64,000 nucleotides of DNA from Aurantiochytrium sp. KH105 (Eukaryota > Sar > Bigyra > Thraustochytrida > Thraustochytriidae): contig BGKB01000072.1 in NCBI GenBank assembly GCA_003116975.1, positions 97,225-161,224 on the forward strand, given 5' to 3'. Of the stretch, positions 1-64,000 are shown piece by piece. A program made the translations under genes and the position numbers. Below the pieces are notes generated by a model that was not told the origin of the DNA, searched no databases, and saw nothing but the letters and a program-made list of their open reading frames with translations. Each line of letters begins with the position of its first letter. Positions within the stretch are counted from its first letter, which is position 1.

Positions 1-2423
1 AGGTCCCGATATGAAGATGACGACGACGACGAAGAAGAAGAGGGATCGAGCAGAGCGCGATCGAGGCGCGATTTGGACTCGCGGAGCTGCGAGTCGCGCG
101 CTTCGAGCTTGCGCGCGGCATGGTCGAGCTTACGCTCGAGCGTGGCAACAGTTTGCTTTTTGGCATGTAGCTCATCGCGAAGCGTGCGTAGCTGGTGTTT
201 CATGGCGTTTTGCGAATCAGTGAGATCCTCGACGCGGCGTCCGCGATCCTCGAGTTCGAGCGAGAGCACGCGGTTGCACTCTTCGACGGTGGACTGGGCA
301 CCGTGCAGTTCTTCGAGACGCTTGTCGAGACGATATTTCTCCTCACGCACGGCCTCGAGTTCTGCGCGAATTTGGCGTGCCTCGCCTTCGGCCACAGCGG
401 CGCGTTCGCGCGCAGCTCCGAGCTGGTCGTGAAGAGCCTCCTTTTCCTCGGCACTCCTGTGCGCGCGAGCCTCGAGCACGCGGACGCGGTCCTCTTTTTC
501 TTTGCGTTCGGAACGAAGCTCGCTTAGGAGCTCGTTGTAGCGCTTCTCCATGGAGCGGGCCTGACCCTTGAGATGAGTGCTACTTGAGTTTGCCATGGAC
601 TGCATGCTCTGCATGAAAAAGCCGAGTTTGCTCTCCGCATGTTCGAGTTGTGTCTCTGCGCGCTCGAGCTGGTCCGCGATTCGCTTGAGTTTGGCGCGCC
701 ACTTGCGTTCCATTTCGAGACCCTTTTTAGTGAAGAGGTTCTTGAGGTCTTGGAGGTCCTCGAGGCGCAAAACGACCTCGCCCCCAGCAGGGGCAGCAAG
801 CGAAGTGTGCGAGACGTGCGAGGTATGAGAGATTCGCGACTGCCGTAGCTGTGCTGCCGCCGCTGCTGCTGAAGATGATTCGTGGCTTTGGCTTTGGCTT
901 TGGCTTTGGCTTCGTGGCGACCGCGGCCCGGCGCTACGGCGGCTGAGGCCGCTCTCGTCGGCGACCCAGGTCCGTGGCTCGGGCCTTTCAGCGATTGCGG
1001 TGTTTGCGAGCGATGCACGCTCGCCGCGGTGGTCTGCAAGCTCATCAATGACGAGGTCATCCCCAAAGAGAGAGGATGACGAGGAAATGAAGGAGGCGTG
1101 ATCCGGCAAAGCGCCCTGGATGGACGTGTCGGCTCTCGAGCCAAGGACCTCGCGCAGCCTGACTTGACGCTGGAACTCCTTTTCGCGATTCACGCTGTTG
1201 GCCAATGACTCGCGGAGTTGCGCAGTAGCCTCTTTGCTGGCCTTTGTCTCGATGGCGAGCTTGTTTTGCAGATCCTTGACGGCAGCTCGAGCCTCGCTCG
1301 CTTCCGCTTCTCGAGCTTCGGCTCGGCTACGTTCGGCCTCGACCTGCCTGTACGCTTCATCGCGCGCGAACTCGACGGCATTCACCTTGCCCTTGAGCTG
1401 CGCCAGCTCGGAAGTGAGCGCCAGCACCTTTTCGTTTTGCGCGTGTCGCAATTCCTGCTGCCGGAGGTCACCCTCGCGACGCAGACTGTGCTCCTTCGTT
1501 GCATAGGTTTCGCGGAGCCGAGCGTTGTCCCGCTCGAGACGGCGTGTCGTTGCTTGGAGGTCGTCTTGGGCTGCCCGCGCATCCTCGAGCTCGCGCGCTA
1601 GCTCTTCCGTCTTGCGTTCTGCCAGAGCAGCTGCCCGCTCGCTCTGGTCACGTTCCTGTTCGCACTGCTTGAGGAGCTGCGTGAGTTTGTTGACGCGCGC
1701 CTCTTCGTTTCGCGCGGTTTCCTGCAGCTTGCTCATGGCCTCGGCCTCTTGACTGCGCTGTTCCCCGAGAGCGCGAGCGCCCTCCACAACTTGAGCGCGG
1801 AGCGTTTCGTTTTCGCGCGCAAGCTTGGTATGTTCTGCTCGGATCTCCTCGAGACGAGCGTCGCGCTGCAAGAGCGCCCGCTCGGCGTCGGCAAGAGTAC
1901 TGTTCGCCTCGGCGAGGGCGAGGTCCAGGTCGGCGGCACGTTTCTTTTCGGGCTCGAGTTCGCGAACCTGCTCGTTGAGCGTGAGCACGTCCTCGAGGCG
2001 TTTGCGATCGCGCTCGTCGAGTTCCCGGATCTTGTGGCGCAGAGCATCGATCTCTTGCTCTTTTTCGCGCAAGAGTTCGACGGGGATTTCGACGTTGCGC
2101 GCCTCGTCAAGCTCGGCGCTGCACAGGGCCAGATCTGTCTGGAGACCCTCGATGGCATTGCGGGCCTTGACGAGGAGAAGATTGCGCTCATCGAGCTCTT
2201 GCTGTTTTTCCTCGATCAGGACTTTTTGCTCGAGTACTTCTTGCTCGAGAGATTCGTCCGTCTCGCCGCCTTTGCGCAGTTTGGCTACGCGCTCCTCGAG
2301 GTAAAAGATGCGCAGCTTCAGGTTAAAGTTCTCCTTGCTCAGCTTTTCCAGCTCGCCTCGCTGGCCGCTCACGCCGACGGCCGCCACCGCGGGGCCTACG
2401 CGTGGCGGGCTTCCGCCATCCAT
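1..2423 (-). CDS. Centrosomin-like (CM1 motif) coiled-coil protein, 3' end off window
   Basis: The minus-strand frame is open from an ATG at 2423-2421 to the left edge, about 800 codons, so the C-terminus is missing. After a short Gly/Pro/Ala/Val leader, residues 24-49 read ELEKLSKENFNLKLRIFYLE followed by ERVAKL. This matches the CM1/Cnn_1N motif (KENFNLKLRIYFLEE core) of centrosomin, CDK5RAP2, myomegalin and Mto1, which binds and activates the gamma-tubulin ring complex. Nearly everything after it is heptad-rich Glu/Arg/Leu/Ala coiled coil, broken by a Ser/Gln stretch encoded by about 860-910 and by a poly-Ser run at the left edge. I infer a microtubule-nucleation scaffold at centrosomes or basal bodies, which would suit a zoospore-forming protist. 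The coiled coil alone would not identify the family; the CM1 motif does. No intron is apparent. Confidence 0.82.
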   Translation of the reverse strand, partial: MDGGSPPRVGPAVAAVGVSGQRGELEKLSKENFNLKLRIFYLEERVAKLRKGGETDESLEQEVLEQKVLIEEKQQELDERNLLLVKARNAIEGLQTDLALCSAELDEARNVEIPVELLREKEQEIDALRHKIRELDERDRKRLEDVLTLNEQVRELEPEKKRAADLDLALAEANSTLADAERALLQRDARLEEIRAEHTKLARENETLRAQVVEGARALGEQRSQEAEAMSKLQETARNEEARVNKLTQLLKQCEQERDQSERAAALAERKTEELARELEDARAAQDDLQATTRRLERDNARLRETYATKEHSLRREGDLRQQELRHAQNEKVLALTSELAQLKGKVNAVEFARDEAYRQVEAERSRAEAREAEASEARAAVKDLQNKLAIETKASKEATAQLRESLANSVNREKEFQRQVRLREVLGSRADTSIQGALPDHASFISSSSSLFGDDLVIDELADHRGERASLANTAIAERPEPRTWVADESGLSRRSAGPRSPRSQSQSQSQSHESSSAAAAAAQLRQSRISHTSHVSHTSLAAPAGGEVVLRLEDLQDLKNLFTKKGLEMERKWRAKLKRIADQLERAETQLEHAESKLGFFMQSMQSMANSSSTHLKGQARSMEKRYNELLSELRSERKEKEDRVRVLEARAHRSAEEKEALHDQLGAARERAAVAEGEARQIRAELEAVREEKYRLDKRLEELHGAQSTVEECNRVLSLELEDRGRRVEDLTDSQNAMKHQLRTLRDELHAKKQTVATLERKLDHAARKLEARDSQLRESKSRLDRALLDPSSSSSSSSSSYRD

Positions 2424-4196
2424 CTTATCTGTCGTCTGCGCGCGCGCGAGCGCGCTATAATCTGCGCGCACGGGGTCTGGGTCTGGGTCTGCTTGCTTGC
2501 TTTGCTTGCTTGCACCTCTTTTACCTAGTTCATTGCTAGTACTAGCTACTACAAAAGCTGTAACCGTCCCCTACGATTTGTCTTACAGTTAGGACGCACG
2601 CTGGTGCTCTCTCTCTCTCTGTATAGGCCTAATGGATTTTAAAAAATGCGATTTTGCTCGATTCTCGCTTCGCGCTGCGTCTGGCGTGGGTCAGGCCATC
2701 GCTGTTGCAGATACACATGGATCAAAAATCGAAGAGCTGTAGTACCGGCACAACGAAAGAAGGCCGTCCGTATTGTAAAACATAAGTATACCGAGCTTGC
2801 TTTTTCTCTACTATCTTTTTTTCTATCTCTTGCAGGACGAACTTGATCTAAAAAAACGTGCTGAGAGAGAAATGCGAGCTCCAAGCTTCTTTCTTCTTGC
2901 AGGACAAAAAAGAGTAGTTAAAAGAAAAAAAGAACCCACCATTCGCTTTCGTGCGCGCCTTATTTGTCAATGAATGAATTTGGAAAAGGAATTCGACTAG
3001 GCCTAGGCCTAGGCCTACAAGCTTCTTCCTGACAAATCGATCGACGGAGAGCGAGCGATCTTTGTGCTTGATACTTCGATACTACTTTATCCAATTTTCC
3101 GATGAGCTTTGCATAGAGACCGACCGACCGGTTGACCGACCAATCGGTCGACCGAATCGTTGAATATTGCCTGCGGTCAATCAATTGCTGCATTTCTTTT
3201 TTCCTCTCCAGCGCCGATGCATCGTCCTCGTCGTCGCGATGGTACTATCAGTGCAGCAGCAGCCGCAGACATTGTTGATAAGTAAATCTAACCACCACGG
3301 GCGGGTGAATGCCGGACTAGGCCCCAGAATGGGGCCAAATTATGTGCAGCCGCGGAAAGGAGAGAAAAGAGAAAAGAAGGGGAAAGGATCGGGTAGATCT
3401 AAGCGACTGATGAATCCCCCCTCTGAGCAACTTTTAACTTTGAAACTTTTTACATTTTTCAGGGTTTTTGCTATGATTAATATGGAGGGCCATCAAAATT
3501 TCGGAATTTCGTGCTCAGTAGAACAACATAGCACGAAATTAGGGACACATTCAATGTGTCTTTTCAGTGGACCTCACAGCTTGTCTGCATTTTCTCCCAC
3601 AGACCTCGNTCTTCCTTGATAACATTTCTTCCAATGTGCTATTTCAAACCCAAATAGACCAATCGCAAAAGCAGATGTCTCATCAATGACCTTCAATGCT
3701 CACACCAAAGAATAAACGGGTCTTCAACGGATAAATTTTCAAAGCTAACTGCACAAAAAATTACCGCAATGTCACGGCCTATCTCTTGCACGTGGCGCTG
3801 CGACCGCAATTTGATAGGAAGTTCTAGGCGTTAGATAGACTAAACCCATCAAGTGTCCAAATGAAATGGTCTAAACGAGTGAGACGCCCACCACACGCTC
3901 GCCGTGAGTGCACAACCATCCCACGGGCGCACACCGGGTCCGCGCAAGTGTCCCCGGTCAAACATTGGTGGTCCACAGGGTTAGGGTACGAGGAGTCCGG
4001 CGCGCGATGGGTGGCTTGGGCATTTTCCCCCCACTGCGGTCTGAAAGCGGGTCCGGGGCGCGTCTATGAACAAGCAGGGGCCAGCCAGTGGCAGGCAGCA
4101 AAGGGAAGGAAGGGAGCAGCGAGGGGGAGAAGCCATCAATCGCTGATCGAAGAGCGCAGCAGGAGTTTGCGGAGGAGTACAACTCGCGTCGGCACG
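2424..4196. other. Intergenic region upstream of eS8 and of the CM1 gene
   Basis: This is the divergent spacer between the CM1 gene (minus) and eS8 (plus). It contains CT-rich tracts, a short GGCCTA triplication near 3000-3016 and an AT-richer block at about 3420-3860 with no credible coding frame. One ambiguous base (N) lies at 3609. The eS8 frame is open upstream of its ATG back to 3861, but that extension shows no family similarity and is read as 5' UTR and promoter. Confidence 0.6.
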
Positions 4197-5271
4197 ATGG
4201 GTCTCTCGCGCGACACGATGCACAAGCGGCGCCACACCGGTGGCAAGCGCGCGGTCACGAACAAGAAGAGGAAGTACCTCAACTCGCGACCGGGCGCCTT
4301 CACCAAGCTCGGCTCCAAGCGCATCCATCTCGTGCGCTGCCGTGGTGGTGCCATCAAGCACCGCGCCATGCGCCTCGACACCGGCAACTTTAGCTGGTCC
4401 ACCGAGAACATCACGCGCAAGACGCGTATTCTCGACGTTGTGTAAGTGAAGAACCTGGGCTCCTTTCCTTTTTTCGCTCATGGGGTTTGATCGATGGCCG
4501 TCGTCGATGTCCACTTCTACTGCTAGACCAGACCGGTCGTTGCCTTGCCAAGCGCGGGCCCCTCTTTCTCTGTCGCCTTGGCGACCCTTTCGATGCGTAC
4601 CGGCTTGCCTCGCCATGAGCACGACACGTACATTTGTACATGTATGAGGTTGCCATTATCGATCAAAAAGTTGGGGAAGATGAGGTCTGCGAAAGTGGCA
4701 ATATTTGGCATAGATAGACGAACGGTTGGCTGGTTGGCGTCGGCGAGCTTTTGATCGACTCGAGCGCCAAGCGAAAAAGGGAAAAGACGAAGAAACGAGA
4801 GAGATACCAAAGGAAGGAAGGAATGATTGACTGACAGATTGAGTTCTACTTTTTTCTTAACGCGTGCGGTTGAAAATATACAGGTGGAACTCCACCAACA
4901 ACGAGCTCCTGCGCACCAAGACGCTCGTGAAGAACTGCATTGTGCAGATCGATGCCTCGGCCTTCCGCCAGGCGTACGAGAAGCACTACGGCGTTCTCGT
5001 CGGCACCAAGCGCCCGTCCAAGAAGAACGACGAGGCCGAGGATGAGAACAAGCCCAAGTCCAAGAAGGTCCAGACCAAGCTCGAGTCCCGCCAGAAGGGC
5101 CGCGAGCTCGACCCCCAGATCGAGGAGCAGTTCAACTCGGGCCGCCTCTTTGCCTGCGTCAGCTCGCGCCCCGGCCAGAGCGGTCGCTGCGACGGCTACA
5201 TTCTCGAGGGTGAGGAGCTCCGTTTCTACAAGCGCATGCTCGACCGCAAGAAGGGCAAGAAGAACCAGTAA
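4197..5271 (+). CDS. RPS8: 40S ribosomal protein eS8 (RPS8), two exons
   Basis: Exon 1 is 4197-4441 and exon 2 is 4884-5271, giving 210 residues, the normal size for eS8. The start gives [18 protein letters not shown], the universal eS8 N-terminus. The exon 1 end (ILDV) joins exon 2 ([19 protein letters not shown]) across a phase-2 intron with a GTAAGT donor at 4442 and an ACAG acceptor ending at 4883. [17 protein letters not shown] near the C-terminus is the family signature, and the lysine-rich tail ends GKKNQ. The protein is a structural component of the small ribosomal subunit. The 442-bp intron is one of very few outside the ROCO gene in this window; introns near the 5' end of ribosomal protein genes often affect expression, which is general knowledge and not visible here. 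Confidence 0.96.
4442..4883 (+). other. Spliceosomal intron of eS8
   Basis: The donor GTAAGT at 4442-4447 and acceptor TACAG ending at 4883 restore the conserved eS8 frame exactly, between the second and third bases of a Val codon. The intron has a T-rich stretch (TTTTTTCTTAAC) some 30 bases before the acceptor. It contains no coding frame of note. Confidence 0.92.
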
Positions 5272-6766
5272 ATTCTGTTCTGCTACAACTATATAGCTGG
5301 TCCTCACCTGTGCGTGTTTGCGTGTTTGCTTGCTCTTTCGCGCACGCTCGCGCGCTTTCATTTTCCCCCTTTACCGACAATCTCATACTATTCCCTTTTG
5401 CCAGCGTCCCTGCTCTTCTTCTCTCTTGTCTGTTCGTGTTTCTGACTTGTCTTGTCTTGTTTTGTCTTTTCCCAACACTTCTGCCTCGATGGGCTTTCAG
5501 AATGGGAATGACTCGTGGGTGCGTGCGTGCGTGCGTGTGGGTGGTTGGGGATCCGTATGAACTCGACGCGCCCTCTTTTCGTTTCTTTCGCTTGGTGTTG
5601 ATCGTTTTGTGTGTCTTGTCGTGGCTTTGCGTTTGTTCGACCAAGTTGGCTTTTTGTCGTTTTCTAATGCCGCGTGAGCCAGCCAGGCAGCCAGGCGGCC
5701 AGCGAGCGAGCGTGTGTTCTTCTCCAGCGAATTGCCTCTTCTTGCGATGCGTTCTCCCCTTGGCGTCCAGCCCTCGCCCATTACGCACTGCACACCCTCC
5801 GAGTTCTTCTACTCAGCTGCCTGCCAGATAATGATTATCTGCTGCTGCTATTGCTGCTGCTGCTGCTGCTGTTGCTGTTGCTGCTGCTGCCGGAGTCGAG
5901 GACTCTCATCAGCCAGAGAGGAACGTGCGCGAGAGGCGAGGTGCGGTGCGTCGTCCGTCATGCGAGACGGGCGAGTTCTCGACAGAAAGGGTAGCCGGGG
6001 CCTAGGAGGGGGCTACGCGGCACCTGCCGTGCAAGCCCGAGTGTACGCGCCAGTGCAGGGCGGCGTCCGCAAGTGGAAAATGGCGGCCGCAAGTGAAGAA
6101 TGGCGGCGCAGAGAGCAAACCATCAATCAACGAGCGCGAAGAGCTCGTCGCGCGCGTGCGGGCGGCGGGCGGCGCGTGAGCCAGCAGTCCTGCGCGAGCG
6201 CGCGCGCGCGAGAGAGCGGCTGCGACCGCGCCGGCCTCTCGCGTCGCGCGGGGGAAGCGATCGCCCTGCTGCGGCTCGAGAAGGACGAGAGCGCGGCTGA
6301 GACCGACGCGGCGAAGAGGACGCCAACCACCTTCCTTCGTTCAGGTCGGCCCGGACGGAGCAGAACCCGGCGCACCGACCGACTGTGCCGCTGAGACAGA
6401 ACGGCATCGCCATCGCATCGCATCACATCGCGTCGCATCGTTTCTCTTTCATCGTCACATACAACACGCGACGGAGGCGCACGAAGCTGCGACGCGGAGC
6501 AGAGGCCGCATCGCCAGGAATAGAATCCCCTTTGCTCAGCTTCTTCTTCGCGAGACCTTTACCCGCGACACCACAGGGCCGACGTCAAGAAAAGACAGTC
6601 AGGCAGACACGGGCCGAGCTGTACGGAAGGAGAACAAGAAAGAAAAAAGTTGCGACTCTCACGCGCGACGCTTCGGAGGAACGTGAGCTTGCGAGAAGGA
6701 GCAGATTTCTTGAAAGCCAAGCGCACTTCTTGTTGACGACTCGTCTTTTGGCGGGGGAGATAAATC
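5272..6766. other. Intergenic region between eS8 and the SUMO ligase gene
   Basis: This holds the eS8 3' UTR, a pyrimidine-rich section, a CTG/TTG microsatellite at about 5839-5889 that generates spurious poly-Leu and poly-Cys frames, and a GC-rich section containing two tandem YY1-like elements (listed separately). A CATCG-type short repeat occurs at about 6405-6440. I see no coding region or RNA gene. Confidence 0.6.
6069..6109 (+). promoter_or_regulatory. Tandem GCAAGTG(N)3AATGGCGGC elements upstream of the SUMO ligase gene
   Basis: Two direct copies about 20 bp apart read GCAAGTGGAAAATGGCGGC and GCAAGTGAAGAATGGCGGC, about 660-700 bp before the ATG at 6767. The same paired element, in the same orientation relative to transcription, lies upstream of eL34 at 59064-59103. 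The AATGGCGGC core matches the known YY1-type site (AANATGGCGGC). Its role here is inferred from recurrence and position only. Confidence 0.5.
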
Positions 6767-8323
6767 ATGGAAACCATCGACCATCGTATGCTGCTGGAGC
6801 AGCAACTACCCAAGTTGCGTGTCGCTACATTAAAGCAAGTGCTGTCAACGTTTCGCCTGCGCAAGTCTGGAAACAAGGCCGATTTGGTGACCCGCATTCT
6901 GGAGTATGCCGACCGCACTGGCCTCAATGAGGATATTTTCAATGTTGTCACTAATCCATTTGGCACGGTAGGCTCACCCTCGGCCTCCTCGTACCAAGCT
7001 CCAACAATTCGACATCCGACTTCAAGCAGTAGTAGCAGCAGTAATAGCGTCGGCGGTGGGCACATCCCTGACCTTAGTTCCGACCCGCAATCCGCGGCCT
7101 TCTATTCCGGCGTAATGCAGGCGCTGCATCCCCGGGCAAAAGTTGCGATGAGCCAAGCACCTGATGAGTTAGAAGGGGAAGGGAGACTTTTGGAAAAGGC
7201 GAGGCTTTTACTGTCCGAAGTTGCCAAATCGGACCCCTTTACTGAGCTAGAGCAAGTCGTGTACGATGCAAGTCTGCTTGTGCACAGGGGCCACGGACCT
7301 TCGAACTTGATGGTCAGTCTGAGCCAGGTGCCGCGTTCGCTTCTCATGGAACCCGACGTCCAAGTCTTGGTCTACTGCGTCCAAGTGGCCAAGGGCAGAA
7401 AGGAACTCGAGGAAGACAGAAAACTTGTTAACGCCGGCAAGTCTGTGCCGATGCAAGCCAAAGTGGTACGATGGCCACCCGCAGCAGCAGTGTACGCAAA
7501 CCAGAAAGCGGTCAAGTTGATTCAGCAGGCACCGGATGGGCGACTCCGCACCAAAGCCGTGCGCGAGCGCCCGGCGGATATTACCAAATTTGTGTCTTCA
7601 AGCTCGGCAAAGGCGAATTTACGTATAACGCACCCGTACTGCGAACTTCGCGACGAAGGTGCGCGCTTCGCCATCTCCGTAGTCGTGTCGCGACGGCTCA
7701 CCACGCCCAAGCTTTTGGAGCGACTCACGACAACTCCGTACGATCACTCGCTCAAGCTCGTCCGTGACGTCTTTGGGGACGGCGAGATTGAGATGGGCCA
7801 AGTCGCGGTGAGTTTGCGTGACAACGTCACCTTTATGCCCATCGAGGTCCCCGTGCGTGGAAAGGATTGCACGCACGTGCAGTGTTTCGACGCGGGCGGA
7901 TTTCTTGATTTCCAGCGCATTGCAAAGAACGCGCAGTTCCGCTGTCCAGTATGTAACAAAGCGCCATTGTATCCGGCCAATCTGCGGACAGATCCATGGT
8001 TTACGGAAATTATCCAAAAAGTCCGGGACTCGGGCGACAGCGTGGACAAGGTGGAGTACTTTAGTGATGGCCGGTGGCAACCCTTCGTAGAAGGTTCTCT
8101 GGATTCTGCAGCTCCAAGTTCAAATTCCTCGGAACCTCGTGGGCTGAAGCGACATGGATCTCTTCTTGAGTCAAACCGTCAGCCCTCCTTGCCTGTACTT
8201 CAAAGCTTGACGCCTGAGCAGGACTCCCGACCTGCGACGCCTCGACTTCCGGATTCAATGCCGGGCTCGCGGGAGGACGATGACGGAGCCATTGTGATCC
8301 TCGACTCTGATGACGACGAGTGA
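6767..8323 (+). CDS. PIAS/Siz-type SUMO E3 ligase (SAP + SP-RING + SIM)
   Basis: The protein has 518 residues and no intron. Residues 14-48 (LPKLRVATLKQVLSTFRL, then SGNKADLVTRIL) form a SAP DNA-binding domain. A low-complexity Ser linker follows. Residues about 360-420 form the MIZ/SP-RING: C368-x-H370-x-x-C373 and C393-P-V-C396, with the characteristic CTHVQCFD and FRCPVC segments that recruit the SUMO-loaded Ubc9. The C-terminus (AIVILDSDDDE, 508-518) is a textbook SUMO-interacting motif with a hydrophobic core followed by acidic residues. The order SAP, substrate-binding middle region, SP-RING, SIM is that of PIAS/Siz1/Siz2. A nuclear protein acting on chromatin-bound substrates is expected. 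The ATG at 6767 is chosen because the SAP domain begins directly after it. Confidence 0.9.
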   Translation: METIDHRMLLEQQLPKLRVATLKQVLSTFRLRKSGNKADLVTRILEYADRTGLNEDIFNVVTNPFGTVGSPSASSYQAPTIRHPTSSSSSSSNSVGGGHIPDLSSDPQSAAFYSGVMQALHPRAKVAMSQAPDELEGEGRLLEKARLLLSEVAKSDPFTELEQVVYDASLLVHRGHGPSNLMVSLSQVPRSLLMEPDVQVLVYCVQVAKGRKELEEDRKLVNAGKSVPMQAKVVRWPPAAAVYANQKAVKLIQQAPDGRLRTKAVRERPADITKFVSSSSAKANLRITHPYCELRDEGARFAISVVVSRRLTTPKLLERLTTTPYDHSLKLVRDVFGDGEIEMGQVAVSLRDNVTFMPIEVPVRGKDCTHVQCFDAGGFLDFQRIAKNAQFRCPVCNKAPLYPANLRTDPWFTEIIQKVRDSGDSVDKVEYFSDGRWQPFVEGSLDSAAPSSNSSEPRGLKRHGSLLESNRQPSLPVLQSLTPEQDSRPATPRLPDSMPGSREDDDGAIVILDSDDDE

Positions 8324-10506
8324 GGGGAGTGAAGAGTTTGGCTGCTACAGAATTCGGGTGATGGACGAGTAGGGAGGACTTGAAGCGACGACGATCATGC
8401 GAGTTCTTTCTCTTGCACGTACCTGTAAAATCTTTGTTGGATGCTGTGTGTGCACCATGGCAAGTAAATTATCAAGCAGCATTCTTTCGTTTCGACGAGC
8501 ACCTCTGATGTTTTCGTTTTTATTTTTGTTTTCGTTTCCACCCGCCAATGCCCACGTACTATTTTTTGGCAACGTGTACACACAGGCATTCACAGTCAAG
8601 CAAGCGAAATCTTCATCACTGTCAGCTCAGATACGTTTCTTTTTTCTTTTCTTTTTCCTTCCATGCCGATGGCCCAGAAGACAAGATGTACAGAGAGACT
8701 TTTCAATCTTTGCCGCGCCGTAACGCCCATAGCAATTGTGTTGTGTTCGATAATTTTTTCTGCCATTTCTTTTTTGGACAATCTTGCCGTTCGTGTTGTG
8801 ATTCGGGTGCAGGGTAACGTTGCAGGTGAGTTTCTCTTCTTCACCTGCCTGCAGGCAGGATAAGCGCTGTGTATCTGGGCTAGTGGCCAGTCAGCCAGAC
8901 AGCCAGCCAGCTAGAGTGAGCTTGCGTGCGAAACGTTGGTGCACCGAATGGGCCCACCCTTCAGTTTCCTTGTCATGTCGCGTCTTTTGGGCTTGACACG
9001 CGTGTTCGTCGCAATCGCTATCGCTGTCGCTGTCGCTCTCGCTGACGGTCTCAATCAAAAAAAGACGAGTGCAACCTGCAGTTCGCCGTGGCTGACGATA
9101 ATAAAGTAGAGCTACACCACGCCACACCATGCAACGGAGACTGCACGCAACACGCGATGCAAGAGCAACGCCGTGCATATTCTAAAGAAGCAACGCCATA
9201 ACTGCTAGCCGAACCGCGCTTCTCTGCCAAGGTCACGGAATGCATTTCCAACGGCTCTTGCGACTTTTGTCCCTTCAGACACAGCAAAGACTCGTTGGGT
9301 TGATGTCACCAACCAGCCAGCCCGCTAAAAGCTAAGCTCCGTAGCGGTTGGGACTGTGGATCAACAGACAGACCAGGCCTAGGCTACTGGCGATGAAAAT
9401 AGGCAAAAAACTAACAGCTGTAAAAGGTAGGAGGAGGTAGGCGATTGATTGATGTGGCCGCCAAGCTCTCACCACGAGAAGGCCTGCGGCTGCTGGCCGT
9501 GCCGCTGCTGCATGGCCTCGCTTTACTCGGTCACTGCACCCGCCCTATCCGCCGCCCACCGACAGCGAGCCTTTGCCTGCTCGACGGTCGACATGACATG
9601 ACTGCCATGGGAGGGATGTGCTCGGTTTCCCCGCATCTCCATGGAAGCCGCTGTGGAGGAGCCCAACGTCCGAAAACGGCAATCGATCCGCGCGCGCGCT
9701 GCTTATTAGCCACAGCAGCCGGCACGCAAGCTCACAACACCCAACAGGACCTTTTGCTTCGTCGTGAGCCATGCCATGGTAGCGCCGCTGCTGTTCCTCT
9801 TGCAGCTGATGCTGTCGCTTGCAGCCAATGCCAGCTTTGCCTGGTTGGCTGGCTGGGGCGCTGCGTTCGGACCGACCCACTGCTTGTCTGATCTCGCATC
9901 AAAAAAAAAAAGAGCGCAAATAAATACTCACTGTAAATTATAGAAAAGAGGACCGTCGCGTGCTCGGACGTTGGGACGGCAACGGTGACTGGGGCGATCT
10001 CTCGTGCGATCTACCGAGACTGGCTGGCAGCGGCAGACGACCTGGCTGCTGGTTGCTGTTGCTTGCTTTGGTGTGACAGGGGCTTGCTTGCAACCCGTAG
10101 TAGCTGCTGCAGCTGGTTGCTTGTACTTCGGATCGATCGAATCACCGATACGCGATAGGATCGACTGCGACCGCCAACGAAGATCCCTGAAAAGTCGAGC
10201 TGCTACTTTAACCGGCTTTTCTGCGGCTAGGCGCTTCATGCCAAGCAAGAAAAATGGCCGCGCTCCTGTGGACCATGGACGCAGAGAGCGTATGTGTGTG
10301 TGCGTGCGTGGCCGATGATTTTGCCTGTGTTCGATGCAAGTCCCCCGGTGACGCTGAGCAACGTCCAAACGTCCGCCTGGCAGTGGGGCGCCCACCGCGC
10401 CGGACCCCGACACCAAGCATGAAATGACCACACCATTGCCATTCCCACGGCTAGGCCTGGTGCGGCATGGCTTCTGCGCACGCGATGGATGCGCGTTGAG
10501 CTCACG

Positions 10507-10573
10507 GTGATGTTAGGTGATGTGATGTGATGTGATGTGATGTGATGTGATGTGATGTGATGTGATGTGATGT
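10507..10573. repeat. TGATG pentanucleotide tandem array
   Basis: About twelve consecutive TGATG units follow an interrupted start (GTGATGTTAGG). The array lies in noncoding DNA. It is probably polymorphic, as short arrays of this kind usually are. Confidence 0.9.
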
Positions 10574-11152
10574 CAATCTCGGCTATGCCGTGATGATTTC
10601 TTTTCCTGCAGTGGCAAGCCGCCACCACCTACCTACCTATACCTACCTACTTGCCATCTGACCAGCCAGCCAACCGACCGCCCAGGCACCATGGCCACTC
10701 GCCCGCCGGACCGACCGACTGGAGGCTCTCTCGCCTCGCCGTCGCGCGCGGCAGCAGCAGTGGCGGCAGCGGGACGCTCCACGATTCGGAGGCCTTGCTC
10801 ATTTTTTTTCTTTCTGGTCCAGGGTGCGTCGTTGTTATTATCGGTGCGGAGGTGCCCATGGGCGCCCGATTCGCGCGAGGTTGCTGCTCCCTTGATTTGA
10901 TCGATCTCTCTCCTCTTGTCGCTTTCCTTGGCCCGAACCGGCCGTCCAGCTGCAGCTGCACTTGCCTTGAGATGTCACGAGACGAGATTAGACGAGACGA
11001 GACGAGATGAGACGAGATGAGTGCGCTTTTCTGACCCATGATGAGAGCGACATAAGAGCGCCCTGCGAGCGCCATCGCCGCGATCGCAAGCTTGCTAGCT
11101 AGCTTCCCGAGTGCGCCCGGACCGCCGAGGCCTATGCGCGTTGCGGCCGAAA

Positions 11153-11170
11153 GGGGGGGGGGGGGGGGGG
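11153..11170 (+). repeat. 18-base G homopolymer
   Basis: This is an uninterrupted run of 18 G, preceded by AA and followed by CTCGTCG. It could form a G-quadruplex, and it is also a classic place for assembly or basecalling error, so the exact length is uncertain. Confidence 0.85.
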
Positions 11171-12173
11171 CTCGTCGTCGTCGCTGCAGCCGCGGGACGG
11201 CAGAAGCGAGCGAGTAAGCGAGGGAGCGGGCGCGCGTGAGGTCGTGTAAAATAAAAAGTAACCGGTAACGGGTAGAAAGCGCAAGCCCGGTTTTATGGTT
11301 GGCTATTTTTTTTTACACCTCATGTTCCCGCCAAGGCTCGGGCGCAAGGAAGGGACCATCCATCGATCCATCCGTGCGGGAGAGGAGCCGAGCCGTGGCC
11401 GCCCCGAGGCGGTCGCGCGTCGGGGACGATCGCGAGGCCTCAGCCCATCCATGCACGTACGCACGCACCGCGCGCTGGTCGCAATCGTTTCGAACTCGCG
11501 GAATTTGAACTTGGGTCAAGTTCAATTCAAACCCTGCTGCGACGAAAAGCCGCCGGCCGCCGCAGCGCTGCGCTACTGCGTCTCTGTGCTGTACTGGTCA
11601 GATCTGCGCGCCCTCCGCGAGCGTTTCGCCGCCGCCATCCCTTCCGCACGCGCTCAGCTAGCAAGGTCGCACGAGGAAACGCAAGCGCCCCCTCCCGGCG
11701 CCTCCTTTCTCCCTCCCGTTCCCAATTTGGCCACCCGCCAGCGCGTGGGCCAGTTCTGCGCTCTCCCCGCGAGGCGTTTCTCGCGCAGCCCCGCGCCGCC
11801 GCGCGCCGCGTTTCCGCCGCCCCCCGTCTCCCTCCCCGCCCCGCGCCGCGCCTCGAGGCGGTTTCCTCCGCGCCCCGCGCGCGGCCGAAGCGGTTCTGTC
11901 TGTGCTGCATGCGCGCTCTGGGTCTTGCGATCCATCTGCGCATCCAGCCATCGTCAGCCTGCCTAGCCCGCATCGCCAGCTCGCCCCGCCGCTGCCGGCC
12001 TCAGAGAGCGCAGCCCGCGCGAACGGAGCCGCCCTCCGCCCTCCGCCGCGCACGCGCCGCGCCGCGGCCTCCGGAGCCACTCGCGGCCGCGCGCGAACGG
12101 CGAGACCGCCTTGAGATTGTCTCGAGAGCGCGGTTCACGATTCGAGAGCGCACGGCAGACAGAAGAAACGGGG

Positions 12174-12202
12174 AAAGAAAGAAAGAAAGAAAGAAACGGG
12201 GA

Positions 12203-12245
<43 letters not shown>
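12174..12245 (+). repeat. GAAA tetranucleotide array
   Basis: Two GAAA blocks are separated by a duplicated ACGGG interruption. The long reading frames across it (Lys/Glu/Arg-only on plus, Phe/Leu/Ser on minus) are products of the repeat and not genes. Confidence 0.9.
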
Positions 12246-13140
12246 GAAGAGCGGGCAGTGAGTGCGAGCCCGCGCAAGTGGGGAAAGCCCGTAAACCCGA
12301 GTGTGGCGGCGCGGCGCAAGTGGCCCTCCGCCGCGTCTTTTTCAAACCCCGAACTCCGGCCGCCTCAGTCTTGCCCGCCTGCTTTCGGTCATTCATACGT
12401 TCAAAGCACACTCGCCAGCAGCTAGCTCCGCGCGCACGCACCCGCCCGCGCGCGAGGAGACGACTCGCGGCTGCACGCACGCGCGCACGCACGCACGCAC
12501 GCACGCACGGACGCAGCGCCGAGCCCCGGACGCTTTCGCGCGCCCGCTCCGTCGCACGGACGCGACCGCCAGGGAGGTCCTGGCGCGCCGCGGATTTGGT
12601 TTCAAAACGAGCACACGAAACAGTAGCGACGACGCGCGCGCGCTCCCCCGCGTGCCCTTACTGCCTGCGCCTGCACGCCTGCCCGCGCGCGCAGAAGCAG
12701 CAGCTCTCCCCACGCCCTCGCCTCCTTTTCCCCCGCCGCGCACCGCTCCCGTCGCGCCCGCGAGGCCTAGCGAGCTCGCCTGCAAGCAAGACACGGTCCG
12801 AGATCAAGACCGAGACGAGGACGAGGAGGCCCTGACGTGATCGAGTCGAGACCGGCCTTTGTCAGTCAGCTCACAAAGCAAGGCGACCAGCGCTTGTTCT
12901 CCTTCTTCCGCTTTCGCCCGCTTTCCTCACGCATTGCGAGGCAGAGGGAGACAGAGAGACAGACAAAGAAGCCTCGCCCCGCTGCTTTTTCCCTCTCCTT
13001 GACGGCCCCCAGCAGCAGCACCAGCTTCCGGCTCCCCCTCAGCAAGGACCGCAAGCCAGCAAGCCAAGACCAAAGTCTGAATCGCAAAAGAGCGCGGTCA
13101 GTCAAGAAGGAACAGCCAGCAGCAGCAGGACGCGCGCACG

Positions 13141-16100
13141 ATGCTTACGCGGCGGAGCAGGAGACAGGCCGAGGCCGCAGAGGTAGACGACGACACCCTG
13201 GTCGCGGTTGCGGCCGCACCAAACCAGCGCGCATCGCGCGTGCGCACCCGCGCAAGCCGCTCGCGAGCACACACGGCCGCCAGCCAGGAGACCGCCGCAG
13301 AAGACCACCACCAGCACGAGCACCAACAGCAGCACCAGCGACAAGGCACCAACCAGGCGTCAGCAGCATCAACAGCAGCATCAACAGCAGCATCAACAGC
13401 AGCATCAGCAGGTCGGGCCACACGTAGGCGACGCGTCTCCCGCGAACCTCCCGCAAGAAGCATGCGTGGAACGCTTGAAGCAAACGCGAACGCCGCAGAC
13501 ACGACACACCACCACCACCAACAACAACAACAACAACAACGACGTGAAGCAGAGACAGACGCGGTCAACCGTGACCAGAACGTGAGCAATATGGAGGTAC
13601 AAGATGATCGAGATGGTAATGCAGTTGACTCAAACGCAGACTCCGAAATTCTCCCAGGAACGCCCGACATGCAAGCTCTCGTGGTTTCAAGGGAAATGGT
13701 CGGCCTCGCACAAAATGATTTTAGTCGCCATGTCCTTCTCGAAGACCCACACATGTCCCGATTTGAGTCTCTTCTTCTTTCCAAACGTGCACTGATTCGA
13801 TTTAATGCACTCCAGTGTTTGCGAGATTTGTGTGATAGTATCAACGGTAGGTATCGTGTCGTGGAGCAGGGCCTCGTGCCCGTCATTCTAAGTGTGCTCG
13901 GTCAGTGTGGTCATCTCGTTGAGCATCAGAGACTCTGTTTGCAAATCATCCGGGGCCTCTCCTTGATCGAATTCGGTCGTGAAGAGCTCGTGCAGCATGC
14001 GACCGTCAGCATGCTCGTCAAGCTCATTCGTTCCCCAGATGACGATGTACGCTGCAGCGCACTTCGGGCCACCTTCAATCTCTCTGTGGTCAATGTTCGC
14101 ATCCGACAGTCCATTGTCGACTGTGGCGCACTTCCCTTTCTCATCGAAGCTTCCCAGGTCCCCTCAGACGGACAGTGCGCTGCAGTCGGCACACTCGCCA
14201 ACTTGGCCACTGAAGTCGACATCAAGCGCGCCATTGTTCGCAAGTACAACGGTCTCAAGCCCCTCCTCGGTCTTCTTCGGTCCAATGACACCTCCATTCT
14301 CACGCATGCCTGCCGTGCGCTCTTTGCCATTGCCGCCAACGACGAGAACAAGCTGGCCATCACCCACGAAGGTGGTCTTCCACTTTTGCTCGACTGCATG
14401 AATTCGGTATGCGATGCCGTTCGCATGAACGCCGCCGGCGCTCTCGCTAATCTTGCAATCCACCCGGTCAACAAGCTCAAACTCGTCGAGCGTGGTGCGC
14501 TCACCCATCTGCGTAACCTCGCCTTCTCGGGTAACTGCAAGATCCAGCGCCAGGTGGCTCGCTGCCTCTTTGCGCTCGCCGCACACGTGGAAAACCGCAA
14601 AGCCATTCTCGAGGAAAACTGTCTGGCTGCCCTTGTACACCTTTTGCGCTCGGCGAACTTTGACGTTCAGGTCAATGCAGCAGGCGCAATCGGCAACATT
14701 GCCATGACGGACGACTACAAGAGGCCCGTGGTTGACTCTGGTGCTCTCGTGCGCCTCATCGAGCTTGCTTCCATGCCGGACACACGCGTGCAGCGCCAAG
14801 CCGCGCGTGCCATCTTCACGCTCACCGCCAAAGAGTTCTCCAAGCGAAAGCTTGCCGACAACAATGGTCTCCCGGCACTCATCTTTCTCACAAAGTCTCG
14901 CAACGAGGATATTCAGCGCGACGCTGCAGGTGCTTTGGCCAACATGGCCATTGGTAGCGAGAACAAGGACAAGATTGTTTCCCTGGGCGGACTCGACCCC
15001 CTCATCACCCTGCTCCACTCCCCGACCGTGGCCGTGCAGCGTCAGTCTGCTCGCGCCATCTTTGCCCTCGCCGGCAACGCCAATAACCAGCTGGCCATTC
15101 TCAAGGCAGGGGGTCTCGACCCGCTCATCAACTTGCTGCTCTCAAAGAACGACGAGGTGCAAAAGCATGCAGCTGGCGCCATTGCCAACATGGCCAATCG
15201 CCATCCTGCTCGCGTTGTTCAGGGCGGCGCGCTGCGCATGCTTGTCGGCATCGTCCTCACGCATCACTCGCTTGAGGTCCGTCGTCAGGCTGCGCGCGCT
15301 GTCTTTAACCTCACTCCCCCTTGCAACCGCCGCGGGCAAATGGTCCTCACGCCGTATGCTGGCGTTGCTGGCGAGCAGCAGCGTGTTCGCCATGAAATGC
15401 GCGCTCTCTTTGAGACCGTCCTCGCGGCGAACGTCGCTGCGCCGACCTACCAGAGACCCATTGCGAAACAACGCAGCACAGATTCTTGTGCTGCAGATGA
15501 TACAGATGAGGAGGAAGACTTCAGCCGTTGCATCCAGCAGCAGCACTTCCGCCAGAGCGGTGTTGGTGCCGGTGAAAACCGTGGTCGCAAGCGCTCGTGT
15601 GATGATCTTCTCGCCAACGTCGATACGTCCTCTCTGCGCGGGAGCACTGGCAAGCGCCAGAGCCTCGCCTACGACATTATCGTTTCCGTACCCATTAGTG
15701 ACAATAGTACCACGGAAACCGCACTCGCTGAGGACCAAAGCGAAATGTACATGGAGACCGAGGGCCAACAGCAGATTCGTCTCTCTTCTGACGCTTCTAG
15801 TGACGAAGAAGAAAAGTACGCCGATGTCGCGCATCCGACCTCGCGTCGTCAGTCGGATCGTGCTCGTACGCGTGCGGACGTCAAGTTCATGTCCAACCAA
15901 GGCGCGGGGCGCGGCGTTTCCATGGGGGGCAATGGGCCTTCGAGCCGCCGCTCCACGGCGACCACAGCGTACATGGACTTTTCTGGTCATGCAGCGATTC
16001 TGAGTGCGCGCTGCGATTTGATTGCTGCGCTCGTTGACCAAAAAATGCGCAAGCTCAGTCGCGGTGCGCAGAAACGCCGCAAGGGTGCAGAGGCCGTGCA

Positions 16101-17481
16101 CACCAAGACCTTTGCAGAGATTGGCGAAGATCCCATGACAGATGACGAAGATGAGAACACCGAGGAAGAGTGCCTCGCGACGCAAAAGATGCACATTGTG
16201 ATTCCTGAGCACCTGGCCTTCCCGCGCGAAGTCTGGCTTGCCTTCATGGAGTACTTGTACACTGATTCTGTGCGCAAGCATGCGCAAGTGCTTCGATGTG
16301 ACGCAGACGTGGCACATCGTCTTGCTACTCTGTCCCTCAACGTCAGTCTGCCTCGTCTGTGCTGCTTTTGCCTCGAGCTTTGCCCGAGCATTGCAACCCG
16401 CAACCCCGCCTTTCGCGAGACAACTGGCGACAAGGCGCGCGAGTCTACCTGGGTTCGGGATCTCAGCAAACTTCTTCCGGAAACTGTGACGGAGAGTCAG
16501 CGCCGCCGCAAAGGTCTTGGGCCAATTAGTGCCGTGCCGGACTTTTCGGACATTGACGTTTGCCTCGACCCGGCGTTCCAGCAGCAAGGTGGAGCGTACT
16601 CGCGCAGCCCACGCGCTGCGGCTGCGGCGGTGCTCACTGGTACCTTGCCTGGGCCCTTTCTTCCCTGTGAAAGACCTGCCTCGATGCCGGTCTTGCCAGT
16701 CATTGACAGCAAGGGCTTTGGGGCCATGAGTCTCGGCCACCGAGATGCCCTCGATCAAGATCTTTCGGGCCATACTTCGCCCAAGCGAATTAAGACGGAC
16801 CGCCATTCTCATCAGCCGGCGGGGGGGCTCTTTTCTCTGCGTGGAAGGTTTGCGGCTCACAAGGTCATTCTCGCGTCTCGCTGCGCATACTTTAAGGCGC
16901 AGTTCGGCTCCAATGCACGCTGGAAGGATGCTTCGGCACCAACGGTCCGCTTTTCGGCTTCGCAGCAAGCGCTTCGCATCTTTTTGCGGTACTTGTACTG
17001 CGGTACCGACCCGGAAATCACCGCAGCGCTTTCGGAGGATCCCTCGGTTACGCTCGAGGTCTTGGTTATCGCCAATGAGTACAATCTGGATGGCTTGCAG
17101 CTTCTCTGCGAATCTTTGCTCATTGGCTTTGTTGATGAGAACACTGTCTTTGTGCTCCTTCAGGAGCTCGAGCTTGTGCATGCGCCGCTTCTCCGATGCA
17201 TCTGTCTTTCGTATCTCCTTGAGACGAAGAACCACGAGGTTCCCGCTGCGGCATTGGCTGCGATGCCGCGTGACTCCCTGACTGCGGAGATCAATGGTCA
17301 GTCGTTTGATGTACAATTCCTGCAATCTTTGGCGCAGGAGCTGCACGCTACGGGTGTCAAGTGGGGTTTCCTGGCCTCGGATAGCGAGGCGCCCAGCTTT
17401 CCCGAGCACAAGTTCAAGCAAACGAGCATCAAGGACTACTTTAACCGGAACACGGCCGATCCTCGCGTTGAGCACTGCTGA
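13141..17481 (+). CDS. Armadillo-repeat protein with two BTB domains and a C-terminal PIP box
   Basis: The protein has 1446 residues in one exon. The N-terminus (1-150) is low-complexity, rich in Ala/Gln/His, with a 12-bp repeat encoding AAST units. Residues about 215-735 carry many ARM repeats (for example GALANLA, AGAIGNIA, RQAARAIFTLTA, QRQSARAIFALAG). An acidic Ser-rich linker follows. Residues about 944-1090 look like a BTB fold interrupted by an acidic insertion (FSGHAAILSARCDL, then FPREVWLAFMEYLYTDSV), and 1231-1363 form a clearer BTB (FAAHKVILASRCAYFKAQF, then LRIFLRYLYCG). Q1427-F1434 (QTSIKDYF) is a PCNA-interacting box. ARM-BTB proteins such as plant ABAP1/ARIA are CUL3 adaptors or DNA-replication regulators. 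I infer a CUL3-type substrate receptor that can contact PCNA; the substrate is unknown. Confidence 0.85.
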   Translation: MLTRRSRRQAEAAEVDDDTLVAVAAAPNQRASRVRTRASRSRAHTAASQETAAEDHHQHEHQQQHQRQGTNQASAASTAASTAASTAASAGRATRRRRVSREPPARSMRGTLEANANAADTTHHHHQQQQQQQRREAETDAVNRDQNVSNMEVQDDRDGNAVDSNADSEILPGTPDMQALVVSREMVGLAQNDFSRHVLLEDPHMSRFESLLLSKRALIRFNALQCLRDLCDSINGRYRVVEQGLVPVILSVLGQCGHLVEHQRLCLQIIRGLSLIEFGREELVQHATVSMLVKLIRSPDDDVRCSALRATFNLSVVNVRIRQSIVDCGALPFLIEASQVPSDGQCAAVGTLANLATEVDIKRAIVRKYNGLKPLLGLLRSNDTSILTHACRALFAIAANDENKLAITHEGGLPLLLDCMNSVCDAVRMNAAGALANLAIHPVNKLKLVERGALTHLRNLAFSGNCKIQRQVARCLFALAAHVENRKAILEENCLAALVHLLRSANFDVQVNAAGAIGNIAMTDDYKRPVVDSGALVRLIELASMPDTRVQRQAARAIFTLTAKEFSKRKLADNNGLPALIFLTKSRNEDIQRDAAGALANMAIGSENKDKIVSLGGLDPLITLLHSPTVAVQRQSARAIFALAGNANNQLAILKAGGLDPLINLLLSKNDEVQKHAAGAIANMANRHPARVVQGGALRMLVGIVLTHHSLEVRRQAARAVFNLTPPCNRRGQMVLTPYAGVAGEQQRVRHEMRALFETVLAANVAAPTYQRPIAKQRSTDSCAADDTDEEEDFSRCIQQQHFRQSGVGAGENRGRKRSCDDLLANVDTSSLRGSTGKRQSLAYDIIVSVPISDNSTTETALAEDQSEMYMETEGQQQIRLSSDASSDEEEKYADVAHPTSRRQSDRARTRADVKFMSNQGAGRGVSMGGNGPSSRRSTATTAYMDFSGHAAILSARCDLIAALVDQKMRKLSRGAQKRRKGAEAVHTKTFAEIGEDPMTDDEDENTEEECLATQKMHIVIPEHLAFPREVWLAFMEYLYTDSVRKHAQVLRCDADVAHRLATLSLNVSLPRLCCFCLELCPSIATRNPAFRETTGDKARESTWVRDLSKLLPETVTESQRRRKGLGPISAVPDFSDIDVCLDPAFQQQGGAYSRSPRAAAAAVLTGTLPGPFLPCERPASMPVLPVIDSKGFGAMSLGHRDALDQDLSGHTSPKRIKTDRHSHQPAGGLFSLRGRFAAHKVILASRCAYFKAQFGSNARWKDASAPTVRFSASQQALRIFLRYLYCGTDPEITAALSEDPSVTLEVLVIANEYNLDGLQLLCESLLIGFVDENTVFVLLQELELVHAPLLRCICLSYLLETKNHEVPAAALAAMPRDSLTAEINGQSFDVQFLQSLAQELHATGVKWGFLASDSEAPSFPEHKFKQTSIKDYFNRNTADPRVEHC

Positions 17482-17885
17482 GGACGTTGAATGGATAACT
17501 AGTCTTTGGGAGACGAAGAGAATGAGATCTGAAAACGAAGGCCAAGACAAAAGTCGTGACTTGCACTAGGCAAAATCGAGTCGTGTGTTTCGACGTTTTC
17601 ACTCTTTTTCTTTTCAAAAGAAAAGAGAGGGAGACTGGACCAGCAAAGTAATTACTCTGGCGGGCTGGTCGGTCGGCATGCGCGTGAAAAATGAAGCAAA
17701 AAAGCAAATGGCTATATACGCAGCATGCCTCTTTCTCTCTCTGAAGCCAAGCACGAACCACGCATCCAGGAATGTGCTTCTTGTCAAAAAAACAAACAAA
17801 CAAACGTATCAAACAATTCAAATGGAAAAGTCAAACGAATGTTTTTGTAAATTTGTCATGTTTTCAACTGATGTGCTTTTAGGTT
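17482..17885. other. Short convergent spacer
   Basis: This 404-bp spacer lies between the 3' ends of the ARM/BTB gene (plus) and ALG3 (minus). It is AT-richer than the neighbouring genes and includes an AAAC-type run near 17789-17804. It presumably holds both 3' UTRs. I see no gene in it. Confidence 0.6.
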
Positions 17886-19166
17886 CTACGCCTTCTTGGC
17901 TCGAGAGTCTCCATTTCGCAAAGGAAAAGGAGGCTTGATCCAGAGCCTGAGTAAGAGTAAGAGATGAGTTGCCTGCAAGAGACCACTCGACAATGGCGTC
18001 GCCGGGTACACGTTGTAGCAGACTTCGATCGTCACGCATACAAGAATAGCCACTACGACATTGGCCCTGCTAGCGTATGCAAGAAAGGCCAGCGAGTGAA
18101 AATACCACGAGTAAAACTGGTAGTGCATGCTCCGCGCAAAGGCGATGCCAATAAAATTGCTCGTGAGCAGTGTTGTTGTTACGTGCATCTTCCAATCGTG
18201 TGCGGGAACACGCGTCGATCCGAGCGGAGCGCGCATCGGAGAAGCAAGACTTGAGCGAACGAGACCGAGAAGACCGCCCTTGTGCGAAGCCGCAAAATGA
18301 CGCTGACCAAACGCCAGCCACGTGAGAAGCGTTGCGGACAAGAGTCCGAGTGCGAGTTCTTTACGGACAAAGGTTTCTGGATCGAGAAACTTAAAGTTGA
18401 CTGTCCATTTGAACATAAAGACGCGCCCAAGCTCAAAGGCGCGGTCCATGTAGCCAGCGGCATTGGCACGTAAAAATGGAAACGCAACCGCGACCTGGGT
18501 ACCCACGCAGAGCGCCGCATGACCCAAAGAGGCAGTGAGGCCGATTGACTCGAGGAGCAGAACTGCCACACCCGGTGCGAAAAGGAGAATATTCATCTTG
18601 ACGCTGAGAGCTGCACTAAAGAGGAGGGTTCCAAGAATCCAGCGGCGGCGGACGTACAGAAAGAGGGCGGCGTACATGATGACCATGGCGATACCATCGT
18701 TAAAGAGTCGCAAGACAAAGATGGAGTGCACGCGGCGAGAAAGGACGACCATCGGTCCAACCCAGAACGGGACCCTGCGCGCGTCTCTGGCGGCATCTGG
18801 CTGATAGTAGATGGCTCCGAGGACGAGGAAAACGAGCAGGGCATGGAGCCCAGCAAAAAGGATTTGCGCGGGCAAAAGGTCGGTGCCGCCTCGCGTGAGC
18901 TCACGGATTGCCATGTATATCCATACAAAGCCTGCTGGGTACACGAGCGGGCCCGTGTCTCCCCTGAGCTTGGTGTAGTCCCACTCGTCGTGCAGGAGTG
19001 GGCCCTCGACTTCCTGCATGTACGCTTTGAAGTCGATCTCTGTGTATGGGACGAAACGAATTATGGCCAAGCTCAGCGCGAGGTCCGCGGCAGCGGCCAG
19101 CGTCCACCACCACCATTTGGTGCTCGCATCGTCGAGCGCTGCGCGTGTCCGTGCAACAAAGCTCAT
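17886..19166 (-). CDS. ALG3: ALG3, Dol-P-Man:Man5GlcNAc2-PP-Dol alpha-1,3-mannosyltransferase
   Basis: The protein has 426 residues from the ATG at 19166 and is multi-pass and hydrophobic. The family signature is plain: YTEIDFKAYMQEVEG followed by WDYTKLRGDTGPLVYPAGF. These are the luminal-loop residues that define ALG3, which adds the first dolichol-phosphate-mannose-derived mannose to the lipid-linked N-glycan precursor in the ER lumen. A further conserved stretch near the C-terminus reads FARSMHYQFYSWYFHSLAFL. The frame stays open upstream to 19292, with another in-frame ATG at 19244; I prefer 19166 because it has A at -3 and gives a family-typical length. No introns are seen. Its presence implies an ALG pathway running past Man5. 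Confidence 0.92.
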   Translation of the reverse strand: MSFVARTRAALDDASTKWWWWTLAAAADLALSLAIIRFVPYTEIDFKAYMQEVEGPLLHDEWDYTKLRGDTGPLVYPAGFVWIYMAIRELTRGGTDLLPAQILFAGLHALLVFLVLGAIYYQPDAARDARRVPFWVGPMVVLSRRVHSIFVLRLFNDGIAMVIMYAALFLYVRRRWILGTLLFSAALSVKMNILLFAPGVAVLLLESIGLTASLGHAALCVGTQVAVAFPFLRANAAGYMDRAFELGRVFMFKWTVNFKFLDPETFVRKELALGLLSATLLTWLAFGQRHFAASHKGGLLGLVRSSLASPMRAPLGSTRVPAHDWKMHVTTTLLTSNFIGIAFARSMHYQFYSWYFHSLAFLAYASRANVVVAILVCVTIEVCYNVYPATPLSSGLLQATHLLLLLRLWIKPPFPLRNGDSRAKKA

Positions 19167-19557
19167 CGTTGGTTCGCGCTTGCGTAAATGCAATTTCGTT
19201 TTCTTCGCCAGCCTGGGTGGGCCAAGATGGGTTGCGCAGATCATGCGATATCTTTCAAAGGCTTTGCGACGTTCGTTCGTGGCTTGACCCAAATTTTCAT
19301 CAAGTCTTGCTTGTAGCTAGCTGCACAGGGTTTGGCTGTCGAGATCAAGTAATGGAGCCTCATCGGCGAAGCGTTCGTGCGAAACTCGAATTTACGAGGA
19401 TATTCTGATTTTTTTATTTTCTTTCAAAAGCAAAACGACGAAATGAATGCATTTTACATTTTGCATTCTGATCAAGAAACAAAGCGAGCAAGAAAAGAGA
19501 AACAAAGAAAGTAACAAAAAAAGAAAAGACGCAAAAGGAAAGGTTTGCAGACAATCT

Positions 19558-20664
19558 CTACCCTGAAATGAGGAGCTTGGCGATATCAGAGACGCTGACG
19601 ACGCCGAGAGGCGTGCGCGACTCGTCGCAGACAAAGACGCGATGCTTCTTGGTGAGCGCAAGTTTACTGATAATTTTGCGAATGGGTGTGTCAATGCGCA
19701 CGACGACAGCGGGAGCTCGCGTGATGCCCTCCTTGTTGGAGGCCGTGAGCTCGACCATGGAAACAAAGTCACCGCAGTTGAGGTCCATGAGGGCGAGAGA
19801 CTCGCGACCGCCCGCTTTGACCTTGGCGGCCTCATCCTGAATGCTGACGGGCTTTTCACCATCCGTTCGCTTCGTCTGTTCGGCCGTGAGACGCTGCAAG
19901 GCGGCCTCCTCCATGCTGCCAAAGAGGCGAATATCCTTTGTGGTGATGGAGCTGAGCAGCTTTCCCTCCTCGTCGAGAACACCAACTGCGCTGACGCCAT
20001 TCTCAATAATCAGACGAAAGGCGTCTTTGGCCAGTTGCGTCTCGGACTCCACGGTGAGGACATCGCGCATCCCAAAGCCGCCCGAGTTCTTGGGCGTCTT
20101 GGAAAAGACCTCGGGCAGCTCCTCGCCGTTAGCTTCCATCTCTTTGAGCAGCTCGTTGAGCACATGGGTAACGTGTGACTGGGAGATGATCTTGGTAATG
20201 CGGCCGTCCTCGCCAATAACGGGGACGCGGCGCGTCGAGGTCGCGAGGAGGGTCATGACCTCTTTCATTTCCGCATCCTCGGTTACAGGGTGCCAGGCGG
20301 CTCCAGCATCGACGCGATCCTGGTCTTCTTCTTCGCTGTCAAAAATGCTGCCCACCAGCAACTCGGTGCAGTCCGGACTCGTGCTTCCCGATGTCGCGAG
20401 TCGCAGCGCAGTGGACTTTTTCAGCATGGAGTCCGGGATGGCGGAGATGAGCAAATCTACGCTGTAGATGAGCGCAAGAGCGTCGGTGATGTCAAAGAAC
20501 CCGAGGTACTTTCCAGCTTCATCGTCGTATACGGGCGCCGACAGGATCTTGTGCTGCACGAGTTGCCGGAAGGCGGCATCGACCGTATCCGTCTTCTTCA
20601 CCTCCACGATCGCCTTGGACGCGAAGGGGAAGTCCCCCACCTTTTTCGTCGAAAAGAGGTCCAT
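19558..20664 (-). CDS. Four-CBS-domain protein, AMPK-gamma/SNF4-like
   Basis: The protein has 368 residues. Four CBS modules can be read in two Bateman pairs: residues about 15-70 (ILSAPVYDDEAGKYLGFFDI), about 125-180 (RRVPVIGEDGRITKIISQSH), about 210-265 (GVSAVGVLDEEGKLLSSITT) and about 325-368 (KHRVFVCDESRTPLGVVSVS). Four CBS modules in a stand-alone protein is the layout of the AMP/ATP-sensing gamma subunit of AMPK/SNF1, so an energy-sensing role is plausible. Residues that would settle AMPK-gamma identity, such as the conserved Asp/Arg set, are not obvious by eye, and other quadruple-CBS proteins exist. The start codon at 20664 lies immediately before the first CBS module. It shares a 582-bp divergent spacer with the dioxygenase gene. 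Confidence 0.72.
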   Translation of the reverse strand: MDLFSTKKVGDFPFASKAIVEVKKTDTVDAAFRQLVQHKILSAPVYDDEAGKYLGFFDITDALALIYSVDLLISAIPDSMLKKSTALRLATSGSTSPDCTELLVGSIFDSEEEDQDRVDAGAAWHPVTEDAEMKEVMTLLATSTRRVPVIGEDGRITKIISQSHVTHVLNELLKEMEANGEELPEVFSKTPKNSGGFGMRDVLTVESETQLAKDAFRLIIENGVSAVGVLDEEGKLLSSITTKDIRLFGSMEEAALQRLTAEQTKRTDGEKPVSIQDEAAKVKAGGRESLALMDLNCGDFVSMVELTASNKEGITRAPAVVVRIDTPIRKIISKLALTKKHRVFVCDESRTPLGVVSVSDIAKLLISG

Positions 20665-21246
20665 CTTGCGCCCCCTGCTCCTTCTCCTCCTGCTGCTCCT
20701 GCTCCCCGTGCGCGCAGCAAACAGCTGCAGCTGCCTGCCTGCAGCTCTTGCGCCGGGACGCGCCTCGGTTTCGAGTCCGCGCGCGCGGCGTGCTTCTTCC
20801 TCTGCTGCGCGGGTGCGACGCGCGCGTGCGCTGCGCCGCGCGGTTCTCGGCTCGGCTCGGCTCCGCTGCGCTCCGCTGCGCTGCGCTGCGCTGCGCGGGG
20901 CTGCGCTGCGCGGGGCTCGGCTCTGCGCGTGCGGGTCGGGCGCGGAGGTTCGGGTTGCCTGTCTGTCGTCTGGTATGTATCTATCTTTCTAACACCTGCT
21001 CCGGGCAGCTCGCGAGAAGCACGCAAAGGGAAGCGGCCCAGGAAGCAGATTCGGGGGCCTGCGCAACGCGCGCAATCGGGGGCCCGGCCGCTCTCACGCG
21101 TCGAGCACGAGCAGGGCCACGGCGCTGCTCGTGCACGCGGAGAGCGGCGAGCAGAGCGGCTTCGGCGGCGGGAGAAAGGCCCGCTCGGCACGCCGGACAC
21201 GCGGAGGCAGGCTGGCTGGCAGGCAGGCAGCGGCGGCGGCGGGACG
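20665..21246. promoter_or_regulatory. Divergent promoter region between the CBS and dioxygenase genes
   Basis: This 582-bp GC-rich spacer separates two head-to-head genes. It contains a run of short GCTGCGCT/GGCTCG repeats at about 20840-20930. A long plus-strand frame crosses it into the dioxygenase, but that upstream part is antisense to the CBS gene and has no similarity to anything, so the downstream ATG at 21247 is taken as the start. No specific factor site can be assigned. Confidence 0.5.
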
Positions 21247-22137
21247 ATGGCGCGCGAGGGCGCGACGAGGAAGAAGAAGTCGATGAAGAGACCCCGGACG
21301 GAAGGCGGCGGCGCCAAGGACGGGGCTGCTGGCGCTGCTGGTGGAGGCGCCGCGGTGCGCGAGGGACGCCGGCGCGGGGGAGGCGGGAAAAGGGCACGCC
21401 GCGAGGCGGGGCCGGAGGTGGTCCCGCAGAAGGACCACGACGCGGTGCTGGCGGCGCTGGAAAAGGTCGCGTGGACGGAGGTCGTCAACACGTCCCGCAA
21501 GAACGTCATCCCCGGCGACGCGCCCAAGTGCGCCAAGGGAAAGCCATACTGCATGTCCTTCATCCTCGGACCGAACATGAAGGACCCGGAGCGCCGTCCG
21601 AGCTACTGGACGGAGCAGAACCCTGAACTCTTTCGTCTGCTCTGCGAGCTCATGAAGAAGCGCGACCCGGACCACCAGTTCACCAATATCACCATCAACA
21701 AGAACCTTCGCTGCAAGCCGCACAGGGATCGAGGAAACCATGGCATGTCGTACATTATTGGCTTTGGCGACTACCAGGGCGGCGAGCTCATGGTCGGGCC
21801 CCGCTCCGCCAAGGCTCCGGGTAATGACCCCGTCGCAGAGGCGCAAGCTGGTCGCGGCTTCGTTAAGCACTCCATTCGAAGACGCTGGCTTTCTTTCTTC
21901 GGAGCACAAGAGACTCACTTTACCGCACCTTTTACGGGAGACCGCTACACATGCGTCTTTTATAATTTTCCAGACGTGCACGTGAACACAAAGCGTCTTA
22001 CAGCGAGTGCGAAAGCGTCAACCGCGGACACCTCTTCAGGCTCCAAGGCACCGCAAACCGCCATCGATCCTGCTTTTCGTAGTAAATTAGAGGCGTACAA
22101 GGCGAAGCTAAAGCGTGCACCACGCGCGCGAAAATAG
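21247..22137 (+). CDS. 2-oxoglutarate/Fe(II)-dependent dioxygenase, possibly TET/JBP-like
   Basis: The protein has 296 residues. A basic, Gly/Arg/Lys-rich leader (1-55) could serve nuclear localisation. The double-stranded beta-helix core shows the Fe(II) triad H159-x-D161 (CKPHRDRGNHG) and H224 (QETHFTAPF), with R233 (GDRYTCVFYN) positioned for 2-oxoglutarate. A DYQGGELMV strand lies between them. The combination of a TNITINKN strand, HRDRGNHG and GDYQGGEL resembles the TET/JBP nucleic-acid-modifying dioxygenases more than classical collagen prolyl hydroxylases, but this judgement is by eye. Activity on nucleic acid or protein cannot be decided here. The ATG at 21247 is chosen because the upstream open frame runs antisense into the CBS gene. 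Confidence 0.75.
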   Translation: MAREGATRKKKSMKRPRTEGGGAKDGAAGAAGGGAAVREGRRRGGGGKRARREAGPEVVPQKDHDAVLAALEKVAWTEVVNTSRKNVIPGDAPKCAKGKPYCMSFILGPNMKDPERRPSYWTEQNPELFRLLCELMKKRDPDHQFTNITINKNLRCKPHRDRGNHGMSYIIGFGDYQGGELMVGPRSAKAPGNDPVAEAQAGRGFVKHSIRRRWLSFFGAQETHFTAPFTGDRYTCVFYNFPDVHVNTKRLTASAKASTADTSSGSKAPQTAIDPAFRSKLEAYKAKLKRAPRARK

Positions 22138-22429
22138 GAGCTTTTTCCTGATGTAGACAGAGAGAAATTGAGTCGACATACTTATTTTTATTCCAAAACG
22201 TTCGTTTCGTGACAAAGCTGGGTAGATATGTTTCGATCAATTGCACTTGGCCAGACGCCTTCATTCTTTTTCGTCAAGAGACGGAGTTCGTTTGGACCTG
22301 ATTTGATCAGTGACCCACATGAGTTTCATGTGTGGAGAAACCTCCCTAGCGTCTTCTCATTCTCTTTCCTTGCTTTTTTTCCTATGTAGAATAATAAGTC
22401 GAACTTCAGAAACAAGAAGCCATTTAGCC

Positions 22430-24445
22430 ATGGCGGAGGGCGCGCGCGCTCGTGACACTGGCGTCCGACCCCAGGATGGCGTCGGTGCGCCTTGTCTGGT
22501 GCCTGTACCGGACGAGGAGCTCGCAGGCGTGGAGGAGTGGGACGAAGCGAAGCTGGCAGCCAAGGTCACTCTCCCATGGATCGAGCGACTCAGCGCCGCT
22601 CAAGTTGACGCAATCTTCAAGCGTGCGGACACGCTCGGTGTGGACCTCGGCCGTAAGGAGGAAATACGTCTCGCTGTCATACAGCAGGGCGACAACCGCA
22701 CGATTTACAAGTGGTTCGACAGCGACGTGGCGTACGTCGCTCCCCCTGTCGCCGCGCGGGAACGAACGAGCGAACTTCGAAGGAGCGCGAATGCCGCGAT
22801 GGTTTCCAGCAGAACCGAAGCCGAAGCCGTGCCGCCCCACCCCAGGTCTTTAGCGGTGAGATCGTCTCGAGCGACTAGATCCCCGGGCAGCGTCCCCTGG
22901 ATCTTCCAGCCCAGATTCATCGAACCCTGGACCTACTTTGGCGATGACACGCACAAGGCGCTCGATATCTTCAAGTCCACGCTGCTCTCTGAGAAGGTTG
23001 GGAATCCGAATCTTATGTCCCAGCATCTTGCCCCGTACTCTGCTGCGGAGTCCGCTACGGAGCGCGAGACGCCGGTGCAGTCCTGGGCATTGACGTACCA
23101 CCACAAGGTCCTCGCCCACGGCCTCCACCCCGTCATCGAAGATCTTTCGCGTGGTTCCGTGACTCTAGGGTGCATGTATCAGATGAAGCGAGAAGTGCGC
23201 CTTGGTTTTGGCCTTGGGGACCGTTTCATGGACGGTGAGACTTATTCCGTAGACGACGGCTCTCTTGTAGCATGCGTTGAGTGCAAGCGGACGGGGACTA
23301 TGCCCTGGATCTCGATCGTGAATGAGTACAACCGGTGCTTGCCCTCGGGCTCCCATAGGACTGTTATCCGACTCGATGAAAACGGCGATCACACCGAGCC
23401 CCGTCTGAATGTGATCAGCTGGCGGCTGACGGTCGCAGACCCTTTGGGACAGCTCGTCATGTACATGGTCATGTCTGGGTGCAAGTTCGGAATGCTGACC
23501 AACAGCTACAGGACCTTCTTTGTTCGCCTCGGCAATCGTCCACGCGCCGTCTACGTCACGGATGCCTTCTACCCAGAGCAAGACGACACTCACCGCAACC
23601 CAAACGGCATGGCTCTTGGCCACGCGACTCTGCTCTTCTATACGCACGCCCTCAGTGACCATGAGCGTGGCCAGCCGCGGAAGCCATTCTGGAACTGGTT
23701 CGATTGCCCAAACGTACAGGGTGCTGACGAAGACACGCGATTCGATGACACGCCTCAGCAGGACAGCGATGGGAGAAACGACGACCCAGATGATACGCCC
23801 GACATACAGGACATGTACACGCAAGACGTGCAGGCTCTTTTCGGGCAGAGACTCAATCTCGTTGCCGACGACGGCTCGCGCGTCATCGAGCTTGACCTGG
23901 GGGAGCGGTACTGGATAAAGCACGAAGGCACGGACGTGCTGTGCGGCGTCGGGCTTGGTATGGGCAACGTCGATGTTGAGGGTCACCGGTGCTTTTTAAA
24001 GACGGTGTCTCTTTATGCCAAGTCCGCGAACCGCGAACTACTGCACGAAGCGCAGGTTTACGGGGAGCTCAAGCACCTCCAGGGTGGTGTTCTGCCAAGA
24101 CTCGTTCTACATGGCCAGGACGTGTTCTTTGCACTCCGGGGCGTGCTTACGACACAGGAAGGTGTGGCCTTGAGCGCTGGTGGATCGAAAGTGGCAGAGC
24201 GCATCTCACTCTCCGGAGGCCTTGCCACCCTCACCAACAAGATTGAGGGAGCGCTGAGTGCGCTCCACGCGGCCGGGTATTTGCACGGAGACGTGGCGCT
24301 ACGTAACATCGTTATCAATAGTTCCGGGGATGTCAAGCTCATTGACCTAGGGCGCGCACGCAAGCTGTTGAGCCCGGGCGAGGCATCTGATGAGCTCAAG
24401 ATCGTGAGGGAGACATTGGTTCCGCAACTGAGAAGTATCGTTTGA
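22430..24445 (+). CDS. PD-(D/E)XK nuclease fused to a kinase-like domain (Crinkler-type architecture)
   Basis: The protein has 671 residues from the GCCATGG at 22430; the frame is open back to 22310. After a variable N-terminal region, residues about 265-370 form a PD-(D/E)XK nuclease: a conserved Asp in YSVDDGSLV, then VECKRTG with E284-x-K286, then Q340LVMYMVMSG of the QxxxY motif. An acidic linker (about 430-465) leads to a kinase-like C-terminal domain: FLKTVS (K524), HGDVALRNIV (D621, N626) and a DLG motif (D639) replacing DFG. This nuclease-plus-kinase pairing is known from Crinkler/CR-type effectors and related selfish-element-derived proteins. It lies next to a transposon-disrupted locus. 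No LxLFLAK-type header is visible, so secretion or effector status is unproven. Confidence 0.72.
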   Translation: MAEGARARDTGVRPQDGVGAPCLVPVPDEELAGVEEWDEAKLAAKVTLPWIERLSAAQVDAIFKRADTLGVDLGRKEEIRLAVIQQGDNRTIYKWFDSDVAYVAPPVAARERTSELRRSANAAMVSSRTEAEAVPPHPRSLAVRSSRATRSPGSVPWIFQPRFIEPWTYFGDDTHKALDIFKSTLLSEKVGNPNLMSQHLAPYSAAESATERETPVQSWALTYHHKVLAHGLHPVIEDLSRGSVTLGCMYQMKREVRLGFGLGDRFMDGETYSVDDGSLVACVECKRTGTMPWISIVNEYNRCLPSGSHRTVIRLDENGDHTEPRLNVISWRLTVADPLGQLVMYMVMSGCKFGMLTNSYRTFFVRLGNRPRAVYVTDAFYPEQDDTHRNPNGMALGHATLLFYTHALSDHERGQPRKPFWNWFDCPNVQGADEDTRFDDTPQQDSDGRNDDPDDTPDIQDMYTQDVQALFGQRLNLVADDGSRVIELDLGERYWIKHEGTDVLCGVGLGMGNVDVEGHRCFLKTVSLYAKSANRELLHEAQVYGELKHLQGGVLPRLVLHGQDVFFALRGVLTTQEGVALSAGGSKVAERISLSGGLATLTNKIEGALSALHAAGYLHGDVALRNIVINSSGDVKLIDLGRARKLLSPGEASDELKIVRETLVPQLRSIV

Positions 24446-24987
24446 TCAATTGAGTTTGCCATAATCAATGCGAGGCAAGGTACTCCCGACCTTGCACCGC
24501 ACTGTTGCCGTCGATCGTGACACTTTACGAGGCCAACCACCAGAAGGAGTAGTGTCTGTAAGACAGATCACGGGCCGAATCGACAAGACATGATAATAAT
24601 AATTTGTTGTTGCTGAGTCCTATCAAGGTGGAGCGGTCGGCGTTCGTGCCCTTGTCTCTACTTTGCGTCGGCAGTCGGTATACGACGAAGTTGCAACAGC
24701 CCCCCCCCCCTTGCCTACCTAATAGGATAGAGAAGACGCCACGGCCCTTATATAACACTCGTCGCGATGACTTCGTCCTGCCACCGAACCGACTTACTAC
24801 CTATGGCTGACGAAAAACCCTAACCACAAACACCTACACCCTCTTGGATCTTAATTTCTGATCCTTGATGCAAAACGCTTTCGCGGCCGGTCTCAGTAAA
24901 CGCTTCTTCTGGGGACGGGCAGAACACAATCACAGTCACAAGCTCCATACCATGAGTAGTGAAACACATCTTTTGCAATCTAGCACA
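24446..24987. other. Spacer between the nuclease-kinase gene and the astacin pseudogene
   Basis: This 542-bp spacer includes a ten-base C run near 24700 and a small AATAAT cluster near 24594. No coding region is supported. It would hold the promoter of the former astacin gene. Confidence 0.55.
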
Positions 24988-25615
24988 ATGAAGCTCGCGC
25001 TCTCGTTGATCCTTGTTTCAGCGGCATCTGCTGCCACCACCATTAGCACCAACACTACTGCTACTGCTATTGCTACTGCTATTACTTCTGCAAAGCCGAC
25101 ACCGACACCTTTGTTGAAGGGGATATTATCGCAGACTATGACCTCGTGGCGGCCTCCTACGGAAAGGAAGTCGCCGAAGCGTCAAAGGACATACTACTCC
25201 CCACTGCATCTGCACGCCAGGTGGTGGGTACAAACGGGCTGGAAAGAATGTAGAAATTTGTGAAGTGGATCGGCGGTATCGTCCCATTCCAGATCAATGC
25301 GAACGAATTCTCCGAAGGAGACCAGGACAGAATCAGTACCCTCTTTGCCAGCCTGAATGACACCTTCAAGGGTGTGATTGTGTTTCGTCCACGACAAGTT
25401 GAAGGCGACAAGGCTTTCATCCACGTTTCACGGTACCAAGGCGGCTGCTTCTCTGGTCTCGGACACGATGGCGGGGAATGCATTGTGCACCTTGGTCAAG
25501 GGTGCGCTGGTCGCCAAAGTTTCGAGCACGAGGACATGCATGCACTAGGCGTGTGGCACGAACAGAGTCGCCCTGATCGAGATGACCACGTTGTTATCCT
25601 GTGAGATAATATTTT

Positions 25616-27336
25616 TTAAGACCGTCTCCACGTAAGACCAGGAGACGATTTCCCATATTGGTGTACGGAGATTTGGCACTCGCGATATTCCGCACTTCAG
25701 CCAATCGCCTCGCCGACGCGCAGGCTCGCTCCGCCGCCCTCTGGCTGCTCAGAACACCCGGCGGCACGGCCGTGCAAGCCTTCGTTGTAAAGTTGTGTTA
25801 CCCCCCTTTTTTCACCTCATGCGTCTAATCATCGACGATGGACCAGCGCAGAACTGCGCGAAAGGGCGACTTTGCGCGGGCTTTGCGACCGTGTTCGTGG
25901 CGGAGACTGCCGCGCAGCTGGGCTAGATGGCAGGCACAGACAAGGAAACGCGTGGAGAAGACAGATTCGCTGTTAGATATCGTTGTTGGTCGGTTTTGCT
26001 TGCATTTTGCGATATTTGGTCTTCACGTTGGCAATCTTTGCCTTGATCTGGGTCTCTGTAGGGAAGCTAGCTGGCTTGGGCCCAACGTGTTGATCAAGAA
26101 AGGTCTTCATGATTTACTTGGGTGTCTTGCTTGGGTTCGTGACCGTAAGAAGTTGAATCTCGTTGGCAAATTTGGCTTCCATGCCTTTTCGCCCCCTTCC
26201 TGGTGACCCAGACTGCATAACTGCTGCAGCTGCTGCGTCCTTTGGTGCAAGCTCTGCTGCCCTTGCCATTCTTTCAGCTTGCGCTCGAGCCTTCTGTTGA
26301 GTGCTGAGCTGCCCGATGAGCAACTTGATGCGTTCCTCAGAAGGAAGACACAATCGTCCTGGGAACTCCTTCTCGAGATGCGCGCGCATCGCACCTGGCC
26401 CCATCTTGTGCGACGAGTTCTCGACGCCTAAGTCCAAAAGCTCTTCGACTCGCTCCCTGTAAGAGCCCATGTAGTCGCTACCGTAAGTCGAGCCGTGATG
26501 AGGCCGCCGCGCCCAACCTTGAGGTTTCGCTGGAAGAACATTGTGACCGCGAGCGCATACTCTGGCATATCGCTTCTCCCGTCTCGTAGGCTGATCGTCG
26601 CTTGCTCGTCATTGCTTGCTATTTGCGTTACGTTGTCTTCGCCGATCGTCTCGCACGCTTGCTCAATTGTATCCTCGTCATTGTGGGCTTCACACGCAAG
26701 TCATCCCAGCCGAGGTCGTGGCTTGCATAAGCAAGTCCCCACTCTGGTCCATCGACTCCACCATGCGACGAAAAACGAACTGCGTATGCAGCGACATCTT
26801 GCCGCTCGGAATCGACAAAGGATGCCGATCGTTGCTGCTGTGCTTGCTGCTGCGATCGATGTTGGTCTGACAAGCTGTCGGAGCATTCGTTTGTTGCACC
26901 GCCCGGCGAAGCATGACGCCCAGGCCGACGAGGACCACGAACTGTGCCACAACGAAACGCATTTAGCAAGTGTACTCCCCAAAGCGGTCCCTCGAACCAA
27001 ATGTCATCGCTTACCACACCAGGAGCTTGTTCAGGATGCTGGGAGTTTCAACAGTCATTGGTACCTTATTAGGCGCTTTTGCGTCTACCTTTGCCCTATT
27101 ATGACTTGGTACTCTCTGCCCATATTAGCGCCTATTACCACCACCCCACGCGGCCCGCAAACGCGATAACTTTTCGTCTACGAAATTTCGCGGCTCAAAA
27201 AGACCAGATTCGTGCTCTCCAGGCCGAGCCGAAGCCAGGCGTCCTCGCCGCGGTCTGCGAAACGCAAGTGCGGATTTTCGGGTCTGTCAAATCTCCGTAT
27301 ATTTTTGCTCCTGCTCTTATAAAAAGACGGTCTTAA
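25616..27336. mobile_element. 1.7-kb terminal-inverted-repeat element flanked by TTAA
   Basis: Perfect 8-bp inverted ends (GACCGTCT at 25620 and AGACGGTC ending at 27332) are flanked on both sides by TTAA (25616-25619 and 27333-27336). Imperfect inverted similarity continues inward for about 80 bp, including TACGGAGATTTG on the left and its complement CAAATCTCCGTA on the right. TTAA target duplication is the hallmark of piggyBac-type transposition, but the ends are not the usual CCY start, so the superfamily is left open. The insertion site is inside the astacin catalytic domain. Inside are broken minus-strand frames without an intact transposase, so the copy is probably non-autonomous. Confidence 0.78.
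26114..26470 (-). pseudogene. Decayed element-encoded protein within the TIR element
   Basis: A 118-residue frame starts at 26470 and is open upstream without an ATG to about 26600. It includes GHNVLPAKPQGWARRPHHGS, then YGSDYMGSYRERVEELLDLG and SSHKMGPGAMRAHLEKEFPG. Sequence of this style (GHxVLPAxPQGW, then KMxPxxM, then PGR) belongs to a repetitive, transposon-associated family I associate with protist genomes; the name and function are unknown to me. Further upstream on the same strand (about 26960-26640) there are two more frame-shifted pieces (for example SGKMSLHTQFVFRRM, and DEDTIEQACETIGEDN) that look like the N-terminal part of the same protein. The pieces lie in different frames, so the original gene is broken. 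Confidence 0.55.
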
Positions 27337-27983
27337 AATTAAAGAGGGGAAAGAGGGCAAGTTTCAAGAGCGCTCTTCCATCGACTCCCTTGGTTTCGAA
27401 TATGACATCTACAGTGCGATGCATTACCGTCCAAAGTCGTTCAGCAAGGACGGTGAGAGAACGATCGATATCATCGACCCACCGGGTGGGATTATGGGCA
27501 ATAACATTGGTCTAACAGAGAACGACATTGCACAAGTCCTGGCCTTTTACACGGACGCAACGCCGAAGCCCACCACTACACCTGAGCCAACGGCAAAAGC
27601 CACACCCTATCCTACAACCGGGCCCACAACGCTATCCACACCCCAAACTGTAGCACTAACGCCAGAGCCCACTACCCTTGGAACTGTGGCGCCGACGACA
27701 GCGCTAACAGCGGTGCCTACAGGCAGCAGCGAGGAGAAGGACCTTTGGCGCCTGTGCAGGAAGTTTGGCGATAGAGAAGCATGCGAAACTATCGAGGACG
27801 GGTACGGGCTTTGTGCGTGGAACTGCAGTCGCGATAAGTGTGTGGTTCGGAAATACGCAGAATGTTTGCACTCCGCTTCAGCTTCGCCACCGAACTTCGA
27901 TGAGTTTGATCGCAAGACAAAATGTGGGCGCTTGAAGACAGTCGGTCAAGCGAGTGAGTTCCTTGATTATACGATCAAACGAG

Positions 27984-29453
27984 CTAACCAGAGTCTGCGG
28001 GACGCGAAGGAGACTCGATGTCGCGCACAGCCTGCAAAATGTCGCGCGCAACGGCCTCGTCCTTTTCCAGTGGACCTTCCCCATGAAAGTACATGCTCGC
28101 AATGTTTTTGTAGGCATCCAAGGAGCCGAGACTAGCTGCGTGCTCATACGCCCGATACGCCTCAAGGTGATCGCGCGGGGTACCCAAGCCATTGTAATGC
28201 ATCGCGCCCGCATTAAGCGCTGCCTCGGCGTGACCTTCGACAGCGGCGCGCTCAAAGAATCGCAACGCGCGTTGATAGTCGACGCTCTCGTTGCCCATCA
28301 AGCTCCCCTCTTCTTGCATACACAATGATCCACAATAGAAGAGCGCCTCGGCGTCATTCTGTGCGACAGCCGCATCCAGGTACCCTTTGGCGGCCGAATA
28401 CAAGTCAGGATCATCGCTTAGCATTTGTGCTGCGTAAAGCTGTGCTTGTGTATGGCCCTGCCCTGCGGCGCGCGCGATAAAGTCCCAGCCGGATGCGATG
28501 TCGCCTCCCTCAAAAGCAGGATCAATTCGAGCGTCCCCTTCGATCAAGTACTTGCCGAGCCAGAATTCTGCACTTTTGTCCTTGCACGTTTCGGCGGCAA
28601 TGGTCATAAGTCGAAGCGTTTCAGAGCCATCAGGCTGCAAAAGCTCGGGGATACCGTCATAATAAAGATTGGCAAGATTGTACAGCGCGTCCGGATGTGG
28701 CGGATCCGCTTCGGCAGCCTCTTTGTAAAAAGCGAGAGCATCATGCGAGGTGATGTCCATTGCGCGCTCCATCGTGGTGCGATGCGACTCGTCTTGAAAC
28801 CATGCGTTGCCGAGAATGACCATGGCGTCGGTGTTGCCTGCCCCTGCAGCCGTAAAGAGCCATCCAAGGCCTTCTCGACGCTTTTCGGCGGGTGACAATT
28901 GGTCTTCCTTTTTCTTTTTCCGGTTGAGATTACGGATGCGGACAATTTCGAGCTTGGTCTCCTGTGCGTTGCGCGAGCCGCCCGTAGGGATTCCGCGATG
29001 ATCGAGCGTTGGGACCATTTCCTGCAAGACGTCGCTCTTTCCACCAGACTCTGTGGCCTCCTTCTTTTGCTGGGCCTCTTCGAGAGTGCTATCGGCAAGG
29101 AGCTTTTGGCCCAGTGCACGCTGCGCCTCGACGAGGCCTTTTTCTGCCGCCTCGCGCAGTTTTTTCTCAGCGGCGCGAGGTCTCGAGCTGCGAGCCATCA
29201 GGTCAGCGGCTTCCGCGAAGAGTTTCTCTGCGTCAGCGTCGCTGCTCCGAGCGCTGCTGCTGCTGCTACTCAGGCCGCGGCGCCACGAGGGCGTCGCGCT
29301 CGCGGCCGACAGCTTTGCCCGTGTCACTCCCAAGAAAGGTCCCGAGGCCGAAGCTTCTGCCGCGAGTAGTCGCTGCTGCGGTTCGCCCAAACGCGCCCCC
29401 CGCGTCGCCGCCACGCCTGCACAGTGCAGCGTCGCCCGCGCCGCCCTCAACAT
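27984..29453 (-). CDS. Sel1-like repeat protein, probably mitochondrial
   Basis: The protein has 489 residues in one exon. The N-terminus (MLRAARATLHCAGVAATRGA) is Arg/Ala-rich and lacks acidic residues, as in mitochondrial presequences. From about residue 85 there are roughly eight Sel1-like repeats (for example AAEKGLVEAQRALG, DALYNLANLYYDG, AALNAGAMHYNGLG and DAYKNIASMYFHGEG). Between repeats one and two lies a basic, Lys-rich stretch (NRKKKKEDQ). Sel1 repeats form alpha-solenoid scaffolds; several family members act in mitochondrial assembly or stress signalling, but no ortholog can be named. The stop at 27984 lies inside the antisense open frame of the astacin pseudogene, so the two loci converge and overlap by about 150 bp. 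Confidence 0.85.
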   Translation of the reverse strand: MLRAARATLHCAGVAATRGARLGEPQQRLLAAEASASGPFLGVTRAKLSAASATPSWRRGLSSSSSSARSSDADAEKLFAEAADLMARSSRPRAAEKKLREAAEKGLVEAQRALGQKLLADSTLEEAQQKKEATESGGKSDVLQEMVPTLDHRGIPTGGSRNAQETKLEIVRIRNLNRKKKKEDQLSPAEKRREGLGWLFTAAGAGNTDAMVILGNAWFQDESHRTTMERAMDITSHDALAFYKEAAEADPPHPDALYNLANLYYDGIPELLQPDGSETLRLMTIAAETCKDKSAEFWLGKYLIEGDARIDPAFEGGDIASGWDFIARAAGQGHTQAQLYAAQMLSDDPDLYSAAKGYLDAAVAQNDAEALFYCGSLCMQEEGSLMGNESVDYQRALRFFERAAVEGHAEAALNAGAMHYNGLGTPRDHLEAYRAYEHAASLGSLDAYKNIASMYFHGEGPLEKDEAVARDILQAVRDIESPSRPADSG

Positions 29454-29528
29454 CGTGGTTGTCTCGTTCTCGAACTACTTGTTGTTGGCGTGAGGCTATT
29501 TCATGCTATGGCCATCGTGGTCTTTTGC

Positions 29529-29567
<39 letters not shown>

Positions 29568-30584
29568 GCGAGCAGGACCTTACTAACGCCCTCGAGGAGT
29601 TTACCTTGCGCACTCCCCGCTTGGTCGCTTTTGCTCGCTTTGGGCTTTGTCTGCCCACGTCCGAGGCAGACTCAGTTGCGTCAAGGCTCGTGGTGCGAGC
29701 AACACACACACACATTAGGCAAGCCTTTGGGATTGGTCGACAACGTCCAAAGACAGCCAAAGGCCGCGAAAAAAGCCAACACCTTGTTCGACGCTCGACA
29801 AGTCCTCGAGTCGTGTCAAGGGGAAAAGAGTCGTAACCTAAATCTCTAGCGCTGGCTGACCGCCCTTTGGTGCCTTGCTTGGCTGCGAGAAGACGACAAC
29901 CGTGTCGAGCGTGCACCCATGCAGGGCTCTTTTACACTGCAGTCCTGATCTCGTTCAAGTCGGACGTGGCGACTCCTTGCCGCTTGGTGCGGTGCCGACC
30001 ACGCGAGGACAGGAGCTCGAGTTCCGTCCTTCCGCGCGCCTCGGCGCAAGCACACGAGATCATTCTAGCATGTCAACACTCACATCAACTTCAAGATGCA
30101 AGGCCTAGTAGGGCTAGCTAGCAAGCTAGGTGTAGGTGTGGGCGCCCCTCGAGCAGAATCTCGCGCAAGCTGGGCGGGCGGGCGAGACTTTTACGTCCTT
30201 CGGACCTCGCGCACCGCGCCGCGTGCCGTCCGGGTCGGGGAAAGACCCCGGGCTTGAGCAAGCGTCAAGGCGCTGGTGGCTGACCACGGGTTCAGGGCGC
30301 CCCGCTAGGTGCGTCTGCACGCATCGCCAGGGCCGACGGCGCACTTTGTGCACGTGCGGAGGCACGGCACGCGCAAAGCTTTTCCTAGAACCAGGTCTGC
30401 CCGACTTGGAGGGGGAAGCAAGCTAGCTCGCGAGCAAGCGGTGCAGACAAACCTGCAAGCACGCGACTGATATGAGTGAGCGGCCAAGCAAGCACGCAAG
30501 CAAAGAAACCAGCAAGGACGCGGTTGAGCGAAGCGAGCAGAGCGCGCGTAGGAACGCGAGCTACGGGAAGCAAGCGCAAGCGCG
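29454..30584. other. Divergent intergenic region between the Sel1 and b561 genes
   Basis: This holds a CAG microsatellite at about 29529-29567, just upstream of the Sel1 start, and a CA run near 29700-29714. The remaining sequence is GC-rich. No RNA gene or convincing coding frame is seen. Confidence 0.55.
29529..29567 (+). repeat. CAG trinucleotide repeat
   Basis: About thirteen CAG units lie in the probable 5' UTR or promoter of the minus-strand Sel1 gene. The repeat is noncoding: the poly-Gln and poly-Ala frames across it show no similarity to anything. Confidence 0.9.
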
Positions 30585-31265
30585 ATGACCGCGACGAGCG
30601 CGATGCCGCGCGAGCTTGCGGAGGCAGCTATCGAGGCGGACCCGGAAACGATGGATATCGTGCGTCTTGTGCATGGAGCCCTCATGCTCGAGTCGTTTGC
30701 GCTGCTCGTGCCACTTCTGATCTCATATGGATTCCGCAAGGTGCGGTCTTCGTATATTGGCGCCTCAAGCGCAGTAACATCGACGTCGAGCCTACCCATG
30801 CAACAAGAGAGCTTACTCGTCAACCCTCTGGAGAGTGTATTCTTCTTTCGCCATGTGGTGATTGCCTATATCGCCTTTGCTTCGCAGATTGCCGGCATCA
30901 TTCTCATTGTCCTCTTTAAATCGGAGCACCTTGACTCCACGCACGCCAAGGTTGGCGTTGCGGTCATGGGCGTTGTAGTACTGCAAATGGTGCTTGGCAT
31001 TTTCCGTCCCAACAAGTTTACACGTCCCGCGTGGTGGATTTTTCTTCATCGTCGCTTGCTCCCCATGCTGGTATTCTTAGGCGGACTAGCGGCCATTGCG
31101 CTAGGAATGCTCGAGAAGAGCAAGTTGGATGGACAGTCAACCGAATCACTTTCTGATTTTGGGAGCTATGAGTGGCTTGTGGTTATCCTTGCCTCCACCA
31201 TTGGTCTACTCTATGTTGTCGCAAGCTTTGCAAATAACAAGCTTCGCAAGATTCCCGACTTTTGA
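30585..31265 (+). CDS. Cytochrome b561-type transmembrane heme protein
   Basis: The protein has 226 residues with about five or six hydrophobic helices. The cytochrome b561 pattern of four helix histidines is present: H30 (VHGALM), H90 (FFRHVVIAY), H120 (THAKVGVAV) and H155 (FLHRRLLP). The last is in a W(x)nLHRRL segment typical of the family. These histidines bind two b-type hemes and carry electrons across a membrane, classically from ascorbate to a ferric or monodehydroascorbate acceptor. There is no DOMON domain, so this is a stand-alone b561. Partner and membrane are unknown. The ATG at 30585 is the first in the frame. Confidence 0.78.
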   Translation: MTATSAMPRELAEAAIEADPETMDIVRLVHGALMLESFALLVPLLISYGFRKVRSSYIGASSAVTSTSSLPMQQESLLVNPLESVFFFRHVVIAYIAFASQIAGIILIVLFKSEHLDSTHAKVGVAVMGVVVLQMVLGIFRPNKFTRPAWWIFLHRRLLPMLVFLGGLAAIALGMLEKSKLDGQSTESLSDFGSYEWLVVILASTIGLLYVVASFANNKLRKIPDF

Positions 31266-32089
31266 GAACAGAATTGGGCCTGCTGGCTCTTGTCGACATG
31301 ATCCTTGAAAGCGTATATACATTTTTTGTCTTTGTTTGATTGTCTCCTTGCGTCTTGTGAAGAAGAAGAAGAAGAAGAAGAAGAAGACAATGGATATCAG
31401 CGAAAGTGGAGACTATACGACAAGCAAACGTTCGGTCAATGACGAACATCTTATCCTTCGAATTGTTTTTATTTCAATCTGGACAGAGACTGGAAATGCA
31501 AAATAACAACTTCATGTGCGCACTGCACAGCATAGCTTCGTAGTATCACGGGCCACAAAAGTACCAGCGTGCATGTGATATCTCTCGAAAGCTACTATTA
31601 AAGTGCTCTTGTGATCGCGTTGAGTATCCATCAGTGCAAGTGTTTGTATTGACAACAATCTGTACATCATCGACCGAGACAGTACCTCTTGGCTGGCTGG
31701 CTCCCGCTCGCCCAGACAAGCTCTGCCATGGAAGCTAGTCCTTGACAACTGACCACCTTGCCTTAGGCAAAGTATATGAGGTCCATGTCGAAGCACAGAC
31801 TTGTTGATTGTTGTGGCGCTCGCCCGCTCGCTCGCTCGCTCGCTCGACACGAATGTCTCTGGAAATAGTTGGAAAGCAAGACCAAGCCTTCCCCTCGTGC
31901 TGGAAAGACTTGCGACAACGTCATTGTGATGTCGCGCAAGCGCCTGATGATCCAGGCTGCAGTGCAAAATTAAGACCAGAGGCTCGACAACCGCCGTTCG
32001 CGTCGTCTCCCTACCGTGCCTTGCCAACTCATTCATCGTGCAGGACTCGAATTCGTTAGCTTTTCAATCGACGACATCTGCGTGCATAA
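31266..32089. other. Intergenic region downstream of the b561 gene
   Basis: A GAA/AAG run lies at about 31361-31386 and a CTCG run at about 31828-31846. A 174-codon minus-strand frame (31512-32036) has no recognisable domain and mixed composition and is not called. I see nothing else. Confidence 0.5.
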
Positions 32090-32674
32090 ATGTCTAGCAT
32101 TCGTCAAGATTCTGCCAGGCGTGCGAGGACGGCCAGAGCCTTTGTGCAGAGCATGTTCTTTCGTTTCCTGAGGACGGTGGTTGGGCAGCAAAGTGCCCAC
32201 CCAGCCAGCATAACTACAACAGCAAAGCCGAAACCAGCCTCGAGAAAACAACCACCAAGGACCTCTTGCGTGCGCTCGGGGAGGGCGGTCGGGCGTGTGC
32301 GCGGCATCGCGGGGCGCGCCCCTCGACCTGGCTCCCGCGGTGCGAGCTCACTGGTGCGCGGCGGCTTTGCAGGGGCGTCGTTTTCGCGCGTCAAAGTTGG
32401 CCAACGAAGAGGCGGCTTCAGCGGCAGCGGCAGGCGACAGCGGCCAGGCGAGCGCAAGGTAAACGTACGGTTTGTTCGCGGTCAAGAGTTGACGGCCAGG
32501 GTGGACGGACAGCGGTGGCAGGGATTCGTTGTCGAGAAGATCGTTGTACAACGCGACGAAGCGATTGTGCGCGGGGCCTTCGATTTGCGTCCACGCGAGC
32601 GCGAGAATCCCGCGAATCACGCTCCACCTTGTCAAGCGAACATTGCGTTGAACTTGCAGCAAGTTCTTGCCTAG
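32090..32674 (+). CDS. Arg-rich open frame, possible 5' exon of the PWWP/PHD gene
   Basis: This frame encodes 194 residues from an ATG at 32090. The N-terminal half is Arg/Ala/Gly-rich. The C-terminal part (FVRGQELTARVDGQRWQGFV, then VEKIVVQRDEAIVRGAFDLR) looks more like folded protein. It is in the same frame as the PWWP/PHD gene and is separated from it by a single TAG at 32672, with the frame open again to 32846. An alternative is an intron from 32459 (AAG then GTAAAC) to 32674 (TTCTTGCCTAG), 216 bp and phase 0, which would fuse this leader to the downstream protein and remove the TAG. I cannot choose between a separate small gene, a 5' exon and chance. Confidence 0.25.
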   Translation: MSSIRQDSARRARTARAFVQSMFFRFLRTVVGQQSAHPASITTTAKPKPASRKQPPRTSCVRSGRAVGRVRGIAGRAPRPGSRGASSLVRGGFAGASFSRVKVGQRRGGFSGSGRRQRPGERKVNVRFVRGQELTARVDGQRWQGFVVEKIVVQRDEAIVRGAFDLRPRERENPANHAPPCQANIALNLQQVLA

Positions 32675-32845
32675 AGGACAGCAGAGCATCGCGTCTCCTC
32701 CCGCGTCGCAGAGACTCGCTTCGCTATTCGCGTCTGTGCGGCCATCGTGAGCCCGCTCGCCGAAGCGATCGACCTTGCCGTTGTAGGAGAGCCACGAATC
32801 TCTGTTGTGCGCAGCGAGCGCTCCGAACTACTAGGGCGCGCGACG

Positions 32846-35803
32846 ATGGTGGTCGAAAACAAGGCGTACCGTGAGAGCGCCGATGGGACGCGCTACCCAA
32901 TGTTCTTTCGGGGCGCAGCGCTTCGGCAGCCTGCTCCGTCAGCGAAGAAAGAAGAACAACAGGATTCCGCCAGCGTCTCGGAATCGGCTGAAGAAGGCGG
33001 TACACCATCGCGTCCGCGGCGCAATCGCGCAAGACCACAAAACTTTATCAATTACAGACAGGAAAACGAAGCAGGCATGCCAGGAAACCCAATGGAGCCG
33101 CTTTCGCCGGAAGACTCGGAGGATCCCTACGAGGACCTCGTGTTCTGGACCAAGTGCTATAACCACCCGTACTGGCCATCGATTAAGTGCTCTGAAGAAG
33201 AGATTCGCGTATTGAAGGAGAACGACGGGGTCGATTTTGAAAAGGAGAGCATCAAAGCGGGCGGCGCGGAAGTGACTGCTGTTCTTTTCCTCGGTAGCAA
33301 CTCAAAAGGCATTGTGAAAAGTGCAGAAATGCTTCCGTATTCGGAGAACTTTGACGTGCACTCGCGCAAAAAGTCCAGTCTTCAGTTTCGCCTGGGGCTC
33401 GAAAAAGCTGACGAGCTTGTGCTGCAAAAGCGCGCAGCGCGCAAGAACGAGACGACCTGCAATGTGTGCAATAAAGAGGTGGCAGGCGCGCCGCCGTCAG
33501 ATGATGCACACATGGAGGTGGAAGCGCCTCCGCCGCAGGCGGGTACAGATGACAGAATGACCTGCGCAAGATGTCTGACTCCGGCGCACGCCAAGTGCGT
33601 GGAAAAGGCTGGGTCCTTGGCGAACCCTTTTGGCAACGACTTGGATCCTGTTTGGTTCTGCGCACTTTGTACGCGGCAAGCACCCACAACGGTGCGATCT
33701 CGCACGGATCAGGAGGCCCGCGCTTTGAAGCGTGCACACAAACGAAAGTCGCAGCGCTCATCGGATGCGCCGCGCAGGACCCGGGCAACGACGCCACCGC
33801 CCGCAAGCGCAGAGCGTCGCAACGGCAATGGCGTGGCGCTTGAGCTTTTGGGCGGAGCGGGCCGCGGCGGTGGTGGCAGTAGCAGCAGCGTAAGGGGTTC
33901 GGCCAACAATACTCCAAGGTCCACGGGTGGAGCGCGCGATTCGATGAGCAGCAACGCGAATGGCGGCACAGCTTCGGGGTCAGCGTTGAAGCGCAAAGAT
34001 GCCACGAACCAAGATGCGCACGAAGACTCGTGCTTTATATGCGGAGACGGCGGTGTGCTGCTCATGTGCGACTTTCCGAGTTGCCCCAAGTCGTACCACA
34101 AGTACTGTCTGCGCGGACTCGAGGGTCACGACGAGGAGGACGAAGACGAAGATGCCCCGGAAAAAACGTGGCACTGCCCGTGGCACACTTGTGCCGTGTG
34201 CGCTGTGGGCGAGCATCAGGCGACGCAGCAACATCATTTGCAAAAAAACACAGGGTCTAACTCCAGTGCCAGCAGCACGAGCAGCGTGGGCAGCGCCAAC
34301 GGGTCTGGAACGCACAATCTGGGGCGAAAGCGCACGGCGCTGCCGCCTCCGCCAGCGCTGGGTTCCATCAAGGTACCGACGATCATGGAGAAGGACTCGA
34401 GCAACTCGAGCGCGCCGCCTGCGCGACTTGAACGAACGGGCTCGGACATTGTAGAGGGCTTCGTGCGCTGCGCATCGTGCCCGACAAGTCTGTGCACCAA
34501 GCATATGCGCGCCCCACGGCCCGTGTTTGATGGCAAGAAACACGGCGTGCCGCGGGCGATCTCTCGACCTGCGAAGCGCGGATACTTCAAGTGCGTCCAC
34601 TGCGTTGGCGGGGCAAGTGACGGGGCCACCTCGTCGCATGTCCCTTCGCCGTTGGTCCAGTTGGCGCAACTCTTGCATCGTGTCTGGTCCCGCGCGGTGA
34701 ATTCTCACGATCGCATTTGCAAAATTTTCCTTGAGGAGATGGACGTGACGCACGTGCCTCAGGCGGGTCGTCGCGTGCTCAATGAGGCCATCGCTCGGGG
34801 TGGCGTGCGTACCATGCTGGATGTGCGCGACAAGGTGTGGCGTCTTGAGTACCGTGACTGGGCCTCTTTCAATACAGACGTGAACACCATTTCGGGTCTC
34901 GTTCGGACCGTGTATGGAGGCTCGAGCCCGCTCATCAAGGAGACGGCCAGGACGCTGCCCTTGTTGGTGACGCAGGCGCACGCCGCAGTCGCGCGACAAG
35001 TGAGCGAGGCCGAGGAGCGCATCGCGGAGCTGCAGGAGATCCCGGGCCCAGCCTTTGATAACAAATCGTTTGCGACGGGCGGCTTGTTCCCCAGTGTGGT
35101 AATGGCTGGCCAGCAGAGCGGCCAGGCGCGGGCAGTGGGAAAGCGACGGAGCATTGACGAATGGGAGCGATACCTCGAAAATTCGAGCTTTGCCGCGTCC
35201 AAGGAGCTGCGGGACCCCGGAGCGCGTCCCGCGCGCGAAGAGGCTCACGGCATTGCAGCAGCGCTCTTGGCGGCGGCGCAATCGCACAGTGGGTTCAACG
35301 ATCACCTGCCACCTTCGCGGCAAACCTTGGATGAGATGCTGGAGAACCAGAGCATGGTGTTGCGTTCGGCTTTGCGTGGAACTGCGATGCTGAGAGATGC
35401 TGTGTCTCGTACGCTGGAAGGCTTTGCCTCGACCGAGCTTTCATCGGATGGAATTGTGACGTTGGGCGAGATGCGACTCGCGGCCGAGTACCGGATGGTG
35501 AATCGTAACCTTCGTGCCAAGAATGCGAATCTCACGACGATGCTGAGCATTGAACGCACAGCTCGTGAGCAGCTCGAGAAGCGGGTGCAAGAGCTTGAGG
35601 CCCAGCTTGGTCAGTCGACGACGGGAACGCTCAAGCGCCCTGCTCTTGAGGTCGCGATCGGCAATGACGATGTCGACAACAAGGCGAACGAGGATGTTTC
35701 GATTGAGCAAAAGGACGACGGCGAGATCCAGCAGGCTCAAGGCAGGCAGCAGCGCCGTCTTCGTAATTCGCCTGCGGCCAAGAAGGCGCGTGTGACTGCC
35801 TAG
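32846..35803 (+). CDS. PWWP and multi-PHD chromatin reader
   Basis: The protein has 985 residues from the first ATG in the frame (32846). Residues about 96-188 form a PWWP-type domain (EDLVFWTKCYNHPYWPSIKC, with HPYWPS replacing PWWP). A zinc-finger PHD follows at about 204-280 (CNVC, CARC, HAKC, CALC). After a Ser/Gly/Asn-rich linker comes a second, better-formed PHD at about 391-457 (CFICGDGGVLLMCDFPSCPK, then YHKYC, then WHCPWHTCAVC), resembling the PHD/C5HCH modules of NSD-type proteins. A third Cys/His-rich segment at about 538-585 (CASCPTSLCTKH, then FKCVHC) may complete an extended PHD. A coiled coil lies at about 876-925. PWWP and PHD domains bind methylated and unmodified histone tails. 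No catalytic SET domain is present, so this is a reader or adaptor. Confidence 0.82.
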   Translation: MVVENKAYRESADGTRYPMFFRGAALRQPAPSAKKEEQQDSASVSESAEEGGTPSRPRRNRARPQNFINYRQENEAGMPGNPMEPLSPEDSEDPYEDLVFWTKCYNHPYWPSIKCSEEEIRVLKENDGVDFEKESIKAGGAEVTAVLFLGSNSKGIVKSAEMLPYSENFDVHSRKKSSLQFRLGLEKADELVLQKRAARKNETTCNVCNKEVAGAPPSDDAHMEVEAPPPQAGTDDRMTCARCLTPAHAKCVEKAGSLANPFGNDLDPVWFCALCTRQAPTTVRSRTDQEARALKRAHKRKSQRSSDAPRRTRATTPPPASAERRNGNGVALELLGGAGRGGGGSSSSVRGSANNTPRSTGGARDSMSSNANGGTASGSALKRKDATNQDAHEDSCFICGDGGVLLMCDFPSCPKSYHKYCLRGLEGHDEEDEDEDAPEKTWHCPWHTCAVCAVGEHQATQQHHLQKNTGSNSSASSTSSVGSANGSGTHNLGRKRTALPPPPALGSIKVPTIMEKDSSNSSAPPARLERTGSDIVEGFVRCASCPTSLCTKHMRAPRPVFDGKKHGVPRAISRPAKRGYFKCVHCVGGASDGATSSHVPSPLVQLAQLLHRVWSRAVNSHDRICKIFLEEMDVTHVPQAGRRVLNEAIARGGVRTMLDVRDKVWRLEYRDWASFNTDVNTISGLVRTVYGGSSPLIKETARTLPLLVTQAHAAVARQVSEAEERIAELQEIPGPAFDNKSFATGGLFPSVVMAGQQSGQARAVGKRRSIDEWERYLENSSFAASKELRDPGARPAREEAHGIAAALLAAAQSHSGFNDHLPPSRQTLDEMLENQSMVLRSALRGTAMLRDAVSRTLEGFASTELSSDGIVTLGEMRLAAEYRMVNRNLRAKNANLTTMLSIERTAREQLEKRVQELEAQLGQSTTGTLKRPALEVAIGNDDVDNKANEDVSIEQKDDGEIQQAQGRQQRRLRNSPAAKKARVTA

Positions 35804-36210
35804 ATGTGATCACTGCGTTGCCACCACCTGAAAAGCCGATAGACCAGAATAAACCACAGAAGAAGTTTGCACGGAGACGAATAATGATGTGATGAGATTT
35901 GGATTTTTGTTTGTTTGTTTGTTTGTTTGTTTGTTTGTTTGTTTGTTTGTTTGTTTGTTTGTTTGTTTGTTTGTTTGTTTGTTTGTTTGTTTGTTTGATG
36001 CCGACAGGGCTCAAAGCGGATATATTCTGGTTCCGAGATTTGCCATCGATGCAAGTCCCGTAGAAATGGTTGTTCAAATGTTGCCGCTGAGGTGCAGTTC
36101 GAGAAAACACTGATAAGTAGGTAGGTAATGACACACAAGATCTACTTGTTCCAGCTCTGAGCATTTGTATAATTGATCAAAATTTGTCTATAGTAATATC
36201 AGGGTATCAG
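35804..36210. other. Convergent spacer with TTTG array
   Basis: This spacer lies between the PHD gene (plus) and the phosphatase gene (minus). It is AT-rich and dominated by the TTTG microsatellite. It presumably holds both 3' UTRs. Confidence 0.6.
35905..35997. repeat. TTTG tetranucleotide array
   Basis: About 22 uninterrupted TTTG units. Open frames across it encode only Phe/Val/Cys/Leu on plus or Asn/Lys/Gln/Thr on minus and are not genes. Confidence 0.95.
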
Positions 36211-36732
36211 TCAAGGGGGAGATCCACCAGGGATGCGCTTGGTCTTGCTCTGGCGACGCTGGCCATTTTGCCATTTCTCGGAAAGCTCGGTAAGCTGCTC
36301 GATGTAATCGGGATGAATATTGACGCCATCGCGTTGTCGCCTGACAACCCTCATCGCGCTCTCGAGGTCATAATTCCAATATTTCATGAGGTAGAGCACA
36401 GCAACGGTGGGGCCGCGGTTGACGCCAGATGTGCAGTGGACGAGCACGCGACCGGCTTTGACACCTTCTGCAAGAAAGTCTTGAACTTTGTCAAAGAACT
36501 CTTCGAGGTCCGAGGAGCCGTCATCTTTCAGAGGCTCAAGCATGAACTCAATCTTGCTTTCCGGGTTGGGATACCGCGAGCTTTCCTCGACGCAGAGGAT
36601 GTGGGTGAATTTGCGCGGGTTGCCCATCTTGGCGGCCATGCCGTCGAGGCGGTTGCCCACGAAGAGGTGGCCCTGCACCACCTGCGAGGGGTTCTGGCCC
36701 ATGCCATCCTTGGCCGAGGACGAGTTGCCCAT
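36211..36732 (-). CDS. Dual-specificity protein phosphatase, N-myristoylation candidate
   Basis: The protein has 173 residues, the size of a minimal atypical DUSP. The active-site signature VHCTSGVNRG gives C100 as nucleophile and R106 as the phosphate-binding residue, in the HCxxGxxR motif. The probable general acid lies in LKDDGSSDL (D70 or D71). The AVLYLMKYWNYDLESAMRVV helix after the P-loop is typical of DUSPs. The N-terminus MGNSSSAK fits the N-myristoylation consensus (Gly2, Ser6), suggesting membrane attachment as in DUSP15/22. The substrate is unknown. It has no kinase-interaction domain, so it is not a classical MAPK phosphatase. Confidence 0.9.
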   Translation of the reverse strand: MGNSSSAKDGMGQNPSQVVQGHLFVGNRLDGMAAKMGNPRKFTHILCVEESSRYPNPESKIEFMLEPLKDDGSSDLEEFFDKVQDFLAEGVKAGRVLVHCTSGVNRGPTVAVLYLMKYWNYDLESAMRVVRRQRDGVNIHPDYIEQLTELSEKWQNGQRRQSKTKRIPGGSPP

Positions 36733-39447
36733 CTTGCTCTTCTCCTCCTCCTCCTTGTCTCTTAAAAGACAGCCCTCTCCTCCTCGTCTGCCGACGACCG
36801 AGCGAGCGGGAGAGCGCTAGCTGTCCTCGCTTCGGTTCTGCTCGCGTGCTCGCGTGCGCAAGGGCTTCGGCAGTTCGTTCGTTCGTTCGTTCACCCTCGG
36901 AAACTGCAACAAAGCAGAAGCCTCGCGGATCGACGCGCCTCGCGAACACCCCGGGCGAGCCGGCCGCTTCTTCCTGCGCCTTTCCCGCTCGCGGGCCAGC
37001 AGCTAGCTACCTGCTCGCTGCGAACGCCGCCGTCCGCGTGCTCCGCGCTCCTCGCGCTGCTCGTGCCGCTCGCGGCCGGGGTCTTCGCGCTCCGGCCGGG
37101 CTGCGCTGCGTTCGAGCTTTGCTCTTCCTCTCCCTCTCTCTGCGTCTGTCTGCGGCGCGCCTCGATTTGAATCAGAGGTTTGAATCGATCGCCCAGGCGG
37201 CAACGCAGGAGGCTTTCGAATGCGAGCAGAGAGGGTGACGCCGCAGCCGCCCCCCAGCGGCCCCGCAGCGCGCGGCCGGGGAGGAGGGTGGCGCCGGTGT
37301 GCAGGCGCAGTTCGCGCCGCGCCGCGCAAGTCGGGTATGCCGGCTCTACAAGTCGGCTATCCGCGCCGCGCGACTGCGTGGCCCCGCGCCTGCTTGGAGC
37401 GCGCCTCTGCCTCTCACCGCCACTGACGTTGTGATGGGCGGGAGAAGTGATTGCTGCGGTAGGGGGATGAGGCTCGCGGATCCGGGAGATCGCCGCAGCA
37501 GACTCGGCTGCACTGGGACGCGCTAAGGGGAGTCTGCGGCGCACGGTCGCCGCTGCGGGGAGGAGGGGCGCCGCCCTCGTGCGGGGCAGGCGAAACTCTT
37601 TACCACCACCACCAGGCCCGGCATTCATTTATTCATCCCGCATCCCATTCCTCCCTTTTCCGCTTCCTTCCCTCTTTCCCGGTCCTGGCCCGCTCCCGCT
37701 CCCGCGAGTGTCGCAGTCGCATGATGGTGCCACGCCTCGCCTCGCCACGACACGACACGCCACGCTTCAATCGATCGGGCCAGCCCAGCCCAGCCTAGCA
37801 GCCTCATGTCGGGCAGCGGGCACCGGGCACCGGCCAGCGAGCTGCGGAGGCGCGTCAAGTGGGCCGCGCTGGCCACCTCGGCGAGCGAACCCAAGTTTCG
37901 AAGCAACACGCACCGGGAAACGCAAAGTGCTTTTCCATTTCTTTTTGATATTTTTATTGGTCTTTGCGGTTCGAATCGCACCAGCCAGCCACTGCTATGC
38001 TAGCCCTACTCACTAACCCACCAAACTTTGTAAACCAAGTCAGATCAAGTCAGATCAAATCAAATCAAATCAACCGGCAAACCAAATCAAATCAAGTCTC
38101 ACAGTGTCAAGTCAATGCACAACCTCGTGGCCAGCCCATCAGCCTCGTTCGACTGCTCTTCTTCTTCTTCTTCTTCTTCTTCTTCTTCTTCTTCTTCTTC
38201 GTCGTCTTCTTCTTTCTTCGTCCACAACGTCTCCCCCCCCGCGCAGTTCCATCAAATTACAACCCAGCTGCATTCGTTCACCCACCGCCGTCCGGACGAC
38301 GCCTCTGCAGCTGCTCTCTGCTCGCGCTGGCCACGAGTCGCCTCGCCGTCGCCAGCCCTCCTCCTCCGGCCAGGTCCCCCCGCCGCGCGCCGTGCACGCG
38401 CCCGACCGCGCCTGCGAGGGCCAGCCTCCGCGTGCACTGCAGAAAGCGTGCGCTTGCTCCGCTCCGCTCTGCTCCGCTCTGCTCTGCTCTGCCAGTCGCA
38501 TTTGATGATGCTTTTGGAGTCCAAGCGCGATCGACAATGACGTTTTCAAGTTCGAGCTCAAGTCGTTCGCTCATTCCTACAGCACCAGCGCCACGGGCTT
38601 CTTGTTTGTTGATTTTTCTGTGGCGGCACGGGCCTTTCCTTGCCCATCGCCACGTGGCTTTCCATCCCAACTTGTGCAAGTTACTACATCGCACTCGCAC
38701 GCAGCGGCAGCAGCGCCAGTGCAGCTCCGGCGAAACTGCAAAACGAGCATCGCAGGTAGCCGCTAGCTTCAGCTTCTCGCCCGCGCGGGGCTCTTCGCAG
38801 CCCAGCCAGTCAGTCAGTCAGTCAGTCAGCCCAGCCCGGCAGTCCGTGACCCTGCGTCCGCGCCACAATCGAAGTCTCCGCCATCAAACGCGAACGTCTT
38901 CGAAGCCGCGCGGCAGCTGCTGCTGCTGCTGCTGCGACGCCCTTGGGCTTCTCTCCGTACACCATCATGATCGCGAGGGCCACGCTGCCCGTTTTTTGTT
39001 CTTTCGAAACCCTGTGTGCTGCTCGTCGACCGCGGCCCGGGACGCCCGGCACACGTCCCCACTGCGGCCGCGCTATCCCACAGCTGCGTGGAGCTTCGGG
39101 GGGGGCGCGGCGGATGGTCCGCAGATCGGCAAAGTAGCTAGAGTGCCCCTCGCGGCCGACTCCTGCGGAATGTAAAGGGGCCGTGGAGAGGGGGTATGCT
39201 GCGACATGGCTGGTGCTCGGAGATCGGCCTGCCGGCGCGAGTTGAGGAACGGGAAGGAACGGGGGAAGAAGGGGGAGTGCACACTCGCCTGGAAGGGAAT
39301 GAGAACGTGAACGTGGGGCATCTGGGAACGCGGAACTCACCGGCGTGGAGCACAATCGATTAAAAAATAGAGCGAGTGATTGTATGGAGTGCGAGAAGAG
39401 CAGGCACGAGGGAAGTGCAGCCCGGTAAAGGTCTGCGGACCGGCATC
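36733..39447. other. Divergent GC-rich spacer with microsatellites
   Basis: This lies between the phosphatase gene (minus) and the coiled-coil/LRR gene (plus). It contains a GTTC run at about 36872-36892, very GC-rich DNA at about 36950-37600, AATC/AAGTC repeats at about 38038-38095, a CTT array at about 38156-38220, a TCAG run at about 38807-38830 and CTG units at about 38921-38937. No gene is supported. A tRNA B-box-like string near 37969 lacks the rest of a tRNA. Confidence 0.55.
38156..38220 (+). repeat. CTT trinucleotide array
   Basis: About fifteen CTT units plus degenerate copies. Poly-Ser, poly-Leu and poly-Arg frames in this stretch are products of the repeat. Confidence 0.92.
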
Positions 39448-41037
39448 ATGCTCGGTAGAAAGAAGGATCAGCGGCTGCAGCTCTACCTGCAGCCCCAGGC
39501 GAGGGAGCGCCATGGGAAACCGGGGACCCGGCCTAACGGGGCAACGAAAACATCTGCAGCCATACCGAACAAAGGCCGTAGACTTCCGACGATCCTGCGA
39601 CAAAGGCCCTCTGTAGCGGCCCCGCGCGTCAACCTGCTCAATGCGGGCTCGCTACGACGGAAATTCAAGGATGACGACGATGACTTCGACGTCCGGCTCC
39701 TGGACCTCGTCCAGGACAAACTCAAGATGCAGGCCTTTCGAAAACGCATGCACTGGAAATGGCGCGCATGGTGCGACGAACAAGGTTTCCCGCAAGAGTT
39801 CTCCATGGAGGAGTACGCAGAGCGGCGTGAAAAGGACCCCGAAAAGTTTGCCGAAGAGTTCCCCAGCATCCTTTGGCAAGAGGAACGGCGGCGACGTCTC
39901 GAGACCGAAGAGGCCACGCGGAAAAAGGAAGCCGAAAAGAAAGCAAGACGCGAGGCCGCCGATGAAGCGATCCGCCAAGAGAAACTGCGCGTGCAAGAGG
40001 CAAAAATGCGCGTCTACCTCATCGAGCATGATAAACAAGCGGCCTTGCAGGACGCCGCGTCCATTGAGGCTGTCCAACGCGTCAAGGAAAAAGTCATTCG
40101 CCTCGAGCACTTTGAAGATGAGCGCCACGCGCTCGAATGCAAGACGCGACTGGAACAGCAGGAGGCCGAGCGTCTCGCTGCCGAGGAAAAGGCCGCGCAA
40201 GAACGAGCCAGCGAAGAAGCGCGCCTCGCCAACGAAGCGCGCGACGCTCGCCTAGCGAACGAGGCTTTGACAGAAACGGTGGAGTCAATCATGATCTGCT
40301 CTGGGACCAAACACAGATCCGTTCGGTCCAAGCCGCCCTCGCGTCGGCCCGATGCCATTTCGGTGCGCTTTGCGGGCGAGCTGGATACGCTTGATTCTGT
40401 CCTTCTCGAGTTCAATCTCTTTCCGATGGCAGACTTTATGCGACGCTTTCCGCGAGCGAGAGATGCAGCCAAACAATTCCCTCATCTCTTTCTCAGCACG
40501 ACACACCACGTCGATGGCGTGCGACTTGGCGTCGAAGGTGCGCGTGCCATGAGCATTTGTCTCAAGGCCGGAGCCTTCCCGCGTATGGCCCACCTTCGGC
40601 TGGGATGGTCAGCAATGGAGTTTTCGGGGTGTCAGGCGGTCTCAAGGGCACTTGCCACAGGCGTTTGCGCCTATTTGACGCACCTTTCGCTGCGAGGCAA
40701 CGGGCTTGGGTGCGGTAGTCTCGCGGCCCTGGCCGAGGCGCTCCGTACGAGACCAGACACGACACCCAAGCTCGTGTCAGTGGACTTTGCCTTCAACAGA
40801 GTAAAATGCAAGGGAGCCAAGGCGCTAGCGCATTTGCTCCTTGATGCAGCTGCCGTGCGTACACTAGAAATCGTCAATCTTGATTCTAACAATATTGGGC
40901 CGCAGGGTGGAACCGCCATTGTGCGAGCTGCTGCTACGAGACCTTCGCTACGGAAGATCTCAATCACGAGCAATCGAATCGATGCGCGCACGATGCAAAG
41001 TCTACGCCAACGTGCGCCTGCCACGGTTGCGCTATGA
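39448..41037 (+). CDS. Coiled-coil protein with C-terminal RNase-inhibitor-type LRRs
   Basis: The protein has 529 residues from the ATG at 39448; the frame is open upstream to 39376 but without an ATG. Residues about 130-265 are a charged alpha-helical coiled coil rich in Glu/Arg/Ala (for example EEATRKKEAEKKARREAADE). After a linker, residues about 370-525 carry about four leucine-rich repeats of the ribonuclease-inhibitor kind: AYLTHLSLRGNGLGCGSLAA, KLVSVDFAFNRVKCKGAKAL, LEIVNLDSNNIGPQGGTAIV and SLRKISITSNRIDARTMQSL. The LRRs are divergent from one another, in contrast to the near-identical array at 62594-64000. No enzymatic domain is visible, and a protein-interaction scaffold is the only reasonable inference. 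It converges on the F-box gene 334 bp downstream. Confidence 0.72.
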   Translation: MLGRKKDQRLQLYLQPQARERHGKPGTRPNGATKTSAAIPNKGRRLPTILRQRPSVAAPRVNLLNAGSLRRKFKDDDDDFDVRLLDLVQDKLKMQAFRKRMHWKWRAWCDEQGFPQEFSMEEYAERREKDPEKFAEEFPSILWQEERRRRLETEEATRKKEAEKKARREAADEAIRQEKLRVQEAKMRVYLIEHDKQAALQDAASIEAVQRVKEKVIRLEHFEDERHALECKTRLEQQEAERLAAEEKAAQERASEEARLANEARDARLANEALTETVESIMICSGTKHRSVRSKPPSRRPDAISVRFAGELDTLDSVLLEFNLFPMADFMRRFPRARDAAKQFPHLFLSTTHHVDGVRLGVEGARAMSICLKAGAFPRMAHLRLGWSAMEFSGCQAVSRALATGVCAYLTHLSLRGNGLGCGSLAALAEALRTRPDTTPKLVSVDFAFNRVKCKGAKALAHLLLDAAAVRTLEIVNLDSNNIGPQGGTAIVRAAATRPSLRKISITSNRIDARTMQSLRQRAPATVAL

Positions 41038-41371
41038 TCAGCCTTGTTGAACAGCTTCTCCTGTTTGAAAGAATTTTAAAGCCTTGCTTTGGTCGCACTT
41101 TCCGGCCTTTCGTTTGAAGAGCGCGTGTGGTAATGAGGAATAGTACTTTCTGGCGAGACGCCCCTTCTATCCATGGGACAAGTATTTTGGCAAGCACTTG
41201 AGCACTTGGCATCGCCGAGAGAAATGTTCGAGAGAGAAAGGAGGAGGAGAAGAAGAAAAAGGACAAAGTCAAAGACAGAGAAGGGCATTCCTTTCCCTCT
41301 TATGTGCCTTTCCTCAGATTCAATCTCTTTTATCTTCCCCATCCCCACGAGGTCATGTGCTTTAATGGCTC
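41038..41371. other. Convergent spacer
   Basis: This 334-bp spacer contains an A/G-rich stretch near 41230-41275 and the two 3' UTRs. No gene is seen. Confidence 0.6.
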
Positions 41372-42640
41372 TCACGAGAGAAGATGCGCGAACCTGTCAG
41401 CCTTGATGACGACACACGATTTGGGCACCTTTTCCATGTGCACATTGGTCGCGGCGTCAAGAGAGTAGCAGCCACAGAGATTTACAAAGCGTAGGCGCGG
41501 CATGTCGCAAAGTCGGACGGACTTGAGATTCTCGAGTAGCTGCAGTTCGAGGTTCTTCAGACGATCCGTGCTAGTGATCTCGACACTGACGAGCTGATCG
41601 CAGGCGCCCACGTTAAGGTCCTTGAGTTGCGGACAACGCTCAATCGTGAGCCTTGTGAGGGATGCGCAGGCTTCAAGATCGACTTCCTCGAGAGCATAGA
41701 GATCGCAGAGATCGAGTTCGTTGCGAACACCGATGGGTGAACAGCTGCCGGCCAGCCATAATTTGCGCAGACGCGGCAAGCAATTGGCAAACCGTTTTAC
41801 CTGAGTGAAGTCAAGCCATGGATTGAAGCGCAGATCGAGCGCTTCCACGCACGGCGGATCTGATGTCAGCCTTGCGTCGTCGGCGAATGCACCTGCTGCA
41901 AGCTCTTTACCCACATGGTCCTCCTCCTCTTCTTCTTCCTCTTCGTGGTCCTTGCAGCACGCGGCATCGGGAGATTGTGGATAGTCTTGTACTTGAGCGC
42001 TGTCGCGTACGCATAGCCGCTCAAGTCGACAGGAGCGGAGGCTAAGAAGCTTGAGAGCTCGTCCATGAAAGAGCTCAAAGGCGTTGAGAAGAGGACACTC
42101 AAAGAGCTCGAGGCTCTCGAGCGCCTCGCAGGAGCGCATAATCTCGGCGCAGGCTCTACGTCCGGCGCCAAGGGCATTGCCCAGGTATAATGAGCGCAAG
42201 GTGTTCCGAAAGCAGCGGACGAGGTCTACGCATTGGTCCTCGGTGCAGGCGATCGAGCCGCTGAGCTCCAGCACTTGGAGCGGCGGCGCGGCTTGCAACA
42301 GAGCACTCATGACGCTGTCGGCGAGAGCTGCATTTGTCAGACGCAAGGTTTCGAGATTTGCGCAGATCTGAATGACTTCAGCGATCGAGGTCTCGGGCAC
42401 GGTTTTGCAATCGTGAAGCGTGAGGGCTTTGAGTCTTGGTGCGACAGCTTTGATCCGGGTCCAGGCTGAGGAAGAAATTGCAAGTCGGGCAGAGACCTCG
42501 CAGAGTTGGGTGTCGCAAATATCGCGCAGCGTCCGGCACGTGCCACGGACTTCCTCGACGTCGGTCCATGCTGTCATGGCCAGAATGTTGCTCAGCACGA
42601 AGGCTGGAAGATGTTCGAGGCCAAAGGGTCCAGGCTGCTT

Positions 42641-42687
<47 letters not shown>

Positions 42688-42775
42688 CATGAACATGATG
42701 ATTGTTGTCACTGAACGGCGCCATCGTTTGCGAAGATGGCTCAACGTCGGAACCGTCACGCGCGGCGTCAGCCAT
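41372..42775 (-). CDS. F-box/LRR protein, probable SCF substrate adaptor
   Basis: The protein has 467 residues. After a poly-Gln tract at about 31-45, encoded by CAG (CTG at 42643-42684 on plus), residues about 51-90 form an F-box: LEHLPAFVLSNILAMTAWTD, then VEEVRGTCRTLRDI. It would bind Skp1 in an SCF ubiquitin ligase. The remainder is leucine-rich repeats of the cysteine-containing FBXL type (for example LKALTLHDCKTV, LESLELFECPLL and LEEVDLEACASLTRLTIERC), interrupted by an acidic loop (EEEEEEEED) near residue 285. These LRRs would recognise the substrate, which cannot be predicted. The start ATG at 42775 precedes a Ser/His/Gln-rich leader, and no intron is apparent. Confidence 0.85.
42643..42684 (-). 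repeat. CAG repeat encoding poly-Gln in the F-box gene
   Basis: Read on minus, about fourteen nearly pure CAG codons encode Gln directly before the F-box. Being in frame and pure, the tract length probably varies between strains. Confidence 0.9.
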
Positions 42776-45007
42776 CTCGACAGCAGCTTTCGTGTCCCTG
42801 TACCCCGTCAGCTTCAGTCAAAGCGGGCTCTCAGGTTTTCTGCGCCGCAAAAGGGCGATGTTGCGTTGGACTTTGCCGCCGTCGTCCCCCTCGCGAGGCA
42901 CGTGTCCCTCGCCGGTCGCTGGCTGTCTTCGCGCTGCGAGCTGCTCGCGCAGACCCTCCGACCGACCGACTGACAGACCGACAGAGCTCTTCCTCTTCTC
43001 CTTCTTCCCCGCGCCAGCGCGCGAGGGATTGATTGGGATTCCTTTCCGCCTCGATGCCGAGGCCGTGTCGCCGCGGTGCTCGCTTGGAGCGAGCGACATT
43101 CTCGCGGGGGGCAAAAGCCGCTCTGTGGAGGCCCGTTCTCCCGCGCACGGCGCCGCCTTTTCCCCCTCGCCGGCCCTCTTCTTTTACCGGCGCGTCCGCG
43201 CGAGAAGCGGGGCAGGTCCGGAGCGGACGGACTCGGGAAGCCGTGGGTGCCCGGCGGCCTCGCCCAGGTCACCGGGAAGGTCGATTCGCGGCTCCGCCCG
43301 AGTCGAGAGCGGTCGAGACCGGCGACCCCAGCGACCGTGTCGCGTTCAGGGGCACGCAGTGGGTGCACTGCGCTACTTCAGCGCGGCGCGACTTTTCCTC
43401 ATCATCGTGGCCGCCCGAGTCTCGCGCGGCTGCGGCGCGGCAGCGGCGGTGCTGCACTGCGACGGCCAGCAGGAGTGAGTGGAGTGACACGAGGAGATGC
43501 CATCGTTTCCATCCACCCTGTGCGGCCACGCTGCCGCCGGCGAGAGTCCCAAGGATACTCGGCTTGCTTGGCAGTGCAGTGGCGATGCCTCGAGGCAGGT
43601 ACGCGGCGCGAGGGCAGCACAGCAAGCGAGCGAGCGAGCGAGCGAGCTAGCTCGTCCACGGTGTCGCTCACCGAGCTAGCTGCAAAACTTGCCTTGGTTT
43701 TTTCCGCCTCAGCTCAGACCTGCCCGCGCTCAGGACCGTATCTTGTCTCGCCAAGTCGAGCTCGCGCGCTCCGCTTCAGCCACGGCAGCGGCAGCGGCAG
43801 CGATAGCGACACGCCACGTCACGCGGTCCTTCGCGGGGCGCGGAGCCGCAGCAGCCCGGCCTGGGTGCGCCGGCGTGCGCGGGCTCCCCGAGCTGCGCCG
43901 CGATGTAAGCGCTTGCATTCTTGCACGAGCTCCTCTTCGCGCTTTCCCCGCCCTCTTGGGCCCTTTCCTCCCGCCGCTCGCAGCCGCCACGGCGCCGTCG
44001 CGTGTTCGCGCCCAGGCTGCGCGCGCCAGGCTGAGGCTGCAGCTAGCTGCCGGCCGCGAGCTCCCCGCCACCCGGATCGAGGTCGGGGTCGAGGTCCAGG
44101 AGCTCGAGGGAGTTCTGCCCCAAACTAAAACCACCGCGGCCGGAGTCGGGACACCGCTCAGCTCGGCCCGGCGCACCGTGAGCAGGAGCGCGAGGGCAAG
44201 CATCAGGCTTGGCGGAAGGAAGGCGGCTCGCGGCTGCAGGAGGACGTGGGTGTTGAGAATGTTGAACTGGTCAGGATGTTGGAGCTGGCTGATGATGGTG
44301 AGCAGGAGGAGGATGTTGAGGAGGAGGAGGAGGAGGTCGCGGTCGCCATCGCCTCGGCTTCGTGTTGCGGATCGGTCCCTCGAAAGAGCGGCTATCTATG
44401 TGCATGGGTGGTAGTAGGCCTAGTAGCATTTTGTTGACAGCTCGGGTGGGCTGGGAGCGACAACGCAGCTACAGCTGGCCAGAGCCGCCTGTGCGCGAGT
44501 AGGTCCACGGGCAGAATGGCGGCCGTGGGCAGGACCCGCGGTCGGAGCAGGGCAGGACCGAGGTGAAGTCGCTGCGACGGACCCGGCGGCTGACCGACGA
44601 ATTGTGAACCGGGGCAGCGGCAGCGGCAGCGGCTGCGGCTCGCCAAGGCGTCCGCCGGGGCGAGTTGACTCATCTTGTCTTGATGATGGATGGGCTGCAC
44701 GATCTCTCCTCACTTCTCTCGCCATCGAAGGGCGGCTATAGTCTCGGCTTGGAGCGCAAGAACACCTTCTTCGAGTTAGTCGCCCGGCTCAAGGTCGTCG
44801 GTGTCCCGTTGCGGCAGGCCGCTGTGCCTGATCCGCATGTCCTCCTCCGGCTCCGTCTTCGCCGCCATTAGCCAGAACGGGCGGGAAGTTCGCCTCGTCG
44901 CCCAAGTCGGCTGGGAGAGGGATAAGCTATCCCTCCTCGCCCGTGCCGCTCGCAAAAAAGTCGTCGCGAGGCGAGCACGCAAGCACGCAAGTACAGCACG
45001 CAAATAC

Positions 45008-45042
<35 letters not shown>

Positions 45043-46250
45043 TCCACTCCACGCCACGCCTCGCTACTTCCCTGATCAGGTCAGCACGACCCGCGGGGCG
45101 CTCGTCCTCCCCCTCCCCGCTCGGGAAGTTTTCCAGGCGGAAGGACCCGGCAAACCCCGGCGCGAGGCAGGTACGAAGCCCGAGGCCGCGCCGCGCTCGC
45201 GGTCCTTCCGCTCGTACGGGTTCTTGGAGGAGGCGAGAGAGGCAATAAATAGTATACTACTAACTACACACTACGAATACCACCGCACGAACCCGACACC
45301 CAAACCGCAATTCCCAGCGCAGACCCGGCCGAGACGAGCGAGCGAGCGAGCGAGCGAGCGAGCGAACAAACCTGCAAGTCGAAAGTCCTCGCGCCGCGCG
45401 TGTACAGCGTGAGAGGCGGGCCGAGACGGGCGCAGAGCTTGCGCGAGAGCGAGGGTGAGAGCGCGAGGTTGGTTTGAGTTGCTCTGATTGATCAGGGCGT
45501 GTGCCACGTCGGTCCGCTCAAACAAAGCCTGCGCAGACACAAACCGCGAAGGAGCGAGCGCAGACACGACCGGCGGCAGCAAGACAAGCCCCGAGGGGAG
45601 AGCGGCGCGGTCCGGCGCAGCCCTGCTCACTAAGAGTCTGCAGCCCTCTCCGACGTGGTGCCTGCTGAGTTCGTTTGATCTCGCCTCAAGTTCATCTTGT
45701 CTCCTCTCCTCTCATCTCATCTTATCCTCATCTGCAACTTCATCTGCATCTGCATCTGCATCAACGACCCGCGGCTCGACTCCGCTCGCGACGCGCGCCC
45801 GCGAAGCGACGGCGAGCGGCTGAGGCGAGCTGCGCTGCCGGCGGTGGTCCAGACGAGCGGCGAGGTCGCGCGGCCAGCGGCTGGCCAGCGGGGCGGCGAC
45901 CAGAAGAAGAAGCCAAGCAAGAGAAGGGCATACACGGGGCATAACATAGCACAACATAACAGCCAGCCGCGAGCAGAGCTGCTTCTGCGACGGCGCCACG
46001 CGCGAGCGAGCGGCGCGGCGCGGCGCGCGGACTCGCGGAGAGGCGCGGCGCGGGACCGGGTCGCGAAGTCGAGCGCGAGGCAGGCGAGCGAAAGCGCGAG
46101 CGAAGAGAGCTGGCGCGGCGACGAGCCCCCGGAGACCAACGACGACCGACCAGCGGCGGCAGCTAGCCAAGCCAAGCCAAGCCGGCCAGCCAGCCAGCCA
46201 GCCAGAGCCCCTGCGCGACGCACGAGGCCAGCCTCGCGCGCGAGGGAAGG
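42776..46250. other. GC-rich divergent spacer, no supported gene
   Basis: This is 3.5 kb of GC-rich sequence between the F-box gene (minus) and the acidic protein gene (plus). It contains GCGA runs at about 43625-43647 and 45330-45364, an AAGC run at about 45008-45040, GGA-rich DNA near 44300-44340 and TCATCT/CATCTG repeats at about 45700-45760. Open frames are numerous but Arg/Ala/Ser-biased and overlap on both strands. A very short frame beginning MAAKTEPEEDMRIRH (minus, about 44869) was considered and not called. Confidence 0.5.
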
Positions 46251-47063
46251 ATGACGTCTGACTCAGACTCGGACGAGGAAATGACGCTCGCGGACCTGCA
46301 GCGGAAAACCTCCATGACCAAGGCGGCGGCGTCGGCGAGCGAAGCCTCTGCCGTGAACGACGACGAAGACGACGAGGAGAGCAAGGAGACCGACAGCAAG
46401 AGCAACGGCAAAGCACACGATGACGATGAAGATGACGACGGAGAAGGGGGAGATGAGGACGATGATGAAGAGGATAGTGACGACAACCTTACCCTGAGCG
46501 CCTTCATGAAGACTCGAGCGAAACGTTCAAAGGATAAGATTAGCTACAAAGAGGTATCCTCCGAGGACGAGGACGACGACGTGATTCCAAACCCCAAGAA
46601 GCCAAAACCGTCTACCGGACCTCCGAGCACGGAAGAGACCGCCAAACACACCCTTGTGGGCAACATCCTCAAACGCTGGCAATACTGCCTCCCCTACTGG
46701 CCGGACCTCTCCAACGTAGAAAAACCACCAAAGACCTTTATCGAAACCGGCACAAAGGGTGTCTATGTCGGCATCGCCCCAGACAACCTCGGCGAGATTA
46801 GGGACCTGCGGCCGAGGGACGGCAAGGCCCCCATCTTCTCTGTACTCATCAAGTTCCCCGCCAAGGAGCTCAAGGAGGACCTTGTCAACGGTATTGCCAA
46901 ACAGCAAAAGGCCCTCGAAGACAACAAAGACCGCTACCCTAGCGACTGGTTCCAGACTGTGTCCAAGCTGCTCAAGTCCGAAGCTAAAACCGCACGCGCC
47001 CTCGTTCCCTCCAAGATTGATGCCGAATACAAGACTTGGGCTCGTAAATATGTCCGTAAGTGA
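46251..47063 (+). CDS. Acidic N-terminus protein of unknown function
   Basis: The protein has 270 residues. The first 110 are strongly acidic (Asp/Glu/Ser, with stretches such as DDDEDDDGEGG) with patches of Lys. The C-terminal half, from about residue 128, looks folded: LVGNILKRWQYCLPYWPDLS, then ETGTKGVYVGIAPDNLGEIR, then DLRPRDGKAPIFSVLIKFPA. It ends in a basic tail (WARKYVRK). Acidic tracts of this sort are common in nuclear chromatin- or histone-binding proteins, so a nuclear role is possible, but I do not recognise the family. Real coding is supported by the coherent second half and by a sharp drop in GC relative to the spacer. It converges on the methyltransferase gene with 197 bp between stops. 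Confidence 0.68.
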   Translation: MTSDSDSDEEMTLADLQRKTSMTKAAASASEASAVNDDEDDEESKETDSKSNGKAHDDDEDDDGEGGDEDDDEEDSDDNLTLSAFMKTRAKRSKDKISYKEVSSEDEDDDVIPNPKKPKPSTGPPSTEETAKHTLVGNILKRWQYCLPYWPDLSNVEKPPKTFIETGTKGVYVGIAPDNLGEIRDLRPRDGKAPIFSVLIKFPAKELKEDLVNGIAKQQKALEDNKDRYPSDWFQTVSKLLKSEAKTARALVPSKIDAEYKTWARKYVRK

Positions 47064-47260
47064 GGTTATCTGCTTCTGATATCATCTGTCTTGGCCTTTT
47101 GCTTGCTGTATCGAAGTCACTTGACCCTTCTCCCCAAAAAAGGAAGGAGCGTTTGATTCGCAATCGGAAAAGAAAAATTGCACCTTACAAGCTCATCACT
47201 GTCCAGACAGACAATGCCAACTCCTTCTTTTTATTATTATAATCATTCTCACTTTGTAAA

Positions 47261-48766
47261 TCATCCAGAAGCGACAACCATCGTCGACGGAGACACGCGG
47301 CCCCGACGCGCAAACACCGCCACCTTTTCAATGAAATGAGTGTATGGAAAATGGTCCGCGAAACACAACTCTTGCAATTCAAAGTTTGCAGCGAGTGCCG
47401 CCGCATTTCGCTCAAGACCGTCTCCACACGCCACATACACAAGGAAATCCACGCTGTCAAGATCACCGACAAAAGATGCAAGCTCATCAGGCAAACCTCG
47501 ACGAGGTGGATCCACCAAACATACCGTGGGCCCCTCTGCAGCGTCCCAGCCACCACGAGCCGCTCGGCGCAAGATGCGAGGTAGACGCCTCATGTCGTCA
47601 CAAAAAACTTGGACGTGGTCGAGACCATTGAGCGCCAAGTTTCGCCTCGCCTGCTTGACCAGGTGAGGATCAATCTCGACGCAGACCACACGAGCAAAGA
47701 GGTCAGCGAGTCCGACCGTATGATTGCCACATCCGCTGCACAATTCTAGCAATCGCGCATTCGCAACGCCACATCTTTTGAGCGTGGCATGCAGCCAGTC
47801 ATTCACGCCACGCGTGATGGCACCGTTGGGGTTCGAAAAGCTCCCCTCGACCTGGCAAAGGCGGCGCCCCGGAAAAAGACCCGTCTCTAGCACACGAGCC
47901 TCGCCCTCGTCCGGCGAATCAAGGTCTCCACCCACATTGAGCCCGCTTCGCTGCCCCAAACTCGCTGTCCGCACGCACTTGCGGGAGCGCCACACAGCCG
48001 TCACACGGCCCTCCAAGACTTGGGCAAGTCGTGCGAGCAAGCCTTTTTGCATCGCCGTGCTCCACATCTCCGTCGCCATCTTGGCATCTTCTTGGCCACT
48101 GCCTTGCTCGTCTTTGCTTTCACCTGGACTCAAATGATAAAGCGTCACAACAAAGTCCTGGCCGTCCATCGTATCGACAAAGTTTACAACGTGAAGGGAC
48201 TCTGCGAAGGGGATCTCACTGCCGCCAGGGGCGTCGAGACTGGCGAGCAAAGCGCGCATGGCGCGCTGCATGCGTTCAGTTGCAATAGGAAAATCGCCAT
48301 CAATGATGAAAGCCGTCCTTCGTGGGTCTTCCGGGTCTGTATTGGAGATGCCGAGTCGATGGGGTCCATCCGAGCCACTGCGCCCCACAAAGAACTTGAG
48401 TCGTAATCTGTGCGACCGCACCGGCGACGCCACGACATGAACGCGCTCGCTCTCGAGCGTGGGCCAGTTCGCTCGTAGCTCTGCTTGCATCTTTACAGCT
48501 AACTGCACCGCGTAGCTCAAGCCGCCCACGGGCATGACAAAGCCCCGAAGTCTGTGTTCCCGCGGGCCCTCGCTTGCCGCGTCGCCCTCCACGTCCACGC
48601 CGAGGGCCTCGAGCGCCGCCGCCACCCGCTCGCAGACCACCGGGTCCATGTCCATGGCCGCGCTCCGCACGACCTCGCCCCGCGTCGCGGGACTCTCGCC
48701 GTCGCCGCGGCTCGCGGCCGCAAGCGCGGCGCCAATGTCCGCGCACACCGAGCACGAGCACACCAT
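47261..48766 (-). CDS. tRNA (uracil-5-)-methyltransferase, TrmA/TRM2 family
   Basis: The protein has 501 residues from the ATG at 48766. The frame is open upstream to 49291, but that part is Arg/Ser-rich spacer. The Rossmann methyltransferase core shows the SAM motif LLELCSGCGNHTVGLADLF, then VVCVEIDPHLVKQARRN, then LVDPPRRGL. The catalytic region reads YVACGDGLERN; the Cys aligns with the nucleophile of the usual SCNPxT motif, but the next residues differ. ADHFPYTHFIEKVAVF supplies the conserved base Glu and aromatic/His environment. This family makes m5U54 (ribothymidine) in the T loop of tRNA. The N-terminal extension over bacterial TrmA is as in eukaryotic TRM2/TRMT2 proteins. It is head-to-head with the PA-domain gene. 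Confidence 0.85.
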   Translation of the reverse strand: MVCSCSVCADIGAALAAASRGDGESPATRGEVVRSAAMDMDPVVCERVAAALEALGVDVEGDAASEGPREHRLRGFVMPVGGLSYAVQLAVKMQAELRANWPTLESERVHVVASPVRSHRLRLKFFVGRSGSDGPHRLGISNTDPEDPRRTAFIIDGDFPIATERMQRAMRALLASLDAPGGSEIPFAESLHVVNFVDTMDGQDFVVTLYHLSPGESKDEQGSGQEDAKMATEMWSTAMQKGLLARLAQVLEGRVTAVWRSRKCVRTASLGQRSGLNVGGDLDSPDEGEARVLETGLFPGRRLCQVEGSFSNPNGAITRGVNDWLHATLKRCGVANARLLELCSGCGNHTVGLADLFARVVCVEIDPHLVKQARRNLALNGLDHVQVFCDDMRRLPRILRRAARGGWDAAEGPTVCLVDPPRRGLPDELASFVGDLDSVDFLVYVACGDGLERNAAALAANFELQELCFADHFPYTHFIEKVAVFARRGRVSPSTMVVASG

Positions 48767-49643
48767 CGCGCGCGAGCCCTCGCGCGCGCCTCGCGGCGCC
48801 AGACTCGCTCGGGGTCTGCCGCTTGTCGCGCGTGACCTTGCGGCGCGCACGACCTCTCCTTCTCTTTGCTTTTTGCTTGGCTTGGCTTGGCCGCCTCGCG
48901 ACGCGCGTGCAGATCGAGGAGACGAGCCGCAGGCACCCTGCGCACGCGATGCTCTGCGGCCGCCACGCACTCCGAACGGGTCCGCGCGAGAGCTCGCGCG
49001 TCGCGGTCGTTCTCGTGCGGGAGCTCGCGACGGCGAGGTGCGCGGCATCTCATGCGCCAATGTCATGAGCCGTGAGGACGAGGACGCACGCTCGGGCGCG
49101 AGAGCGACGACCGGCAGCGCCAGTTCGCCACGCGAGCGGGCCGCTCCTCGCCCCGCATCGTCGATTTCTCGCGCGCGTGGTTCTAGCGTGCAAGTATGAA
49201 GGTATGCCGCGCGAGACGAGATGAGATGAGACGAGATGCCGCGCAGATGATGCCGAGGAAGGAGACTCTGGCAGGCAAAACCCCCATCCATTCACGCATC
49301 CATCGCTCGCGCACCGGCGACGCGACGCGACGCGACGCGACGGGAAGCAAGGCGCCGCGACGCCGCGGCAGGGCGAGCGAGGGCGACCTCTCGCGCCGGC
49401 CGTCGCGTGCCGCGAGCGGCAAGTGCCCGTGCGTGGGTACGGGCAGCCAGCCACGTGCAAGTTGCGCCCGATCCCGAGCCGCACACGCGAGCTCGCGCGA
49501 GCGCTGGGGCCTCGCGCGGACGAGCGGCGCGCGTCTGCCGCTCGCTCGCTCGGTTGCTCGCTCGTCCTACTTTATAACGCGGGCCTTAGCCCGGAGGCAG
49601 TCCGTCAGGTCCACGCAAAAAGGCATCGTCGAAGCCAGCAACA
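48767..49643. promoter_or_regulatory. Divergent promoter region between the methyltransferase and PA-domain genes
   Basis: This 877-bp GC-rich region separates the two start codons. It has GAGAT/GAGAC repeats near 49208-49236 and a GCGAC run at about 49318-49345. The methyltransferase frame happens to be open through part of it, with in-frame ATGs at 49063 and 49048, so a longer N-terminus cannot be excluded. No specific factor site can be assigned. Confidence 0.45.
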
Positions 49644-52319
49644 ATGCTCAGACGAAAGCGCTGCGGCGTGTTCCTCAAGGCTGCCGCCTTCACTTGCGTC
49701 ACAGTTCTGGCAGTCATTTATCGTGCTCAAGCAGCGGGTCCGCACGTGGATATTCGCTGGAATGTGCTTGCAGGGCAATATTTTTTGTCAGAGAATATCG
49801 AGGTGCAGAATGGTGGCTTCGATATTGAGGTGGGTCCCACCGCCGTTCAGGTTCGCGGCGTCCAAGCAGGCCGGGGGGCACGGAGACCTTCTCAACGCAA
49901 CGGCCAAGCAGATGTTGACGACGACGACGACGAAGACGATGACGACGAGGAGGAGAGTAATGACACGGAGGAGAATGACTCAAATCACTCGAACAAGACG
50001 CTTCTCGCCGCACAAAAGCGCCTTCGTCCACTTATTCCCCAAGACCAATGGGGTTTCCGCAAATTAGATGTTAGCGCAGCAATCGAAAAGGCAAGTCGCT
50101 TTCGTGTCACTGTGCGAGCAAGTTCTTCCTCTGACGCCCCGCCCCGTTTTCGTCTTGGTCTTGCGCCTTCAATCAACATAAGCCCTGGCAAGCCCTTTTA
50201 TCGCGAGTGGATGGTCGACAATCGCTGCCTCTGGTACTTGGCCGGTAGGCCAGACGAGGCCGCAGAATTCAACAATGACGGAGTATGGGGCGCTTTCTCC
50301 CAAGATGGCTGTCTCGAGGGCAAGGCTCTCACCATGGAGGTGGACCTTGAAAGGGCGCTCGTGACGTTTGGGGCTCCAACAGGCCCGGATAGCGCCCAAT
50401 TCCAAGGACATCGGTTGCAGTTTTCTCTTGATGGGTTTGCGCCCATCTCAACGCTGCATCTCACGGAAAAACGCGACCACCTCTCGTTGCCACAGGAACT
50501 CATCATCAATGGGGCCAGCTTTAGCTTTGAGACCTCCAACTTTGGCCCAGACCTTCCTCTTGGTCGCGCGATTGTGCAATCGCTGGCAATCGCGGACCCC
50601 ATCGACGCATGCGATCCCTTTTCGCGCGATGTCGCACGGGCCATCCATGGCAAGATTCTTTTTGCGCTTCGAGGTGGATGCGACTTTCTTGACAAGGTGC
50701 TCCACGCTCAAGAAGCTGGCGCTATCGCTGTCATTGTTGCAGACCACAATGAGCCGCGCCGCGCAGGCCGCGGGGCGCGCACAGGCGAAGGCAAGGGCGC
50801 AAAGGCGAAAGTCGCAAAGCAACAAGGATCCCAGGCCCGTCAGTCCCAGCCTGCGTCTGCGCAAGACCCCACCCAGCTCGGCGACGTCTCTGAGGGCTAC
50901 GACCTCGTCATCATGGATCACGTCAACCGCCATAAAGATGCCGCGCGCGTCTCCATTCCTTCCGTCTTTGTCTCAAACGCGGCTGATGTTTTCATCGCGG
51001 CGCAGCGCAAGTCTGGTCGCCCGCTCAACGTCCTCTTGCGCGGATCTGTCGACGCGCCAGCGCACCACGGCCTTCATTGGCGTGACCATGGTCTCTCCCC
51101 GGCCGTCTGGCTGGGTCCTGACACGGACATCAAGGTGTCTGTCGAAGTTGTCGACGCAAACGCGCCCCCTGCTGCGCCTGCGATCTGCCGGCCCCTAGTC
51201 TACCTTCCCCTCGCTGTGTCTGAGCATGAATCGCTTCTCGGGTCGTTGCGTGGCCTCACCGTCTCTCGAGATTCGCAAAATCTCTTTGGGCCGCATCTCA
51301 GCAAACGCCTTGCAGCGCATGCTCAAGTATGCGAAGAGGCCGCCACCCCGCTGTACTCCTTTGCATCTCTTAACGATGTTGGCCACTTTCTCGTACCATG
51401 GACTTCCGCGACTCGAGACGTTCGTGAGCGTACTCGCGCCGCCAAACTCGCGGCTGCGAAGGGCTTTGCCATAGGATGGGGACTTAGCGAGGTGCCCACG
51501 CTTTCGCACATCCGCCTCTCGGGAAACATGGCTCGCATGAAGGGAGCACCATGCGCAAACGTTGCGGATCTGGCATTGGAGGAAGGCAATCACATTGGCG
51601 TCCAGACCACACAAGCTCACACAGTGTGCTCCTTTGTGTACGGTCTTGCCAGACCTTTGACGATTCACGCAAAAGGTCCTCTTCCTGTCGTACCACAAGC
51701 TGGGTTGTTCGGAAGCTTTTTGCGTGCCCCCATTGTGTACTATTGGCATGCAACGCTTGTGTCGACCGCCTCTGGTGCTGGTGACGACGCGAAGGAAGGC
51801 GAAGCACAAAGGTTCGGCGATGACGACGTTTTTGCAGCGATTGGTGTCGTGGCTGAACCGATGGGCTCGGCAAGCGACTTTTGGGGTATTTCCTCAAAGG
51901 GTATCCCCCTTCATAAGGGCCGTGAGCTCAAGGTCTCATCGTCCTCGCCGGAATTGACTGCCGCTCTTCGCTGGACTTCTTTTGCTGGCGTCCTTCTCGA
52001 CCTCGGCGACATGACGCTCACAATCTTTACAAGCGCCGACCATACACAATGGGTCACCTTTACGTTGCGCACCAATGCAGACGCCTTGCTTCCAGTGATG
52101 GGCTTGCGCGATGATCCTGAACCAAGGTTTGGCGTCTTGCCAATGATTGCCTTGCAAGCTGGCAGCGCTGCGAAAATTTCGGAGCTGGCCACACCAGCGC
52201 GTGCGGCAGAGGTGCGAGACCAACGTTTGGCCAGGGTTGCAAGCAGCAAGTGCATTCAGGCACACGCCGATCTAGCAATTTGCGTTGCTATTAAATCCGA
52301 CGCAGTGCCGTCGTCCTGA
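49644..52319 (+). CDS. Secretory-pathway PA-domain protein
   Basis: The protein has 891 residues. Residues 1-30 (MLRRKRCGVFLKAAAFTCVT, then VLAVIYRAQA) are a signal peptide. An Asp/Glu/Asn-rich loop with potential N-glycosylation sites lies at about 90-117. Residues about 310-460 match a protease-associated (PA) domain: HGKILFALRGGCDFLDKVLH, then AQEAGAIAVIVADH, and after a Lys/Gln-rich insert, VSIPSVFVSNAADVFIAAQ. PA domains are found in subtilases, vacuolar sorting receptors, EDEM3 and some aminopeptidases as substrate or sorting modules. No catalytic partner domain and no C-terminal transmembrane helix is visible, so this is a lumenal or secreted protein with an extra PA insert. The C-terminal third (about 640-870) looks beta-rich and is not recognised. 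Confidence 0.72.
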   Translation: MLRRKRCGVFLKAAAFTCVTVLAVIYRAQAAGPHVDIRWNVLAGQYFLSENIEVQNGGFDIEVGPTAVQVRGVQAGRGARRPSQRNGQADVDDDDDEDDDDEEESNDTEENDSNHSNKTLLAAQKRLRPLIPQDQWGFRKLDVSAAIEKASRFRVTVRASSSSDAPPRFRLGLAPSINISPGKPFYREWMVDNRCLWYLAGRPDEAAEFNNDGVWGAFSQDGCLEGKALTMEVDLERALVTFGAPTGPDSAQFQGHRLQFSLDGFAPISTLHLTEKRDHLSLPQELIINGASFSFETSNFGPDLPLGRAIVQSLAIADPIDACDPFSRDVARAIHGKILFALRGGCDFLDKVLHAQEAGAIAVIVADHNEPRRAGRGARTGEGKGAKAKVAKQQGSQARQSQPASAQDPTQLGDVSEGYDLVIMDHVNRHKDAARVSIPSVFVSNAADVFIAAQRKSGRPLNVLLRGSVDAPAHHGLHWRDHGLSPAVWLGPDTDIKVSVEVVDANAPPAAPAICRPLVYLPLAVSEHESLLGSLRGLTVSRDSQNLFGPHLSKRLAAHAQVCEEAATPLYSFASLNDVGHFLVPWTSATRDVRERTRAAKLAAAKGFAIGWGLSEVPTLSHIRLSGNMARMKGAPCANVADLALEEGNHIGVQTTQAHTVCSFVYGLARPLTIHAKGPLPVVPQAGLFGSFLRAPIVYYWHATLVSTASGAGDDAKEGEAQRFGDDDVFAAIGVVAEPMGSASDFWGISSKGIPLHKGRELKVSSSSPELTAALRWTSFAGVLLDLGDMTLTIFTSADHTQWVTFTLRTNADALLPVMGLRDDPEPRFGVLPMIALQAGSAAKISELATPARAAEVRDQRLARVASSKCIQAHADLAICVAIKSDAVPSS

Positions 52320-52584
52320 TTATTTGCTGACTTTAACGCGGCGCGCATGCGCATTGGGAAGCGCGTGCGCGCCAAGTCATTCACAATAACTGATTTTGAT
52401 GCGTCCTTGAAAAATAAATTGACAGTGGGGACAAAACAAAGCCATCACGGGAAACGTATTGGAAAGGTTTCCCCCCACTCCCATCAGGCAAGAAAGTAGA
52501 AGCAGGCAGGCCTATCGTTAAAAGAAAGCTTTCTGAGGATTTTGATAAGAAGAATGCAGAACGGAAGAGTAAAGGCTGGCGTTG

Positions 52585-54531
52585 TTAGGCGCTGGGTTCA
52601 ATCGCTTCGTACGAGATGCGGTCATAGCGCCGCGCCTTGGCATAAAGTCGGCCAGCAATGCAGCACCCCAAGATGCTGAAAAAGACGAGCCCTGCGCTAG
52701 CTGATCCTGAAATAGATGAACCATCCGGGGAAGCGCGCAAGCTGCTGCCACTGCCGTTCGTACTGGTATTTCCAGGATTGACAGCCGGCGCATTCGGAAA
52801 GGAAGCGCAGTACGGTGTTTCACGCGTTGCACGTGGAAAACTCACCGCGTCCGAGGTCCACTGCAGTTTTCCTGTTACAATGTGGTTGGCATTTTCGGCT
52901 TTCCACATTGCGTTTGTACGTGCATTCACCACATGAGACTGGGGAGGAATCTCGGGTGGCACAGCCCCACCGGCATGCTTACCCCAGTTCTGATCGACCA
53001 CAGCGATAGCCACAACCTCTTGCAATTGTGCTTTTGCAGGAAGCGGCGGCAAAGTCTGCACAAAGGCCGGGGCAAAAGCCCAGCGCTCGCGATCATGCAA
53101 ATCATCTTCTTTGACCAGACCAATATCGAGGCCTTGCACGCCCTTGGTATTGCTCGTGTTATGGCCACTCCAAACGCCGCCCTCGTTCCATCGCGTTCGC
53201 CCCGACATGGCATCAGTTCGCTGCGTGATGAGAGTCCCATTGGCGTCTACATACGAGTACTCGAGAAACGTCTGGTCCACAAACAGAGCGCCGCCCACTT
53301 CCCAGGCAAAGGAAAGCGTCGCCGGCTGGTCACGATCTGCGGAATCGACAGCATCAGGCACTTGCACCCATTGCACATAGGGCTGTACGAGATCCGTCAT
53401 GAAGAGGGCAAGTCTCACATTGCGTGGAATGTGCCCGTCACCACCACCCTCGGGACGCATCATTTCCTCCGTGGTTCCGAGCGTCCCCTCGTCAGGAGTC
53501 TTGTCACGGGATGTCTCGATGAGCATATTGAATGCACGAAGTTGGTCGCTCGTGTACTGCGTCTTTTCCTTGGCGTAACCAAAAAAGTGTTTGGGATCGC
53601 AAGGCTTGGCGCTAGCCGCCCAGGACCCTGCATAACCCCAGTCCTCCATACCGCCACGCACAGGATACACGAGGTCGTTGAGACGATCATGCGGATACGG
53701 GCCTTCGCCCTTGTGCAAGTCACCGGCGACGGCGCTCATGGCCGACCCGAGCATGAGCTGCGCAATGTCGTCTGGGCTTATTGGGAATTTGCGATTCGTG
53801 AGAGTGCCCCACTCAAAGGCAATAGCCTGCATACCACCGTGATACGTGAGCGCAAGCTGGAAAAGGTGCTCGCGCCACAACTCGTTGACGGCGCGCGCGG
53901 CAATCGTCTCCATGCACGAATGAGGTTTATCAATGGGAAAGTCGCGGTTCGGATCGATCGTATTCTCAGTGCGCGTATTCCGATAATAGCCAAGCGCGTT
54001 CGTAGTTGGCATGATGTAGATCGACCTCGTGTTCACCAAGCGCTGCAGCCAGGCGTTTGAACAGGTCGTGTAGGATTCCAGCAAGAGTCGCGCAAACTCC
54101 ATCAATGTCGTTGGGCCCACGCGTTCATTACCGTGCAGCTCGCCGCTAAAGAACACCTCTGGCCTCTCTGGCTCAGGAAGAGTCGCTTCATTGGTGATGC
54201 GCAAGATGTACTGTTTACAGTTGCCGTGGCTTCCGCATCGGCCAGGCGATGGCAGGTTATACCTGGCTTGGGCGTCGTACAGCTCGACGAGGTCTGGGTA
54301 GTCCTTTTCGAGTCGGTGAAGCTCATCTACGATATCGCCATAATCCAGATACTTTACCGTTCTGAACGGGCCTTGAGCTTTGCTGTGCTTGGTACCCACC
54401 AGCTTGGCGAACTCCTCGTCGTCCGGGTGCACCCCGCCGAAGGAGGTTTCCAAGTTGACGGCTCCGCATGCCGTCGCAACCAGGGCCGTCAGTACCGCCA
54501 CGGTCACGCCGACGCGGCCTGGCGTGCGCAT
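52585..54531 (-). CDS. M14 zinc carboxypeptidase, type I membrane protein
   Basis: The protein has 648 residues. The N-terminus (1-23) is a signal peptide (VGVTVAVLTALVATACG). The M14 fold is clear: zinc ligands H133 and E136 (GELHGNERVG), the substrate-binding pair N195-R196 (DPNRDFP) and the third zinc ligand H231 (LTYHGGMQAIAFEWG). The catalytic Glu, which lies towards the end of the fold, cannot be placed with confidence by eye. Residues about 615-640 are a single hydrophobic segment (AGLVFFSILGCCIAGRLYA) followed by basic residues, so the enzyme is anchored with its active site outside the cytosol, as in carboxypeptidases D and M. Several N-glycosylation sites precede it. It is divergent from the channel gene. 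Confidence 0.88.
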   Translation of the reverse strand: MRTPGRVGVTVAVLTALVATACGAVNLETSFGGVHPDDEEFAKLVGTKHSKAQGPFRTVKYLDYGDIVDELHRLEKDYPDLVELYDAQARYNLPSPGRCGSHGNCKQYILRITNEATLPEPERPEVFFSGELHGNERVGPTTLMEFARLLLESYTTCSNAWLQRLVNTRSIYIMPTTNALGYYRNTRTENTIDPNRDFPIDKPHSCMETIAARAVNELWREHLFQLALTYHGGMQAIAFEWGTLTNRKFPISPDDIAQLMLGSAMSAVAGDLHKGEGPYPHDRLNDLVYPVRGGMEDWGYAGSWAASAKPCDPKHFFGYAKEKTQYTSDQLRAFNMLIETSRDKTPDEGTLGTTEEMMRPEGGGDGHIPRNVRLALFMTDLVQPYVQWVQVPDAVDSADRDQPATLSFAWEVGGALFVDQTFLEYSYVDANGTLITQRTDAMSGRTRWNEGGVWSGHNTSNTKGVQGLDIGLVKEDDLHDRERWAFAPAFVQTLPPLPAKAQLQEVVAIAVVDQNWGKHAGGAVPPEIPPQSHVVNARTNAMWKAENANHIVTGKLQWTSDAVSFPRATRETPYCASFPNAPAVNPGNTSTNGSGSSLRASPDGSSISGSASAGLVFFSILGCCIAGRLYAKARRYDRISYEAIEPSA

Positions 54532-55393
54532 CTTGCCTCGGTCGCCACGCCTTTCGCTCTCGCTGGCGCAGGAGGCTCTTGCCGAGTTGGCGGAATGTTG
54601 CCGGATTGGGCCACCACTCTCACCATGTCATTCATAATTTTTATTCAATGATTTTAGTTTTTACTTTTTGCTCGAGTCGACCCGAGCGGAGCGCCGCCTT
54701 GCAAGCACCGCTGCGTTGCAATGCTGCCCGCCTCCGTCGCGTGCAGCCAGAAGAAGCCGCGCGAAGAGCAGGACGATTGCCAGATATGTCTTCTGCTTCC
54801 CAGACAGGCCGGCCATAAATGGCTTGCTCGATTTGATTCTCGATTTCGAGGAGCATTTCATTCCTGCCTGTCTGCCTGCCTGTCTGCCTGCCTCCATTCC
54901 GCCGCAAGACCTAGCCGCACTTGACGAATCGCTCGCTCCCACGCTGTCTCCCTCCGTCCTGCTACACACACATTAGCGTTCGGCCTCGATAGGCCTGGCG
55001 CTACAATCGAGTGTTATGGCTATTGTTAACGTCAGTGAACAGTGCATCGAATCCGGTCCGATACGATGCGATGCGCTGCGATGCAACGCGACGTACGATG
55101 AGACCCCGAGCATATCTCGATGACGTGGCGAAGACAAACCTGACGCACCGAGAGACGCCCAAGATGTAGAGAGACGGATTATTTATGGTTAGAGTGTAAG
55201 CCAGCGTCTTCGTGATTCTTGTAACAAAGGTCCGGCATCAACGGATCTCTACTATAGTACGCGGCAGGAGCGCAGGGCATCGTCATGGAAAGGCTGCCAA
55301 TCAGGACGCACGGACAACGTTTATGCAAGCACGAAACGAGGCAGGGTCTTGCGCGAGCAAGCCTGCGCGCTCGACTGAGGCAAGTTAGCCACG
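54532..55393. promoter_or_regulatory. Divergent region between the carboxypeptidase and channel genes
   Basis: This 862-bp region has a CTGCC/TGTCTGCC run at about 54866-54893 and a CGATGCGATG repeat near 55065-55090. No coding region or RNA gene is supported; the small frames on both strands do not resemble anything. Confidence 0.5.
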
Positions 55394-57928
55394 ATGTCGA
55401 GCGTCTCCGGTGGCGGGCGGCGCAGGAGCATCGCCTATGAGATGCGCGGCATGGTGCACATGCCGACCATCGACAAGGCCCTCATGGGCATCGCGAGGCG
55501 ACGGTCGAGTGAGACAACAGCACCCGAGGAGAAAATCAAGGTGGCTTTTGACGGGTACAAGACGTATCAGTACTTTGAGTTTCCCGACATCAACCCTTTG
55601 AAATTACGCGCCATGACCTCGCTGGAGAGCATTGGCACCGATGGGAACAGTGCCCGACAGCTAGCACTTTTACGAAGGTTTCTCGTCTCGCATCGCAGCA
55701 GCACACGCCGTACACTGATCCGAATTTGCGCCTTTGCATCATTTTACTCGGCCATGTCCACACCGGCCTTTGTAGCCTTTGGGTACACTATGGAGCTTCC
55801 TTTCAAGGTGTTGCAGGCTCTGGTCTATCTCGTGTTCTGGGTCGATATCGTGTTTAGCTTTAACTCCACGTACCAGGCGCAGACAGGCAACGACGTGACG
55901 GACCACATGCTCATTGCCAGGAACTATCTTGAAACATGGTTTGTTGTTGATTTTCTGGCGGCGTTACCGTTTTCCGCGTACCAGACCAAAGAACGTCTCA
56001 GCGCCGACTTTGAGCTTTCATGGAACCGAGAGGAAAAGCACATGCCGGGCAAAATTGACATGCTCCAGCTCACAATTGTCTTTGTAAAGTTTCTGCGCGA
56101 GGCCATCCGGACACGAAGAATCGGGTTTGTAAAGTACCCGGCCGTAGGGAACGCGGCCACTCTTCTTTCGTATCTCTTCATCCTGATCCAGGTGCTCACA
56201 GTACTTCTCTTTATTGCGTGTCAGACGGAATCATCTCGATTCTATCAAGACACGGCCATTGGCGAGTATCATAACTTTGAGTGCGACAGCGCCTCGAGTA
56301 CGGAGTGCGACATTAAGAACGCTTACTTTGTTCGATATGTCGTGTATCTGCACTACGCTACCGTATACATTTTGGGCAAGGGAGATCCGACATGTACCGC
56401 GGAGCGTCTCTATGCTTTGTTTGTCAACGTGCTGGGTCTCTTCTTTACGGCCACCGTGGTGGGTCAAGTCACACATTTGATTCAGCAGGGCAATGCCAAG
56501 GTGACCAAGTGGCGCGCAAAGATGGAAGAGGTAAACGATTCGATGCTGCAGATGGGTATCAGTCCGGACTTGCAAAAGCGCATCACCAATTACTATGCGT
56601 TTTCATGGGCTGTAAACGGTGGAGAAGACAAGAATTTTCGCTGGCTTGAAGATCTCAGCAAGGGGTACCACGAAGAAGCGGCCATTCAAGTCAACGAAAA
56701 CCTCATTGCTTCCGTGCCCATCTTCCGAGTCGCAGATCGTGCCTTTGTGCATGCCATCATCATGAAGCTGCAGCAACAACTCTATCTGCCTGGCGACTAC
56801 ATTATCAAACATGGGGAAATTGGTGACGAAATGTACTTTGTCGTAAAGGGCACGGTGCAGGCAATGAACAAGACCGAGACGGTGCTTTATACTGTGCTGT
56901 CCGAGGGCAGCTTTTTTGGCGAAATTGCTCTTCTCAAGACGAACTCGAGGCGCACCGCAACGGTTCGGTCCTTTACGTACTCGCACTTGAACGTTTTGTA
57001 CAAGAAGGACTTTGAGGCCATCCTGCTCAATTTTCCAGAGGATGCTGCTCTTTTAGCAAACGAAGCCAAGCAGCGCGAACAGAACTCTGCCAATGTCGAA
57101 AAGAATGTGCAACGACAGCGCTTGCGACAAAGTAGTCGTTCCGGGTCACAATGTTCGGCAATTCCAGAGAGTCAGGCGGAAAGCACGTACGAGAGCGATT
57201 ATACCGACGAACAGGACGAGCGAAGATCTTCAGGGAATTCATTTCGCCAGAGCGCCACCACTTTGAAGAGTGCCGCGAAAGCAGCGATGAGCCAAGAGCC
57301 TCAGGGGGCGACGGTGCCCCCTCCGAACACAGGGAAGAGCGCCATCAAGGAGGAAACTCCGTACGAGCTCGAAGCAGAGTCCATCTTGGGGCGTCGACGT
57401 AGCGCAAGGCTGTCCATCGAGGGTGCTGCCATGGTGGCCAAGAGTGCTTCAGTAATGAGAAAGCGACAACGGTCCAAGGGTGGTCAGGTGAGCCCTGAGA
57501 CAGGCACAGGAAGCGTTTCGCACAATACGATTCTAAACCTCGACGCCGATGGTGAAATTGATTTGGCGTGTTTGCGGCCCAAGGCGAGCAAGGTGGATGC
57601 TGCAGCAGCAGCAGCACCAGACCCCACCACGGCTCAGCTTTTAGCCATGATTCACAGACTTTCCAACCAGTTGCAGGAAATGACCGACAAAGTACCCGAG
57701 GAAAAGAGACGCGTGACGCAGTTAATCGAATCGCTTCCGGTACTGCCCAGGCCGGAGCAACTGGTTGCGAAGCAGGGATCTGCATCGGATTCATCAAGCA
57801 AGGAAGTCGAGTCTGGCACAGCTGCGCAAGCGGCTGAGTCTCGGCAAGATGAATCTGCGCAAGCGACTGAGTCTCACCAAGATGAATCTGCGCAAGCGAG
57901 CCCAGCGGACGGTGGTCAATCATCATGA
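55394..57928 (+). CDS. Cyclic-nucleotide-binding-domain cation channel with atypical pore
   Basis: The protein has 844 residues with the layout of CNG/HCN/EAG-type channels: about six hydrophobic segments from residues about 110 to 365, a C-linker, and a cyclic-nucleotide-binding domain at about 441-549. The latter includes LPGDYIIKHGEIGDEMYFVV and the phosphate cassette FFGEIALL with RRTATVRS, whose first conserved Arg would bind the cyclic phosphate. The putative pore loop (YLHYATVYILGKGDPT, GKGD at 328-331) departs from the K+ filter TVGYGD and from CNG filters, and the S4-like helix (MLQLTIVFVKFLREAIRTRR) has few regularly spaced Arg residues. The C-terminus is Ser/Gln/Glu-rich with a short duplication (QDESAQA). 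I expect a cyclic-nucleotide-controlled cation channel with weak or no voltage sensing. Confidence 0.83.
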   Translation: MSSVSGGGRRRSIAYEMRGMVHMPTIDKALMGIARRRSSETTAPEEKIKVAFDGYKTYQYFEFPDINPLKLRAMTSLESIGTDGNSARQLALLRRFLVSHRSSTRRTLIRICAFASFYSAMSTPAFVAFGYTMELPFKVLQALVYLVFWVDIVFSFNSTYQAQTGNDVTDHMLIARNYLETWFVVDFLAALPFSAYQTKERLSADFELSWNREEKHMPGKIDMLQLTIVFVKFLREAIRTRRIGFVKYPAVGNAATLLSYLFILIQVLTVLLFIACQTESSRFYQDTAIGEYHNFECDSASSTECDIKNAYFVRYVVYLHYATVYILGKGDPTCTAERLYALFVNVLGLFFTATVVGQVTHLIQQGNAKVTKWRAKMEEVNDSMLQMGISPDLQKRITNYYAFSWAVNGGEDKNFRWLEDLSKGYHEEAAIQVNENLIASVPIFRVADRAFVHAIIMKLQQQLYLPGDYIIKHGEIGDEMYFVVKGTVQAMNKTETVLYTVLSEGSFFGEIALLKTNSRRTATVRSFTYSHLNVLYKKDFEAILLNFPEDAALLANEAKQREQNSANVEKNVQRQRLRQSSRSGSQCSAIPESQAESTYESDYTDEQDERRSSGNSFRQSATTLKSAAKAAMSQEPQGATVPPPNTGKSAIKEETPYELEAESILGRRRSARLSIEGAAMVAKSASVMRKRQRSKGGQVSPETGTGSVSHNTILNLDADGEIDLACLRPKASKVDAAAAAAPDPTTAQLLAMIHRLSNQLQEMTDKVPEEKRRVTQLIESLPVLPRPEQLVAKQGSASDSSSKEVESGTAAQAAESRQDESAQATESHQDESAQASPADGGQSS

Positions 57929-58218
57929 TGAGCGTGTTCGCTCGCGCAAAAAGCGGGCATACAAGCAAGAAAAAGTCACGCACTGACAGGATTTGGAAAT
58001 GAGCGTGAGTTTGAACACTGACAAGGACGCAAAGGGCACGAGGATCTGTTCGATTGTCTGCTGTTTGAGCCCAACCAAAACGGCCTGGCAAGCGAGCGAG
58101 CGAGCGCCATGCGCAGACATGGCAATTTGTAGACCCTAGCGAGTAAAGAACGAAAAGGAGAAAAGGAATGTGGAAAGAAACAAACCGAGAAACAATAGCA
58201 GGCAAAGTAATAAAAGGC
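57929..58218. other. Convergent spacer
   Basis: This 290-bp, AT-richer spacer separates the channel gene (plus) from eL34 (minus) and holds both 3' UTRs. No gene is seen. Confidence 0.6.
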
Positions 58219-58569
58219 TTACTTCTTGCTCTTCTGCTGTCGCTGGGCGACAACCCGCTTGACAATCTTCTGCTCCTCAATCAAAAAGGCGCGGACGATG
58301 CGGTTGCGGACGCACTGGGCGCAGCGGGAGCCACCGTAGGCACGGGTGACAGTCTTCTGGCGCTGGGAGACCTTCTGGAGGTCCTTGGGGCGGATGGCCT
58401 TGAGGCCCTTGAGCTCGACCTTGCAGTCACCGCACTTGGGGACGGAGCCGCGCTTGGCGATGTACTTGGCGACCAGGCGGCCACCGGGGGTCTTCACGGC
58501 CTTGACCTTGTTGGACCGCGTGCGGTACGCATGCCGCCGGCGGTATGTGATACGGATGTCCTTGGTCAT
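58219..58569 (-). CDS. RPL34: 60S ribosomal protein eL34 (RPL34)
   Basis: The protein has 116 residues, the usual eL34 length. The N-terminus MTKDIRITYRRRHAYRTRSN, the centre TPGGRLVAKYIAKRGSVPKC and the paired cysteines (CGDC at 47-50 and CAQC further on) that coordinate zinc in the family are all present, with a lysine-rich C-terminus (QRQQKSKK). It is a structural component of the large ribosomal subunit. The gene is a single exon. Its upstream region carries the same tandem YY1-like element as the SUMO ligase gene. Confidence 0.96.
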   Translation of the reverse strand: MTKDIRITYRRRHAYRTRSNKVKAVKTPGGRLVAKYIAKRGSVPKCGDCKVELKGLKAIRPKDLQKVSQRQKTVTRAYGGSRCAQCVRNRIVRAFLIEEQKIVKRVVAQRQQKSKK

Positions 58570-59063
58570 TTTGATGAGCCGCTTCCTTTCCTACGGTACT
58601 AAAACCTGTTCAATCGTTCCATCAAGCACGTCCTCAATCGTCAGCCTCTCCATTCCTGCTTTCTCCGCGTCTCCTCCCTCCCTCGCCCTGCCCTGCCGGC
58701 TGGCCAGCCGTCGCGCCCAACTTGGCTGGTTGGCTGGCTGGCTGGCTGGCCCTGGCGTGCTCATCCATTCCATCCGCCTGCATCCATCCATCTCGCGAGG
58801 CCGCTCTCCGCCGCTTCGCGCACGTCGCCGCGGGCTGTCCCGATCTCGCGCGGGCTCCGGCCTTCCGCCGCGCGCCCGCGCCCGCCGCGCTGCCGCGCCG
58901 CGCTCCTGCCGCGCCGCACCTACCTCGGCTGCCGCTCTGCCGCTCTGCTCCGGGGTCTGGTCTGCGCTCTCTCTCTCTCTCTCTCTCTCTGCTTGGCCCT
59001 TGCTCCCCGCGCCCTGCTTCGCCCCTTCCCGCCCTGTGTGGCGCCGCGGAGGGCCCCTTGCAA

Positions 59064-59103
59064 GCCGCCATTCTCCACTTGCGAGCCGCCATTCTGCACT
59101 TGC
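59064..59103 (-). promoter_or_regulatory. Tandem GCAAGTG(N)3AATGGCGGC elements upstream of eL34
   Basis: Read on minus, two direct copies 21 bp apart: GCAAGTGCAGAATGGCGGC and GCAAGTGGAGAATGGCGGC, about 495-535 bp before the eL34 ATG. They differ from the pair at 6069-6109 at only a few positions and have the same orientation relative to transcription. The AATGGCGGC core equals the YY1-type site known from ribosomal protein promoters in animals. Confidence 0.5.
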
Positions 59104-59472
59104 AAGCCGCCGCCCCGCCGCAGCCACGCAATGCCTCGGGCAGAGGAGCCCCGCGTTCCCCGGACCCCCGCGCGCAGCACCGGGAGCTAGGGTTAGGGCA
59201 TGAAAGGGGTTGCGCAGAAGGAGGGGAAAAGGGTTGCGCAGAGAGCGCGGGGGAAGGAGGAGGGGAAGGGGAAGTGGAGGAGGGAAGAGCGGTGAAGGGG
59301 CAAGGTGGTGGAGTGTGCAGAGGGGGGGGGAAGAAAAGGTCCGCGCTCAAGAAGTGGGATGAGTGTTGGTGCGAGTGATAATTTGAGTTGAAGTGGGTGA
59401 GAAAGAAAAAGTAGTAACATGTCTCTTCTGCCTTAGTCTTGGTCTTGGTCTTGGTCTTAATTTTGGTCCCTT

Positions 59473-59548
59473 GTCTTGGTCTCTTGTCATTATCTTGGTC
59501 TTCTGTCTTAGTCTTGGTCTCTTGTCATTATCTTGGTCTTCTGTCTTA
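59473..59548. repeat. 38-bp tandem duplication in a TCTTGGT minisatellite
   Basis: Two near-perfect 38-bp copies begin at 59473 and 59511, each containing TCTCTTGTCATTATCTTGG. They sit within a longer TCTTGGT-rich stretch (about 59430-59570) just past the ROCO stop. Noncoding. Confidence 0.85.
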
Positions 59549-59632
59549 ATCTTGGTCTTTTTTCCAAATCTTAAGCTTGACCGGGGAGACCTGAGCCCTC
59601 AGCCTTCGCCCCGGCCTCCTCGAAAGGCCTGT

Positions 59633-62600
59633 CTAGGAACACCTCGCTGCGTCCTCCTGCGAGTCGAGAACTTTCTTGATCGCCCGCACGAGATCGTCGA
59701 CCTCTGACGAGGACTCAGCGCCATTCAACATCCGGACAAACAGCGGCTCGCCACTCCAGCCCGCACGGAATACACCCGTCCATGAGTGTGTCGAGTCCAG
59801 GCCGGGCTCCAGCACGCACGGAATCATATTAGCCGGCCCGCGCGTGTGCAGTGCGTGGTAAAATTCCGTGCGGCAATTGTCTGGTATCGTCCTATCCTTG
59901 TTGACGTTGTCCATGTACGTTTGTGTCACAAAGACGACAACCGCTTTGGATTGATCGATGCCATCAGCCATTGACTTGAGAACATCCGACCCAATATTCG
60001 ACTCGTCGAGCCAGCATTTGAAGTCGCGACCCTCGAGAGCGTCAGCCACGGCCTTTACTTTTCGATGCGTCTCATCATCTTCGCCCCAAGCATGCGACAG
60101 GAAAACGTCAAACGGCTTGTCAGAGCTAAGCAAAAACTTTGCCGCTTCGCTGCTCTCGATGAAGAGTGCAAACGATGTCAGGGGCAACGTTCTGAGGCCA
60201 CGCGAAGTGACGTCGCTTGCGGCTTGGTCGATAGCTTGGTCGATTGCTCGCACCGACGCGCAAGCAGTCTCGCGATCTGTACCGTCGGAACTGACGAAGA
60301 GATCTGGGTCAAGATTACCCTTCATGAAAGACGAGTTGATGTACTCCAGACTCCGCTTGAGAATGCTGACATGATTCGTCAGACTTCTGTCTGCTGGTCT
60401 CTCAAAGTAGAGCATAACCCGGTTGCCACTCGTCTCCAAAACCACGCCCACGCCATCGAACTCCATGCTTGCAAAGTCCGAAAAGACGCCATGCCGACCA
60501 ACAGCGATTGACACAGGGAGCCTTTGCACAACGCTGGCAATGAGGCGCTGGAAAACGCCTTGCGGTAGAATCGCAAACTCAATGTAAGCCAAAGCACGTC
60601 GGTCGCCCAGTCCACGAAGGGCCTCCTCTCGGGTAGCGTCATCGACACCACGCAAGAGACTGGGTATCAGGAGCGCGCCTTCTTCGTCCCCATTTCCGAT
60701 CCAGGGACTCGGACATGCCAGCAACATTGAGTTCATCAAAGCCGTTAGGTAGTCGATCGGCTCACGCTGCCATAGCCATTCCAGCAGATCACGGCTTGCA
60801 ACTCCACGGTCTGCCCACTCGTCGAGCGCATCCTCAAGCTCAACCGGAAGTTCTTCCTCATTGCCATCGTTAGTGTGATACAGCAGTTTCTTCTTGTGCT
60901 CTCTCATATGGCCCACATCTGGATCGCAAATGACGCGCGAAAGCGTGTCCAGCAACCACTGCGGGCGGATCACCACAATCTGGCGCAACGCGTCATTCTG
61001 ACCCGTTGTCAGATGTACTAGCACGCCTAGTTCATGCATGTACTTGAGCATCTTAGGCACGTCGTCTCTAGAAATGTGGCAATCATATTCGGCAATTTTT
61101 TCCACCAAATTCAGCGGTAAGTGATCCTCGTCTCGCGAAAGCAGGTGGTCCAGGCAGTAAGACCATCGCAACGGAACCTTGTCCTTTATAAAGGCCTTGT
61201 CTGCCACAGCCTTTGACAAGGCCGTCCGGAGATCCGCAACACGTGCGCCAACATCATCCCTGCCAGCGTTGTCGATCGAAGATGCACCACCCATTGCTCC
61301 TTCGTTCTGAACCGTAGCTGGCCGGAAGCCAAGCTTTCTAAGAATTCTCGATTGGACAGAGAGCTTGCTCGCGCCGGCCCGTGTTGGCCGCTCAGTGTTA
61401 TCGATGGGGAAAAAGTGAAGCCGTGCCTTGCTGTTCCGCACCACAGCTGGCTTCCCACCGAGGCCTTTCAGCACCTTGTCCTTCAGCGTATTTTGAATTT
61501 CATCATGATCGTTCGGGTCTGGTACCTGGTCCAAGTGTGTCCCCACGAGCGCAACGTTGACGCTCGGCGCGTGTAGACGAATAGAGTCAATCCAGAAACG
61601 AAGTGTGTTCAAAGCATCTTCTTGGGACGCGAGGTTCTCAAACTCCTCCTCATTGAGAACTTCCGCAAAACGATCCTTGCCCAGCACCTCGCGCATATCA
61701 AAAACGAGCACGTAAACGCCGTGTTGTGTCAGAAATAAATGGTGCAAGGCGTAAAAGACCTCTTGGCCGCCGTAGTCCCAGATCGTGAAGCTGACTTCCT
61801 CGTCTGGCGACCCCGCTTGCTTCTTCACTCGCACGCGAAGCGATGTGCGATTTGCCTTTGCAATGTTCTCCTCATTGAACCGCATCGATGCACGATGTTC
61901 AGCAGACTTTCGCGTCCCAGATTTCCGAGACTCTGACACCTGAGACTCAGACACCCGCGACTCAAACACTCGAGATCCAAGCTCAGACATGCGTCGAGAG
62001 ATACGCTTGCCAACGCTTTGCCTGCGGTATTTATATTTGGCAAACTGCTCGCCGAGATCAGCGTCGCCAAGATGCATGCGCTCTTTCCAGTCCCGTGTGC
62101 GCATAAGCGTGAGCTGCACACCAATCGTCGAGTCATGACTCGGATTGAATGGCTGATTCAGAAGCGTCCGGATCGTCGAAGTCTTGCCCGCAGCGGCCTT
62201 GCCCACGACCATGAGTTTTGCGCGACCCCAGCGCACCTTTTCGTTGGCCTTGAGTGCTTCTTGAGCGGTTTCATTGATATCGCGTACTTCGCTTTCCACA
62301 AGCGCGACCCGACCCTCGATGCGAGCCAGAATGTCAGAGGATATTCCGTATCCGCTGAGTCTATTCGGTGATGGTCATGTCAGAGTTTGCCAAATATACA
62401 ATGCTCTAGCTTTGTGAGCTGTTGGAACGTACGAAAGCTCTCGAAGGATGTCGTTGGTCTCAAGTGCAGAGGCTAAAGCTTCTGCACCTTCATCACGGAT
62501 ATCTTTTCCAGAAATGCTTTGTTGTGGCATATTTCACGTCAGTAAAAACTCAGTGGCGCCTTTTCAGCATCGGTCTTATTGTGACGGACGTACTTTAGCT

Positions 62601-64000
62601 TTTCTAGCATGCAGGAGTTCTCTTTGAGCGCGCCAGCCAGCGCCTTGGCGCCATCCGGGCCGATCTTGTTATACGAGAGACTGCGCTTGTGCAGCAGGAC
62701 GAATGCAGTGAACAACAAACGTGCGCAGCAACGATACATGAAAGAGACAAAAGACGAAACCGTTGCGGCGCCGTGCATTGGTTTGGTAGAATAAGTTCAT
62801 TGCGATTTGATCAGTTCTTCTTGTTCCTTGCGCGCATCTCTTCTTTTCTCACCATGACTTACTCTAATTTCTGCAGCGACGAGTTCTCCTTGAGCGCGCC
62901 AGCCAGCGCCTTGGCGCCATTTGGGCCGATCTCGTTCAATCCAAGACTGCGCTTGTGCAGCACGGAGAATGCAGTGAACAACAAACGTGCGCAGCAACGA
63001 TACATGAAAGAGACAAAAGACGAAACCGTTGCGGCGCCGTGCATTGGTTTGGTAGAATAAGTTCATTGCGATTTGATCAGTTCTTCTTGTTCCTTGCGCG
63101 CATCTCTTCTTTTCTCACCATGACTTACCTCAAGATCTGCAGCGACGAGTTCTCCTTGAGCGCGCCAGCCAGCGCCTTGGCGCCATCTGGGCCGATCTCG
63201 TTCGAATCAAGACTGCGCTTGTGCAGCACGGAGAATACAGTGAAAAACAAACGTGCGCAGCAACGATACATGAAAGAGACAAAAGACGAAACCGTTGCGG
63301 CGCCGTGCATTGGTTTGGTAGAATAAGTTCATTGCGATTTGATCAGTTCTTCTCGTTCCTTGCGCGCATCTCTTCTTTTCTCACCATGACTTACCTAAAG
63401 TACTGCAGCGACGAGTTCTCCTTGAGCGCGCCAGCCAGCGCCTTGGCGCCATCTGGGCCGATCTCGTTCGATCCAAGACTGCGCTTGTGCAGCACGGAGA
63501 ATGCAGTGAACAACAAACGTGCGCAGCAACGATACATGAAAGAGACAAAAGACGAGACCGTTGCGGCGCCGTGCATTGGTTTGGTAGAATAAGTTCATTG
63601 CGATTTGATCAGTTCTTCTTGTTCCTTGCGCGCATCTCTTCTTTTCTCACCATCACTTACCTAAAGTACTGCAGCGACGAGTTCTCCTTGAGCGCGCCAG
63701 CCAGCGCCTTGGCGCCCTCTGAGCCGATCTTGTTATCCCAGAGACTGCGCTTGTGCAGCACGGAGAATGCAGTGAACAACAAACGTGCGCAGCAACGATA
63801 CATGAAAGAGACAGAAGACGAAACCGTTACGGCGCCGTGCATTGGTTTGGTAGAATAAGTTCATTGCGATTTGATCAGTTCTTCTTGTTCCTTGCGCGCA
63901 TCTCTTCTTTTCTCACCATCACTTACTCTAATTCCTGCAGCGACGAGTTCTCCTTGAGCGCGCCAGCCAGCGCCTTGGCGCCATCTGGGCCGATCTCGTT
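59633..64000 (-). CDS. LRR-ROC-COR-TIR (ROCO) receptor-like protein, 5' end off window
   Basis: The exons on minus are >64000-63927, 63744-63661, 63478-63395, 63212-63129, 62946-62863, 62680-62594, 62516-62433 and 62360-59633. Each splice joins the frame through a split codon and all junctions are GT-AG. The first seven listed exons each encode one RNase-inhibitor-type LRR. The last exon (908 codons) has a ROC GTPase domain (VVGKAAAGKTST P-loop near 62203, WDYGGQEVFYALHHLFLTQH switch near 61777, VGTHLD for base recognition), a COR region (PLRWSYCLDHLL onward), a middle region, and a C-terminal TIR domain (about 60118-59720: DVFLSHAW, CWLDESNIGSDV, NCRTEFYHAL). The last exon has no ATG at its beginning and must be spliced. 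ROCO proteins use GTP-driven dimer change for signalling; TIR domains signal or cleave NAD+. An intracellular sensor role is inferred. Confidence 0.85.
62594..64000 (-). repeat. Exon-per-LRR tandem array, 266-bp period
   Basis: From the right edge to 62681 the sequence is a perfect-period array: exon cores recur every 266 bp, each unit being an 84-nt exon plus a 182-nt intron. The introns (63745-63926, 63479-63660, 63213-63394, 62947-63128, 62681-62862) differ from one another at only about one to six positions. The exon core (IGPDGAKALAGALKENSSLQ) is invariant or nearly so. The exon ends vary. The donor is GTAAGT and the acceptor GCGCAG in all of them. Two further LRR exons (62680-62594 and 62516-62433) are followed by short unrelated introns (77 and 72 bp). 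The array continues beyond the window. Confidence 0.93.

Follow-up and report, generated by a model that had tools for sequence, protein, structure and literature searches.

An Array of Split-Strand LRR Exons in a Thraustochytrid LRR-ROC-COR-TIR Gene, a Candidate Nonself Receptor Diversified at Its Contact Residues

Introduction

The way in which unicellular eukaryotes construct variable recognition receptors is, in our judgement, a largely open question. Brown-algal LRR-ROCO genes are reportedly the subject of Zambounis et al. 2012. According to those parts of Teng et al. (2024, PMC11378527) used here, each N-terminal LRR of these genes is encoded by one phase-2 exon, the concave face is under diversifying selection, and the products are proposed to be immune receptors with exon shuffling; a TIR domain on a ROCO protein is named there for the red alga Chondrus and not for the brown algae. 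The other comparisons below likewise draw on parts of the papers cited. In human NOD-type NLRs each 28-residue LRR (XLaaN...LaaL) lies on one exon (Istomin and Godzik 2009, PMC2747839), so that the exon boundary there also falls inside the aaLXLaa strand. In the HNWD/het-d/het-e genes of Podospora anserina the repeats evolve in concert within and between loci, are polymorphic and are reshuffled, and four surface residues per repeat are positively selected (Paoletti et al. 2007, PMC1805685; Chevanne et al. 2010, PMC2873952). The zebrafish NLR-B30.2 family is comparable as a large receptor family with gene conversion and positive selection, but the selection reported concerns B30.2 and not the LRRs, and the consulted parts of the source (PMC4852459) describe no such exon array for it.

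Here we describe a repeat-exon array in a thraustochytrid. With the brown-algal genes it shares a stramenopile ROCO protein, one LRR per phase-2 exon and diversity of concave residues, which here takes the form of strand codons varying 4- to 20-fold more than introns with pN not above pS. The brown-algal exon has 72 bp and encodes a 23-residue LRR, whereas here it has 84 bp and encodes a 28-residue LRR of ribonuclease-inhibitor (RI) type. The four brown-algal sites under selection (14, 16, 18 and 19) are counted within one exon's LRR, whereas here the intron lies inside the selected strand. This locus is further set apart by introns that are nearly identical, by a TIR at the C terminus and by haplotype arrays with no units in common. 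The human NODs are alike in having a 28-residue LRR per exon with the boundary within LxxLxL, but they carry NACHT where the gene here has ROC-COR. Podospora HNWD genes are alike in repeat exchange combined with selection at surface residues; there, however, the repeats are WD40 units of a fungal STAND protein rather than LRR exons with ROC-COR-TIR, and repeat instability was seen as 143 spontaneous mutants, whereas the present array is known from its sequence alone.

A preliminary description of this DNA had regarded such diversification as new to the lineage. This cannot stand for the wider lineage, since brown algae are stramenopiles too and possess ROCOs with one exon per LRR and with diversifying selection, nor for the split-strand boundary, which human NODs share. 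For thraustochytrids our literature search found no description of such a receptor array.

Results

The window analysed is a stretch of 64,000 nucleotides from Aurantiochytrium sp. KH105, to which positions refer unless stated otherwise. As predicted from its exon structure, the array at 62594-64000 is part of a minus-strand LRR-ROC-COR-TIR (ROCO) gene with the following features.

59633-62360, minus strand: 3' exon with ROC, COR and TIR, up to the stop codon (from Pfam, the acceptor AG and the open frame)
62433-62516, minus strand: terminal LRR exon, 84 nt, past a 77-nt intron
62594-62680, minus strand: last array exon, 87 nt, LSYNKIGPDG...SCMLEKL
62681-62862, minus strand: intron, 182 nt, placed from exon ends
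62863-62946, minus strand: LRR exon, 84 nt, phase 2, LGLNEIGPNG...LQKL
62947-63128, minus strand: intron, 182 nt
63129-63212, minus strand: LRR exon, 84 nt, phase 2, LDSNEIGPDG...LQIL
63213-63394, minus strand: intron, 182 nt
63395-63478, minus strand: LRR exon, 84 nt, phase 2, LGSNEIGPDG...LQYF
63479-63660, minus strand: intron, 182 nt
63661-63744, minus strand: LRR exon, 84 nt, phase 2, LWDNKIGSEG...LQYF
63745-63926, minus strand: intron, 182 nt, placed from exon ends
63927-64000, minus strand: LRR exon, 74 nt read, cut by the window end, the rest in an N gap

Predicted splice signals and a spliced frame that stays open through to the stop at 59633 connect the LRR exons with the ROC-COR-TIR exon, and a predicted Hondaea protein (P0004) likewise unites such LRR exons with ROC-COR-TIR. 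Pfam matches of the 3' exon include Roc (68.5 bits, cut-off 27), COR-A (38.7 bits, cut-off 35.3) and TIR_2 (55.9 bits, above cut-off). The ROC GTPase domain is followed by COR, as in the ROCO class, and NACHT and NB-ARC are absent among the four Pfam matches of this exon, ROC-COR being found in their place. The preliminary description had missed this exon next to the array.

Each 266-bp unit comprises an 84-nt phase-2 exon, encoding one 28-residue LRR, and a 182-nt intron. This composition, proposed earlier, agrees with the four complete window exons and with TRF, which reports a single array at 62615-64000 with a period of 266, 5.2 copies and 95% matches; AG and GT flank each complete array exon. 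The five strands previously read (LQELDLWDNK, LQYFSLGSNE, LQYFSLDSNE, LQILSLGLNE and LQKLDLSYNK) all occur in the spliced translation. The earlier layout of 84-nt exons needs amending at its end, where the final array exon has 87 nt and another 84-nt LRR exon lies at 62433-62516. The span 62594-64000 does hold the array, but the array (C72) continues beyond the window end, first into an N gap of 1,352 bases (C72:161225-162576) and then with three more units. An 87-nt exon ends nine of the ten arrays compared, the remaining one, C52, breaking off at the contig end; by pattern search there was no 87-nt closing exon in C54 or C117. The terminal 84-nt LRR exon has counterparts in C149, C156, C138, C69, C201 and C41.

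The 28-residue LRRs are of RI type, as judged from the Hondaea relative P0009, which matches ribonuclease inhibitor 3tsr (E 4.7e-39) and NLRP chains. Strand positions were read off a model of the relative P0004, predicted from a 10-sequence alignment with an overall mean pLDDT of 52, of which only the LRR part (residues 11-160, pLDDT 81-93 by blocks) was used. In this model the strand runs x3-L-x5-L-x7, with the intron falling inside codon x5, in agreement with the earlier proposal that a phase-2 intron splits the concave strand.

Sequence diversity was then compared in four related arrays (C72, C149, C52 and C156), which supplied 31 units and 29 usable introns; this set takes in neither the truncated exon at 63927-64000 nor any 87-nt or terminal LRR exon. 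Diversity in the first 17 and last 9 exon nucleotides against that in introns was 0.366 versus 0.027 in C72, 0.342 versus 0.052 in C149, 0.380 versus 0.038 in C52 and 0.341 versus 0.129 in C156, which bears out the earlier observation that exon differences concentrate at the ends. Over the 15 strand-codon columns the strand/intron ratios were 20, 9.5, 16.5 and 4, respectively, with a permutation P of 0.00005 (the floor) for strand above intron in each array. The exons therefore diverge faster than the introns at the contact strand, counter to drift and as first suggested, in four arrays of four. The near identity of the introns was also seen, with 2 to 6 differences per 182 among window intron pairs (best three matches per unit).

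The LRR core is conserved across the 31 units, none of which contains a stop. Within arrays, pN was 0.48 and pS 0.49 at codons x3, L4, x7, x8 and x10, both near saturation, and at the other codons (x13 and x14 left out) pN was 0.022 and pS 0.11, which places the scaffold under purifying selection. As pS is as high as pN at strand codons, the signal is the excess over introns and not pN above pS. The statement that all but one exon difference is nonsynonymous is nearly right for the window's four complete exons (inspection by eye gives two synonymous differences, at nt 4 and nt 82) but fails as a general rule over the 31 units. Outside the strand, synonymous sites (0.05-0.14) are about as low as introns (0.027-0.129), consistent with the proposed recent duplication or homogenisation of the backbone. 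Intron constraint was rejected as the source of intron identity because these synonymous sites are about equally low; it is also countered by the slow array pairs described below, whose introns differ more than their exons (6.6% versus 3.9% and 3.4% versus 3.0%).

Half-strands appear to be reassorted, the 5' half 'SR' being found with six different 3' halves. Four-gamete combinations occurred for 79 of 105 site pairs within the 5' half, 13 of 15 within the 3' half and 87 of 90 between halves; as they are also frequent within each half, recurrent mutation may contribute. Reassorted halves would result from exchange within the conserved exon core as well, so the proposed shuffling of half-strands is upheld but the intron as its particular crossover site is not.

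C149 is the other haplotype of C72: the two are 98% identical over 8.6 kb, and identity is about 95% across 7.6 kb on the upstream side and 10 kb on the downstream side. Between haplotypes dS is 0.122 in the ROC exon versus 0.023 in the neighbouring channel gene and 0 in neighbouring L34e. In the assembled parts, C149 has no contact signature in common with any of the seven complete units of C72, and pairs in register differed at the strand by 0.55 (7 pairs) versus 0.60 for all 84 pairs (P 0.19). The same test gave 0.05 versus 0.54 for C197/C13 and 0.00 versus 0.49 for C138/C69, two sister ROCO loci whose units line up one to one. A fixed number and order of copies had been named as speaking against diversification; the assembled parts of these two haplotypes show neither a shared signature nor a register. 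The best full-unit match (first-listed) lies in another array for 16 of 29 units, 7 of these 16 being ties or near ties with the unit's own array.

The pattern recurs in a second ROCO array pair (C54/C117) and in an array before a kinase gene (C44). The comparison covers two fast pairs (C72/C149 and C54/C117) and two slow pairs (C197/C13 and C138/C69), the latter matched by ROC hits before their arrays were read. C54/C117 were taken as alleles from hit spacing, their best array alignment (88% over 1.3 kb to 90% over 0.9 kb) being below that of C72/C149. Fifteen units were counted in C54, where gaps of 373, 373 and 377 nt represent three more units outside the search pattern, and seven in C117, whose array has an N gap; some units of C138/C69, C201 and C41 also escaped the pattern (gaps of 406-434 nt). 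C201 and C41, whose units differ throughout, are provisionally taken as different loci. The slow arrays too have strand above intron diversity, although weaker (x7/x8 to intron 1.7-2.1 in C197, C13 and C201), so contact-site diversity alone is no marker of fast arrays. A genome search with Pfam LRR_6 was of no help toward an array count.

Discussion

Collectively these data make it probable that the gene is a candidate nonself receptor and owes its diversity to the exchange of exon-plus-intron units together with selection on contact residues. The array would encode the horseshoe-shaped LRR domain with which an LRR-ROC-COR-TIR receptor, probably located in the cytosol, would bind its ligand. 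Its 266-bp units would be copied, lost and swapped, both inside an array and from one allele or paralogous array to another. This would keep scaffold and introns alike and recombine half-strands, and selection would retain variant contact residues, whose diversity, already noted in the preliminary description, stands above that of introns in all four arrays. Ligand binding would switch the ROC-COR GTPase and set off the TIR effector. Architecture and evolution point to recognition of pathogens or nonself as the likeliest role.

It is unlikely, though of the alternatives this fares best, that the array is chiefly a bank for combinatorial splicing in which exons are skipped and combined into many isoforms. 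The array exons, of 84 or 87 nt in a single phase, would allow any exon to be skipped with the frame preserved, and LRR-exon alternative splicing is reported for the brown-algal ROCOs of Ectocarpus (PMC11378527, in the part used), but this would leave the unit differences between haplotypes unexplained. Such splicing could operate alongside unit exchange.

Local hypermutation or a template-copy process that rewrites exon ends seems improbable. Processes of this type include diversity-generating retroelements and lamprey VLR assembly. The x7 and x8 columns are indeed near saturation (0.57-0.75), third positions are raised at L6 (0.40) and I11 (0.32), and strand-codon pS equals pN; the edges of variation, however, track codons, with third-position values of 0.00 at L1 and 0.06 at Q2, which adjoin x3, and 0.13 at N9, which sits between x8 and x10, and the raised sites are explicable as old variants hitchhiking with selected codons.

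An equally poor prospect is an assembly artefact, in which similar arrays were collapsed or cross-joined and the lack of collinearity is spurious. N gaps lie within the C72 and C117 arrays, where counts are of assembled units and unit order could be misassembled, and the C52 array is cut by a contig end. Mis-joining could nevertheless neither restrict variation to contact codons nor leave 31 units free of stops. Collinear alleles would predict close partners, yet for every one of the 31 assembled units (gap units excepted) the closest unit in another array is at least 3 of 15 strand columns away, and two sister pairs are collinear.

Recent neutral tandem duplication, with young drifted units and unselected contact residues, is very improbable and in its plain form was rejected on the strand/intron contrast: the similarly low introns and non-strand synonymous sites fit young or homogenised units, but drift predicts exon change no greater than intron change, and exon outside the strand stays conserved.

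The preferred reading of unit exchange with selection admits a bolder form, to which we give little credence. The split-strand 84-nt exon with its intron may be a mobile diversification unit serving both ROC-COR-TIR and kinase receptors. Arrays may keep trading sequence by way of introns and exon cores, with fresh half-strand combinations arising at a pace sufficient for each clone to have its own recognition repertoire, a clonal analogue of adaptive receptor diversification.

Since one two-haplotype assembly contains fast arrays together with slow sister arrays of like exon layout, the cause of fast diversification becomes directly comparable. If confirmed, these findings would widen the range of exon-array receptor diversification from brown algae, which are multicellular, to a stramenopile that is single-celled and can be cultured, and would mean that arrays exist whose selected contact strand is built from two exons.

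Gene architecture and LRR fold

The source assembly comprises 76 Mb in 367 contigs (designated by C numbers), of which the window covers C72:97225-161224. The minus-strand gene contributes to the window one LRR exon cut off at the edge, four of 84 nt, one of 87 nt and a terminal one of 84 nt, followed by a large 3′ exon encoding ROC, COR and TIR domains. Past the window end the array crosses an N gap (C72:161225-162576) and continues with three further complete units. A likely first exon, reading MSALEQEHDPVADAVKAMSEGETSL..., lies some 0.15 kb upstream of the array; it carries a half-strand at its own end, and C149, C52 and C156 hold counterparts. Upstream of the gene, L010:299-1423 (a fetched stretch; C72:169299-170423) holds another tandem repeat, with an offset of about 150-160 bp, that is out of register in alignment with C149.

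The AlphaFold model of the Hondaea fermentalgiana protein P0004 has strands every 28 residues, for example at residues 32-36, which correspond to x3, L4, x5, L6 and x7 (repeat positions, x being variable). In this predicted structure the intron cuts the codon of x5, mid-strand. LRR structures place a strand of this kind on the concave surface, according to the relevant part of PMC2747839. A second Hondaea relative, P0009, gave sequence matches to ribonuclease inhibitor and NLRP chains, the first match being a chain named MOP84A.

Diversity is concentrated at the exon ends

We compared 31 complete 84-nt units from four arrays: C72 (7 units, 4 in the window), C149 (12), C52 (6) and C156 (6). Exon-end diversity within each array was 0.34-0.38, exon-core diversity 0.03-0.07 and intron diversity 0.027 (C72), 0.052 (C149), 0.038 (C52) and 0.129 (C156). 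The preliminary description of an LRR array with a variable strand and near-identical introns was right, and the case is stronger than could be made there. The units have 8 different residues at x7, 12 at x8 and 9 at x3, scaffold positions are mostly fixed or nearly so, and 25 of 26 joined strands are distinct.

Non-strand codons (x13 and x14 excluded) gave a within-array pN of 0.022 against a pS of 0.11, showing purifying selection outside the strand. The corresponding values for codons x3, L4, x7, x8 and x10 were 0.48 and 0.49. We read these strand codons as whole codons of long divergence that have been retained, the neutral level being set by the introns, a signal other than the excess of pN over pS that fresh positive selection leaves. 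Regional hypermutation seems an unlikely source of the exon-end variation, since the edges next to x3 are sharp at the codon level (third-position diversity 0.00 at L1 and 0.06 at Q2); raised third-position values at L6 (0.40) and I11 (0.32) leave some room for it, although this rise also fits hitchhiking with old variants.

Divergence and register between haplotypes

C149, the other haplotype, runs collinear with C72 to either side of the gene, with 98% identity over 8.6 kb and about 95% over 10 kb downstream, and about 95% over 7.6 kb upstream. The exon pair compared was:

Window 59633-62360 (minus strand) and C149:23222-25987, ROC-COR-TIR exon, dS 0.12; two tested neighbour genes, 0 and 0.02

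Because the ROC exon differs between haplotypes by a dS of 0.122 (dN 0.035), against 0 for the adjacent L34e gene and 0.023 for the channel gene, the predicted receptor gene is an island of raised divergence, a pattern that long-kept alleles or paralogue exchange would produce.

C72 and C149 units paired in register, counted from one or the other end of the array (7 pairs), differ at 0.55 of strand columns versus 0.60 over all 84 pairs (P = 0.19 against random pairing). No full contact signature is common to the 7 and 12 units, and each of the 31 units differs from every unit of the other arrays at 3 or more of 15 strand columns. In contrast, two control sister pairs match unit by unit, C197/C13 (9 units) with a register difference of 0.05 versus 0.54 for all pairs and C138/C69 (5 units) with 0.00 versus 0.49, and in both pairs divergence is lower in exons than in introns. 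Exon layout by itself is therefore not the cause of fast change. Within the slow arrays strand diversity also exceeds intron diversity, yet the introns are old and diverged; the ratio of x7/x8 to intron diversity is 1.7-2.1 in C197, C13 and C201 and 3.4 in C41. The hallmark of the fast arrays is a homogenised backbone combined with loss of register.

Among the further related arrays, C52 and C156, the former stops within the array at the contig end (C52:423442-425040); no ROC exon of close type was found for it, matches of at least 93% being confined to C72, C149 and C156.

Reassortment of half-strands

One 5′ half pairs with several 3′ halves and vice versa, and all four combinations occur in 87 of 90 site pairs spanning the exon core. 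Recurrent mutation may contribute to this pattern, because all four combinations are also found within halves (79 of 105 pairs in the 5′ half, 13 of 15 in the 3′ half). The first-listed best full-unit match lay in another array for 16 of 29 units (7 of the 16 being ties or near ties), which fits exchange between arrays, whether of whole units or of parts of them. Of the earlier proposal that recombination in the intron shuffles half-strands, the reassortment of halves holds, but the data point no more to the intron than to the core as the place of exchange.

Related arrays and proteins

C54/C117 form a second ROCO array pair, their allelic status taken from hit spacing, and no contact signature is common to their 15 and 7 units. 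C44 (C44:1420-5352 and downstream; stretches L024/L026) has 17 such 84-nt units with likewise variable contact residues, x7/x8 diversity being 4.6 times that of the intron. Downstream of its array is an open frame that encodes a protein kinase domain (103 bits) and an ankyrin-like stretch scoring below the cut-off; the 1,043 residues read of this frame, which runs off the stretch, gave no ROC or COR match. Array DNA matched at least 34 contigs among the matches listed (175 overall).

COR-A gave 124 matches in this two-haplotype assembly, 116 of them above the Pfam cut-off; should all of these be paired, a haploid set would hold close to 58. For a thraustochytrid this is a large ROCO family; Teng et al. 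(PMC11378527) count 9 to 47 ROCO genes in each brown alga and at most 4 in each of several SAR species, Schizochytrium aggregatum among them.

The adjacent channel protein is 98% identical to a Hondaea protein over 93% of its length. A search with the ROC-COR-TIR exon, scored over the 7,996 candidates with the most shared words, gave Hondaea proteins as the best 7 of 113 matches; as these reach 54-58% identity, the window gene's own protein is not among the matches found. By eye, six array LRRs of P0004 equal exons of C201 but for one residue. Hondaea P0007 is 99.4% identical to locus C13 over 168 residues. Together with the channel protein and P0004, this places the genome in Hondaea or a very near relative. 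Of the 10 LRR exons that can be read at C13:643839-646153 (stretch L018), the public P0007 model keeps only a few, and gene prediction seems to have dropped most of the array there.

Relation to known systems

A literature search by title listings found no published description of such an array in thraustochytrids. Brown-algal LRR-ROCO genes were reportedly the subject of Zambounis et al. in 2012, a study cited by Teng et al. The broad idea, which had been put forward as new, is known in related forms: in the portions of these sources that bear on it, brown-algal ROCO genes also have one phase-2 exon per LRR with selection at concave sites (PMC11378527), human NODs share the 28-residue exon boundary (PMC2747839) and Podospora HNWD genes combine repeat exchange with selection at contact residues (PMC1805685, PMC2873952). 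The receptor role is a candidate one, the splicing of the exons is predicted and the fast and slow rates are presumptive. What is new here is the combination in this thraustochytrid, together with the split strand and its homogenised introns, and the contrast between fast and slow arrays across haplotypes.
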